Part shown: one piece after another, positions 1 through 42,569 of the stretch
Layout of the letters: the number at the start of each line of letters is the position of its first letter
How positions within the stretch are numbered: the first letter of the stretch is position 1
From: a virus
DNA length: 42,569 nt
Strand: one strand, 5' to 3'
Virus record (IMG/VR): IMGVR_UViG_3300010430_000138
Location: 1-42,569 of that record
Program-made: the position numbers and the translations under genes
Notes under the pieces: model-generated
Told to the model about the DNA's origin: nothing
The model's input: the letters and a program-made list of their open reading frames with translations, nothing else
Databases searched by the model: none

Positions 1-14
1 GCCAAACTCGTGTG

Positions 15-58
15 TGCGCGAAATGCAACTCTTGCGCGAAATGCAGAACGTGCGCGAA
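15..58. repeat. Three iteron-like direct repeats before terS
   Basis: The octamer TGCGCGAA occurs at 15, 33 and 51 with an exact 18-bp period; the first two copies extend to TGCGCGAAATGCA. The array ends 15 bp before the small terminase start. Phased repeats beside terS are a usual place for the packaging recognition site (pac or cos-type binding sites), so a small-terminase binding site is the favoured reading; an operator for the late operon is the alternative. The repeats are directly seen, the role is inferred. Confidence 0.6.
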
Positions 59-73
59 CCATGAGGGGGACTT

Positions 74-526
74 ATGGCGGGTAGGCCGCTGAAACCGACG
101 GCGTTGAAGGTTTTGCAGGGCAATCCGGGGAAGCGCCCGCTGAACAATCGGGAGCCAAAGCCGGAGATTGGTGCGGCGGTGCCGGAGTATCTGCTCAAGA
201 TGCCGGGGCCGTTGGCGCAGTGGCGGCGCTGGGCTCCTAAGCTAACGGCGCTTGGGGTACTCACGGAGGTTGATGCTCCTGCGTTTGCCCGCTTGTGTCG
301 GTTATGGGATCTGGACGAGACAGGTGCGACGTGGTCGGACGAGGAGGAAGATGCGCGGATAGCTTGGAAGATGCGCTTTGATCACCAGCTTGTTTCGGAG
401 ATCCGGCAGCTTGAGGGTCGATTCGGTTTGACACCTTCGGATCGAGGCAAGATCAAGGTGGAGCCGAAGAAGCCCGAGAGCAAGCTAGCGCGATTCACGC
501 GGAGGCGTGGTGCCCGCAAGGCGTAA
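74..526 (+). CDS. terS: Terminase small subunit, P27-like
   Basis: This 150-aa protein should recognise phage DNA and start packaging together with the large subunit. The N-terminus (MAGRPLKPTALKVLQGNPGK) is the signature of the P27 family of phage small terminases, with the GRPxKPTxLKxLxGNPGKR pattern; the rest is mostly helical and ends in a basic tail (RFTRRRGARKA). The ATG at 74 follows a good ribosome site (GAGGGGGA, 64-71). The gene overlaps the large-subunit reading frame by about 20 bases, as expected of translationally coupled terminase genes. Family length fits. Assignment is from motif and synteny. Confidence 0.85.
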   Translation: MAGRPLKPTALKVLQGNPGKRPLNNREPKPEIGAAVPEYLLKMPGPLAQWRRWAPKLTALGVLTEVDAPAFARLCRLWDLDETGATWSDEEEDARIAWKMRFDHQLVSEIRQLEGRFGLTPSDRGKIKVEPKKPESKLARFTRRRGARKA

Positions 527-2252
527 GAAGGTTGCCAAGAAGGTGGTATCGGTCCGCGGTAAGCGTGCGGACCCAGTGCGGGACTATGCCGCCAAGGTTC
601 GTGCGGGAAGAATCAAGGCGGGACCCTTGGTTCGGTTGGCCTGTCAGCGTCATCTTCGGGACATGAGGGAGCGGAAGCAAACGGGTCTTGTGTGGGAGCT
701 TGCTCGTGCCATGGAGGCTATTGAGTTCTTTTCGGAGATGTTGCTTCTCGAGGACAATGTTCCGTTTAGGTTGCTGGATTTTCAGCAGTTTATCATCGGA
801 TCGGTTTTCGGATGGTACGCAAAGGATGGGACGCGGCGGTTTAGGACTGCGTATATCGAAACAGGAAAGGGCTCGGGGAAAACCCCGATGGCAGCTGGCG
901 TGGGGTTGTATGGGTTGATTGCCGATGACGAGCCGGCCCCAGAAATCTACGCTGCCGCGACAGCGCGGGAACAGGCGAAGATTGTCTTTCTTGATGCGAC
1001 GCGGATGGTTGGAGCCCAAAAGGAACTCCGCGACCTGGTACAACAGCAAGTGGGCAGCCTGACAATAGGAGCTAAAAACGCTGTGTTTCGGGCGGTATCT
1101 TCGGAGCATCGTGGCCTCGATGGATTGCGGGTTCACTTTGGCCTAATTGATGAGCTCCATGAACACCCCACCGGTATCGTGGTGAATAAGATCCGCGCAG
1201 GGACGAAGCGGCGCCGGAACGCGCTTCTCTTTGAGATTACCAACTCTGGATGGGATCGAACCTCCATATGCTGGCAGCATCACGAGTACAGCCAGCGCGT
1301 ACTCGAGGGAACGACGGATAACCCGTCGTGGTTCGCGTACATCTGTGCCCTAGATGACGGTGACGATTGGCGAGACGAGAGGGTCTGGATCAAGGCGAAT
1401 CCGGGAATGCGTGCGGGCCTTCCAACGAAGAAGTACCTAAGCGAGATCATCCATCAGGCGAAGGGGATGCCATCTCAGGAGAACATCGTCCGTCGTCTGA
1501 ACTGCTGTGAATGGACGGAGGCGGACGAACGCTGGCTTGACATGGATGCTTGGGTTACTTGCGGGGTTGAGCCGGTGCGGGCCGAGGATCTCGAGGGAGA
1601 GGAGTGCATCGCCGGCCTGGACATGTCGAGCACGCAAGACATCACCGCCTTCGTCAAGGTGTTCGAGGTCAACGGGAAGTATCTGGTTCTGCCCCGGTTC
1701 TGGATTCCCGAGCAGACGCTCGATGCCCAAGGCTCTGGGAGATCGGAGCAAGATCGTCTCATGCTCCGGCAGTGGGTTGATGAGGGTTTCATCACCACGA
1801 CGCCCGGGAACGTGGTTGATTATGACCTCATCCGGTCAGCAATCCTTGAGGACGCGGAGCGATTCTCGATCCGCGAAATTGCCTTTGACCGCTGGAATAG
1901 TACGCAGCTGGTGACTCAACTCATAGACCACATGGGGGAGGAGCGGATCATTCAATTTTCCCAAGCCATGTCTGCCATGTCAGCCCCATCAAAGGAACTG
2001 GAAAAAGTTGTGGTCGACGGTGCGCTGCTTCATGGCGGAAATCCTGTCCTTCGGTGGATGGCGTCAAACGTCACAATTCGCTTTGGACCTGATGGACAAA
2101 TCAAGCCGGATCGGGACCGCAGCCGCGACAAGATTGATGGCATCGTTGCGCTGATCATGGCGCTGGGTCGGTTGACGGCACAGCCTGACCCGGGTCCATC
2201 CGTCTATGCCGAGCGATACGCGGCGGGAAGTGAACTGGTGGAATCATGGTGA
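507..2252 (+). CDS. terL: Terminase large subunit (ATPase/nuclease)
   Basis: This 581-aa protein is the packaging motor: an N-terminal ATPase drives DNA into the prohead and a C-terminal RNase H-like nuclease cuts it. The Walker A motif TGKGSGKT lies at residues 119-126 and the Walker B acidic pair in LIDELHEH at 215-216. Nuclease-domain acidic motifs are visible near LDMSSTQDIT, IAFDRWNS and the C-terminal RDKIDGIVAL. It belongs to the Terminase_1/HK97-like group. Translation starts at GTG 507 or the adjacent GTG 510; the GGAGG at 501-505 is close to both, so the exact start is uncertain. It overlaps terS upstream and the portal gene by 7 bases downstream. Confidence 0.93.
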   Translation: MVPARRKKVAKKVVSVRGKRADPVRDYAAKVRAGRIKAGPLVRLACQRHLRDMRERKQTGLVWELARAMEAIEFFSEMLLLEDNVPFRLLDFQQFIIGSVFGWYAKDGTRRFRTAYIETGKGSGKTPMAAGVGLYGLIADDEPAPEIYAAATAREQAKIVFLDATRMVGAQKELRDLVQQQVGSLTIGAKNAVFRAVSSEHRGLDGLRVHFGLIDELHEHPTGIVVNKIRAGTKRRRNALLFEITNSGWDRTSICWQHHEYSQRVLEGTTDNPSWFAYICALDDGDDWRDERVWIKANPGMRAGLPTKKYLSEIIHQAKGMPSQENIVRRLNCCEWTEADERWLDMDAWVTCGVEPVRAEDLEGEECIAGLDMSSTQDITAFVKVFEVNGKYLVLPRFWIPEQTLDAQGSGRSEQDRLMLRQWVDEGFITTTPGNVVDYDLIRSAILEDAERFSIREIAFDRWNSTQLVTQLIDHMGEERIIQFSQAMSAMSAPSKELEKVVVDGALLHGGNPVLRWMASNVTIRFGPDGQIKPDRDRSRDKIDGIVALIMALGRLTAQPDPGPSVYAERYAAGSELVESW

Positions 2253-3832
2253 ACCTTTTTAGAATTGCGGCTGCACGAGTGGCAACCTGGATTGTGAAGG
2301 CGGCGGCCACTGTAGATCCGACGGATGATCGGTGGTATCCGGGCTATGGGACAGGTGCCCCATCTCGGGCAGGGGTTGATGTGTCGCCCGAAACCGCGCG
2401 GACCATTGCCACGGTCTATCGATGTGTGTCGATTCTGTCGAATCTGCTTGCGATGTTTCCGAAGGGAATGTATCGGCGTATCGAGCGTGGCCGAGTTTCC
2501 GCGCCTGAACATCCACTTGATCCGATCATCAGCTTCCGGCCGAATCGACGTCAGACGGCATTTGAATTCTGGCAGACGGTGTGCCATCACCTAATCCTCC
2601 GCCAGAATGCCTATGTCCAGATTGTTCCCGGTCCGGACGGACGGGGCTGGGTCGGGGAGCTCGTACCGCTTCAGCCGGATCGGGTCCACGGTCCGGAAGA
2701 ACTGGAGAGCGGACGACTTCAGTATGAGTACGCACAGCCCAAGGGTCCGAGAATCAAGATGATCGGCGGAGTCGACATTTGGCACATGCACGGTCTCAGC
2801 GATGACGGGATCAAGGGTTTGTCTATGACTGATCTGGGTCGCGAGTCGTTTGGGACAGCACTTGCGGCAGAGCGTCACGCGGCCCGATTCTTTGGGCAGG
2901 GGGTAAAGCCTCTCGGTGTGATTGAAAGCGAAAAGGCCTTGAAGGAAGAAGTGGCCGAGGCCATGGGTGATTCGTTCCGCCGAAAGTGGGGTGGCGAAGG
3001 CGCAGTGGGTGGAGTTCCAGTACTCTGGGAGGGTGTCACATTCAAGCACGTCCCGCTGAATCTCAAAGACCAGGAGTTTCTTGATTCGCGGAAGTTCTCT
3101 GCAACGGAGATTGCCCGTTGGTTTGGAGTTCCGCCACACATGGTCGGGGACGTGGAGCGTTCAACATCTTGGGGTTCGGGAATCACGGAACAATCTCTGG
3201 GATTTCTCACTTATTCGCTCTTGCCATGGATCGAGCTCATTGAGCAGTCTATTCGGTTCACCTTGGTGGTTCAGGCCGATACGTTCTATGCAAAGATGAA
3301 CGCCGGGGCTCTCCTGCGGATGGCTCCGGATGACCAGTCTCAGGTGTTTGAGCGGCTCATCAAAAATGGGGTTCTGAATCCGAACGAGTGTAGGGAACTA
3401 CTCGATCGCAATCCCCGACCCGGGGGCGATGAATACGTGGACCCCGCGAAGGCAGCGGAGCCCCCTCCCGCGCCCGAACCAGAGCCGGAGCCCGAGCCGG
3501 AACCGGAACCGGAACCGGAACCGGAACCTGGGGCGGCGGCACGGGTGACGAAGGCCCGGCTCGAGGAGCTTCTCGAGGAGGAGCATCTTGGACTCCTCCG
3601 TCTGGCTAAGCGACACGCGAAGTCCTCGGACGCTTGGCGCGCTTCGGTGGTCGGGTTCTATGGACAGCTGCCCCGGCGGATTGAGGCGACGGGGTTGTGT
3701 TCACGGGACCAAGCGCGCGCTTGGTGTGTGGCCCGGCGCGACCGAGTGATTCAGGACGGGGGATTGACCTGTATCGAGGGCGGGCCGCTGGCCTCAGGTG
3801 ACGGCCTGTTAGGAGAAATCTATGCTAACTGA
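2246..3832 (+). CDS. Portal protein, HK97 family, with Glu-Pro tail
   Basis: A dodecameric portal is expected at the head vertex, serving as the DNA channel and docking site for terminase and connector. The sequence has typical HK97-family portal features: SPETARTIATVYRCVSILSN near the N-terminus, a central region with DIWHMHGLSDDGIKGLSM, and IARWFGVPPHMVGD. The first roughly 400 residues correspond to the usual portal length. After that comes an uninterrupted Glu-Pro tract and then about 100 extra residues with charged helices (LEELLEEEHLGLLRLAKRH) that I do not recognise. The gene overlaps terL by 7 bases and the protease by 11. The portal call is firm; the C-terminal extension has no assigned role. 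Confidence 0.9.
   Translation: MVNLFRIAAARVATWIVKAAATVDPTDDRWYPGYGTGAPSRAGVDVSPETARTIATVYRCVSILSNLLAMFPKGMYRRIERGRVSAPEHPLDPIISFRPNRRQTAFEFWQTVCHHLILRQNAYVQIVPGPDGRGWVGELVPLQPDRVHGPEELESGRLQYEYAQPKGPRIKMIGGVDIWHMHGLSDDGIKGLSMTDLGRESFGTALAAERHAARFFGQGVKPLGVIESEKALKEEVAEAMGDSFRRKWGGEGAVGGVPVLWEGVTFKHVPLNLKDQEFLDSRKFSATEIARWFGVPPHMVGDVERSTSWGSGITEQSLGFLTYSLLPWIELIEQSIRFTLVVQADTFYAKMNAGALLRMAPDDQSQVFERLIKNGVLNPNECRELLDRNPRPGGDEYVDPAKAAEPPPAPEPEPEPEPEPEPEPEPEPGAAARVTKARLEELLEEEHLGLLRLAKRHAKSSDAWRASVVGFYGQLPRRIEATGLCSRDQARAWCVARRDRVIQDGGLTCIEGGPLASGDGLLGEIYAN
3476..3528 (+). repeat. Glu-Pro codon repeat inside portal gene
   Basis: An in-frame run of alternating GAR-CCG codons encodes about nine Glu-Pro units. 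It links the portal core to the extra C-terminal region. Such EP runs form stiff extended linkers, and the near-identical hexamers (GAACCG) make the tract prone to length change. Confidence 0.8.
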
Positions 3833-4736
3833 TGACAGCCGCATTCTTGCCATCGAACCGGACATCTATAAGGCCTGGCTTGAGCAGGCCCGTGCTTTCA
3901 AAGTGACAGAGACGGTGCTAGCGGATCTCCGAGGAGCTGACGCCGCGGCAAAATTGCGGCCCGCTCGGCGGGGAGTGGGAGACATTGTGGTTCTCCGTGT
4001 GGGTGGATTCATTTCCCAGAAGGCGAGCCTGATGACACTGCTATTTGGGGGTACAAGCACGGAGGCGCTGGCGGAGGATGTCCGCGCGGCTGTGGCCGAG
4101 CCTTCTGTCGGGAGCATTGTGCTGGACTTCAATAGTCCGGGTGGGAGCGTCTTTGGTTTGCCGGAGGCAGCAAAGGTCATTCGGTCTCTGCGCGGACCGA
4201 AGCCAATTCTTGCGGTGTCGAATCCTCTCATGGCATCTGCCGCTTACTATCTCGCCGCGCAAGCTGATGAGATCATTGCTACCCCTTCGTCTTTGACTGG
4301 TAGCATTGGAACGATGGCTGTCCATGTGGATGAGTCCAGCCTTATTGAGAAACTGGGTCTGAAGGTGGAAGAGTTCACCTATGGAGAGCGGAAGGCGGAG
4401 GAGTCTGGGAGCAAGCCGCTGAGTTCTGAGGCTCGGCAGGCGATCCAGGCCCGAGTGGACTATTACGGGACGATGTTCGAGGCAGACGTGGCGAAGGGTC
4501 GTGGAATCGGTCCTGGCCGGGTCCGGGCTCATTATGGGCAGGGGGCTGTGTTCAACGCGGAGGAGGCGCTTTCGTCTGGAATGGTGGACAAGTTGGGTGT
4601 GCTCGAGGATGTCCTGGGCGAATTGGCGAGCGGGAAACGGCTCAAGGGCCGGGTTGTTGCTGAAGCGGACCCTGTGGAGATTGCGGCTCGTGCTGCGTTG
4701 GCGGGGTTGACAGGGCTGGACCCGAGCGTAAAATAG
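3822..4736 (+). CDS. Prohead protease, S49/SppA-like
   Basis: This 304-aa serine peptidase probably trims the capsid scaffold domain during head maturation. It has the S49 (SppA/SohB, ClpP-fold) pattern: the glycine-rich LDFNSPGGSV turn at residues 101-110, the nucleophile in NPLMASAAYYLA (Ser139), the LTGSIGTM strand (158-165), and a candidate general base Lys191 in YGERKAEESG. Length fits phage S49 peptidases. The ATG at 3822 has AGGAG about 7 bases upstream and overlaps the end of the portal gene by 11 bases. Its position between portal and capsid is the normal one for a head protease. Confidence 0.88.
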   Translation: MLTDDSRILAIEPDIYKAWLEQARAFKVTETVLADLRGADAAAKLRPARRGVGDIVVLRVGGFISQKASLMTLLFGGTSTEALAEDVRAAVAEPSVGSIVLDFNSPGGSVFGLPEAAKVIRSLRGPKPILAVSNPLMASAAYYLAAQADEIIATPSSLTGSIGTMAVHVDESSLIEKLGLKVEEFTYGERKAEESGSKPLSSEARQAIQARVDYYGTMFEADVAKGRGIGPGRVRAHYGQGAVFNAEEALSSGMVDKLGVLEDVLGELASGKRLKGRVVAEADPVEIAARAALAGLTGLDPSVK

Positions 4737-4898
4737 AAGTCTAAGTCGGAGGCGGCAGGCTCGAATCAGCGCACATGCGCCCCGAGCTCACCGTATCGCA
4801 GCACATCGGTCCTCAAGGGCCCTTGCTGTTACACCCTACATACCACGGGTGTCTCGGCGGGGCTCTTTGCCTTTGTGGAGGCACCGAGGAGCGATACG
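4737..4898 (+). promoter_or_regulatory. Structured leader before the capsid gene
   Basis: This 162-base gap holds no gene I can support. It contains three short inverted repeats: GCGCACATGCGC (4769-4780), the perfect 12-bp palindrome CAAGGGCCCTTG (4814-4825), and ACACCC/GGGTGT (4831-4836 with 4847-4852, 10-base loop). It ends in the capsid ribosome site GAGGAG (4886-4891). It may be a structured 5' leader, an mRNA processing site or a weak terminator-promoter junction that raises capsid expression. I find no convincing -35/-10 pair. Confidence 0.4.
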
Positions 4899-6266
4899 AT
4901 GGAAAGACTCAAGGAGCTGGAAGTCGACCGTGAGGATCGGCGTAACCAGATCAAGGAGTATCTCGAAGCCGCCGCGACAGACAAGCGTCCCTTGAACGAG
5001 GATGAACGCGCGGCGGTGGAGATTGCCACAGCCGAACTCGAGCAGATCGACGCCACGATCAAGGTCGAGCAGCAATCCCTGGAATGGGATCGCCAGGTGG
5101 AGCCCGACGCTCCTCCGGCGATCATGCCGTCGGGAAGCCTTCGGCCATCCACTCGGAGTCTTGGTGGTCCTGGTAATCCGTGGGGTGATTGCAGTACGGA
5201 GCGAGGAGCTCAGGCTGCTTTCGGCAACTTCCTCCAGGCTGTTGCCATGTCGGCAAAGGGTAATCCTGCTGACCCCCGACTGTCTGCTCCACTGGCTGCT
5301 AGTGGGCTCAACACCGCCGTCGGTTCTGAGGGCGGCTTCCTCGTCAGAACGGACTTCTCGACAGCCCTACTTGATCGAGCCATGGAGGAGTCGGTCCTTG
5401 CGGACCGATGCACCACGATTGACATTGGTGAGGGTTCAGATGGGATTGAACTCCCCTATGTGGACGAAACCTCAAGGGCAACCGGTTCTCGCTGGGGTGG
5501 TGTTCAGGTGTATCGGCGAGCCGAGGCCGCGACGGTGACGGCCACCAAGCCGAAGCTCGGGACGTTCGAGATTCGGCTTGAGGACTTGATGGGCATCTGC
5601 TATGCCACGGATCGAGCATTGCGGGACGCTACCAGTCTTGGGCAGATCATCCAGATTGCCTTCGCTTCGGAGTTCGCTTTCAAGGTGGACGACGAAATCA
5701 TCAACGGGACTGGTGTTGGTCAGGCTCAGGGAATCCTCAACTCGACTGCTCTTGTTGTCCAGGCGAAGGAAACCAGCCAGGTCGCGGCGACTGTCGTGGC
5801 TGAGAACGCTCTCAAGATGCGTTCGCGGATGCCGGGCCGTAAACGGATGAACACCTTTTGGGCGATCAACCAGGAAGTCGAGCCTCAGCTGCCACAGATG
5901 AACATCAAGATCAAGAACGTCGCCGGCGCGGAGAACGTCGGCGGATTCGGCGTCTACATGCCCGCGAACGGTCTTGCGGGTCAGCAATACGACACTCTCT
6001 TCGGTCATCCGGTGGTGCCCATCGAGCAGTGTGCGGCACTCGGCACGGCGGGGGATATCCTCTACCTGAACCTCGGTGAGTATCTGCTCATTCGTAAGGG
6101 TGCTCTAGAGACAGCCGAGTCCATTCACGTCCGCTTCCTGTACGGCGAAAACACGTTCCGCTTCACGTACCGCGTAAACGGGGCGCCCGCTTGGAAGTCG
6201 GCACTCACTCCCTATAAGGGCTCGGCAACACAGAGCCCCTTCGTCGCGCTGATCGCCCGCACGTAA
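4899..6266 (+). CDS. Major capsid protein, HK97 fold
   Basis: This is the shell protein of the icosahedral head, about 455 aa. The first roughly 60 residues are charged and helical (MERLKELEVDREDRRNQIKE onward) and look like the HK97 delta/scaffold domain removed by the upstream protease. The remainder has the usual mature-domain landmarks: LNTAVGSEGGFLVRTDF, LEDLMGICYATDRALRD, and DDEIINGTGVGQAQGILNS. I chose ATG 4899 because GAGGAG at 4886-4891 is ideally spaced; a GTG at 4875 is in frame but has no comparable ribosome site. Synteny with portal and protease supports the call strongly. Confidence 0.93.
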   Translation: MERLKELEVDREDRRNQIKEYLEAAATDKRPLNEDERAAVEIATAELEQIDATIKVEQQSLEWDRQVEPDAPPAIMPSGSLRPSTRSLGGPGNPWGDCSTERGAQAAFGNFLQAVAMSAKGNPADPRLSAPLAASGLNTAVGSEGGFLVRTDFSTALLDRAMEESVLADRCTTIDIGEGSDGIELPYVDETSRATGSRWGGVQVYRRAEAATVTATKPKLGTFEIRLEDLMGICYATDRALRDATSLGQIIQIAFASEFAFKVDDEIINGTGVGQAQGILNSTALVVQAKETSQVAATVVAENALKMRSRMPGRKRMNTFWAINQEVEPQLPQMNIKIKNVAGAENVGGFGVYMPANGLAGQQYDTLFGHPVVPIEQCAALGTAGDILYLNLGEYLLIRKGALETAESIHVRFLYGENTFRFTYRVNGAPAWKSALTPYKGSATQSPFVALIART

Positions 6267-6288
6267 GCGCGGAAAGGAGCATAGAGAA

Positions 6289-6774
6289 ATGAGATTCTCT
6301 CCGGGACAGAATCCGATTGTGAAGCATCTCCTTGAGCCCGCCGCGGACGCAGCGGGGCGGACCTCGACCGCGTACATCAACATTGAAAACGCTGTCGCCG
6401 CACGTCTGATCTGTCACATCGATCAGGGTAACGCGGCCACGATCCAGATCGACCCTGTTCAGTCAACGCTTGTGGACGGCACTGGGACGAAGGCGCTCTC
6501 GGCTGTTGCTCGCATCTGGTCGAACGCGGATTGTGCCACCACGGCTGACGCTGCAGCGGCTACAGCGGCGGTCAACTTCACCACATCGGCAGCGGTCAAG
6601 ATCAAGACGGTTGAATTTGAGATTGACCCGACAGCGCAGATGGATGTTGCCAACAACTTCAAGTGTATCGGTGTGACTACTGGCGCCTCGAACGTGGCGA
6701 ACATCACGTCGGCGGTTCTTGTCGTTTGGCCGAAGCACACTGGAGCGACAGCACCCAGCATGATCGCGGACTAG
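6289..6774 (+). CDS. Accessory head/decoration protein candidate
   Basis: This 161-aa protein directly follows the major capsid gene with a strong ribosome site (AAAGGAG, about 10 bases upstream of ATG 6289). Its composition is Ala/Thr/Val-rich with alternating hydrophobics, and has no signal peptide or membrane segment, so it is probably a beta-rich virion protein. Position and composition suggest capsid decoration or a head-associated protein, but I do not recognise a specific family. A strong hairpin follows the stop codon. Confidence 0.55.
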   Translation: MRFSPGQNPIVKHLLEPAADAAGRTSTAYINIENAVAARLICHIDQGNAATIQIDPVQSTLVDGTGTKALSAVARIWSNADCATTADAAAATAAVNFTTSAAVKIKTVEFEIDPTAQMDVANNFKCIGVTTGASNVANITSAVLVVWPKHTGATAPSMIAD

Positions 6775-6786
6775 CTTTACACAAGC

Positions 6787-6819
6787 CGTGGGGGTGGGGG
6801 CTTTTGCCTCCCCCCCACG
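6787..6819 (+). terminator. G-tract/C-tract hairpin after capsid genes
   Basis: CGTGGGGG (6787-6794) pairs with CCCCCACG (6112-equivalent arm at 6812-6819), continued by GGGG against CTCC around a U-rich loop, giving about 12 base pairs with one mismatch. It lies between the accessory head gene and the next small gene. No U-run follows the stem, so it is not a textbook intrinsic terminator; partial termination or 3'-end protection of the capsid mRNA are both possible. Confidence 0.4.
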
Positions 6820-6843
6820 CCACAATTCAGAGGGGGTCTGGAC

Positions 6844-7026
6844 ATGCCCAAGGTGCGAATCATCAGCGGAAACAACACGGGCGTAGTAGTGGATCTGCCG
6901 GAAGTAGAAGCAGAAGCTGCCATTGACAGTGGGTATGCTGTTGCCTTCGTTGAAAAGACAAAAGCGAAGGTTGCGGAGTTGAAGCCCGCGCCGAAGCCCG
7001 AGCGCGATCCGCGGCGTAGAAGGTAG
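6844..7026 (+). CDS. Small conserved-type head-region protein
   Basis: A 60-aa protein with N-terminal MPKVRIISGNNTGVVVDLPE, a short mixed alpha/beta body and a basic proline-rich tail (KPAPKPERDPRRRR). A ribosome site (AGAGGGGG) precedes ATG 6844. It resembles in design the 66-aa protein encoded at 8835-9035: Met-x-Lys-Val start, acidic middle, Pro/Lys/Arg tail. Function is unknown; small proteins at this point in phage genomes are often head or head-tail joining accessories. Confidence 0.55.
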   Translation: MPKVRIISGNNTGVVVDLPEVEAEAAIDSGYAVAFVEKTKAKVAELKPAPKPERDPRRRR

Positions 7027-7035
7027 GGGGGCGTT

Positions 7036-7671
7036 GTGGCTCTGTCCACTTATGCGCTCATCAGTCTATCGGACCTGAAGGGCTACAAGGGCTTTGAGGG
7101 AACGACAGAGGACTCTCGGTTAGACCTCGCCATTAATGCTGCATCATCCTGGATCGAGGGCAAGGCGCAGCGCCAGTTCATCACGCGCGGTGGAGTCACG
7201 GAATACCATACGCTTGATCGGGCTGTGCATAGCATCACACTGGCACAGAGCCCAATCATCACGGTCACTTCTGTTCACGAATCCACCACAACCCCGCGAG
7301 TCTACGATGCCACATCGCTCCTCACGACCGTAACGGATTATCAAGGCGTATCGACAACGGAGCGAGCGCAGATCCGGCGTATCAGCAATTCTGAGTTGTA
7401 CCCGTGGGCTACTGGGTATCGGGCCATCAAGGTTGTGTATTCCTATGGGTACGCGGATACTGCGGCTATCCCGGATGATCTTGCGTTCCTCTGCATCTAC
7501 TTGGCTTATAGCATCTATCGAGAAGCTGATCGGGGCTGGCATGGGATGGTTTCAGTCAGTGATGCCCAAGGTTCGGTAACTCGACTTGGTCGACATCTAC
7601 CGCCAGAGATGCAGGCAATCCTTGACGGATACACACGGCAAGCATTCGAGCGCACCTGGGAACCGGCATGA
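7036..7671 (+). CDS. Head-tail connector, gp6-like
   Basis: This 211-aa protein probably forms the first ring below the portal. The helical N-terminus (LISLSDLKGYKGFEGTTEDS then LDLAINAASSWIEGKAQR) matches the phage gp6-like connector pattern, where DLK and RLDxxIxxAxxxIExxxxR are characteristic, followed by a beta-rich middle (ITVTSVHES...) and a C-terminal helical stretch. It starts at GTG 7036 with a G-rich ribosome site and overlaps the next gene by 4 bases (ATGA-type). Position directly before neck and tail-terminator genes agrees. Confidence 0.75.
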   Translation: MALSTYALISLSDLKGYKGFEGTTEDSRLDLAINAASSWIEGKAQRQFITRGGVTEYHTLDRAVHSITLAQSPIITVTSVHESTTTPRVYDATSLLTTVTDYQGVSTTERAQIRRISNSELYPWATGYRAIKVVYSYGYADTAAIPDDLAFLCIYLAYSIYREADRGWHGMVSVSDAQGSVTRLGRHLPPEMQAILDGYTRQAFERTWEPA

Positions 7672-8138
7672 TTTCAATCGATCTGAGGGGGGCGGAGCAG
7701 TTCATTGCCAAGAGTCGCCGCGCGCAAGGCTTACTCACAAGAACCATCTGGCGAAGTCTAAAACGTAGCTTTCGAAAGCCCGTCACACAACGCCGCCGGA
7801 TGACTCGAGAGCAGCCGATGATCCGAGCCATTTTGCGAACTCCATGGGGAAAGGACAAGCGGAACAGTCTTACGGCGCGTGTCAAGCAGTTCGGTCCTAC
7901 AATTCAGGGGAAGGAAGTGACTGCCGGCATCGGCATGTATGGATATGCCGCAGCAGCACGGACGGGAGATCGTCTTATACCGCATGTCATCCCACGTCGT
8001 GGTGGAGTGATTCATCATCCGGGGGCTCGGGTTATTCCACAAATCAGTGGGGGTCGGAGACTTACGGAAGGTGATGAGATTCTGCGTCAACTCGAGCGCG
8101 ACGTTCACGCGATGCTAGAGCGAGTCTATGGCCTCTAA
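7668..8138 (+). CDS. Neck/tail-joining protein, HK97 gp10-like
   Basis: A basic 156-aa protein whose start MISIDLRGAEQFIAKSRRAQ resembles HK97 gp10/lambda gpZ-type minor tail or head-closure proteins, which begin with a short strand followed by long amphipathic helices. The middle is very basic (RRMTREQPMIRAILRTPWGK) and the end is a helix (ILRQLERDVHAMLERVYGL). It overlaps the connector upstream by 4 bases and the tail-terminator-like gene by 11. The order connector, gp10-like, terminator, tube is usual for siphoviruses and is the main support. Confidence 0.6.
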   Translation: MISIDLRGAEQFIAKSRRAQGLLTRTIWRSLKRSFRKPVTQRRRMTREQPMIRAILRTPWGKDKRNSLTARVKQFGPTIQGKEVTAGIGMYGYAAAARTGDRLIPHVIPRRGGVIHHPGARVIPQISGGRRLTEGDEILRQLERDVHAMLERVYGL

Positions 8139-8601
8139 GCTTCAAAGCGTGCTAGAGGCTCTACAAGCTACCCTTGAGGTAAACCAATCGACTACGGTTT
8201 ATTCTCCGGACCGTGTTCAAATCATGTTGTTCTGGCCGGATGAGGTTGCTATCCCAGACGGGATAGAGACTGTCTACCTCATTCGTCCGGGAGTCAAGAC
8301 TGCTGGACAAGTCCAGTCGTGTGATGTGACGGAGCGTCTTGAAGTGTTCATAGTTGCGGCGCATCGCTATCGATCAGCGTCACAAGATCCATTCAAGGAA
8401 GATCCGAGCCGAGTCATAGTTTCAGCGGATCTCATCGCGGACGTTGAAGAGAAGCTTCGGCAGGACCCCAAGCTTGATAGCACTGTATTGGATGCTCTCG
8501 ACGGCACACAGGATACGGATTTCGAGCGGTTTCTCCCGGAGTGGGTTGTGCCTGAACTTCGTCTGCTAATCCGTTATCGCTACTCGAAAGACGAACGATG
8601 A
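8128..8601 (+). CDS. Tail terminator/completion protein candidate
   Basis: This 157-aa protein has the size, position and mixed alpha/beta pattern of lambda gpU-type tail terminators, which cap the tail tube and join it to the head. An N-terminal helix (KLQSVLEALQATLEV) is followed by strands (TVYLIRPG, RLEVFIVAAHRY) and a C-terminal strand (PELRLLIRYRYSKDER), typical of this fold. ATG 8128 lies inside the end of the previous gene; the stop overlaps the following small gene by 4 bases. Assignment is by synteny and shape, not by a diagnostic motif. Confidence 0.6.
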   Translation: MASKLQSVLEALQATLEVNQSTTVYSPDRVQIMLFWPDEVAIPDGIETVYLIRPGVKTAGQVQSCDVTERLEVFIVAAHRYRSASQDPFKEDPSRVIVSADLIADVEEKLRQDPKLDSTVLDALDGTQDTDFERFLPEWVVPELRLLIRYRYSKDER

Positions 8602-8765
8602 CCCTTGATGAGTTGGCGGAACTATTGGTAGATATCCAGAATCGCCTTGAGCGGTTGGAGGAGTGGCGCGTCGATGCCGCCAGAGATCATCTTCCATTAT
8701 CAACCCTGGAGGAACAGCACAGGTCATTTGTGGCGCGTCTGCATGGGCGCGGGGGAGAGGACTGA
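8598..8765 (+). CDS. Small helical protein (55 aa)
   Basis: A 55-aa reading frame starts at ATG 8598 in an ATGA overlap with the previous stop and ends at TGA 8763-8765. The protein begins MTLDELAELLVDIQNRLERL and is almost wholly amphipathic helix with heptad-like Leu/Ile spacing, suggesting a short coiled coil. No family recognised. The tight coupling on both sides and good codon use argue it is real. Confidence 0.55.
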   Translation: MTLDELAELLVDIQNRLERLEEWRVDAARDHLPLSTLEEQHRSFVARLHGRGGED

Positions 8766-8834
8766 ATGTGCTGCGGAGATGAGGTTGCGTCTCGCCCGCC
8801 AGGCGTAGCGCCTTCGAGAGTTCGAGGTGGAAAG

Positions 8835-9035
8835 ATGGCAAAGGTTTACAGTGCTGTCCCGGGATTAAAGGTGATGATCCAGGGTCACGGGCTCGCCACC
8901 GAAGATGAGCCTGTTACCGTGTCGGAGGATGTGGCCAGGGATGTGGAAAAGGATAAGCGGCTTCGGGTTGAGAGGGATGAGCCCGCCCCGCGGCTGGCGC
9001 CGAAGCCCCCAAGGGCCGTGGCGAAGAAGGAGTAA
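8835..9035 (+). CDS. Small basic-tailed protein before tail tube gene
   Basis: A 66-aa protein with an acidic middle (TEDEPVTVSEDVARDVEKDK) and a Pro/Lys/Arg tail (APRLAPKPPRAVAKKE). I chose ATG 8835, which has GAGGTGG (8824-8830) well spaced upstream and gives the MAKVYSAV start; an in-frame ATG at 8766 immediately after the previous stop would add 23 residues and cannot be excluded. It shares design with the 60-aa protein at 6844-7026. Function unknown. Confidence 0.5.
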   Translation: MAKVYSAVPGLKVMIQGHGLATEDEPVTVSEDVARDVEKDKRLRVERDEPAPRLAPKPPRAVAKKE

Positions 9036-9038
9036 GAT

Positions 9039-10229
9039 ATGGCGACAACGTATTTCAACACCCGCGAGGTCGAACTCGCTGTACAGGATGAGTCGGGCTA
9101 TGGGAGTGATCCTGGCGCGCCGGCCGCGGGCGACTTCTTCAAGCACACCAGCCGGCTTCACTTTACGCCCGAAATCGCGCGCTACTTCCGCGAGGAGGAT
9201 GGCAGCGTCGGGCAGGGTAGCGTGCTCGGTGTGCAGGATGGGCGGCAACGGTGCGCCGTCAAGATCGAGGTCGACGCCATTCCGAGCGGGACGGGGACGA
9301 CTCCGCCGGACATTGATCTGCTCCTCGTCAATGCCCTTGGATCGAAGCTGACGGGCACAGCGAACACGACGACCGCCGCTGGATCGTCGGGGACCACGCT
9401 CGTCCTGACGGCCGGCGGCGGCGCGGCGTCTGGGATCGTCGCGGGGATGCTTTTTGGCGTCGATGTCGACGCTACTTACGGCATCGAGGTGCGGCGTTGT
9501 ATCTCAATCGCGACCGATACCGTGACGATGGATGCAGCGCTGTCTACTGATCCGGCAATCAGTCGTGATGTCTACGTTGGGACCACCTATAAGGCTTCCT
9601 TTTCTGCTGTGGGCAGTCTCTACCTCCATCAGTTCATTAGTACAGTGAAGCACGCGGTTCCCGGACTGATTCTGCCCGAGTACGAGATTGGTGTTGACTA
9701 CTCCGGGGAGACGGCGGTGGTCAAGCAGTCATTCTCGGGTATGGGCAAGCAGGAGGTTATTCATTCAGAAACCCGACCCACGCCAACCACTACGGGTGAC
9801 CCGCTCATTCCGACCAAGGGCTACGGTTTCGTCGGTGCAACGCGCTACTGTCTCGCGGGGCAGGCGACACTGCGTACTAACAACGGTCGGGAGCTACGGG
9901 AGAATGAGTCGTGCAGTTTGGAACCGACTGGGGTTAAGTTCACAGGGAACAACGGTTACACAAACGTTGAACAGGAACTCCATTGGCTCTTGTCAACTGG
10001 GGATACTGACACGGCGGCATTGCGTGCTTCCATGATGGCTTCGGCTGCCACACCACTGAGCGTCATCGTACAGAATGGTGTTATCGGCGGAAAGATTGTG
10101 GCATGGGCAACGCCTAAATGGGTGCCACTCCCCGAGACAGTTGAACTCGATGGCGAATTCGGTATCAAGGGCGCTGGCCGTTGCATCGGCACGAGCGGCG
10201 ATGATGATGTGTTCTTGGCATATCTCTAG
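9039..10229 (+). CDS. Major tail tube protein
   Basis: This 396-aa protein is the best candidate for the hexameric tail tube. It begins with a typical tube start (ATTYFNTREVELAVQDESGY then GSDPGAP), has abundant Gly/Thr/Val beta strands, and sits directly before the tail chaperone and tape-measure genes. It is longer than many tube proteins; the middle (TANTTTAAGSSGTTLVLTAG to about residue 185) looks like an inserted beta domain of the kind that decorates the outside of tubes. The gene begins 3 bases after the previous stop with AAGGAG upstream. Confidence 0.8.
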   Translation: MATTYFNTREVELAVQDESGYGSDPGAPAAGDFFKHTSRLHFTPEIARYFREEDGSVGQGSVLGVQDGRQRCAVKIEVDAIPSGTGTTPPDIDLLLVNALGSKLTGTANTTTAAGSSGTTLVLTAGGGAASGIVAGMLFGVDVDATYGIEVRRCISIATDTVTMDAALSTDPAISRDVYVGTTYKASFSAVGSLYLHQFISTVKHAVPGLILPEYEIGVDYSGETAVVKQSFSGMGKQEVIHSETRPTPTTTGDPLIPTKGYGFVGATRYCLAGQATLRTNNGRELRENESCSLEPTGVKFTGNNGYTNVEQELHWLLSTGDTDTAALRASMMASAATPLSVIVQNGVIGGKIVAWATPKWVPLPETVELDGEFGIKGAGRCIGTSGDDDVFLAYL

Positions 10230-10244
10230 AAGGAGAGTGGTGCT

Positions 10245-10787
10245 TTGAAGCTGAAGAAGTGGCGCCGGGTGACCCATGAGGAGACGGGTGTCTCGTGCGA
10301 GGTCGGCCGCCTGACCTATTCGCAGAAACCTCTACTTGTCGCGATGATGGCAGACGTATTTGGAGTTGTCGGTGGACTCCGTGATGAAGATGGAACGCCG
10401 AAGGCGGGCATCACGATGAGCGAGACGACGGCCACGCTGCGCGGTGCCTTTGCGAAACTGGATATCCCGATGATTGAGAACCTTTTTAAGCATCGGGTCC
10501 GGAACATCGAGGGTTTGGAGACGGAGGAGGGTCCCATCAAGACGGGGTCGGAACTTCTCGAGGTGGTCAATGACGAACTCCTGATGTGGGTTCTCGGGGA
10601 GATCACGAGCAATTCCGAGCTTTCGGAGGAGCAGGGAAAAGCCTCCGGCTCGCTCTCCACGTCACCTTCGGAAACGACACCCGCTTCCGACTCCCCTGCC
10701 GAGTCCATCGTGAGCGAGGATGGTCATTCGCGCTCAACTGTGGAGGGGACATCAACCGGAAGAGCGTCGTCTTCTCGGGTGGCGTAG
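10245..10787 (+). CDS. Tail assembly chaperone, short form (G-like)
   Basis: This 180-aa product would guide tape-measure protein into the growing tail. The helical first 130 residues (RRVTHEETGVSCEVGRLTYS onward) fit the G part of siphovirus chaperones in size and position between tube and tape measure. It starts at TTG 10245 after AAGGAG. After residue 132 the zero-frame sequence becomes Ser/Thr-rich low complexity and ends at TAG 10785-10787; that is typical of read-through beyond a frameshift site. A slippery heptamer at 10634-10640 feeds a -1 frame extension. Confidence 0.7.
   Translation: MKLKKWRRVTHEETGVSCEVGRLTYSQKPLLVAMMADVFGVVGGLRDEDGTPKAGITMSETTATLRGAFAKLDIPMIENLFKHRVRNIEGLETEEGPIKTGSELLEVVNDELLMWVLGEITSNSELSEEQGKASGSLSTSPSETTPASDSPAESIVSEDGHSRSTVEGTSTGRASSSRVA
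10634..10640 (+). other. Putative -1 ribosomal frameshift site GGGAAAA
   Basis: The heptamer G-GGA-AAA is in the X-XXY-YYZ register of the chaperone frame (zero-frame codons GGA 10635-10637 and AAA 10638-10640). An internal Shine-Dalgarno-like GGAGG (10625-10629) lies a short distance upstream, as in stimulated bacterial -1 sites such as dnaX. Lambda G-GT uses the closely similar GGGAAAG. Slippage yields a 277-aa fusion ending at 11077. Confidence 0.7.
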
Positions 10788-11077
10788 ATGGAGACGGTCG
10801 CCCGCGGATCACTACTACGATCTGCCCGTCGCGCCTACTCGGGGAGGCGGGATGGGTTATTCCGCTAATCGAGTGGTGGCAGCTGTCGTCCCCATGGGAC
10901 GGCACGAGCGGGCAGCCATGTGGTCCACCCGAATGGCCGCGTCCTGGCGGGATGCTGCACCAGGATGCACGTCTGGTCGACGCCGTGAAGCTGTTGCGGG
11001 CCGAGTGGTCCCATGTGGGCGTCGAGCGAGCGGACGCGAGGCGGGATAATGGCCCAGGAACTAGAACTTCTCCTTAA
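10640..11077 (+). CDS. Tail chaperone frameshift extension (T-like)
   Basis: This is the -1 frame continuation, 145 aa after the slip, with no start codon of its own needed. Codon third positions here are strongly G/C as in neighbouring genes, and the end looks like real protein (EWPRPGGMLHQDARLVDAVK then LLRAEW). It overlaps the tape-measure start by 29 bases, the lambda GT arrangement. A competing +1 frame ending in TAATG at 11049 is less protein-like. The T part would contact the tube while the G part binds tape measure. Confidence 0.6.
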   Translation, partial: SLRLALHVTFGNDTRFRLPCRVHRERGWSFALNCGGDINRKSVVFSGGVDGDGRPRITTTICPSRLLGEAGWVIPLIEWWQLSSPWDGTSGQPCGPPEWPRPGGMLHQDARLVDAVKLLRAEWSHVGVERADARRDNGPGTRTSP

Positions 11078-13352
11078 GGCGAAGAACCTGAGCGCGGAGG
11101 CGTTCAGGGCGGTTGAGGGGCATGTGAAGTCCCTCGACAATGCCGCGAAGAAGAACGAGACCAGTTTCGCCAGGGGGCGCCGGCGCATCAATGACTTCGG
11201 GCGTGCTGCTGGCCAGAGTCTGGCTGCCGTAGGGAAGGCCGCCGGCATCATGGCTGGCGCTGTGACTGCGGCCGCGGCCGGTGTGGTGCTCCTCGCGAAG
11301 CGCGGCTCTGAGGTGGCGAACGTCCGACGCGCCTTCGATGCACTCTCCGGTGCTATCGGAGAGACCGGCGATGAAATCCTGAACGTTACGCGGACGGCCA
11401 CAAAGGGCCTGATCTCTGACATGGAGATCATGGAGCAGGCGAATAAGGGGTTGCTGCTCGGTCTTCCAATTACAGCGGATGAGATGGGGCTCCTCGGAAA
11501 GACCGCGATCACGCTCGGTCAGGCCATGAAAGTCGGGCCCGAGCAAGCACTGAACGACCTGATCACGGGTCTCGGGCGTGGGTCCGCAATGATCCTTGAC
11601 AACCTCGGGATCACGATCAAGGCGAAAGACGCGAACGAGCAATATGCAGCGTCCATAGGGAAGGCAGTCAAGGATCTCACCGGGGCAGAAAAGAAAACGG
11701 CACTCTACACCGCGGCCCTTGCTGCGGCGTCAGCGAAGCTCCTTGAAATCGGCGGCATCAACCTAACGTTTGCCGAACGCCTGCAGATGGTCCAGGTCGG
11801 CATGAGGAACTTCATCGATGCACTCGCGGAGGCTATCGCCACCTCCCCCGCGCTCAACCGGGCTCTTGAGATGATCGCGGGGATGATGGGGCAGGCCTTC
11901 GGGCCAAATCAAGCGGAGACGGTGAAGACGCTCATCGGTATTGTGGAGGGCTTTGCCATAGGGCTTGTGTCTTTGGGCTCGACTGCCGTGGCGGTGGGGC
12001 GGTTCATTACGAATGCCTTCCAGGGCACGAAGGTCATCTTCAACGCTGTCCTCGAGGCTCTAGTCACGGGCGTCTCGAAGGTAGCCTCCATGCTGTCAAC
12101 GCTCGCGGACGAAGCCTCCGCACTCCCCGTGGTCGGCCTCGCCTTTAAGGCGCTGGGGGACACATTCCGCGAACACGCGGACTTGGCGGAGGCGCTCGCG
12201 TTCGGCTTCGGTGAGATGAAGGACCAAGCCCTGGACAGCGCGGCGGGCTCGAATGCGGCGTTCGATAAGGTCGGGGCAGCACTCGAGAAGATCCGAGCAG
12301 GCATGGTCGCTGCGAAGGAAGCCGGCACTGAGTTCTCTACAACGTTCGGTACGGACACGGGCAACACTGCCACGGCGGCCGAGCTGGCGGCCGCGCGCAT
12401 CGTGGCGGCTCAGAATGCGATGATGGCGCAGATAAACGCCGATTATGCGACACAAAGCGCCGCGCTCATCTCCCTCGTTCAAAACATGTATGACGAGCAG
12501 CTGAACTCGGCGACCACTTACTTCGAGACATATGGAGATGTGGCCGCCGAGTCCGGGCTCAAGACCCGGGCGGAGCTTGAGCAAACCGCGCAGAGAGCAG
12601 TCGCGCTATATCAGTGGATGCTCCAAAGCGGCCTATATACAACGGCCACTCTCCTAGAGGCATACCAAGCGGCGGAGATAGCGAAACAGGCAGCGACGGG
12701 TGAGACCGCAGCATTTCAGATGAGCGACCGGCAGGCGTTGCTGTCGGGTACTGAGGGTCTGTTCGGTGTCTTGGGCCAGAAGCATAAGGCGTCCGCCATA
12801 GCCGGTGCGATCATCGCCACCTATGCGGCCGTCGCCAAGGCGCTGGCCTCGGCTCCCTGGCCGTTTAACCTGGCGCTTGCCGCTGGTGCCCTCGCCGCCG
12901 GGATGGCGAATGTCAATAAGATCAGGTCGTCGAAACCTGGATACCGAAAGGGAACGCCCAACGCCGACTTTGTGGATTTCGGACCCGGACGCTTGGAGAT
13001 GCTCCACGGGCGGGAAGCGGTCATCACGAGAAAGCAGGGCGAGAGTCTGGCGGAGATGCTATCGTCCTCTGTCCGGGAAGCGAGCCATGAGGCTGCGAGG
13101 GGGGTTGTCCTCCCGTTTGCGCCGCGTCCCGCCGGGCTTGTGGCGAATCGTTCACCTGCCGAGGGGGGTGCCGCGATCAGTGGTCCGCTCGACACTGTAG
13201 CTGACCGGATTGGCCGGGCCGCCGCGCAGGCGTCGGGGCAGCCGATTCATGTACACGTTCACATGGACGGCCGCGAGGTTGCCGACGTGCTGGTTCAGCG
13301 GAACAAAGCAGGCCTTTTGCCGATTCGTGAGTCTTCGGTGCGGAGGTTCTAA
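11049..13352 (+). CDS. Tail tape measure protein
   Basis: A 767-aa protein that sets tail length and later helps DNA cross the membrane. It begins MAQELELLLKAKNLSAEAFR and is rich in Ala and helix, with hydrophobic stretches (AAGIMAGAVTAAAAGVVLLA near residue 70, and another near VAKALASAPWPFNLALAAGA). The C-terminal region has GRLEMLHGREAVITRKQGES, a common tape-measure ending. ATG 11049 is preferred over the upstream in-frame ATG at 11013 because of GAGGCGGG just before it and the coupling to upstream frames. At the usual 0.15 nm per residue the tail would be roughly 115 nm, an inference only. Confidence 0.9.
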   Translation: MAQELELLLKAKNLSAEAFRAVEGHVKSLDNAAKKNETSFARGRRRINDFGRAAGQSLAAVGKAAGIMAGAVTAAAAGVVLLAKRGSEVANVRRAFDALSGAIGETGDEILNVTRTATKGLISDMEIMEQANKGLLLGLPITADEMGLLGKTAITLGQAMKVGPEQALNDLITGLGRGSAMILDNLGITIKAKDANEQYAASIGKAVKDLTGAEKKTALYTAALAAASAKLLEIGGINLTFAERLQMVQVGMRNFIDALAEAIATSPALNRALEMIAGMMGQAFGPNQAETVKTLIGIVEGFAIGLVSLGSTAVAVGRFITNAFQGTKVIFNAVLEALVTGVSKVASMLSTLADEASALPVVGLAFKALGDTFREHADLAEALAFGFGEMKDQALDSAAGSNAAFDKVGAALEKIRAGMVAAKEAGTEFSTTFGTDTGNTATAAELAAARIVAAQNAMMAQINADYATQSAALISLVQNMYDEQLNSATTYFETYGDVAAESGLKTRAELEQTAQRAVALYQWMLQSGLYTTATLLEAYQAAEIAKQAATGETAAFQMSDRQALLSGTEGLFGVLGQKHKASAIAGAIIATYAAVAKALASAPWPFNLALAAGALAAGMANVNKIRSSKPGYRKGTPNADFVDFGPGRLEMLHGREAVITRKQGESLAEMLSSSVREASHEAARGVVLPFAPRPAGLVANRSPAEGGAAISGPLDTVADRIGRAAAQASGQPIHVHVHMDGREVADVLVQRNKAGLLPIRESSVRRF

Positions 13353-14446
13353 TGGCCCAGCGGCTCATGGTGACTAACCGTGTTGCGGCTGCTGCGGCGG
13401 TCCTAACCGCGTCCTCTGAGGACTCCTCGACCCCGCGGGCGTGGGTGCAGGATCAGCTTCGCTCGAAGGCCTGGCGCTCGCTCTTGGACTGGAATATCCG
13501 GGCCGGGGAGAATGACAAGCTTGATTTCTCCGAGGGTCTGAGTGGTCCTGCGACCGCGACGCTTACGGCCGGTAACTATGCGACCGGCGCTTTACTGGCC
13601 ACCGAGATAACAATCCAGATGGACGCGGTGGCAACTGATAACTTGTATCTCGTGATCTATTCGAGCTCCAAATTCACTATCTTACGAAAAACGGGTACTG
13701 CAACTATCGACCTCAAGTGGTCGACCGGCGCGAACGCAGCTACGTCCGTCGGTCTAGATATCGGCTTCGATACATCCGCAGACGACACGGGGGCCACGTC
13801 CTACGAGGGTGACAACGCTGCTTATAAGTCCCGCGCGTGGTTGAAGGTCGATCTCGGCTCGGCTCTGGCTGTGGCGGCCGGGGTCGTCATCAATCACAAC
13901 CTAGGAACCTCTGGCACTATCACGCTGCAAGGGAATGCGACGGATGCCTGGACCTCGCCGACCGTTGATGAGGAGCTCGCTGGGGATAGCGACATTCGCG
14001 CTGCCTACTTCACAGAGCAGTCGCTTCGCTGGTGGCGGTTGGTGATAGACGACGTCTCATCGAACACTGCTGGATATAGTGAGGTCGGCGTCTGGTTCGC
14101 GGGGCCATACACGGAGCCGACCGTCTGCTATTCGATCGGCATGATAAAGCGCTATGATCAACTCTCGCGGGTGTCGGTAGCGATCTCGGGCGCTCACTTC
14201 CAAGATGAGGGTCCCCAGCGTCCGGTCTGGTCGCTAATCTGGGCCGAGCTCGAGTCTGCCGATCGGACAGCCCTCCAAGCGGCGCTTTTCGCCGTCCCGC
14301 GCGGAAAGGCCTTCTTCTTCGGGTTCGATTCGACGGATGCTACTGATACGGAGTATGTCTGGCTCGCCGAGGGCTTCAGCGAAGAACTCACGTCGGCTCT
14401 CAGTTACGACATCCCGATTCCAGTGTTGTCTGGCGCGCTGGGATAG
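13352..14446 (+). CDS. Distal tail/baseplate protein (364 aa)
   Basis: This protein directly follows the tape measure in a TAATG overlap with GGAGG at 13342-13346, the normal site of the distal tail protein. It is beta-rich. The C-terminal part (WSLIWAELESADRTALQAAL then FAVPRGKAFFFGFD) resembles tail-tip proteins that bind the tube end. Residues about 54-160 form a separate beta module (LTAGNYATGALLATEITIQM ... DIGFDTSADDTGATSYEGD) which has a clear counterpart in the next protein. The exact Dit assignment is by synteny. Confidence 0.65.
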   Translation: MAQRLMVTNRVAAAAAVLTASSEDSSTPRAWVQDQLRSKAWRSLLDWNIRAGENDKLDFSEGLSGPATATLTAGNYATGALLATEITIQMDAVATDNLYLVIYSSSKFTILRKTGTATIDLKWSTGANAATSVGLDIGFDTSADDTGATSYEGDNAAYKSRAWLKVDLGSALAVAAGVVINHNLGTSGTITLQGNATDAWTSPTVDEELAGDSDIRAAYFTEQSLRWWRLVIDDVSSNTAGYSEVGVWFAGPYTEPTVCYSIGMIKRYDQLSRVSVAISGAHFQDEGPQRPVWSLIWAELESADRTALQAALFAVPRGKAFFFGFDSTDATDTEYVWLAEGFSEELTSALSYDIPIPVLSGALG

Positions 14447-14449
14447 CGG

Positions 14450-17266
14450 ATGCCTGTCCCGGCATCGGACGCCATTGCAACCGATATTGGCCACGGTAGG
14501 TTTGGCCTACGGACGGGCATCCGGTCTTTCCTTGACATCTTGCCCGAATCGTCAGGACAGCGTCACGTCTGGGCGGAGCTTCGGCCTACAAAGCACCTTA
14601 CTGGAACATGGACGGCTGGAGCCAGCGGAACCTTCCGCCACGATCTAAACGTTACCCACGACGACGATGTCCTCTGGCCGATCGGTGTGCTTACAAACCA
14701 CGAGGATCGTGCCCTGGAGATGGCCGAATCCCTAGGGCGATGTGAAGGCATCGTCGGGAGCTTCTTCTACGATGTCGTCAACGGCTGGCTATGGGTTCAT
14801 CTAACAGATGCAGCAAGTCCTGTTGACTACAGTCTAGCGGTCCAGTTTGCTGTGCCAGTCGGATCACACGGCGTATTCCAGCCCATTCTAGGTCGCGAGC
14901 GTCTATTGAATGGTCCGCTTGAGGATTGGACCGTTCCGGGCACCCCGGATCAATGGAGCATCGCGAGCTCGGGCGGCACCTTCACTCTCGCCGGAGCTCG
15001 CGATGCCTACGAGGGGGAAGCCGCGGCAAAGTTCACTGCTGCCGCGGCGAGCTCGGGAGACTATTCACGGATCAGACAAGCTGTGCTCGGCAATCCTGGG
15101 CAGATTGCAGGAGAGCGCTTCCGGTTCTCCGGCGCCTATCGCGTCACGTCAACAAGCGGCGAGTTAGTACTTCGTCTCTTCATTGAGAATGCCACCAACT
15201 CTCTACAAGTTGACGGTCTATCGGTGACGCTGGCCTCAGTGGATCACTTCGTAGAAATTGGGGAGACGGGCGGCGAGTGGCGTCGTTTCAGTTTCGACTT
15301 CCTCGGGCCTGTCTGGGATTGGGCGATTCAACTCCGTGCCCATGCCGCACAGAATGGTACCGCCGGAACCGTGGAGGTGGACGATCTCCGCTGTCAGCAC
15401 ATTCCGCGGATGCTGTTCTATCAGCCGATGCTCAGTCTCGAGGGCGTGCCCCAGATCGAGTCGGCGCGACCCGACTCGTTCTATGGCCAGATTTCTAGCG
15501 GGGTTGGCTCAGCGTTGCTTCTCAATGGGGACGGGTTCTGGGAGACGCTCTTCTCTGAGCTGGACTGGACAAACGCGGAAGCTATCATCCGGGCCGGAGG
15601 GAAGTTCTCGAACGGGGGTGATGACATACCACTCGAGGCCTGTCCCATCTTTGTTCGTGGCCGTGTTGCCAGGCCACAGATTGAGGACGAGCGCGTAACC
15701 CTCGGGCTTACCAATGAGCGCAATCTTACTACCGAGCTGTTGCCGCTCACCACATTCGACTCGGATACCTATCCGAATCTTCCGGCTCAGGATGAAGGTC
15801 GACCCCGAGCTCTGATCCTGGGAGTTGCTTTCGACCATGTACGTCCTACCCTCCGGGACGTCGGTGTGTCCGGCCTGGGCAAGTATGAGGTTTGCGATCC
15901 CTCGTACACATCAGCCGGCGAAGACGGCTCCATTGGCGTCTATGCCTACGTGGACGAGACGGCCGCATCGAAGGAAGACGCGACACGGCGCAAAACTCTC
16001 TCGATCACCAACGACTACGCGATAAGCCCCCGCGACGGATCGGGTGAGGGTCGGCTCAATATCCTGCGGCATGTGAGCCCGATTCTGATCGATGAGAAAA
16101 ACCGAGCCCTAGACTTCGACATCGGCGGGAGTGCTTTCACTTCCCGAATTGCCGTCGGGCTCTATACGCCGGCAACCCTGGCTGTGGCTCTTGCGGCGAA
16201 TATGAACTCAGTCGCCGGTGTCGCGGACATCACCGTCACGCTCTCGGCGACTACTCATTTGTTCACGATTGCAAAGGGTGCGGGCACGCTCAATCTTCTC
16301 TGTAAGACCGGTTCTGATCGTGACATCTCAATGTGGAAAGAACTCGGGTTCGACATGGCGTCGGACAAAACGGGAGCGCTCAGTTATGCCGGTGATCGGG
16401 CACTCTTCGAGGACACTTCAGACCACGTCATCCGATTGGCGCATTCCTTCGGGGTCTGTGATGACGCGGACGGCACCTATACGGGCACGGGTTTCCATTG
16501 GCTCAACTACGGGTCTGAGATCATCCACTATCTCTTGGGCGCTGTCTTCAAGCTGCCAAGCGATCAGATTGACGATGCTTCCTTCGTCGCCGCACGCGCG
16601 GATAGCCGTCGGCAGTATGGCGCGATCTACCTGGCGTCGGAGGATCAACCCATCACGTTCGGAGAAGTGATCGAACGTGTCGAGACCGCTTCGGGTGCTG
16701 ACATCCGAATTGTAAATGGCCGGTGGACTTGGTTCTGGCGGGAGTCGATCGCCGAGACCGGGGTTGTGGATCTGGTCGACTCGGATTACCTGTCCTTCGT
16801 CTCGTCTTATGAAGCCGAAGATATCTATGAGACGGTTGTGCTGGGGCTCACTCCGAGCCCGGAGTCTGGGCTCTATCAGACGGCGGAGGTGACAGATCCG
16901 AGCATGCGGATGCGGTTTGGTCACACGGGACGGCGTACTTTCTTGAGTACGTTCAATACAGTGAGTGAGGCAACTTCGCGCCTGCCAGGGCTACAGGATG
17001 AGGCGCAGACGAAGCGTCGTCGGTTCCGATTCTCCGTAAAGGGTAAGGCTCTCTTCCGCCCGGTGGGCTCGCAGCTCCGGCTGACTAGATCGCAGGCTCC
17101 AGATGCCACGGGTGCTCTCAGCAATCTACTCGTTCGCATTCTTCGGAAGCGTGACGACTTCGCTCGCTGGGAGTCCGACATCGAGGCCGTTGAAGTGCCG
17201 GCTTTCTGGCTGCTTGGGATGGCGGGACGATCGGAACTCGGTACGACGACACGTCTCGCACACTAA
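14450..17266 (+). CDS. Large tail-tip protein with CBM-like insertion
   Basis: This 938-aa protein probably forms the baseplate hub or central tip. Residues about 151-315 resemble a carbohydrate-binding module of the CBM4/9-type: LLNGPLEDW start, DAYEGEAAAKFTA, an RIRQAV strand and a final GTVEVDDLRC strand. Residues about 551-653 repeat the beta module seen in the upstream 364-aa protein. Further on are hub-like segments (EVIERVETASGADIRIVNGR) and a C-terminal domain ending near VPAFWLLGMAGRSELG. It lies 3 bases after the previous gene. Sugar binding by the insertion would fit host recognition; that is inference from the fold pattern. Confidence 0.65.
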   Translation: MPVPASDAIATDIGHGRFGLRTGIRSFLDILPESSGQRHVWAELRPTKHLTGTWTAGASGTFRHDLNVTHDDDVLWPIGVLTNHEDRALEMAESLGRCEGIVGSFFYDVVNGWLWVHLTDAASPVDYSLAVQFAVPVGSHGVFQPILGRERLLNGPLEDWTVPGTPDQWSIASSGGTFTLAGARDAYEGEAAAKFTAAAASSGDYSRIRQAVLGNPGQIAGERFRFSGAYRVTSTSGELVLRLFIENATNSLQVDGLSVTLASVDHFVEIGETGGEWRRFSFDFLGPVWDWAIQLRAHAAQNGTAGTVEVDDLRCQHIPRMLFYQPMLSLEGVPQIESARPDSFYGQISSGVGSALLLNGDGFWETLFSELDWTNAEAIIRAGGKFSNGGDDIPLEACPIFVRGRVARPQIEDERVTLGLTNERNLTTELLPLTTFDSDTYPNLPAQDEGRPRALILGVAFDHVRPTLRDVGVSGLGKYEVCDPSYTSAGEDGSIGVYAYVDETAASKEDATRRKTLSITNDYAISPRDGSGEGRLNILRHVSPILIDEKNRALDFDIGGSAFTSRIAVGLYTPATLAVALAANMNSVAGVADITVTLSATTHLFTIAKGAGTLNLLCKTGSDRDISMWKELGFDMASDKTGALSYAGDRALFEDTSDHVIRLAHSFGVCDDADGTYTGTGFHWLNYGSEIIHYLLGAVFKLPSDQIDDASFVAARADSRRQYGAIYLASEDQPITFGEVIERVETASGADIRIVNGRWTWFWRESIAETGVVDLVDSDYLSFVSSYEAEDIYETVVLGLTPSPESGLYQTAEVTDPSMRMRFGHTGRRTFLSTFNTVSEATSRLPGLQDEAQTKRRRFRFSVKGKALFRPVGSQLRLTRSQAPDATGALSNLLVRILRKRDDFARWESDIEAVEVPAFWLLGMAGRSELGTTTRLAH

Positions 17267-17278
17267 GGAGAGAAGGCA

Positions 17279-17857
17279 ATGGTCTGGACTCCGCCAAAGA
17301 CTTGGATTGCTGATGAGGTTGTCGGCGTCTCAGACATGAATACTCACGTTCGTGACAACCTCTTGAGCGCTGGACATCTCGTCAAGTCCTTCGCATTCTC
17401 GAGCGGGGAAGGAAACGATGTGGGGGGCGGCGATACACAGCTGACGAGCTATGACGTCACGCTTGCTGCTGAACTTCTAGCCGACGCTGGGAATGCCCTG
17501 CTTGTCGACGGTACTCTCTTGGTCGGTGCTGTGTCTGAAGCGAAGACTTGTAAGCTGAAAGTGGGCGGCGGTACGGCCATCACGATCTACACCGCCACGG
17601 CCGCATCGCACATCGTGCCGTTCCGGATGGTCATTCGTCGCCGCACATCGACCGCGGGTTCTATCACTGGCATCACGTTTGTGGGCGCGGCGGCCGCCGG
17701 GGCCCCGACCAACTATCTTGTGAATGCTGCTCTCGGGACGGTGGCTTGGCTTGGACCTCAAACGCTGGCCATCTACTTGTCCGGTAGCACGGCCGACAGT
17801 ATCACCTTGACGGATTACTGTGTCACGGCGCTGACGGGCGAGGGCGCGACAGTCTAG
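17279..17857 (+). CDS. Small tail/virion protein (192 aa)
   Basis: The N-terminus MVWTPPKTWIADEVVGVSDM followed by NTHVRDNL is a common start of phage virion and tail-fibre proteins (W-x-P-x-T-W ... D-x-N-x-H-x-R-D-N). The rest is Gly/Ala/Thr-rich with short beta strands. A strong ribosome site (AAGGAG) precedes ATG 17279. It is the last gene of the rightward morphogenesis block and faces a leftward gene across a hairpin. No enzymatic motif. Confidence 0.65.
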   Translation: MVWTPPKTWIADEVVGVSDMNTHVRDNLLSAGHLVKSFAFSSGEGNDVGGGDTQLTSYDVTLAAELLADAGNALLVDGTLLVGAVSEAKTCKLKVGGGTAITIYTATAASHIVPFRMVIRRRTSTAGSITGITFVGAAAAGAPTNYLVNAALGTVAWLGPQTLAIYLSGSTADSITLTDYCVTALTGEGATV

Positions 17858-17870
17858 CGAGGAAAGAGTA

Positions 17871-17936
17871 GGGCGGTGCGAGTCTCCCCGGATCGGTCTG
17901 GTCCGGTCCGACTCTCCCTCGGCCAAGGTCCCGCCC
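17871..17936. terminator. Nested inverted repeat between convergent genes
   Basis: Three nested arms pair: GGGCGG (17871-17876) with CCGCCC (17931-17936), GAGTC (17880-17884) with GACTC (17910-17914), and CCGGA (17888-17892) with TCCGG (17902-17906) around a 9-base loop, with a symmetrical TCC/TCC internal loop. It fills the only space between the rightward tail operon and the leftward gene. No U-run follows on either strand, so bidirectional termination is plausible but unproven. Confidence 0.45.
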
Positions 17937-17941
17937 GAACA

Positions 17942-18307
17942 TTAGTGTCTCAGACTCACATTTGATGTCAAGCCCTGGGAGACATTCCAAGCACTCACGG
18001 TCATAAGCAGAGCCACGATTCCCCACCGGAGCCATCTCGCGGTTCGATCATGTCCGTTATGCCGTAGTAGGTAGAAGGCCCCCAAAACCACAGCTGTTCC
18101 GAGGGCTTTTTTCGCAGCCATGTGTTCTGTCATCCGGCTGTTTGCCTCGTAGCATGTCGGGCAGGCAGAGAGGGCGAAGCGCGTCGAGGCGTAATCGGCT
18201 GCGTTCATGGCTGTGACCCATACGATGTCTCGCTTGAATCCCTCTTGATCCCAGGCGAAAGCTGGGGTGGCGATCATCAGCACGAGCAAGGCAACAATCG
18301 TTCTCAT
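17942..18307 (-). CDS. Exported/membrane small protein on opposite strand
   Basis: A 121-aa protein, the only gene on the - strand. It has a clear Sec signal peptide (MRTIVALLVLMIATPAFA, then WDQEG), a middle with MNAADYASTRFALSACPTCY then EANSRM, and two hydrophobic helices near the C-terminus (KALGTAVVLGAFYLL and WGIVALLMTVSAW). The DxxxTxxAL...E-x-N pattern recalls DUF5658-like membrane proteins, at low certainty. I chose the second ATG (18305-18307) because GAGGGG sits 8 bases before it. Its own promoter and orientation suggest a separately expressed accessory (moron) gene. Confidence 0.65.
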   Translation of the reverse strand: MRTIVALLVLMIATPAFAWDQEGFKRDIVWVTAMNAADYASTRFALSACPTCYEANSRMTEHMAAKKALGTAVVLGAFYLLRHNGHDRTARWLRWGIVALLMTVSAWNVSQGLTSNVSLRH

Positions 18308-18329
18308 GGGTCTGTCCCCTCTCATGAAC

Positions 18330-18358
18330 AATATACGCCTTGACTAGCGCTAGGTCAA
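18330..18358 (-). promoter_or_regulatory. Sigma70-like promoter for the leftward gene
   Basis: On the - strand TTGACC (18353-18358) and TATATT (18330-18335) are separated by exactly 17 bases, each matching the consensus at 5 of 6 positions. The start point would fall about 15-20 bases before the ATG of the leftward gene. This is the best promoter I can see in the window and suggests host-polymerase expression independent of the late operon. Confidence 0.75.
18340..18358. promoter_or_regulatory. Palindromic operator candidate over the promoter
   Basis: The perfect 10-bp palindrome CTAGCGCTAG (18344-18353) is flanked by TTGA and TCAA arms with a one-base offset, making TTGAC...GTCAA. It occupies the spacer and -35 of the leftward promoter and begins with TTGACT, a possible -35 for rightward transcription toward 18376. 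Its place at the divergent start of the early block makes it a likely repressor or activator site. Confidence 0.5.
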
Positions 18359-18375
18359 TCGCTTACCTTTCGCTT

Positions 18376-18537
18376 ATGGCCAAGAACAGGGCGGCGGTCG
18401 GGATGGGAAAACTTCGCTGGAAGGGTAAGACCAAAGCCCAGCGACGGGCCCACATGAAGATGATGTCCGACAAGGCGGCTGCTGCCCGGAAGAAAAAGCG
18501 CCGACGGCCCCCTGCCCATGAGGAGGCTAAGCCATGA
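18376..18537 (+). CDS. Small highly basic protein (53 aa)
   Basis: The first gene of the rightward early block. It starts MAKNRAAVGMGKLRWKGKTK and contains a dense basic run (ARKKKRRRPP), suggesting nucleic-acid binding. ATG 18376 has no visible ribosome site; if the TTGACT at 18340 is a -35, transcription could begin almost at the ATG and give a leaderless message. It overlaps the next gene by 4 bases (ATGA). No family recognised. Confidence 0.55.
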   Translation: MAKNRAAVGMGKLRWKGKTKAQRRAHMKMMSDKAAAARKKKRRRPPAHEEAKP

Positions 18538-18797
18538 ACGAGCAGCATCAGAACGTGAACTTCTGCCTCGGCTCTTGGGGTCCTCAGCCCAACGATCACT
18601 ACGAGCCTGCGCGTGTGGTCGATCCTGCTGACTTGCTGACGGTGGATGACTGGCGGCAGCTGGCGCAGCGATGGGCGGCTCAGGCCATGGCAGAGATCAA
18701 GGCGGGCCATCCTGAGTTGGCGGGTGAGTACGCTCGCGGCGCCGCTCGGTTCTGTCTCCGCTACCAGTTTGCGGGAGGGCGCCCCGATGCCGAGTGA
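18534..18797 (+). CDS. Hypothetical early protein (87 aa)
   Basis: It starts at ATG 18534 with AGGAGG upstream, in an ATGA overlap. The body is mostly helical: VDDWRQLAQRWAAQAMAEIK and AGEYARGAARFCLRYQFAGG. No metal or catalytic motif and no membrane segment. Function unknown; coupling to its neighbours marks it as part of the early operon. Confidence 0.6.
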   Translation: MNEQHQNVNFCLGSWGPQPNDHYEPARVVDPADLLTVDDWRQLAQRWAAQAMAEIKAGHPELAGEYARGAARFCLRYQFAGGRPDAE

Positions 18798-18948
18798 AGG
18801 ACTGACGGAGTACCAGCAGAGATGCTGGGATACCTGCGAGGATCTTGTCTCGAGCAAGGACAAAGACACTCGGATCATGGGTGCGTTGCTTCTGTCTTGG
18901 ATGAGCATGCAGGAGCCGCTTGAGGTGGAGCAACCTGAGGGGGAGTGA
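18787..18948 (+). CDS. Hypothetical small protein (53 aa)
   Basis: A 53-aa frame from ATG 18787, preceded by GGGAGGG and overlapping the previous gene by 11 bases. Sequence MPSEGLTEYQQRCWDTCEDL then a helical stretch and an acidic end (PLEVEQPEGE). The stop overlaps the next ATG (TGATG). No family recognised. Confidence 0.5.
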   Translation: MPSEGLTEYQQRCWDTCEDLVSSKDKDTRIMGALLLSWMSMQEPLEVEQPEGE

Positions 18949-19154
18949 TGTCCTGGCCCCAGAAATCGCGTCTGCGTAAATGTTCTATCTGCCGCAAGCG
19001 GTTCAACCTCATTGACTGGGCGAACCACCAGGGGGCGCACCTCTCTCCAGAGGAGCGGGACCGGCTGGTGAGAGAGATGATCGAGAACAAGAGAAAGAAG
19101 CCTCTGCCTCCTGAGAAGGAAGTGTTCAAGGGCTTCACCGAGGAGGACAAGTAG
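18948..19154 (+). CDS. C2H2-type zinc-finger protein (68 aa)
   Basis: A single zinc-finger motif C-x2-C-x11-H-x3-H is seen in RKCSICRKRFNLIDWANHQG followed by AH, including the usual aromatic residue after the second Cys. The rest is basic and helical (ERDRLVREMIENKRKKPLPP). It starts at ATG 18948 in a TGATG overlap with GAGGGGGAG upstream. It is probably a small nucleic-acid-binding regulator; that role is inferred from the motif. Confidence 0.6.
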   Translation: MSWPQKSRLRKCSICRKRFNLIDWANHQGAHLSPEERDRLVREMIENKRKKPLPPEKEVFKGFTEEDK

Positions 19155-19538
19155 ATGCCAAGCTACAGGGCCGTTTACTCAGGGGACTACCTGAAAGCCG
19201 AGGACATTCTCGGCAAGCGTATCCCCGTCACAATCGACACAATCGCACTGAAGGCGGTCCAGAAGGATGAGGACCCACAGTTGATTCTGAGCTTCGTCGG
19301 GAAGCAGAAGCAGTTGATTCTGAACAAGACGAATGCTCAGTCCATTGGGGACCTCTACGGAGACGACTATGATCATTGGGTGGGACGCAGCATCATGCTG
19401 TTCACTGTCCCGAACGTCTACCAGGGTAAGCCTGGGATTCGAGTGGACGCTCCCCCGGCTGGTCACGGGGGAGACGCGCATCCCGCTCCTCCCCCGCCAC
19501 CCGATCCACACACTGCGGACGACTCTGTCCCTTTCTGA
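19155..19538 (+). CDS. OB-fold-like protein with SSB-type C-terminal tip
   Basis: This 127-aa protein contains KTNAQSIGDLYGDDYDHWVG, a pattern common in a family of small phage proteins in replication and recombination regions, with strand-rich flanks. It ends in a flexible Gly/Pro/His linker and the acidic tip ADDSVPF, very like the DDDIPF tip with which single-strand DNA-binding proteins recruit partners. I infer a role in single-stranded DNA handling. It starts directly after the zinc-finger gene stop and precedes a NinB-like gene. Confidence 0.55.
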   Translation: MPSYRAVYSGDYLKAEDILGKRIPVTIDTIALKAVQKDEDPQLILSFVGKQKQLILNKTNAQSIGDLYGDDYDHWVGRSIMLFTVPNVYQGKPGIRVDAPPAGHGGDAHPAPPPPPDPHTADDSVPF

Positions 19539-19545
19539 TTGACCG

Positions 19546-19950
19546 ATGGTTGAAGCAGTCTTTACGGGAGTGGTCAGAGCGGGACGTTTCGTACCGGACG
19601 ACGCACCTCGGTTCGCGGGACGTATGGCCCGCCTGGAAGGACGGCGTGTTCGTGCCTCTTTTCGGCGGGAAACCACGGGACGAACCATGAGCCAGAACCG
19701 TTACTACTGGGGTGTGGTTCTGGCGACCCTGTCTGAGTGGTGTGGGCACGAACCGGAGGAGCTCCACGACTATCTAAAGCGTTACCACCTGGACCCTGTG
19801 CGACGGGAGTTTCCGACAGGGCTTTCCATGAGGATTGTCCCATCTACCACGAATCTGGCGGTGGAGGAGTTCTCGGGTTACGTCGATAAGGTGGTCCAGT
19901 GGGCCGCAGAGCAGGGTGTGAACGTCCCCAGCCCGGACGAGGTGGCCTGA
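19546..19950 (+). CDS. NinB-like recombination protein
   Basis: This 134-aa protein carries the NinB-type core RTMSQNRYYWGVVLATLSEW, followed by an ELHDYLKRYHL stretch and then STTNLAVEEFSGYVDKVVQW and AAEQGVNVPSP. In lambda, NinB (Orf) binds single-stranded DNA and helps RecFOR-type recombination. The pairing with an SSB-tipped neighbour supports this. The first roughly 40 residues (MVEAVFTGVVRAGRFVPDDA) form the usual short beta entry. The stop overlaps the next ATG (TGATG). Confidence 0.7.
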   Translation: MVEAVFTGVVRAGRFVPDDAPRFAGRMARLEGRRVRASFRRETTGRTMSQNRYYWGVVLATLSEWCGHEPEELHDYLKRYHLDPVRREFPTGLSMRIVPSTTNLAVEEFSGYVDKVVQWAAEQGVNVPSPDEVA

Positions 19951-20192
19951 TGTACTACTTCCCCACCCGTCAAGATTTCACTCCGCTCCGTAGAGCACTG
20001 CGAGAGACCGAGCGTTTGTTGGGTGGTCTGTCTCGTTGGTCGCGGGAGCCTCCAAACATCAGCGACCGCGAGCGGGCCCTTTTACAGAGGGGGGTGCTTA
20101 CAGGCGAAACGAGTTTACCGAAGTTGGCTGGGTCGGGGGGCTTGAGTACCTCTAAGCAAGGGGATGCCCCCCGGCCCACTTCGGAGGAGTGA
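19950..20192 (+). CDS. Hypothetical early protein (80 aa)
   Basis: It starts at ATG 19950 (TGATG overlap, GAGGTGG upstream). The first half is helical and basic (MYYFPTRQDFTPLRRALRET), the second half is Gly/Ser/Lys-rich and looks disordered. No motif recognised. Confidence 0.5.
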   Translation: MYYFPTRQDFTPLRRALRETERLLGGLSRWSREPPNISDRERALLQRGVLTGETSLPKLAGSGGLSTSKQGDAPRPTSEE

Positions 20193-20193
20193 C

Positions 20194-20358
20194 ATGGCTC
20201 TGGCGTTGCTGTACATCATCGGGGGATTGCTTCTCGCAGCCGGGTCTGGGCTGGTCATCGTGGCGCTGTTGCATCTTGAGGTTCGGGAACGGGAGGGCTA
20301 TGTTTCGCAGGGCTGGAAGGTTACCCATGAGAAGGAGGACGGATGCCAGAGCAAATGA
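20194..20358 (+). CDS. Single-pass membrane protein (54 aa)
   Basis: A 54-aa protein with one strong membrane helix (LALLYIIGGLLLAAGSGLVI) followed by a charged cytoplasmic-type tail. ATG 20194 has GGAGGAG upstream. The stop lies inside the next gene. Small early membrane proteins often act in exclusion or lysis timing, but nothing here decides it. Confidence 0.55.
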   Translation: MALALLYIIGGLLLAAGSGLVIVALLHLEVREREGYVSQGWKVTHEKEDGCQSK

Positions 20359-20780
20359 TGTTATCCCAAGGCGTTCCAAGCCGTTCTAATGGGGTGTGCA
20401 TCTGTCCCCAGTGCCAGAGGCCGTTCAAGCCCTACAAACGCTGTACAGACCAAATCTGGTGCTCGTCTGAATGTCGGACAAGGCATTGGAAGATTGAGCA
20501 TGACGTGCTCAAGGCCCCGGTCCAGAATCCAGACAAGATGACCCGAGCGGAGAACGTCCTGGCGCGGCTAAGGAAAGGATCTTGTACTGGGCTGGAGCTA
20601 TTAAAGGCTGGGGGCGGGACGTGCTACCGAGATCAGGTGTGTGCTCTACGGAGGATGGGGCACAACATCCTGGGGTCGCGGCCGTGGAAACGACCTGACG
20701 GCAGCGCTGGGGGGCAGGTTCCACAGACGGACGAGGGCTGGGACCAATACCGACTGGCCTCTGAGGGCGAGGGGGAGTGA
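20343..20780 (+). CDS. Zinc-ribbon protein with helical C-terminus
   Basis: This 145-aa protein has four spaced cysteines (C-x-C-P-x-C ... C-S-S-E-C) in VCICPQCQRPFKP and IWCSSECRTRH, forming a probable zinc ribbon near residues 18-46. Residues about 66-110 (RAENVLARLRKGSCTGLELL ... RDQVCALRRMGHNI) resemble a winged-helix turn used for DNA binding. AAGGAGGA precedes ATG 20343. It overlaps both neighbours. A DNA-binding regulator is plausible, not proven. Confidence 0.55.
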   Translation: MPEQMMLSQGVPSRSNGVCICPQCQRPFKPYKRCTDQIWCSSECRTRHWKIEHDVLKAPVQNPDKMTRAENVLARLRKGSCTGLELLKAGGGTCYRDQVCALRRMGHNILGSRPWKRPDGSAGGQVPQTDEGWDQYRLASEGEGE

Positions 20781-21727
20781 GCATTCGGCAGGAGTACGCC
20801 GAACGCATCCGGGCGTTGCGGGCCGCTTCTGTAGAAGCGTTTGTCGCTACCGGCCAGGAGCTGCTTCGAGCCAAGGATGAGTTACCCCACGGCGAGTTTG
20901 AGGGGCTAGTGCGGGAGGACTTGGGGTGGAGCAGGGCCACGTCAGCTCGGCTTATGGAGATAGCTCGGCACCCCATCATCTCAGATGTAGCACATGTGCG
21001 ACATTTGCCTCCCGCGTGGGGAACACTCTACAAGCTGACTCGCCTTGATAACGAGGTGCTCGAGTCCGCCCTGGGTTCCGGCGCGGTTCATCCCGGCTTA
21101 GAGCGAAAGGACGTGGCGGCGCTGGGGCCGGCTGAGTCCCTGCCGCCGCAGATTGTAGGCCGTACCGAGACTGTCAAGAAGTTGGAGTCCCTGATTGCAG
21201 CAGGGAGGCGGTACGGCACGGTCTATGCCGATCCGCCGTGGGCCTACAGCAATCAGGGCACGCGAGCGGCAACCAGCAACCACTACGGCACGGAATCCAT
21301 CGAGTACATCGCAGGGCTTCCGGTCAGTCAGCTCGCAGCAGAGAACGCGCATCTCCACCTCTGGACGACAAACGCCTTTCTCTTCGACGCTCGCCGGGTC
21401 ATGGAGGCGTGGGGCTTTGAGTACAAGTCTTGTTTCGTCTGGGTCAAGCCGCAGATGGGGATAGGAAACTACTGGCGCGTGTCTCACGAGTTCATGCTGC
21501 TCGGCGTGCGTGGCTCTACGCCATTTGGGGACCGGGGCCTGATGAGTTGGGCGCGGATGGATAGGACGAAACACAGCGCGAAACCGGAGTCAGTGCGCCG
21601 AATGATAGAAGCGGCAAGTCCCGGGCCCCGCCTAGAATTGTTCGGGCGCCGCAAGATGGTGGGCTGGACTGTTTGGGGGGACCAGATCGAGGGGTCACTC
21701 TTCGTGGAGGCCGAATCCATTGACTGA
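20777..21727 (+). CDS. DUF3102 + MT-A70 adenine methyltransferase
   Basis: A 316-aa two-domain protein. Residues about 5-65 (EYAERIRALRAASVEAFVAT then GQELLRAKDELPHGEF) match the DUF3102-type helical domain. Residues about 145-310 are an MT-A70-family N6-adenine methyltransferase, with the catalytic ADPPWAYSN (DPPW at 152-155), LHLWTTNAFLFDA and ELFGRRKMVGWTVWG. It starts at GTG 20777 with GAGGGGGA upstream. It would methylate adenine in phage DNA, probably as protection or regulation. A PD-(D/E)XK-like gene overlaps its end, resembling a restriction-modification pair in layout. Confidence 0.85.
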   Translation: MSIRQEYAERIRALRAASVEAFVATGQELLRAKDELPHGEFEGLVREDLGWSRATSARLMEIARHPIISDVAHVRHLPPAWGTLYKLTRLDNEVLESALGSGAVHPGLERKDVAALGPAESLPPQIVGRTETVKKLESLIAAGRRYGTVYADPPWAYSNQGTRAATSNHYGTESIEYIAGLPVSQLAAENAHLHLWTTNAFLFDARRVMEAWGFEYKSCFVWVKPQMGIGNYWRVSHEFMLLGVRGSTPFGDRGLMSWARMDRTKHSAKPESVRRMIEAASPGPRLELFGRRKMVGWTVWGDQIEGSLFVEAESID

Positions 21728-22322
21728 CGTTTATCGAGAATGCAAGGACTTTGGCGATCGGTTGGTACAAATCCTCAAGGTTCCATTGTCCCGAAGCTAT
21801 CTAGTGGAGAACATGATTTCTCGGGACGCTCAGTTACGGGACGGCGATTTGCGCGTAACGGCACTGAACGGAACATCTCCCTTCCTGGGCAGGCAAGCGA
21901 ACATCGAGGTCAAGGGCGAATGGCAGCACACGGGTAATCTATTCATTGAGGTGTTCAGCAATAAGAGGCTGCGTCGCCTTGGCTGGTTGTTCAATTTGCT
22001 CAGATGCGATGAGCTCCTCTATGGATTCCATGACGAGCAGATTTTGTATTGCCTCAACTTCGGGCAGTTGTGGGGCTGGTGCTGGTCGAAGCAAGGCAGA
22101 AAGCACGATTTGCGCGATCGTGGAAGGCCGAATATTTACAACTATCCGCTGGTTAAACAGAAGAAGTACGAGCAAGCAAACGATACATGGGGAGCGCTCG
22201 TGCCTGTCCACCACCTGAAGGCAGACGGGGCGATTCAGTCGGTGCGCGACTTAGGCCTAGTGGAGAAGTGGACGCAGAAGAGTCCGGCCCCGGTATTTGG
22301 CCAGCAGTCGCTCTTTTCTTGA
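21720..22322 (+). CDS. PD-(D/E)XK nuclease-like protein
   Basis: A 200-aa protein from TTG 21720, overlapping the methyltransferase by 8 bases. The core reads FGDRLVQIL, RDGDLRVTAL, then ANIEVKGEWQHTGNLFIEVF; the spaced Asp plus E-V-K followed by TGNLFIE is the arrangement of a PD-(D/E)XK fold common in phage resolvase- and restriction-like proteins. The C-terminal half (YNYPLVKQKKYEQANDTWGA) is less clear. Partnership with the adjacent methyltransferase is suggestive. I have not confirmed all catalytic positions. Confidence 0.55.
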   Translation: MTDVYRECKDFGDRLVQILKVPLSRSYLVENMISRDAQLRDGDLRVTALNGTSPFLGRQANIEVKGEWQHTGNLFIEVFSNKRLRRLGWLFNLLRCDELLYGFHDEQILYCLNFGQLWGWCWSKQGRKHDLRDRGRPNIYNYPLVKQKKYEQANDTWGALVPVHHLKADGAIQSVRDLGLVEKWTQKSPAPVFGQQSLFS

Positions 22323-22336
22323 GAGGGGGAGTAGCT

Positions 22337-22471
22337 ATGGCTAGAGGTTTGATGCTGACGCGGAAGGGCCAGAACTTCATGCTTGAACTAGAGCGGGCGG
22401 GGGTGATTCGAAAGCGGAGTTGGTGGGTCCGGTTGAATCATTGGGTGCGCTTTGGCATTCCGTTGTGGTAG
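22337..22471 (+). CDS. Small basic protein (44 aa)
   Basis: A short frame with GAGGGGGA 8 bases before ATG 22337. It starts MARGLMLTRKGQNFMLELER and ends in an aromatic, basic stretch (RSWWVRLNHWVRFGIPLW). No family recognised. It is the last likely coding sequence before the long non-coding block. Confidence 0.45.
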   Translation: MARGLMLTRKGQNFMLELERAGVIRKRSWWVRLNHWVRFGIPLW

Positions 22472-22487
22472 CATGTCCCTAACGAAC

Positions 22488-23133
22488 GAAAGCCCGCCGC
22501 AGGAGTTAGCTGCTGACGGGCTTGGAGCACCTGAATGCACCAGGCACCCAACGGGACGTTCCCAATTTACAGCCTGTGTAGTGGTGCGTCAAGCCCTTTC
22601 GCACTATCCCTTGCGGTGGAGGGAGGTTCAAAGAAGCAGGGTAGCGGGGATAAACCCGCCGGGCCACAGGGGAGGCTCCCTGAGCCGTCATCCCTTGAGA
22701 GTCCCCGACCGCTATGCTCAGGTAAAGTCGGTTGCCGGTGTGAATCCGGCCCCTGTTTCTTTGAGCCCCCCTCCCACAGTCTTATCCGGCTGGCCGAGTG
22801 GGGCGTACAAGCGAACCGGGTCATCCAACCGAAAGAGGGTTCACCCTCGGTTGGTTTCATGGAGCAGTACCATCCGCGGAAGCGGTGCCCCGCTAGCCCC
22901 GAGGGCAGAAGGCCACCCAAGGCCCGAAGTGGTACAGGTGAAATATCGGGGGATGAGCCGACCCGGTACTGCTCCATCAAGCCAACCGGGGGGTTTTCCG
23001 GGCAACGGGCACAGGTCGTGTGCATTACCTCAACGCCCCGGTCCACAAGCGACACCAAAGCAACCCTCGTATAAGGCTGGGGGCCTCGCAAGCCCCAAGG
23101 ATGGCGAATCGGTCGGCGACAGATTAAGTCGCA
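22488..23133 (+). ncRNA. Large structured non-coding RNA candidate
   Basis: About 650 bases hold no protein-like frame but many complementary segments. A 21-bp helix joins 22621-22641 to 22751-22775 (two G-U pairs, one 4-C bulge) and encloses hairpins 22644-22659, 22674-22686, 22705-22731 and 22734-22750. A second long helix joins 22848-22871 to 22965-22988 (23 of 24 pairs, 13 uninterrupted) and encloses a GNRA-type hairpin (22874-22885, loop GGAA). Further hairpins are at 22490-22523, 22825-22854, 22998-23041 and 23116-23132. The G-U pairs only work on the + strand. Size, ornate layout and phage early-region location recall GOLLD- or ROOL-type giant RNAs, but I cannot assign a class. The GGTTGG at 22849-22854 can pair with either of two CCAACC segments, so alternative folds are possible. 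Confidence 0.7.
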
Positions 23134-23347
23134 AGGGATGAGGTGTGTGATGACGACCAACTACGTGCCGTGCGCGAAGTGTGGGAAGCCGGCGAAGGCT
23201 CTGAGCCATTACGTCCCGCCCGTGACGTGGAACGGGGGGCTCGTCTGTGTTGACTGCACCCGTGAGCTCCAGGGGAGGGAGCGGCGGCCTGATGGTGGCC
23301 TCCCGGCCCAGTCGCAGCAGGGGTACTTCGGCAAGGGATGAGGTGTG
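23131..23347 (+). repeat. 17-bp direct repeats carrying ribosome sites
   Basis: GCAAGGGATGAGGTGTG occurs at 23131-23147 and again at 23331-23347, exactly 200 bp apart. The second copy ends in the GTG start of the MazG-like gene; in the first copy the same GTG is followed at once by TGA and translation can start 5 bases later at ATG 23150. The arrangement looks like a duplicated translation-initiation segment bracketing one small gene. Confidence 0.65.
23150..23341 (+). CDS. Small zinc-ribbon protein (63 aa)
   Basis: It starts MTTNYVPCAKCGKPAKALSH and has two C-x2-C pairs (CAKC and CVDC), a compact zinc ribbon, then a basic and Gly/Gln-rich tail. GAGGTG (in the 17-bp repeat) precedes ATG 23150. 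Function unknown; likely nucleic-acid or protein binding. Confidence 0.55.
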   Translation: MTTNYVPCAKCGKPAKALSHYVPPVTWNGGLVCVDCTRELQGRERRPDGGLPAQSQQGYFGKG

Positions 23348-23623
23348 CCCTTGATTGAGACAAAGGCTTCGCTGGTGTGGCGCAAGGGAGATGCTGTCGC
23401 AGGCGAAGTTCTGCGCGAGTTGCTCCGTGCCGTCGAGAAGTTCACACCCTTCCACAGCGGGCATGAGGGTTACGCGGTCATCCTGGAGGAGCTCGATGAG
23501 CTCTGGGATGAGGTGAAGAAACGTCCGAGCGAGAGAAATACGCAGAAGATGCGGGGCGAAGCCGTACAGGTTGCGGCTATGGCGATCCGGTTCATCACGG
23601 ATGTTTGTGAGAAGGAAGAATGA
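23345..23623 (+). CDS. MazG-like nucleotide pyrophosphohydrolase
   Basis: A 92-aa helical protein from GTG 23345. The core HEGYAVILEELDELWDEVKK (E-E-L-D-E-x-W-D-E, with paired E-x2-E metal ligands) and the later RGEAVQVAAMAIRFITDVCE with E-A-V-Q-V-A-A-M match small all-alpha NTP pyrophosphohydrolases of the MazG superfamily. Such proteins hydrolyse non-canonical or alarmone-related nucleotides and are common in phages. The stop overlaps the next gene by 4 bases. Confidence 0.7.
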   Translation: MPLIETKASLVWRKGDAVAGEVLRELLRAVEKFTPFHSGHEGYAVILEELDELWDEVKKRPSERNTQKMRGEAVQVAAMAIRFITDVCEKEE

Positions 23624-24117
23624 GCGCCGGCCTTTTGTTCCCCGAGTTGGCTCCTGCGGTTACGCCGGCTCGGACGTACTCCCGGGTTCTTACGGTTCAG
23701 ATGAACGGCAAGGGCGTCCTGGACTGTGACACGGTGAAGGGGTGTACCTCGGGCATGGCTGTCTACCCGGACGGTGGCTGTTATGGGGAGTGCTATGCGG
23801 CCAAGGGAGCGACCCGGAGCGGGATTGATTTCTCGGTGAGCGTCAGTCGGAAGCTTATGGACCGGGAGCACATTGCGACAGTTATTCATGAGATGCGGAA
23901 GCATTCTGTGGGTTGGTATCGGGTCGGCGTGGCGGGTGACCCGTGCCACGACTGGGACGGGACCATGTCGTCCCTGCGGGTGCTCAGATATGCTGGCAAG
24001 ACCCCGGTGGTCATCACCAAGCACTGGCGACCGCTCGAGGATAGACACATCGAATTCGATAGGCGGAGGGAAGCTGGTGTCCCTGCACAGTGGTGCAGCT
24101 TTTCTTGGGCGGTGTGA
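23620..24117 (+). pseudogene. Truncated DUF5131/Gp37-like protein
   Basis: This 165-aa frame has DCDTVKGCTSGMAVYPDGGC then YGECYAAKGA, RVGVAGDPCHDWDGT and AGKTPVVITKHWRPL, which match the first half of a longer phage family (about 300 aa; cysteine-containing, related in pattern to DUF5131/Gp37-Gp68 and SPL-like proteins). It stops just after QWCSFSWA. In the other frame immediately downstream lies RCDACPDQCGTTG (about 24105-24145), which looks like the lost C-terminal Cys cluster. I infer an internal deletion with a junction near 24108. It may still give a short product. Confidence 0.6.
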
Positions 24118-24172
24118 TGCCTGCCCGGACCAGTGCGGTACGACAGGGAAAGAACCGAGGGAGGCCGTCTCG

Positions 24173-25507
24173 ATGCAAAAGGATTTATTCGAGCGCAAGG
24201 TTGAATTCAAGCACGTCGAATCGGTCATTGGGTCCGGCCATGAGGAAGCGGTTTCCGCGTTGGCGCTCGAGGATGGGATTGCCCACCGTGCCGCCCGGAA
24301 GAACATGCAGATCCACTCGGCGATCATTTTACTGATCAATGGGGACTTTGCTGGTTTTATGACCTTCCAGATCAACGATGAGTGCCGAGAATTCTGCTTG
24401 CTCCAATCCGTTATCAAGCCCGAGCTATACACGGACGAGCTCTACTTGGAGATGGTCCGGGCGGTCATAGGCCAGAACACCAAAAGCTATCCAGCTCTTA
24501 TGACCACCAATCCGAAATCAAAATTCGAGACCCCAAAACTGTTTGAGCAGTTGGGTTTCTTCACCTATCTAAAGATGGGTGAGTTCCACTATATGGCGCA
24601 CGGTGACCCCGCGGATGTTCGGATGAAACTGCTGGCCCACATCAGCATGACCAACGTCTGGCAGTCTACCCGCGGGGATTGGTTGCGGATCAAGAAAGAA
24701 TGGAAAGCCAAGATCGAGGAGGCCGGCGAGAAGCACAAGGTTCAGAACCCGATGTTCGCCACCCGAGACGGGTGTTGGAACAGCTTTGCGGAGATCGTGG
24801 CCGGCAGGTCCCATAATGGGAACGCATCAGTCTTGGACTCGACGGCGTGCGAGGTCATCCTGCGCTTCTTTATGCCACGCGAAGGACGCCGCATCTACAA
24901 TCCGTTCGGGGGTGGGGTTCAGTTCGGGTTCATTGCCGGCGCCTATGGGTACGAGTACATCGCCAGCGAGCTCAGGAAGAATCAGTCGGACGCGAACAAC
25001 GCCATCTGCTCGGAGTTCGATTCTGTGTCTTGGGTGTGCGCGGACTCTGCGACGTATGAGCCTGAGGGAATGTTCGATCTGATGTTCACTTGTCCGCCCT
25101 ACTACAAGGTGGAGAAGTACCTTGACTACGACGGCAAGCCCCCGCCTGGCGAACTTAATAGCTTGTCCACCTATGAGGTGTTCCGGGACACGCTTTTTGA
25201 GGGCTACCGGCGGGCCATTGCTCACTTGAACGATGGATGCTTTTTCGTGGTGATGACAGGGGACAGCCGGGACTCTAAGGGGGCTTATCACTGCTCGGAA
25301 GCGGAGACCGAACTATTCCTGCGTGATCAGGGGCTGTCAATCTACAACCGGATCATCTATCTCGAGGCGGAGTTCACCCGTTTGGCGCAGGCGAAAACCA
25401 CTCTCAACACCCGGAAGTTTCCGAAGAGGGAGCAGAAAGTCATCGTGGCGTACAAGGGGGACATCAAGGACATTCAGGCCAGGTACGCGAAGATGGGGCG
25501 GCTATGA
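24173..25507 (+). CDS. GNAT-like + DNA methyltransferase fusion
   Basis: A 444-aa protein. The N-terminal part (about 20-150) looks like a GNAT acyltransferase: MQIHSAIILLINGDFAGFMT, a LQSVIKPEL stretch and PKLFEQLGFFTYLKMGEFHY. The C-terminal part is a class I DNA methyltransferase with motif I NPFGGGVQFGF (243-253) before motif IV TCPPYYKVEKY (306-316) and a final GD..D-S-K-G region. Pattern fits phage DNA modification methylases. The fusion suggests a two-step base modification, comparable in idea to Mom; that is inference. ATG 24173 has GGGAGG about 9 bases upstream. Any MazG-like and DUF5131-like connection is contextual. Confidence 0.7.
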   Translation: MQKDLFERKVEFKHVESVIGSGHEEAVSALALEDGIAHRAARKNMQIHSAIILLINGDFAGFMTFQINDECREFCLLQSVIKPELYTDELYLEMVRAVIGQNTKSYPALMTTNPKSKFETPKLFEQLGFFTYLKMGEFHYMAHGDPADVRMKLLAHISMTNVWQSTRGDWLRIKKEWKAKIEEAGEKHKVQNPMFATRDGCWNSFAEIVAGRSHNGNASVLDSTACEVILRFFMPREGRRIYNPFGGGVQFGFIAGAYGYEYIASELRKNQSDANNAICSEFDSVSWVCADSATYEPEGMFDLMFTCPPYYKVEKYLDYDGKPPPGELNSLSTYEVFRDTLFEGYRRAIAHLNDGCFFVVMTGDSRDSKGAYHCSEAETELFLRDQGLSIYNRIIYLEAEFTRLAQAKTTLNTRKFPKREQKVIVAYKGDIKDIQARYAKMGRL

Positions 25508-25767
25508 CCCCGGAAGAGAAGCAGCAATACACCCATGAGGTGGTCCTGGCCCTCTCAGGCAAAGAACCCGCTGATACCTGGCTCTCCAACGCTGACATCA
25601 CCACCATAGGGGACTGGATACGGCAGGACATTCCACTTCGAGTGGTGCTCCAAGCTATTGAGCAAGTCAAGGTCAGGCGGAACTTCGACAACGTGAAGAA
25701 CCCGATTCTCTATCTGAGGCCTGCGGTAGAGGAGGAGTGGAACCGGGTGCGGAGGGCGCGAGCATGA
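25504..25767 (+). CDS. Hypothetical helical protein (87 aa)
   Basis: It starts at ATG 25504 in an overlap with the previous stop. Sequence features are helical, with IPLRVVLQAIEQVKVRRNFD, NPILYLRPAVEEEWNRVR. The pattern resembles small phage proteins of replication regions that bind DNA or a helicase, but no family is certain. Confidence 0.55.
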   Translation: MTPEEKQQYTHEVVLALSGKEPADTWLSNADITTIGDWIRQDIPLRVVLQAIEQVKVRRNFDNVKNPILYLRPAVEEEWNRVRRARA

Positions 25768-25925
25768 GCAGTAAGTTCTGGATGAGTGTCCTTCAGGCGG
25801 TTATTGTGGCTCTTCTGCTTGGGGTGATGGGTAAGGTCTGGCAGACTTATGAGCAGGTACTAGAGCTCCGGCATGATGTGGACGTGCTGTATGGCGAAGT
25901 AAACGAGCTGGCCCAGAACCAATGA
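25764..25925 (+). CDS. Single-pass membrane protein with helical tail (53 aa)
   Basis: One membrane helix (VLQAVIVALLLGVMGKVW) followed by an amphipathic helix (YEQVLELRHDVDVLYGEVNE). ATG 25764 is in an ATGA overlap with the previous gene and its stop overlaps the next. The layout is that of small phage holin-accessory or spanin-like proteins, yet it lies before the lysis block. Function unknown. Confidence 0.5.
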   Translation: MSSKFWMSVLQAVIVALLLGVMGKVWQTYEQVLELRHDVDVLYGEVNELAQNQ

Positions 25926-26281
25926 AGCGGGGACCGCAGCGGCGCCGGAGTTCCCGCAAGGCTCTACGGAACAAGGCCGACAAGCTGTTCTCTGAGAAGA
26001 TTCGGAGTGATGCTTGCTGCCGGAACTGTGGTGTTTCATGGCGCCTTCAATGCGCCCACATTGTGTCTCGCCGGTACAACGCCACTCGCTGGAGTCTGGA
26101 TAATGCTGTGTGCCTCTGCCAGCGGTGTCACATGAAGTTCACCTTTGACCCTCTTGCTTGGGAGGAGTGGGTAGAGGAGAGGTTTCCTGGCCGGCTGGCT
26201 CAGCTCAAGGTCCGTGCCAGGCAGGGGATAGCGAAGGTTGACCTTGGAGCAGTAGTAGAATCCTTGACCCAGACCGTGTAA
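25922..26281 (+). CDS. HNH-type nuclease, NinG-like
   Basis: A basic 119-aa protein with a zinc-bound HNH/beta-beta-alpha-metal motif: CCRNCG, LQCAHIVSRRYNATRWSLDN, then CLCQRCHMKF. The H-I-x-S-R ... N-A-V-C-L-C-x2-C-H arrangement is that of NinG-type and related phage recombination endonucleases. It may process recombination or replication intermediates together with the NinB-like protein. It overlaps the membrane-protein gene by 4 bases. Confidence 0.7.
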   Translation: MKRGPQRRRSSRKALRNKADKLFSEKIRSDACCRNCGVSWRLQCAHIVSRRYNATRWSLDNAVCLCQRCHMKFTFDPLAWEEWVEERFPGRLAQLKVRARQGIAKVDLGAVVESLTQTV

Positions 26282-26306
26282 AATCAGCACGGCCTGGAGG
26301 GAAAGA

Positions 26307-26678
26307 CTGTCTGAGCTCCGGCGGCGTCAAGCGCTTCTGACAAAATGCCTGGGGCAGCTTCTTCTCTACGCTACTCAGCAAGAGCACGATCTTACCCTCG
26401 GCGAAGCCTACGTAGAAAACCCCCGTAAAGCCAGAAATGGTCGGATGATTACAGATGGAGTCCATATGCGGGACTCCCTCCACTACTCCCGCTTGGCCAT
26501 CGACCTCAACCTCTTCGTGCGGACTCCTCGAAGAAACTGGGAGTACGTCACCGACTCAAATCACTCCGTCTGGATTGACCTGGGAACGTTCTGGGAATCT
26601 CTCGACCCGCTGTGTCGGTGGGGGGGGCGTTTTGCTGACGCTAATCATGTTTCGATAACTTACAGAGGTAAGGCATGA
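26307..26678 (+). CDS. Endolysin, M15 L,D-peptidase type, CTG start
   Basis: This 123-aa enzyme should cleave peptidoglycan peptides (L-alanyl-D-glutamate-type). Zn ligands are seen in SLHYSRLAIDLNLF (His59, Asp66) and DANHVSI (His114), with the WGGRF motif before the last. The usual N-terminal M15 helix (SELRRRQALLTKCLGQLLLY) lies upstream of the first ATG (26445), and no ATG, GTG or TTG is available in that frame after its upstream stop at 26253. CTG 26307 has GGAGG 6 bases before it and gives the exact family start. One oddity: the Gly usual in HxxGxAxD is Arg here. The stop overlaps the lipoprotein ATG. Confidence 0.8.
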   Translation: MSELRRRQALLTKCLGQLLLYATQQEHDLTLGEAYVENPRKARNGRMITDGVHMRDSLHYSRLAIDLNLFVRTPRRNWEYVTDSNHSVWIDLGTFWESLDPLCRWGGRFADANHVSITYRGKA

Positions 26679-27478
26679 GGGGATTAGTGCTGTTGATGGC
26701 CCCCGGGATCATTCTAGCGGGAGCACTGTTGCTATCGCTTGGCTGTGGTGGTGGTATCGATCCGTGTACGGTTGAGGCTGCGGCTTGTATCGCGCAGGGT
26801 GGGACTTGGAGTCCTGGACCCAACTGCGGGACATGCGAGTATCCACCGGAGTCCTGTGTCGACACCGGTTGCGAGGCCGGTCGTTGTAATCCCGAGACGG
26901 GGAAATGCGAGGCGCTTCCGCCTCCACCGCCGCCGCCTCCACCGCCTCCACCGCCGGTTGGGGATTGTACTCTTGAGACTCCGCCTGCTTCGCAGGTTGC
27001 TCGAGCCAAGATCCAGGTTCAGCGGGTGAGCCGGATGATCGTCAGCGCTTCTCCTACAGGGCGGTTCGGACGGGAGTACTACTGCACAGCTGAAATGAAC
27101 TGGCCCGAGGCGTGTGCTGCCGGTAGGGCCGAGGGGCCGGTCGCGCCGGATGGTCATCCGCAACGGATGGCCTGCGAAGCGCAGTTCATGGAGCAACCGT
27201 GCCCGATGTTCTCTGAGCACGATCCACAAGGGCACTGGTCTTTTGATCCGTGGTTTGTCATCGACAGCGTTAATCAAAACCATCCGAAGAACGTAGAGGC
27301 CGGTTGTGGGACGCAGTTTGAGGACCATCCGTCATGGGTGAAGCGGCCGCATAGGGGACGCCTGTACATCCAAGAGGGTATGTGGTGGATGGCGACCGTC
27401 CACGGCGACCTGAAGATCAAGGCGTGCATGGCCGGCGGGACGATCTGCGGCGTCAGTACCTTCCGGGTGGATCAGTGA
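26675..27478 (+). CDS. Cys-rich predicted lipoprotein with polyproline tract
   Basis: A 267-aa protein with a hydrophobic signal (MRGLVLLMAPGIILAGALLL) and an imperfect lipobox SLGC (Cys24). Residues about 30-80 carry many cysteines in C-x3-6-C spacing, followed by 13 consecutive prolines and a C-terminal region with RMACEAQFMEQPCPMFSEHD and several further cysteines. It would be exported, lipid-anchored and disulphide-bonded. It overlaps the endolysin stop (ATGA) and precedes a lipid-anchored protease gene; the two may be co-expressed surface proteins. No family recognised. Confidence 0.6.
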   Translation: MRGLVLLMAPGIILAGALLLSLGCGGGIDPCTVEAAACIAQGGTWSPGPNCGTCEYPPESCVDTGCEAGRCNPETGKCEALPPPPPPPPPPPPPVGDCTLETPPASQVARAKIQVQRVSRMIVSASPTGRFGREYYCTAEMNWPEACAAGRAEGPVAPDGHPQRMACEAQFMEQPCPMFSEHDPQGHWSFDPWFVIDSVNQNHPKNVEAGCGTQFEDHPSWVKRPHRGRLYIQEGMWWMATVHGDLKIKACMAGGTICGVSTFRVDQ

Positions 27479-27497
27479 TGATCGAAGGAGAAACCGA

Positions 27498-28805
27498 ATG
27501 AGGAAGATCGGAGCCGTACTTGTGTTGATGCTGACACTGCCGGCGTGCAACGACATCCCGTTGCCCGATAGCGACGGAGACGGGATACCCGACATCATTG
27601 ACCCCTGTCCGGACAACCCCGACCCCATGTGCGTCCCCGAGCCGGACCCGCCCATGCCCTACGACTGCGAGAGCCAGCCCATGCTGGAGGGGCGCTACCT
27701 GCCCGGCGACGTTGCGGGCCAGCTGATAATCGTCTTCAAGAAACGCACTGTTCACGGCCCTGTTGGCACGAACCAGATGCGGGCTCTTGTCGACCAATTC
27801 TCAAACGAACTGAAGGACGTTCGCTATTTCAACCGCCTGAACCAGGTCGCCGTCAAGTTGGACGATATGAAGACCCTGGTCAAGATCCTGGCCGACCCGA
27901 ATGTTCTATATGTCTCTCAAGAGAGAACCTACAAGATCAAACCAGAGATCGCTGCCGCGACCGATCTGTGGGGACTGGACCGCATCGACCAGCGTGAAGG
28001 GCGGGACGGAGAGTACGAACCAGGCGACACGGCCGTGGGCATCCATGTCGATATTATCGATACGGGCGTGGGTACTGCGATCGACGGTGTCGATCCCGAC
28101 CCTGAGTTTGGAGGCCGTTTGGTCGCCCCCTGTCATACCGAACACACCTTCCGAGGCTGCTCCGATGGCCACGGCCACGGCACTCACGTTGCTGGCATCG
28201 TCGGCGGCAAAACATATGGTGTTGCCAAAGAGGTGTTTTTACACGCCATTCGCGTTCTAGGAGAGGATGGTAGCGGCACTACCAGCCAAGTTATCGGCGG
28301 CATTAACAAGTCTGCCGAATGGGCTCGAGCCTCCGGCCAGATTCGCATCGCCAATATGAGTTTGGGCGGCCCTGCCGACCCACCGCTTGACGCTGCCGTC
28401 TGTGGTGCTATGGCTAGCGGTGTAGTCTTTGCCATTGCTGCCGGCAATGACTATGGAGCTGACCCCAACGGCAGCAGCCCTGCTCGAGTTATCCAGGCGA
28501 TCACGGTGGGTGCCATGAACGAGTTGGACGAGGCCGCCAGCTTCAGCAACAGCGGGCCCGCCATCGATCTCTGGGCCCCCGGTGAGGCCATTCGTAGTGC
28601 TAAGCCCGGCGGCGGCAGCGAGACGATGAGCGGGACTAGTATGGCCGCCCCTCATGTGGCCGGCGCTGCAGCCCTCTTTCTGTTCCGTTCGCCGGATGCC
28701 ACGGTCGCTAAGGTCAAGGCTGCAGTAATCGACGGTGCCACCCTGGACACCCTGGAAGGCGTGGGTAGTAGCCCCAACCTTTTGCTCTACGTAAGGCGGA
28801 AGTGA
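27498..28805 (+). CDS. Lipid-anchored subtilisin-like serine protease (S8)
   Basis: A complete 435-aa S8 peptidase. Lipoprotein signal with lipobox LPAC (Cys17); residues 23-45 hold a calcium-type DSDGDGIPDIIDPCPDN repeat; 72-146 resemble an I9 propeptide; the catalytic domain has Asp188 (VDIIDTGV), His227 (GHGHGTHVAG), oxyanion Asn317 (AAGN) and Ser381 (SGTSMAAPHVAG). All catalytic residues are intact. AAGGAG precedes ATG 27498. Such proteases are rare in phage genomes. Asn at +2 of the lipobox would favour outer-membrane sorting in a diderm. Roles could be surface receptor shaving, superinfection exclusion or host benefit; none is shown. Confidence 0.9.
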   Translation: MRKIGAVLVLMLTLPACNDIPLPDSDGDGIPDIIDPCPDNPDPMCVPEPDPPMPYDCESQPMLEGRYLPGDVAGQLIIVFKKRTVHGPVGTNQMRALVDQFSNELKDVRYFNRLNQVAVKLDDMKTLVKILADPNVLYVSQERTYKIKPEIAAATDLWGLDRIDQREGRDGEYEPGDTAVGIHVDIIDTGVGTAIDGVDPDPEFGGRLVAPCHTEHTFRGCSDGHGHGTHVAGIVGGKTYGVAKEVFLHAIRVLGEDGSGTTSQVIGGINKSAEWARASGQIRIANMSLGGPADPPLDAAVCGAMASGVVFAIAAGNDYGADPNGSSPARVIQAITVGAMNELDEAASFSNSGPAIDLWAPGEAIRSAKPGGGSETMSGTSMAAPHVAGAAALFLFRSPDATVAKVKAAVIDGATLDTLEGVGSSPNLLLYVRRK

Positions 28806-28806
28806 G

Positions 28807-29091
28807 ATGGACTCGCGGCTTAACGAGGCCGACATTTCCCTCCCCGGTGGGGCGATCCAGCGCGTCCGCTATTTCACCGACGCGGCAATTCAGAACACCA
28901 TTGACGAAACTCTGGATGGAATTGAACCAGGCCGGAGGGGAGTGATCCTACGGGGTCGGGTTGATAGTGAGGGTGTGGCTGCCGTCCTGGCCGCGCGCCT
29001 CAACAACCACTGGTCCATTGGGCTGATCGCCGACTATAGCAAGGTGACGAAGGACTGGGGGGTTGGCTTTGAGAGTGTCTTTGAATGGTGA
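28807..29091 (+). CDS. Hypothetical protein (94 aa)
   Basis: A soluble mixed alpha/beta protein: SRLNEADISLPGGAIQRVRY, then DEGxEPGRRGVILRGRVDSE-type strands and a final GVGFESVFEW. The repeated RVDSEGVAAVLAARLNNHWS segment suggests a compact domain. It lies 1 base after the protease stop and overlaps the holin-region frame. No family recognised. Confidence 0.5.
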   Translation: MDSRLNEADISLPGGAIQRVRYFTDAAIQNTIDETLDGIEPGRRGVILRGRVDSEGVAAVLAARLNNHWSIGLIADYSKVTKDWGVGFESVFEW

Positions 29092-29543
29092 CGAACCGGA
29101 GTGGGGGTAGGGCGGACATTGTTACTCGTCCTCGCTGGCGAGACCTGGCGTCTCGGGTCCTCGCACAGCTTCAGGAGGATTTCCCGTACAGAGACGGGAG
29201 GTGGCACGTTGCGGAGACCAACCGAATTATGCGCCGAGAGTTTGGCCCGGAACCCCCGGGATGGTTCAGTATCATTCGGAAGGTGACGTTCGGTTACTTG
29301 AGGACGGGAGGGAATATGGATTTTTCATGGACGAAGAATCTGTGGAAAGCGCTACGGGGCGGATTGGGAGTGATCCTGGCAGCTGCGTTATATGCTGCCC
29401 TTGATGCCCTGATGGCACTGGTCGGAAACCCTGGATTCTGGGGGGCTATTGGTGCGCCCGCTTTCATCATCCCCATCATCGTGGCTGCGCTCGTGAGCTT
29501 TCGGAACTGGCTGAAGCACAAAAAGCGTCTGACCATGCCGTAA
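29085..29543 (+). CDS. Holin-region protein with internal start
   Basis: A 152-aa frame from ATG 29085. The last 75 residues, from an internal ATG at 29316 with GGGAGGG upstream, form a typical two-segment holin: GLGVILAAALYAALDALMAL, FWGAIGAPAFIIPIIVAALV, then a basic tail (RNWLKHKKRLTMP). The first 77 residues are soluble and basic. Either the holin is translated from 29316, or both forms are made, as in dual-start holin/antiholin pairs. It follows the endolysin and surface-protein genes. Confidence 0.65.
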   Translation: MVTNRSGGRADIVTRPRWRDLASRVLAQLQEDFPYRDGRWHVAETNRIMRREFGPEPPGWFSIIRKVTFGYLRTGGNMDFSWTKNLWKALRGGLGVILAAALYAALDALMALVGNPGFWGAIGAPAFIIPIIVAALVSFRNWLKHKKRLTMP

Positions 29544-29547
29544 TCTT

Positions 29548-29907
29548 ATGGAGAGCTTTTTTGCTGAGCATGGTGGCTTCGCGGCTGCTCTTGTAAGCGT
29601 TCTGCTCGCGGGATGGATTGCTTTAGGGACGGCCTATCTGCGGGAGAAGTTCCGGCATATAGACGATCATCAGAAACATCAGGATATCCGCCTCAATGAC
29701 TTGGAGGACAATGTGTCTACACTCCAGGGCGACAAGCGTACGCTGTCGGCAGACCTGCGGAATCTCTCCAAGATACTTGAGAAGTACTTTGAGGAGATGA
29801 AAGAGCGTGCAGATCGTTATGAGCAGAGGAACGACAAGGCTCATGAGGAGATCAGGAAAGACCAGGGTGAGATCAAACAGTTGATTAGGCAGAGTCAAAC
29901 AGAATGA
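29548..29907 (+). CDS. Membrane-anchored coiled-coil protein (spanin-like)
   Basis: A 119-aa protein with one N-terminal membrane helix (GFAAALVSVLLAGWIALGTA) and a long charged coiled coil with heptads (IRLNDLEDNVSTLQGDKRTL onward). This is the layout of an inner-membrane spanin or a holin-associated protein, next to the holin gene. No outer-membrane spanin partner was identified. The ATG at 29548 has a weak ribosome site, 5 bases after the holin stop, suggesting coupling. Confidence 0.55.
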   Translation: MESFFAEHGGFAAALVSVLLAGWIALGTAYLREKFRHIDDHQKHQDIRLNDLEDNVSTLQGDKRTLSADLRNLSKILEKYFEEMKERADRYEQRNDKAHEEIRKDQGEIKQLIRQSQTE

Positions 29908-31328
29908 AAGTTTCGGTCATCATCCCGAGTCGTAACGAGCGCTTTCTCGCGCAGACAGTCGCCGATGTCCTAAAGAACGCTCGCGGGGACGTTGAGGTCA
30001 TTGCGGTTCTGGAGGGCTATTGGGATCACGGGCTTCCGACGAATGATGAAAGGCTAGTCCTGGTCCATCATGGCGAGCCCAAGGGCATGAGAGGAGCGAT
30101 CAACGCTGGCGTTGCCGTAGCCCGGGGTGACTTCCTTATGAAGTGTGATGCCCACTGCTCCTTTGCTGAGGGCTTTGACGAAACGCTTAAGGCAGGCTGT
30201 GAGAAGGACTGGGTTGTGGTGCCCCGTCTCTACCGTCTTGATGCAGAGAAATGGGAGCGCTCCAAGTTTGATACCGACTATTGGTATCTCTGCTATCCAA
30301 ACCTAGACGGTAAGGGCGGAGAGGGGGCAGCCAACGACGGGGATCGGGGTGGGCGGACATTACACGGGCGCCGCTGGAGAGAGAAGAACGAGGCCTTCAA
30401 GGGCAAGCCCGTGGATGATCTCATGTCGGCTCAGGGCTCGTGCTGGTTCATGCACCGTGACTACTTCCACGAGCTTGGTCTTCTGGATGAGGAGAACTAT
30501 GGAACCTTTGGCAATGAGTTCCAGGAGGTTGGGCTAAAGGCTTGGCTATCTGGCGGGCGGGTCGTTGTCAACAAAGGAACGTGGTATGCCCATCTTCACA
30601 AGGGCAAGAAATATGGACGGGGCTGGCCTCTCGGTCGACATGATGCCGATAAGGCAGCGGAATTCACAAAGCGCTGGGCGACTGATACGGCATGGGACAA
30701 GAGACAGATTCGCCCTTTCAAATGGTTAGTAGAGAAGTTCTGGCCTGTGCCGGGTTGGCCGGAGGAGTGGGCCCCCAAGCAGGAGGTGAAGTTGATGCCG
30801 GTGCCTGGTGAGTCTCCGATCGGAGCGGGCCGGGGTCGGAGTTACTCCTCCCACATCCCTGTGTTGCTTGACTTACTGCACAAAACGAAGGGGCCAATTC
30901 TCGAGCTTGGCGCTGGCCGATACAGCACACCCCTCATTCATTGGGCTTGTGCAGCCAGGAAACGGTACGTGCTAACGCTTGAGAGCAATCCTAAGTTCTT
31001 TGAGTATGCGGCGCAGTTCGCTGACACCTGGCATCATGTCATCTTCGTGGATGATTGGGCTAAGCAGCCCCTCGGTTGTCCAGATGGGAGGCTATGGGGG
31101 TTTGCCTTTGTGGATCATGTAGGCCCCCGACGTGGTGCCGAAGCTAAGCGCCTAGCCAACCTGGCCGAGCTTGTCGTCTGCCACGACACCTGTGGGCGGG
31201 ATGATCGGAAGTATCACTACTCCGAAGCGTGGCCGCTTTACAAGTACCGCTATCAGTTCCAACGGGTGCGCCCGAGAACCACGGTTGTGTCTAACACGGT
31301 AGATGTTCGCAATCTTGGGTTGCCATGA
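29904..31328 (+). CDS. Glycosyltransferase 2 + methyltransferase-like fusion
   Basis: A 474-aa bifunctional protein. Residues 1-260 are a GT-A family 2 domain: MKVSVIIPSRNERFLAQTVA, the metal site MKCDAHCSF (D82-A-H84), and GLKAWLSGGRVVVNKGTWYA. Residues about 280-474 look like a class I methyltransferase-type domain (GPILELGAGRYSTPLIHWAC). It likely transfers a sugar to a surface or virion glycan and may methylate it. It overlaps the previous gene by 4 bases and the next gene by 4. Its GT half is paralogous to that of the gene at 32659-34374. Confidence 0.8.
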   Translation: MKVSVIIPSRNERFLAQTVADVLKNARGDVEVIAVLEGYWDHGLPTNDERLVLVHHGEPKGMRGAINAGVAVARGDFLMKCDAHCSFAEGFDETLKAGCEKDWVVVPRLYRLDAEKWERSKFDTDYWYLCYPNLDGKGGEGAANDGDRGGRTLHGRRWREKNEAFKGKPVDDLMSAQGSCWFMHRDYFHELGLLDEENYGTFGNEFQEVGLKAWLSGGRVVVNKGTWYAHLHKGKKYGRGWPLGRHDADKAAEFTKRWATDTAWDKRQIRPFKWLVEKFWPVPGWPEEWAPKQEVKLMPVPGESPIGAGRGRSYSSHIPVLLDLLHKTKGPILELGAGRYSTPLIHWACAARKRYVLTLESNPKFFEYAAQFADTWHHVIFVDDWAKQPLGCPDGRLWGFAFVDHVGPRRGAEAKRLANLAELVVCHDTCGRDDRKYHYSEAWPLYKYRYQFQRVRPRTTVVSNTVDVRNLGLP

Positions 31329-31981
31329 AGCTGTTTTCCTATTGCATCCCGATTAGGAATAGGAAAGCAGACTTGGTGGTCGCGCTCCCGACTGTTCTGG
31401 CTGCGGTTTGTCTTGAGACCTCGGTAGAGGTTGTGGTTCTTGACTACGGATCAACTGATGGGCTTTGTAACTACGTTTGGCCCTTGACGGAGGATTGGGG
31501 TGGGCTGAGGTATATCCGGCATGAGGCGGAGTATTACCATATGGCGTGGGCCCGCAACCTTGCCATGCGTGCGGGCCTTGGAAGGTATCTCATTTCTACC
31601 AATGCTGACACCTTGCTCGCCCCGTCTTACTTCCAGGTTTTGAAAGAGGTCGCACTGCGGACAGATTGTGACGTGATGCGTGCGGGGAAGCACATCAACG
31701 GAGTGCTGGCCGTCAAGCGTGACGAGTTCTGGCGGTCGGGTGGGTTTGATGAGCGCTTTGAGTTCTATGGCCCCGAGGATAAGGACTTTGTGGCGCGGTT
31801 GGAGCGGCGGGGGCTGAGCATGGAGTATTACGATCCCCATCTGCTTGGCAAAATTCCAACACCAGATAATGTCAAGGTCGAGGGTTACAGGCTGCCACTG
31901 TCAAAGCGGGAGATGGCCAAGAAGATGCACGCTGTTTATGAAGAGAACAAAACCCGCGGTGTCTTGGTAGCTAATGCATGA
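31325..31981 (+). CDS. Glycosyltransferase, GT-A fold (218 aa)
   Basis: A single-domain transferase: MKLFSYCIPIRNRKADLVVA, VVVLDYGSTDGL, ARNLAMRAGLGRYLISTNAD (metal-binding region) and GGFDERFEFYGPEDKDFVAR with the E-D-x-D-F acceptor motif typical of galactosyltransferase-like GT-A enzymes. It overlaps both neighbours by 4 bases. It probably extends the same glycan as the flanking genes. Confidence 0.8.
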   Translation: MKLFSYCIPIRNRKADLVVALPTVLAAVCLETSVEVVVLDYGSTDGLCNYVWPLTEDWGGLRYIRHEAEYYHMAWARNLAMRAGLGRYLISTNADTLLAPSYFQVLKEVALRTDCDVMRAGKHINGVLAVKRDEFWRSGGFDERFEFYGPEDKDFVARLERRGLSMEYYDPHLLGKIPTPDNVKVEGYRLPLSKREMAKKMHAVYEENKTRGVLVANA

Positions 31982-32535
31982 CAGCGGAGGAGCAGCTAAG
32001 GCGGTGGTACCGGAAATCAGGTCAAGTCTCTCCGGCCCGAATTCCGCATCTTCTACGAACCGATTTTGTGAAGAGGTTTGGACCCTGGGGATTATTGAAG
32101 GGTGCCGAGATTGGGGTTGCTCGAGGAACGTTTACGAGGCATTTATTCGACCATGTTCCTGGGCTGGCTATGATCGGGGTAGATCCATGGGTTCGGCTGA
32201 ATGGTAACGAGGAGGGTATAGCGGATTACAAGCTGCGTGGGCAGGCTTGGAAGAAAATGAAAATGAAGTCTGAAGATGCAGCGCCGCAGGTCACTAATGA
32301 ATGCTTGGATTTTGTCTATATCGATGGGGACCATTCGTTTGATGCTGTCATGCTGGACTTGATTTTGTGGTCTCGGAAGGTCCGGAAGGGGGGACTGGTC
32401 GGCGGGCACGATTACTACCGCTTCCGAAATGCTGGCGTTGTCCCTGCGGTGGACTGCTATGCCCGGGAGCATAATATTCACGAGTGGTTTCTCACGGATG
32501 AGAAACTGGCGTCGTTTTTCTGGGTGAAGCCGTAA
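31978..32535 (+). CDS. SAM-dependent methyltransferase (Methyltransf_24-like)
   Basis: A 185-aa class I methyltransferase. Motif I LLKGAEIGVARGTFTRHLFD, then GLAMIGVDPW (acidic SAM contact) and the metal-type LDFVYIDGDHSFDAVMLDL, with KGGLVGGHDYY after it, match Methyltransf_24 enzymes that often modify sugars. It overlaps upstream by 4 bases and ends in a TAATG overlap with a truncated gene. Likely acts on the glycan made by adjacent transferases. Confidence 0.8.
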   Translation: MTAEEQLRRWYRKSGQVSPARIPHLLRTDFVKRFGPWGLLKGAEIGVARGTFTRHLFDHVPGLAMIGVDPWVRLNGNEEGIADYKLRGQAWKKMKMKSEDAAPQVTNECLDFVYIDGDHSFDAVMLDLILWSRKVRKGGLVGGHDYYRFRNAGVVPAVDCYAREHNIHEWFLTDEKLASFFWVKP

Positions 32536-32666
32536 TGGCCTATATCACTGAACGGCTCATCTTCTATCACGTTCCAAAGACTGGTGGAAAGTGGATAGCT
32601 CAGGCGATGTTGGACTGTGGACTTATGGACGCTGAATCCTGGGTATTGGAAACTTTCTATGCCTGA
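32535..32666 (+). pseudogene. Truncated sulfotransferase (43-aa remnant)
   Basis: From ATG 32535 (TAATG overlap) the frame reads MAYITERLIFYHVPKTGGKW then IAQAMLDC. The hxVPKTGGKW motif is the 5'-PSB loop (PAPS binding) of sulfotransferases, which are normally over 200 aa. The frame stops at 32664-32666 inside the next gene, whose ATG is at 32659. The body of the enzyme is missing, so it cannot be active. Position beside sugar enzymes fits a former glycan sulfotransferase lost by deletion. Confidence 0.65.
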
Positions 32667-34374
32667 TCTGAGCGTCCTCATTCCGGCGCGCAATGAAGAG
32701 TTTCTCCAGCACACGATTGATGATGTGCAGAAAAACAAGCGTGGAGACAGTGAAATCATTGTCGTGCTAGATGGGTATTGGCCGGCAAAAACGATTCCCC
32801 AGGAACCAAACCTAACGATTGTGCATCAGCCTAAAAGCATCGGCCAGCGGGGCGCAACAAACTTGGCAGCGCAACTCTCAAAAGCACCTTATGTCATGAA
32901 GCTGGACGCTCACTGTGCGCTGGGCGAGGGCTTTGATGTAACGCTTCTCAAGGCTGCAGAGGAGTTGGGTCCTGAGGTTCTGCAGGTTCCCCTTCAGTAC
33001 AACCTACATGTGTTCGACTGGGCCTGTGATTCCTGCGGACATCGACGCTACCAATCCAAGCCTCTCAAGGCTTGCGAGAAGTGTGGGCATGAGAAACTCC
33101 GCAAGGAGATGGTCTGGAAGCCGCGCAAGAATCGTGTTTCCTCGGCTTGGAGATTCAATAGCAACCTGGTGTTTGGTTACTGGGGACAGTGGAAGCACAC
33201 GGATGAGGGACGGAAGGAGATCAGCGAAACCCTATCACTTCTAGGCGCGTGTTGGTTCTGTGATCGTAAGCGCTTCTGGGAGCTTGATGGATTGGACGAG
33301 GGGCACGGCGGATGGGGCCAGATGGGGACGGAGCTCGCCTGTAAGTTCTGGCTCTCCGGGGGCCGAGTCGTCTGTAATAAGCGAACGTGGTTTGGTCATA
33401 TGTTCAGGAGCAACATTGGATTCCCCTACCATCTATCCAAGTCACAGACTAATCATGCTCGTTCTTATTCTCAGAATCTTTGGAAGAATAACAAAGGGCC
33501 CAAGGCAAAGCACAGACTTGAGTGGCTGATTGATCGCTTCGCGCCGGTTCCCGGTTGGGAGGTGGATGGTGACAAGCAAAACGAAGCCATGGCCGGTGGT
33601 CCTGTGCCTAGTGCTGCTGTTCCTGTGGATGTTCGGGTTGGGAGTGCAGATCGGTCTGAGCCTACGTCCCTGACTAAAGGGGTGGTGTACTACTCCGACT
33701 GTCGAGGGGATGAGGCCATCTTGAATGTGGTGCGGGCTCAGCTTGCCCGGGCTGTCAATGGGCACCCAATCGTCTCGTCCTGTCTGGACTATGTCCCCCT
33801 TGGGGAGACGCGAATTGTTCATGCAAAGCTAAAGCGTGGCTATCTGACTATGTTCAAGCAGATCCTCGCGGGCCTCGAGATGTCTACTGCCGACGTGGTC
33901 TTTTTGGCTGAGCATGATGTTCTCTATCACCCGTCGCATTTTGACTTCACCCCAGAGAGGAAAGATGTCTATTACTACAACGAAAACACCTGGAAGGTTG
34001 ATGCAACCGATGGGAAAGCGCTGTTCTACTACTGCAAGCAAACTTCCGGGCTGTGTGCGTACCGAGACTTACTCGTTCAGCATTACCGCGCCCGAGTGGA
34101 GAGAGTGGAGCGCGAGGGTTTTACGCGGCGAATGGGATTCGAGCCTGGCACCCATAAGGCACCTCGGGGGGTTGATAACTATCGCGCCGAGAGGTGGATG
34201 TCCGAGCATCCAAACATCGATATCCGGCACACCCACAACCTGACGCCGAATCGTTGGAGGCAGGATCAGTTCCGGAATCATCGCTCATGTCAGGGCTGGA
34301 AGATGGCTGATGATGTTCCTGGGTGGGGCAAGACGAAGGGACGATTTAAGGAATTTCTGGAGGGAGCAAGATGA
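32659..34374 (+). CDS. Two-domain glycosyltransferase with zinc ribbon
   Basis: A 571-aa protein from ATG 32659. Residues 1-310 are a GT2-type domain (SVLIPARNEEFLQHTIDDVQ, MKLDAHCALGEGFD with D83-A-H85) interrupted by a zinc ribbon (C123-x2-C126, C139-x2-C142). Residues about 350-500 form a second transferase-like domain with ADVVFLAEHDVLYHP. The first domain is clearly paralogous to that of the 474-aa gene. An in-frame TTG at 32617 is less likely because the ATG directly gives the family start. It probably adds two sugars or recognises the acceptor through the second domain. Confidence 0.8.
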   Translation: MPDLSVLIPARNEEFLQHTIDDVQKNKRGDSEIIVVLDGYWPAKTIPQEPNLTIVHQPKSIGQRGATNLAAQLSKAPYVMKLDAHCALGEGFDVTLLKAAEELGPEVLQVPLQYNLHVFDWACDSCGHRRYQSKPLKACEKCGHEKLRKEMVWKPRKNRVSSAWRFNSNLVFGYWGQWKHTDEGRKEISETLSLLGACWFCDRKRFWELDGLDEGHGGWGQMGTELACKFWLSGGRVVCNKRTWFGHMFRSNIGFPYHLSKSQTNHARSYSQNLWKNNKGPKAKHRLEWLIDRFAPVPGWEVDGDKQNEAMAGGPVPSAAVPVDVRVGSADRSEPTSLTKGVVYYSDCRGDEAILNVVRAQLARAVNGHPIVSSCLDYVPLGETRIVHAKLKRGYLTMFKQILAGLEMSTADVVFLAEHDVLYHPSHFDFTPERKDVYYYNENTWKVDATDGKALFYYCKQTSGLCAYRDLLVQHYRARVERVEREGFTRRMGFEPGTHKAPRGVDNYRAERWMSEHPNIDIRHTHNLTPNRWRQDQFRNHRSCQGWKMADDVPGWGKTKGRFKEFLEGAR

Positions 34375-34943
34375 GCTTGCAGAAGTGGCAAGAGACGCTA
34401 ATCTCTGCACAGGTTGATGGGTCAGCAAAGACAGCGACAACCATTGGAACCATTCTACCCGGTCAGGCGCTATATACACTCTATGCAGGTTTTTTTGAGT
34501 TAGGGCGTGCCCTGCGATTGACGGCATCTGGGCGGATTACTGTTGATTCTGCTCAAGCAGGATCGTGTCGGTTTAGTGTGATGTTTGGGAGCATAGTTGT
34601 TTTCGATGGATTGGCTGTTCCTACTAACACTACAGCGGACAAAACGAATGTCGGATGGTGGCTACAGATTCTTCTAACGTGTAGGGCTATTGGTACAGGA
34701 ACCTCAGCGAATCTGATGGGGCAGGGTTACTTTACGTCCGAGGCTGTTATCGGAAGTCCGCTTCCATCGGCGGGTGGTTCCGGAACGATCATCCTGCCCT
34801 ACAACACTGCTCCCGCCGTCGGTAGCGGTTTTGATAGTACGGATGCACAGGTTGTTGATCTCCATCATACGCAGACGCAATCTGGAGGAACGCCGGCGGA
34901 ATCAATTACGCTGCATCAGTACATCCTCGAAGCTCTGAATTAG
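34371..34943 (+). CDS. Virion surface/fibre-associated protein (190 aa)
   Basis: Starts MSLQKWQETLISAQVDGSAK in a 4-base overlap with the transferase. The sequence is Gly/Thr/Ser-rich with alternating strands and a receptor-like beta pattern: PGQALYTLYAGFFELGRALR, RITVDSAQAG, and a HHTQTQSGGTPAESITLHQY C-terminus. This composition is common in phage virion structural proteins. No signal peptide. Precise role unknown. Confidence 0.6.
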   Translation: MSLQKWQETLISAQVDGSAKTATTIGTILPGQALYTLYAGFFELGRALRLTASGRITVDSAQAGSCRFSVMFGSIVVFDGLAVPTNTTADKTNVGWWLQILLTCRAIGTGTSANLMGQGYFTSEAVIGSPLPSAGGSGTIILPYNTAPAVGSGFDSTDAQVVDLHHTQTQSGGTPAESITLHQYILEALN

Positions 34944-34954
34944 CGGGGCTGACA

Positions 34955-37120
34955 ATGGTAGATGGTCCACGGGGTCGGAGTGCTGTTGGGTCAACGTCAA
35001 ATCTCGGCTGGAAGCCATTGCGTCAAGGTGCCGGCGGCTGGGTAACGGGCTTGGATTGTGTTGATGATAACGGCACGACCCAGATTGTTTGTCGAACCGA
35101 CTCTTATGGAGCCTATCGGTGGGATGGTTCAGGTCAGCGTTGGGTTCAGATGCTCACGACGGATCGAATGCCGAGCGCTGATTCTGGCGACGAAAAAGGG
35201 ACTGGGGTTTATGAAATCCGCATCGCTCCGAGCGACGCAGACATCATGTTTATGTCTTTCTTGGGCTACGTGTTTGTCACTACAGATGCGGGCGAGACTT
35301 GGACGCGGACTAGCTTCTCAGAGACGGATATGGACCCAAATGATAGCCGTCGCTATTTTGGCGAGAAGATGGCTATTGACCCAGCTGAACCGGATCATGT
35401 GCTGGTCGGCGTGGCGAGCTATTCGGGCTCGACCGGAGGCTTTTGGCGAACAACGGACGGTGGAAGCAATTGGACAAAGGTAACGGCGGTAGGGAATCCC
35501 TCTGTCGGTTCGGCTGTGACAGCTATTACTTTTGATCCGAATTCCGGGACAGATGGCAATGGGCGGACCAATGACATCTATGCTTGTATTGGTGGTGATG
35601 GCTTTTGGAATAGCACTGATGCCGGAGCTTCGTGGAATGATTTGAGTGCCAGTGGGCCGAGCGATTCAGCGCACGGTGCGATTGCTGGAGACGGGATTTT
35701 TTACTGTACAGGTGATAGTAATTCGGAGAATGCTGTTTGGAAGTATGACAGCGGTTGGAGCAACATCACTCCGGGTGTGTCTGAGCCGTGGCATGCGATG
35801 TTTACTGATCTGAATGACAACGCGCGGATTGTAACCTCGGCACAATCAGGACGGCTTATTCAATCACTCGATCGTGGTTCTATTTGGGGAACTCGAACCA
35901 GCTATCCTCCAGTTAGGGAGGCGGAGGATATTCCTTGGCTGGAATGGACGAATGAAGATTATATGTCCACTGGGAAGATCATGTTTGACCCAAACGTGAC
36001 GGATCGCGTCATCTTCTCCGAGGGCATTGGCGTATGGTGGGCTATTTATCCAGATAGTGGCGTGCCTTCACCTTGGACATGGACATCACAGAGCGTAGGA
36101 ATTGAACAACTTGTGAGCAATGAGATTATTTGCCCAACAGCCAAGCGTCCCGTCATTGGTAGTTGGGATCGTTCGTTCTTCATTAGCGAAAACCAAGACG
36201 TCTTCCCATCACGGCATTATCCCACGGACGACTTCAGCCATTGCCCCTCTCTTGCTGTTGATCCCCAAGATGCAGATCATTTTGTTGCTGCTGCTGGATA
36301 TGGAGGTGTGCAGCAAAACGGCTACACAACGAATGGCGGTACAAGTTGGAATGTCTTTGGATCGACTCCCGCAGCATGGGGTAATCCCCAAGGTGGATGT
36401 ATTTCGGTTAATGGGGATAATTTGGTTTGGATTGCTGGTGCCCAGGCTCCCTATTATTCAACCGACAATGGGCAAAACTGGTCTGCTGTGTCCTTTCCTG
36501 GCGTTTCAGACTATGGCGATATGTACTTTCTCTGGTATATCAGGAGAAGGATATTTGCTGCTGATCCATTAGATGGGGACACGTTCTATGCTGTTTATAT
36601 TAACGGCTCTGAACCGACAGGCGGTGAAAGCGGCGTCTTCAAAACTGTTAATGGTGGTGTCAGTTGGACAAGACAAGCAACCACCAACTTTGGCGGTACC
36701 GGCCTGTCCATTTGGAATGGACAACTCAATGCCGTCCCGGGACGTGCTGGCCATCTGACTTGGACAAACGGACACGTTGGTGGTGCTGAACCGTCCGGTA
36801 ATCTCTACCGCTCCACAGATGGTGGACAAACTTGGGGCACGTTTCCGGACGTTCTTGAAGCTCGCGCTTTCGCTTATGGCATGCATAGTGCGGCTGGCGC
36901 GGGATATCCGGCCCTATGTTTTGTCGGTTGGTATAACAGCGAGTTCGGGATTTGGCAGTCTGACGATCCCGACCAGAGCATACCGACGTGGATGAACATT
37001 GGAGATTATCCGATGGGTTGGTTTGACATGATTGTGGCGATGTCCGGAGATCCGGTTGAGTATGGGCGCTGGTATGTTGGCTTTTCCGGATCTGGTGCTG
37101 CTTATTATCGCTCTTCGTAA
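34955..37120 (+). CDS. GH74-like beta-propeller, tail-associated
   Basis: A 721-aa protein made of repeated propeller blades with BNR/Asp-box-like turns (TTDAGETWTR, TTDGGSNWTK, STDAGASWND, TNGGTSWNVF, STDNGQNWSA, STDGGQTWGT). The N-terminus (GAGGWVTGLDC, CRTDSYGAYRW) matches the GH74 xyloglucanase start, where the Asp of the RTD motif is a catalytic base. It may cleave a plant-like or bacterial beta-glucan as a tail depolymerase, or act only as a lectin. I cannot confirm the second catalytic Asp. No signal peptide. Confidence 0.65.
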   Translation: MVDGPRGRSAVGSTSNLGWKPLRQGAGGWVTGLDCVDDNGTTQIVCRTDSYGAYRWDGSGQRWVQMLTTDRMPSADSGDEKGTGVYEIRIAPSDADIMFMSFLGYVFVTTDAGETWTRTSFSETDMDPNDSRRYFGEKMAIDPAEPDHVLVGVASYSGSTGGFWRTTDGGSNWTKVTAVGNPSVGSAVTAITFDPNSGTDGNGRTNDIYACIGGDGFWNSTDAGASWNDLSASGPSDSAHGAIAGDGIFYCTGDSNSENAVWKYDSGWSNITPGVSEPWHAMFTDLNDNARIVTSAQSGRLIQSLDRGSIWGTRTSYPPVREAEDIPWLEWTNEDYMSTGKIMFDPNVTDRVIFSEGIGVWWAIYPDSGVPSPWTWTSQSVGIEQLVSNEIICPTAKRPVIGSWDRSFFISENQDVFPSRHYPTDDFSHCPSLAVDPQDADHFVAAAGYGGVQQNGYTTNGGTSWNVFGSTPAAWGNPQGGCISVNGDNLVWIAGAQAPYYSTDNGQNWSAVSFPGVSDYGDMYFLWYIRRRIFAADPLDGDTFYAVYINGSEPTGGESGVFKTVNGGVSWTRQATTNFGGTGLSIWNGQLNAVPGRAGHLTWTNGHVGGAEPSGNLYRSTDGGQTWGTFPDVLEARAFAYGMHSAAGAGYPALCFVGWYNSEFGIWQSDDPDQSIPTWMNIGDYPMGWFDMIVAMSGDPVEYGRWYVGFSGSGAAYYRSS

Positions 37121-37132
37121 GGAGGTTGTCCG

Positions 37133-37609
37133 ATGGCGACTACACGGATTGTTCTAACGCCGGAGTCGGCGCACTTTCCCTCTTCCAACTTTCCAGCTTT
37201 TGATCAGGTCAATCGGCGTCCGTACTTGGGCTTTGATCCCACAACCGACGAAACAGCTTATTGGACGTTTGTGGGTCCCCAGGGTCTCAGCGGAACACTC
37301 AGCTGCAAAATTTATTACATCTGTGAAGACGCTACGAGTGGGACGGCTGCGTGGCAGGTAGCAATTGAGGCGATTACAGATGCCGATACTGTTGACCTCG
37401 ATAGCTCGACAAGCTTTGACACCCAAAATGATGGTTCGGGAACAGTGCCGGGAACAAATGGCTATTTGGATGTAATCAGTATCACGCTGACAAATGATGA
37501 TTCAATTGCTGCCGGAGATTATGTGCGGGTGGCTATTAATCGGGATGTGTCGGGTGATTCTGTCGCCAACGATCTCCGGTTCTTAGTTGCTGAAATCCAA
37601 GAAGCATAG
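37133..37609 (+). CDS. Beta-rich virion protein (158 aa)
   Basis: This protein starts MATTRIVLTPESAHFPSSNF, then has AYWTFVGPQGLSGTLSCKIY and ATSGTAAWQVAIEAITDADT, a beta-sandwich pattern seen in many phage structural proteins. AAGGAGG sits about 8 bases before ATG 37133. It lies between the propeller and lectin-like genes. No enzymatic motif. Confidence 0.65.
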   Translation: MATTRIVLTPESAHFPSSNFPAFDQVNRRPYLGFDPTTDETAYWTFVGPQGLSGTLSCKIYYICEDATSGTAAWQVAIEAITDADTVDLDSSTSFDTQNDGSGTVPGTNGYLDVISITLTNDDSIAAGDYVRVAINRDVSGDSVANDLRFLVAEIQEA

Positions 37610-37621
37610 CGGGGATGTGAG

Positions 37622-38737
37622 ATGTCCATTTCCTGTCAGTGGAACGGAATAAATAGGACCAGTGCTCTTCCGTCAAGCATCACAGACGTGTCGTTCACTG
37701 GCTGGTTCTATTTCCTGTCGACACTCCCCAGTTATCCCATGTTTTTTCGTGCCCAAAACTCAGGGCATTCAGATTGGATTGAGGCTTATCGGCCAAACGC
37801 TGATGGATGTAATTTTTATCACGAGGGTTATAGTGGCGCCGAGTTGTCATCTCCAACTTGGGCACTCAATACTTGGTATTTTGTTGCGGGCAGCTTTAGC
37901 GATTCAAACAATCCAGGAACAATAGGAGCAATTCAAGCGGTCGGCGGAACACTTTATACAGCTGACAGTGGTGGCACTGAAGCTACAAACACTCTTACAA
38001 CCCCAACAGAAATTGTAACGGCTGATGATGCTGATAATCTTTTGGTTGCCGGATTTAAGCTATGGGATACACAACTCTCACTTGAGGAGCTTTTAAGGGA
38101 ACGATGGACGCTTCAGCCGAAGGAATGCGGCAATCTATATCTTTGGTGGCCCTGTATTGGGGGTTCGATCAGTGAAGCGCGAAAAGACCGAAGTGGTAGT
38201 GGTCGCGATGCTTCAAATGGGACGAGCTATGATGACCGAATGCCTCCCGTGGGATGGGGAGGCTATCCCATTATTCTCAATGAACCAGCAGGCGAATCGG
38301 CCAGTGCGTCGGCTTCGTTGTCGCCCAGCTCGAGCCTTAGTCCGTCTGCCTCTCCTAGTCCAAGCATTGCGCCTGAGGACGCCATAGCGTGGGGCGAGGA
38401 AATTCCTGACGGAGAAGAGGCAAAATCCTGGCAATACTGGGAGGTATCTGCTGGGGTCGGTATTACTGTCCAGGGAGATGCTGATTGGGGCAAGGCTGAG
38501 GTTGCTGATGGCACGCCAGTCTATGGAGATGTCGTCAACATTGGAGATTCAAACACCCGCACCTATACCGTGACCCGGGACAAGTATGGGTCGGGCAGTG
38601 GAAACGTAAGTCTCTACATCCGAGGGGATACTACGCCTTTCACCCAGCACGCGGGAACTCCAAGCTGGAATTTGTACTCCACTCCGACGGAACAGGATTG
38701 GCAATACGTTCAACTAAGGATTGATTATTCGAGCTAG
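37622..38737 (+). CDS. LamG/concanavalin-like adhesin with Ser-Pro linker
   Basis: A 371-aa protein. Residues 1-200 look like a LamG or concanavalin-type lectin domain (FTGWFYFLSTLPSYPMFFRA, LNTWYFVAGSFSDSNNPGTI, LLVAGFKLWDTQLSLEELLR). A linker of short Ser-Pro-Ala/Ser repeats follows (about 225-250, 38296-38370), then a beta domain (VTRDKYGSGSGNVSLYIRGD). It probably binds sugar on the host. The linker is a smaller version of the repeat in the next gene. Confidence 0.65.
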   Translation: MSISCQWNGINRTSALPSSITDVSFTGWFYFLSTLPSYPMFFRAQNSGHSDWIEAYRPNADGCNFYHEGYSGAELSSPTWALNTWYFVAGSFSDSNNPGTIGAIQAVGGTLYTADSGGTEATNTLTTPTEIVTADDADNLLVAGFKLWDTQLSLEELLRERWTLQPKECGNLYLWWPCIGGSISEARKDRSGSGRDASNGTSYDDRMPPVGWGGYPIILNEPAGESASASASLSPSSSLSPSASPSPSIAPEDAIAWGEEIPDGEEAKSWQYWEVSAGVGITVQGDADWGKAEVADGTPVYGDVVNIGDSNTRTYTVTRDKYGSGSGNVSLYIRGDTTPFTQHAGTPSWNLYSTPTEQDWQYVQLRIDYSS

Positions 38738-38742
38738 CGTGA

Positions 38743-41427
38743 GTGGCTAGCGAAACTAAATACGCTAGTTCGCATATCACAGGGAGTTGTAGCACTCCCA
38801 CTAATGCCAATGGCTCCGCCGATGGCACTTTCACCACCGACGACGGAAATGTTGATTGGACCAGTCGATGGCAGATGGAGACTGCCACCGGAAGGCTCGT
38901 CGGAACGCAGTCTATTGAAGTCTATGTTCGTAAGAGTGGCGCAGGCACCGGCACCCCTGGCTGTGGCGTCTACGTCTACGAAAACGGCACCCTTCGTGCC
39001 ACCCTTCACACGGAGACTGTTGGGGATGTAACCAGCACGACGGGAGAGACGCTCGGGCCGTATGACTTCGATGCCTCGGTTCTGAATGATCCCCAGGCCG
39101 GGGACGTAGAGATTCAGCTTGTTGCTGCTGCTCATGGCGGTGGGCCTAATGCTGAAACGGTCCAAGTTGATGAAATCAAATGGTCAGTCAACTACTCTAC
39201 GGAATCCGCGTCGGTTTCGCCGAGTGCTAGTGCGAGCCCCTCGGAGAGTCCTTCGGCTTCTGCTTCCGAATCTCCATCTGAGAGCCCTTCCGAATCTCCG
39301 AGCATCAGTCCATCAGCTAGCGCCTCGCCTTCCGAGAGTCCTAGCGAATCTCCGAGCGTAAGCCCTTCGGCCTCGGCGAGTCCGAGCGAATCCCCCTCGG
39401 AGTCGCCAAGTGAATCGGCGTCAGCCTCTCCGTCGGCTGCAGAGCTTTCGACGGTAGACGATGTTGTTCTTGAATGGATTGAGAGTTCGCCATCTGTCTC
39501 ACCAAGCTTGAGCCCGTCAGCTTCGGCCAGCCCCTCCGAAAGCCCTAGCGAGTCTCCCAGCCTAAGCCCTTCGGCTTCGGCAAGCCCCTCGGAAAGCCCC
39601 TCGGAGAGTCCGTCAGAAAGCCCGTCTGAGAGCCCTAGCTTAAGTCCTTCAGCTTCGGCGAGTCCATCGGAGAGCCCAAGCGAGTCTCCGAGCCTGAGTC
39701 CTTCGGCTAGTGAATCTCCTAGCGAGAGTCCAAGCCCGAGCGCTTCGGAAAGTCCCAGCGAATCTGCAAGCGAAAGTGCAAGCCCTTCCGCGTCTGCGGC
39801 TGAGAGCCCTTCGCTTTCGCCGTCAGCCAGTGAGTCGCCGTCAATCTCTCCCTCGCCGTCGCTCTCGCCTTCGGCTTCAGAGTCACCCTCGCTTTCTCCG
39901 AGCGCTTCGGCTTCGGCGAGTGAGTCTGCTAGTGCGTCTCCCTCTGAAAGCCCAACCTCAACGGTTGATGATGTTATCCTGGCTTGGGTAGAAGGAAGCC
40001 CGTCTCTAAGCCCCTCGGCTTCGGAGAGCCCGAGCGAAAGCGCGAGTGCTTCGGCTTCGGAGAGCCCGAGCGAAAGCCCATCAGTTTCGCCATCTTCTTC
40101 CGAGAGCCTAAGTCTAAGTCCTTCCGTTTCGATTTCTTCCTCAGCTAGTGCATCACCGAGTGAGGAACCCCCTGCCAGTCCAGTATTGGGTCGGCGTCCT
40201 GTGGCGTTTCATCCGGGCGAAGGTCCGCTTGATCTGGCACGATTCTATCGGACTCAAAGGCCGACTGCTGTTCCGGCTGTCGAGAGTCCGTCCATTTCGC
40301 CTTCGGCGTCGGCGAGCCCGAGTGAGTCACCCAGTGAGAGCCCAAGCGAGAGCTCTTCGGAAAGCCCTTCCGAATCGCCGAGTCTGTCTCCGAGTGCGAG
40401 CGCTTCGCCTTCGGGTGCTGTAGAGAGCCCTTCGCTCAGTCCATCGGCAAGCCTTTCGCCGAGTGCCAGCGAGAGTCCGTCGGAGAGCCCCTCAGTTAGT
40501 CCCTCTGAAAGCCCTAGCGAATCACCTAGTATTTCTCCGAGTGCTTCGGCTAGTCCCAGCGAATCTCCTAGCGAATCGCCCAGTCTGAGCCCTTCGGCTT
40601 CAGCTAGTCCCAGCGAAAGCCCCTCTGAAAGTCCCAGCCTAAGCCCAAGCCCGTCTGAGAGTCCTTCAGCTAGTCCCAGCGAGAGCCCTAGCCTCTCACC
40701 CAGCGCTTCGGAGAGCCCCTCAGTTAGTCCCTCAGAAAGCCCTTCTCTAAGTCCTAGCGCTTCAGAGAGCCCTTCCGAGAGTCCGAGTGAATCTCCCTCC
40801 GAAAGTCCCTCACTATCGCCCTCAGCGAGCGCTAGTCCTTCGGGCGCGGTTCCGAGTCCTTCTCTTAGTCCATCCGCAAGCCTTTCGCCCTCAGCTAGCG
40901 CCAGCTCTTCAGAGAGTCCCTCCGAAAGCCCATCGGCCAGCCCTTCCGAGAGTCCATCGCTTTCGCCGTCGGCCTCTGAGAGTCCTTCGGAAAGTCCTTC
41001 TGAGAGTCCTTCTCTTAGTCCCTCGGCGAGCGCTAGTCCTTCGGCCTCAGCTAGCCCGTCCGAAAGCCCCTCCGAAAGCCCGTCACTCAGCCCTAGCGCT
41101 TCAGAGAGCCCGTCAGAATCGCCTAGTGAGAGTCCAAGCCTCTCGCCCAGTGCCTCAGAGAGCCCCAGCGAGAGTCCTTCGGAAAGTCCTTCGGAATCTT
41201 CGAGCCTGAGCCCCTCAGCGTCGGAGAGCCCCTCACTCTCGCCATCGGCCTCAGAGAGTCCAAGCCTTAGCCCTAGTGCATCTTTGAGCCCGTCGGCCTC
41301 AGAGAGCCCTTCTCCAAGCCCTTCCATTACGGAGCTCGCAGAGGAACGGACTTGTGTGGTTGCCGCAGAGGCCAGGGTTTATCCGGTGCTCTGGGAGAAT
41401 CGCATATGCCAGCCAAGCGCCAGATAG
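38743..41427 (+). CDS. Giant Ser-Pro-Glu/Ala repeat protein (894 aa)
   Basis: A protein of about 150 ordered residues followed by about 710 residues of Ser-Pro-Ser-(Glu/Ala/Leu) repeats. The N-terminal domain reads VDWTSRWQMETATGRLVGTQ, SIEVYVRKSGAGTGTPGCGV and DVEIQLVAAAHGGGP. Two copies of STVDDV(V/I)LxW interrupt the repeat, as does PVLGRRPVAFHPGEG. The end (ERTCVVAAEARVYPVLWENR) is a short motif repeat common beside phage adaptor genes. GTG 38743 is the start. It may be a long flexible, sugar- or phosphate-bearing stalk of a fibre. Confidence 0.7.
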   Translation: MASETKYASSHITGSCSTPTNANGSADGTFTTDDGNVDWTSRWQMETATGRLVGTQSIEVYVRKSGAGTGTPGCGVYVYENGTLRATLHTETVGDVTSTTGETLGPYDFDASVLNDPQAGDVEIQLVAAAHGGGPNAETVQVDEIKWSVNYSTESASVSPSASASPSESPSASASESPSESPSESPSISPSASASPSESPSESPSVSPSASASPSESPSESPSESASASPSAAELSTVDDVVLEWIESSPSVSPSLSPSASASPSESPSESPSLSPSASASPSESPSESPSESPSESPSLSPSASASPSESPSESPSLSPSASESPSESPSPSASESPSESASESASPSASAAESPSLSPSASESPSISPSPSLSPSASESPSLSPSASASASESASASPSESPTSTVDDVILAWVEGSPSLSPSASESPSESASASASESPSESPSVSPSSSESLSLSPSVSISSSASASPSEEPPASPVLGRRPVAFHPGEGPLDLARFYRTQRPTAVPAVESPSISPSASASPSESPSESPSESSSESPSESPSLSPSASASPSGAVESPSLSPSASLSPSASESPSESPSVSPSESPSESPSISPSASASPSESPSESPSLSPSASASPSESPSESPSLSPSPSESPSASPSESPSLSPSASESPSVSPSESPSLSPSASESPSESPSESPSESPSLSPSASASPSGAVPSPSLSPSASLSPSASASSSESPSESPSASPSESPSLSPSASESPSESPSESPSLSPSASASPSASASPSESPSESPSLSPSASESPSESPSESPSLSPSASESPSESPSESPSESSSLSPSASESPSLSPSASESPSLSPSASLSPSASESPSPSPSITELAEERTCVVAAEARVYPVLWENRICQPSAR
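39202..41325 (+). repeat. 2.1-kb SPS(E/A/L) coding repeat
   Basis: About 2.1 kb of short, imperfect repeats encodes SPSESPSESPSLSPSASAS-type units. Serine is written with both AGY and TCN codons in mixed order, so the DNA is less repetitive than the protein. The pattern keeps one frame throughout with no stop codon, a sign of selection for length and composition. Confidence 0.85.
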
Positions 41428-41436
41428 GAGCAATCT

Positions 41437-41709
41437 ATGTCTTGTACCTTTACTAAGGACCCCGACGCTGTATTGGACTACACCATGGACTGGGAGAAGT
41501 GGCTTGCCACAGGAGACACCATCAGTGCGTCTGCCTGGACTTTTCCGACCGGCATCACTAAAGATTCGGACACTAACACAGCCACAACCGCCACAGCCAG
41601 GATCTCGGCAGGCACGGCGGGCACCGATTATGCGATTGTGAATCGGATTACTACAGACGATGGCAGAATCGATGATCGGACAATTACCATACTGGTAAGG
41701 GAGCGATAG
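41437..41709 (+). CDS. Fibre-tail adaptor-like virion protein (90 aa)
   Basis: Starts MSCTFTKDPDAVLDYTMDWE and continues KWLATGDTISASAWTF, then AGTAGTDYAIVNRITTDDGR. KDP-x-A-x-L-D-Y-x-x-D-W ... W-L-x-x-G-D-x-I and G-x-x-Y-x-V/I-x-N-x-I-x-T are the hallmarks of a small phage structural family often placed by fibre or tail genes. AGGAG precedes ATG 41437. A joint between fibre and tail is the inferred role. Confidence 0.7.
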   Translation: MSCTFTKDPDAVLDYTMDWEKWLATGDTISASAWTFPTGITKDSDTNTATTATARISAGTAGTDYAIVNRITTDDGRIDDRTITILVRER

Positions 41710-41711
41710 AA

Positions 41712-42155
41712 ATGCGACGACTACTGTTGATTCTAGTGGGCTGTCTGTTCCTTGCTGCTAGTGCCCAAGCAGCCACGCTGTCTGCGGTTCCTATCTCGAA
41801 TGCAGGGACAAACCTTTCCACTACCCAGACAGGTAACGCTGTTTCCACCAACACCATGGATCGTGGCTATACGTTGGGTGGGCCTGTTCTACTGCGGATA
41901 GTTTCCACCGTAGGAGCTACCCCCACGGTGACGGTTGATGTAGAAGGCTCCATGGATGGGAGCAACTTCTTCAACATCCCCTATTCCCTACCAGCTACAC
42001 CAGACACATGGACGGTGGCAGCTATCACGATTACCACAGCCACCACAGGGCACTACTTTCTGCGTCCTGCCTCACCATGGAGGTATCTAAGGATCACATA
42101 CTCAGCCAACACCAATGTGACCCTGACCACTGATGCCTTCTGTGCATGGCACTAG
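41712..42155 (+). CDS. Exported beta-rich protein with Sec signal (147 aa)
   Basis: Residues 1-20 (MRRLLLILVGCLFLAASAQA) are a clear Sec signal peptide with an A-x-A cleavage site, unusual for a gene in the virion-fibre block. The mature part is beta-rich and Thr-rich (VTVDVEGSMDGSNFFNIPYS, YLRITYSANTNVTLTTDAFC). It lies 2 bases after the adaptor gene. It may be a periplasmic or surface-released protein, or a virion-type domain carrying an acquired signal. Its stop overlaps the HNH gene. Confidence 0.65.
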   Translation: MRRLLLILVGCLFLAASAQAATLSAVPISNAGTNLSTTQTGNAVSTNTMDRGYTLGGPVLLRIVSTVGATPTVTVDVEGSMDGSNFFNIPYSLPATPDTWTVAAITITTATTGHYFLRPASPWRYLRITYSANTNVTLTTDAFCAWH

Positions 42156-42505
42156 AAAAATGGCTCATGCCCACTAGCGCCTTACGAGTCTGTCCTGTTC
42201 CTGGGTGTGGTGTCCTGGTTCGCTCAGGGAGGTGTGGAGCTCACAAGCGGCAGAGGTGGGCCAATAGGCCATCACGTCATGTCCGGGGTTATGACAACGA
42301 GTGGGACAGGCTGAGGCGAGGCGTGCTCGAGGAGGAGCCAGGGTGCCGCTACTGTGGGGCTTCTGCTACCACTGTTGACCACATCATTCCCAAGCTACGA
42401 GGGGGCACCAATGATAGGGACAATCTGTGTGGCTGTTGTAGCTCATGCCAGGCAAGCAAGGCAGGGCGGGAGGGGAATGAAGCAAAGCGGCGGAGACATG
42501 CATAA
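42146..42505 (+). CDS. HNH endonuclease beside terminase
   Basis: A 119-aa HNH protein with zinc pairs CPVPGCG and CRYCG, catalytic ATTVDHIIPKLRGGTNDRDN then LCGCCSSCQASKAGRE. The D-H-I-x-P-x-x-x-G-G-x-x-x-x-x-N pattern is canonical. HNH proteins next to terS/terL are known partners of the terminase in many phages and assist DNA cutting at packaging. The ATG at 42146 lies in the end of the previous gene; an in-frame ATG at 42167 is an alternative. Confidence 0.85.
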   Translation: MALEKWLMPTSALRVCPVPGCGVLVRSGRCGAHKRQRWANRPSRHVRGYDNEWDRLRRGVLEEEPGCRYCGASATTVDHIIPKLRGGTNDRDNLCGCCSSCQASKAGREGNEAKRRRHA

Positions 42506-42537
42506 TCAATCACAACAGTCTGGGCGTAGGGGATGCC

Positions 42538-42560
42538 GAAAAAACTTCAGAAGCTTTTTC
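42538..42560 (+). terminator. A/T-rich hairpin before the terminase side
   Basis: GAAAAA (42538-42543) pairs with TTTTTC (42555-42560), with CTT/AAG (42545-42547, 42551-42553) on a CAG loop and one A-C mismatch. It is followed by U-rich TCTT. Being in the HNH-to-terS gap, it could end transcription or mark the packaging region together with the iterons across the contig join. Confidence 0.45.
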
Positions 42561-42569
42561 TCTTAGGAC

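What the first reader, a model, noticed from the sequence alone, without database searches (positions are those of the whole stretch)
22488..23133. Large ornate RNA with two long-range helices in the early region
Seen: roughly 650 bases with no protein-like frame but two long-range helices (21 bp between 22621-22641 and 22751-22775; 23 of 24 positions between 22848-22871 and 22965-22988), a GNRA hairpin, and at least seven other hairpins. G-U wobbles in both long helices pair only if the + strand is the RNA. The hairpin 22734-22750 resembles a tRNA T-arm (loop TGTGAAT). Known: giant structured RNAs such as GOLLD and ROOL occur in phage and prophage genomes near tRNA or early genes; I cannot place this one. 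Inference: a phage-encoded giant RNA, possibly of a new class, perhaps multimeric.
Basis: partly seen in the sequence, partly recalled or inferred. Interest (0 to 1): 0.9.

Follow-up and report, generated by a model that had tools for sequence, protein, structure and literature searches.

The report
Orphan structured RNA in phage genome
An uncultivated phage carries a roughly 500-base, non-coding, strongly folded stretch with two long paired stems that matches no known RNA family, and its nearest relative has a similar two-stem stretch in the same part of its genome although the sequences no longer match, which makes it a good but unproven candidate for a new phage RNA.

Summary
The two long-range helices are the two strongest inverted repeats in the 42.6 kb window and exceed whole-window shuffles. 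No frame is coding-like. The folded core is about 22495-22999 (domain z-scores -3.6, -6.8, -5.4).

No Rfam family matches, including GOLLD and ROOL. No homologue was found by sequence, pattern or single-sequence covariance model, so covariation could not be tested.

The nearest relative found (L114/G048, terminase 56%) has an ORF-less stretch in the corresponding early-region interval. It carries its own genome's two strongest inverted repeats side by side, followed by an intrinsic terminator. There is no sequence similarity to the window RNA. Of 172 sequences (2.8 Mb), only the window and that relative have such side-by-side pairs.

Best reading: an uncharacterised phage structured RNA, plus strand, probably acting as RNA rather than as a DNA element. 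Whether it acts in trans or in cis is open. 'Giant' and 'multimeric' are unsupported.

The parts
22337..22471 (+). 44-aa ORF directly upstream of the structured stretch (flank, not part of the RNA)
   Evidence: list_orfs-type translation and codon score 0.04
22495..22612 (+). Domain A: interrupted 13-bp long-range helix 22518-22525/22589-22596 plus 22527-22531/22583-22587, with inner hairpins
   Evidence: fold z -3.6
22618..22641 (+). 5' arm of long helix B
   Evidence: inverted repeat rank 2 of the window
22644..22733 (+). Head of domain B: hairpins 22644-22659, 22661-22704, 22707-22733
   Evidence: pair probabilities about 0.75-1.0; domain z -6.8
22734..22750 (+). T-arm-like hairpin, 5 bp, loop UGUGAAU, abutting the 3' arm of helix B
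22751..22774 (+). 3' arm of long helix B
22825..22854 (+). 8-bp local hairpin (22825-22832/22847-22854) that is mutually exclusive with the outer part of helix C
   Evidence: read from sequence; not the predicted minimum-energy fold
22844..22871 (+). 5' arm of long helix C
   Evidence: inverted repeat rank 1 of the window
22874..22885 (+). GGAA (GNRA) tetraloop hairpin in the head of domain C
   Evidence: pair probability about 0.9
22965..22992 (+). 3' arm of long helix C
22993..22999 (+). GTTTTCC directly after helix C; possible but weak termination or end signal
   Evidence: sequence; not called as a terminator by the scan; structure ends here
23150..23341 (+). 63-aa zinc-ribbon-like ORF downstream (flank, not part of the RNA)
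   Evidence: codon score 0.03; CxxC pairs in translation

Best explanation
A phage-encoded structured RNA of about 500 nt made from the + strand of the early region, built of a small domain A and two long-stem domains, B and C. It most likely works as an RNA that is released from, or ends within, the early transcript, persists through its fold, and acts on a host or phage partner in trans. Shown: non-coding, folded well beyond chance, outside Rfam, and a two-long-stem counterpart in the corresponding interval of the nearest relative. Inferred: transcription, strand, processing and action in trans. The partner is unknown.
For: Two strongest inverted repeats of the genome lie side by side here and exceed 113 shuffles. 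Domain z-scores -6.8, -5.4, -3.6. No coding signal. + strand is more stable in the window (-311.8 against -300.2) and in the relative (-228.5 against -215.1). The nearest relative, G048, has its own two strongest inverted repeats adjacent to each other between the counterparts of genes 19155 and 23620, in an ORF-less stretch followed by an intrinsic terminator on + (82, 101, 104, 105). That stretch was the strongest of 3,713 folded tiles in 61 loci. Among 172 sequences only these two phages show side-by-side pairs.
Against: No alignable homologue, hence no covariation. The two RNAs share no sequence above shuffles and cross-model hits score about equally on both strands. No promoter was found upstream on + and no clear terminator after domain C. 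G-U asymmetry is only 4 to 1. Domain C folds equally well on both strands. The element sits at a somewhat different place relative to neighbouring genes in G048.
Confidence: 0.45

Rival explanations
1. A cis-acting element of the early transcript: long stems cut by RNase III, or a nascent-RNA antitermination or attenuation element that sets expression of the genes downstream.
For: All neighbouring genes are on + and nearly contiguous, so the stretch is probably co-transcribed. Stems of 23-27 bp would be RNase III substrates (general knowledge). Phages do use cis RNA stem-loops for antitermination (HK022 put RNA, PMC9378689). In G048 a terminator and then a gene follow directly. Segments 22606-22615 and 22688-22697 can pair with the ribosome-binding site of the 63-aa ORF (26, 49).
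Against: Predicted accessibility of that ribosome-binding site is unremarkable among 35 starts. The size (about 500 nt, three domains with elaborate heads) exceeds what processing or put-like elements need. The window lacks a terminator after the element.
Confidence: 0.3
2. A DNA-level element: replication origin, recombination site or remnant of a mobile element whose inverted repeats are read by proteins.
For: No replication protein was recognised among the genes scanned apart from a weak DnaD-like match at 25504-25767. Palindromic iteron arrays do occur upstream of the terminase in Nitrosomonas and Pseudomonas prophages.
Against: The arms are not repetitive, unlike those iteron palindromes. 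The repeats enclose folded heads and differ by G-U rather than at random. No target-site duplication or multicopy relatives. No GC-skew switch at this place.
Confidence: 0.13
3. A diverged member of a known ribozyme, intron or giant-RNA family that the covariance models miss.
For: T-loop-like and GNRA motifs recur in many known structured RNAs (general knowledge). Phage context and size resemble ROOL and GOLLD.
Against: No relevant Rfam match at gathering or at E 10 on the region. GOLLD and ROOL models give nothing, though the ROOL search rang in no control genome either. HDV descriptor scan gave no convincing layout and no hammerhead core is present. Flanking ORFs are complete, so no split gene.
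Confidence: 0.06

Closest known systems
ROOL RNA (Rfam RF03087; PMC12286853)
   Same: Phage- or prophage-encoded non-coding RNA of similar size (659 nt in the solved example), complex fold, function unknown
   Different: No match to the model; no tRNA island here; two long closing stems instead; oligomer state unknown
GOLLD RNA (Rfam RF02032; PMC12286853)
   Same: Phage-encoded large non-coding RNA; conserved 3' part and variable 5' part in GOLLD recalls domain-wise variation
   Different: No match to the model; many GOLLD exceed 800 nt, this core is about 505 nt; no tRNA nearby
ICP1 ~800-nt non-coding transcript (PMC7567579)
   Same: ORF-less phage stretch without tRNAs, not assigned to a known family
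   Different: ICP1's is demonstrated by RNA-seq and lies next to the lysis cluster; here expression is unknown and the site is the early region
HK022 put RNA (PMC9378689)
   Same: Structured RNA within a phage early transcript made of adjacent stem-loops (layout from general knowledge)
   Different: put is about 70 nt near the start of early operons (general knowledge); this is about 500 nt inside the early region
Two-stem stretch of relative G048 (L114:8578-8960)
   Same: Same early-region interval, two successive long stems, ORF-less, + strand more stable
   Different: No sequence similarity; smaller heads; domains 2 nt apart instead of 69; own terminator; different order relative to some neighbouring genes

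Membership tests
GOLLD (RF02032) | match to the family covariance model | tested here: not met
   no match in the window at E 10 or at gathering
GOLLD (RF02032) | RNA-only multimeric cage | not testable with these tools
   needs native gel or cryo-EM
ROOL (RF03087) | match to the family covariance model | tested here: not met
   no match in the window; rang in no control genome, so it is weak alone
ROOL (RF03087) | location near tRNA genes (usual, not absolute) | tested here: not met
   no tRNA or tmRNA gene in the window
tRNA / tmRNA-like RNA | canonical cloverleaf recognised by ARAGORN | tested here: not met
   0 genes; domain B only shares arm order, linker lengths and a 7-nt T-loop-like loop
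Group I / group II introns | family model match and interrupted host gene | tested here: not met
   no Rfam match; both flanking ORFs are complete
Self-cleaving ribozymes (HDV-like, hammerhead) | core layout and motifs | tested here: not met
   descriptor scan and motif scan, no Rfam match
Phage large structured non-coding RNA (broad kind) | non-coding and folded beyond shuffled sequence | tested here: met
Phage large structured non-coding RNA (broad kind) | fold supported by covariation in homologues | tested here: inconclusive
   no alignable homologue; G048 supports architecture and site only
Phage large structured non-coding RNA (broad kind) | expressed as a discrete RNA | not testable with these tools
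   no transcript data

The most novel reading that the evidence does not exclude
A new class of phage non-coding RNA, defined by two successive long-stem domains in the early region, whose architecture and approximate genomic site are kept while its sequence diverges beyond recognition between phages whose terminases are still 56% identical.
Probability: 0.3. Interest if true: 0.75.

Novelty: new variant of a known kind. Interest (0 to 1): 0.5.

Why it matters
Only a few large structured RNAs of phages are known and none has a settled function. An unassigned element with an architectural counterpart in the nearest relative's early region is a concrete, testable candidate. It also hints that such RNAs may escape sequence-based discovery because their sequence turns over faster than their fold.

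Tried and rejected
Coding gene in any of the three long ORFs: codon scores negative, no Pfam match for the two tested. Rfam at gathering and at E 10. HDV-like ribozyme: GGGCAAC and UGGCGAAU motifs were seen by eye, but the descriptor scan gave no convincing layout and the fold would break helix C; no hammerhead core. Intron: flanking ORFs are complete. Ribosome-binding-site sequestration: complementarity exists, but accessibility is unremarkable among 35 starts. DNA homologues in phages and plasmids (only chance hits in 29). IMG/VR exact and gapped patterns and a pseudo-translation (the eight hits of 70 are chance, 72, 73). Neighbour gene 21720-22322 as a route to relatives: nothing. Model R1 over held loci, 26 bacterial genomes, 50 viral records, and 396 plus 385 further genomes; models R2 and R3. 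Homology of the window RNA to the G048 RNA by alignment: not above shuffles; cross-model hits score alike on both strands. A second ORF-poor stretch at 17870-18530 is not unusually folded on + (69). A 400-nt tiled fold control timed out and was replaced by 250-nt tiles. A first script failed on a syntax error.

Full report
Observation. The window is an IMG/VR virus record of 42,569 bases with terminase, portal, head protease, capsid and tape-measure genes of a tailed phage. Between a 44-aa ORF ending at 22471 and a 63-aa zinc-ribbon-like ORF starting at 23150 lies a stretch with no coding signal in any frame. The two long helices reported are real and are the two strongest inverted repeats in the window. 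Watson-Crick scores are 19 and 15, while the best score anywhere in 113 shuffled windows was 14. On the + strand the six non-Watson-Crick positions of the two helices are four G-U, one A.C and one C.C. On the - strand only one would be G-U. This favours the + strand as RNA, modestly. Folding is far below dinucleotide shuffles for 22613-22777 (z -6.8), 22836-22999 (z -5.4) and 22495-22612 (z -3.6), but not for 23000-23133 (z +0.8). The structured unit is therefore about 505 nt, not 646. In 250-nt tiles across the genome, the two tiles covering it are second and fifth lowest on +.

Anatomy. Domain A has a 13-bp interrupted long-range helix. Domain B is a 23-bp helix closing a five-way junction. 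Its linkers and arm order (2 nt, short arm, 1 nt, long arm, variable-like arm, then a 5-bp arm with a 7-nt UGUGAAU loop abutting the main helix) resemble a class II tRNA in topology. No tRNA is predicted, so this is a resemblance only. Domain C is a 27-of-28 helix with a loosely defined head that includes a GGAA tetraloop, and it is followed by GUUUU. An 8-bp local hairpin (22825-22832/22847-22854) would compete with the outer part of helix C, so two exclusive folds are possible (inference from sequence).

Known families. cmscan of the window at gathering thresholds and of the region at E up to 10 gave no relevant match. The GOLLD and ROOL models gave nothing, although the ROOL search rang in no control genome either, so alone is weak. 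Literature used: PMC12286853 on GOLLD, ROOL and OLE; PMC7567579 on the unassigned ~800-nt ICP1 RNA; PMC9378689 on put RNA (title and abstract only).

Homologues. Searches of annotated phages and plasmids, IMG/VR patterns and a pseudo-translation, and single-sequence covariance models over held loci, whole viral records and about 800 bacterial genomes found none. These searches reach only close or structurally very similar relatives, so a diverged family could exist unseen. Covariation could not be assessed.

The relative. Among phages that share the gene downstream (23620-25507), L114 (record G048, 45 kb) is the closest by content: large terminase 56%, small terminase 45%, the downstream gene 60-73%, the upstream gene 19155 42%, the HNH gene 43%, a tail gene 39%, in the same order. 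In its early region, between the counterparts of 19155 and 23620, it has an ORF-less stretch (8578-8983; best + frame -0.12, against 0.03 to 0.30 for the neighbouring genes). That stretch carries the two strongest inverted repeats of its own genome, adjacent to each other: 22 of 22 and 21 of 22 pairs, with 62- and 97-nt heads. It folds at z -6.0, is more stable on + (-228.5 against -215.1) although the - strand z is similar (-6.4), and is followed by an intrinsic terminator on +. It gave the most strongly folded of 3,713 tiles around this gene in 61 loci. A scan of 172 sequences (2.8 Mb) found side-by-side pairs of such repeats only in the window and in this relative. L115 carries the same 600 bases as L114 and is not independent, and two Nitrosomonas loci have nested arms of a single palindrome. 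The two RNAs do not align above shuffles, and models of one match the other about equally on both strands, which is what any long stem does. So the correspondence is one of position and architecture, not proven homology. The order of some neighbouring genes also differs between the two phages.

Interpretation. The most economical reading is a structured RNA that the phage lineage keeps for its fold. Whether it is a free RNA acting in trans (preferred) or a cis element of the early transcript (RNase III processing, antitermination) cannot be settled from sequence. A DNA-level function is less likely but not excluded, since iteron palindromes occur upstream of the terminase in some Nitrosomonas and Pseudomonas prophages. 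Those look quite different, with arms made of short tandem repeats.

Noticed in passing
window 23620-25507: The gene that is one ~733-aa ORF in relatives (for example L114:9941-12142) is split in two frames in the window, and about 85-105 residues between the two parts are missing or unalignable: a deletion with frame change, an assembly error or a decayed gene.
   Followed up: partly
L084:7948-8200, L080:7931-8150, L090:7781-7919, L065:2388-2527; L105:7526-7739, L086:7729-7840: Prophages of Nitrosomonas and Pseudomonas with the same terminase family carry, about 2 kb upstream of the large terminase gene, palindromes whose arms are tandem short repeats (such as TTCCATACC or GTGTTGGGT), mostly around an alternating purine-pyrimidine core; they look like DNA-binding or origin elements.
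   Followed up: partly
window 23131-23147 and 23331-23347: Perfect 17-nt direct repeat GCAAGGGATGAGGTGTG, each copy overlapping a stop codon and the ribosome-binding site of the next gene; 22606-22615 and 22688-22697 are complementary to it.
   Followed up: partly
window 22825-22854: Local 8-bp hairpin that is mutually exclusive with the outer part of long helix C, so the RNA could switch between two folds (sequence).
   Followed up: no
L122:17057-17358: Inverted repeat with 65-nt arms near the contig end, probably the remains or ends of a mobile element.
   Followed up: no
L114:8425-8577 and window 22337-22471: In both phages a small basic, tryptophan-rich ORF of 44-50 aa ends just before the structured stretch; no alignment was made, so this may be chance.
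   Followed up: no
window 38743-41427: Long ORF near the right end whose DNA contains many tandem copies of GAAAGCCC/TCCGAAAGTCC-type repeats (Ser-Pro-Glu-rich protein), seen as weak inverted-repeat hits.
   Followed up: no
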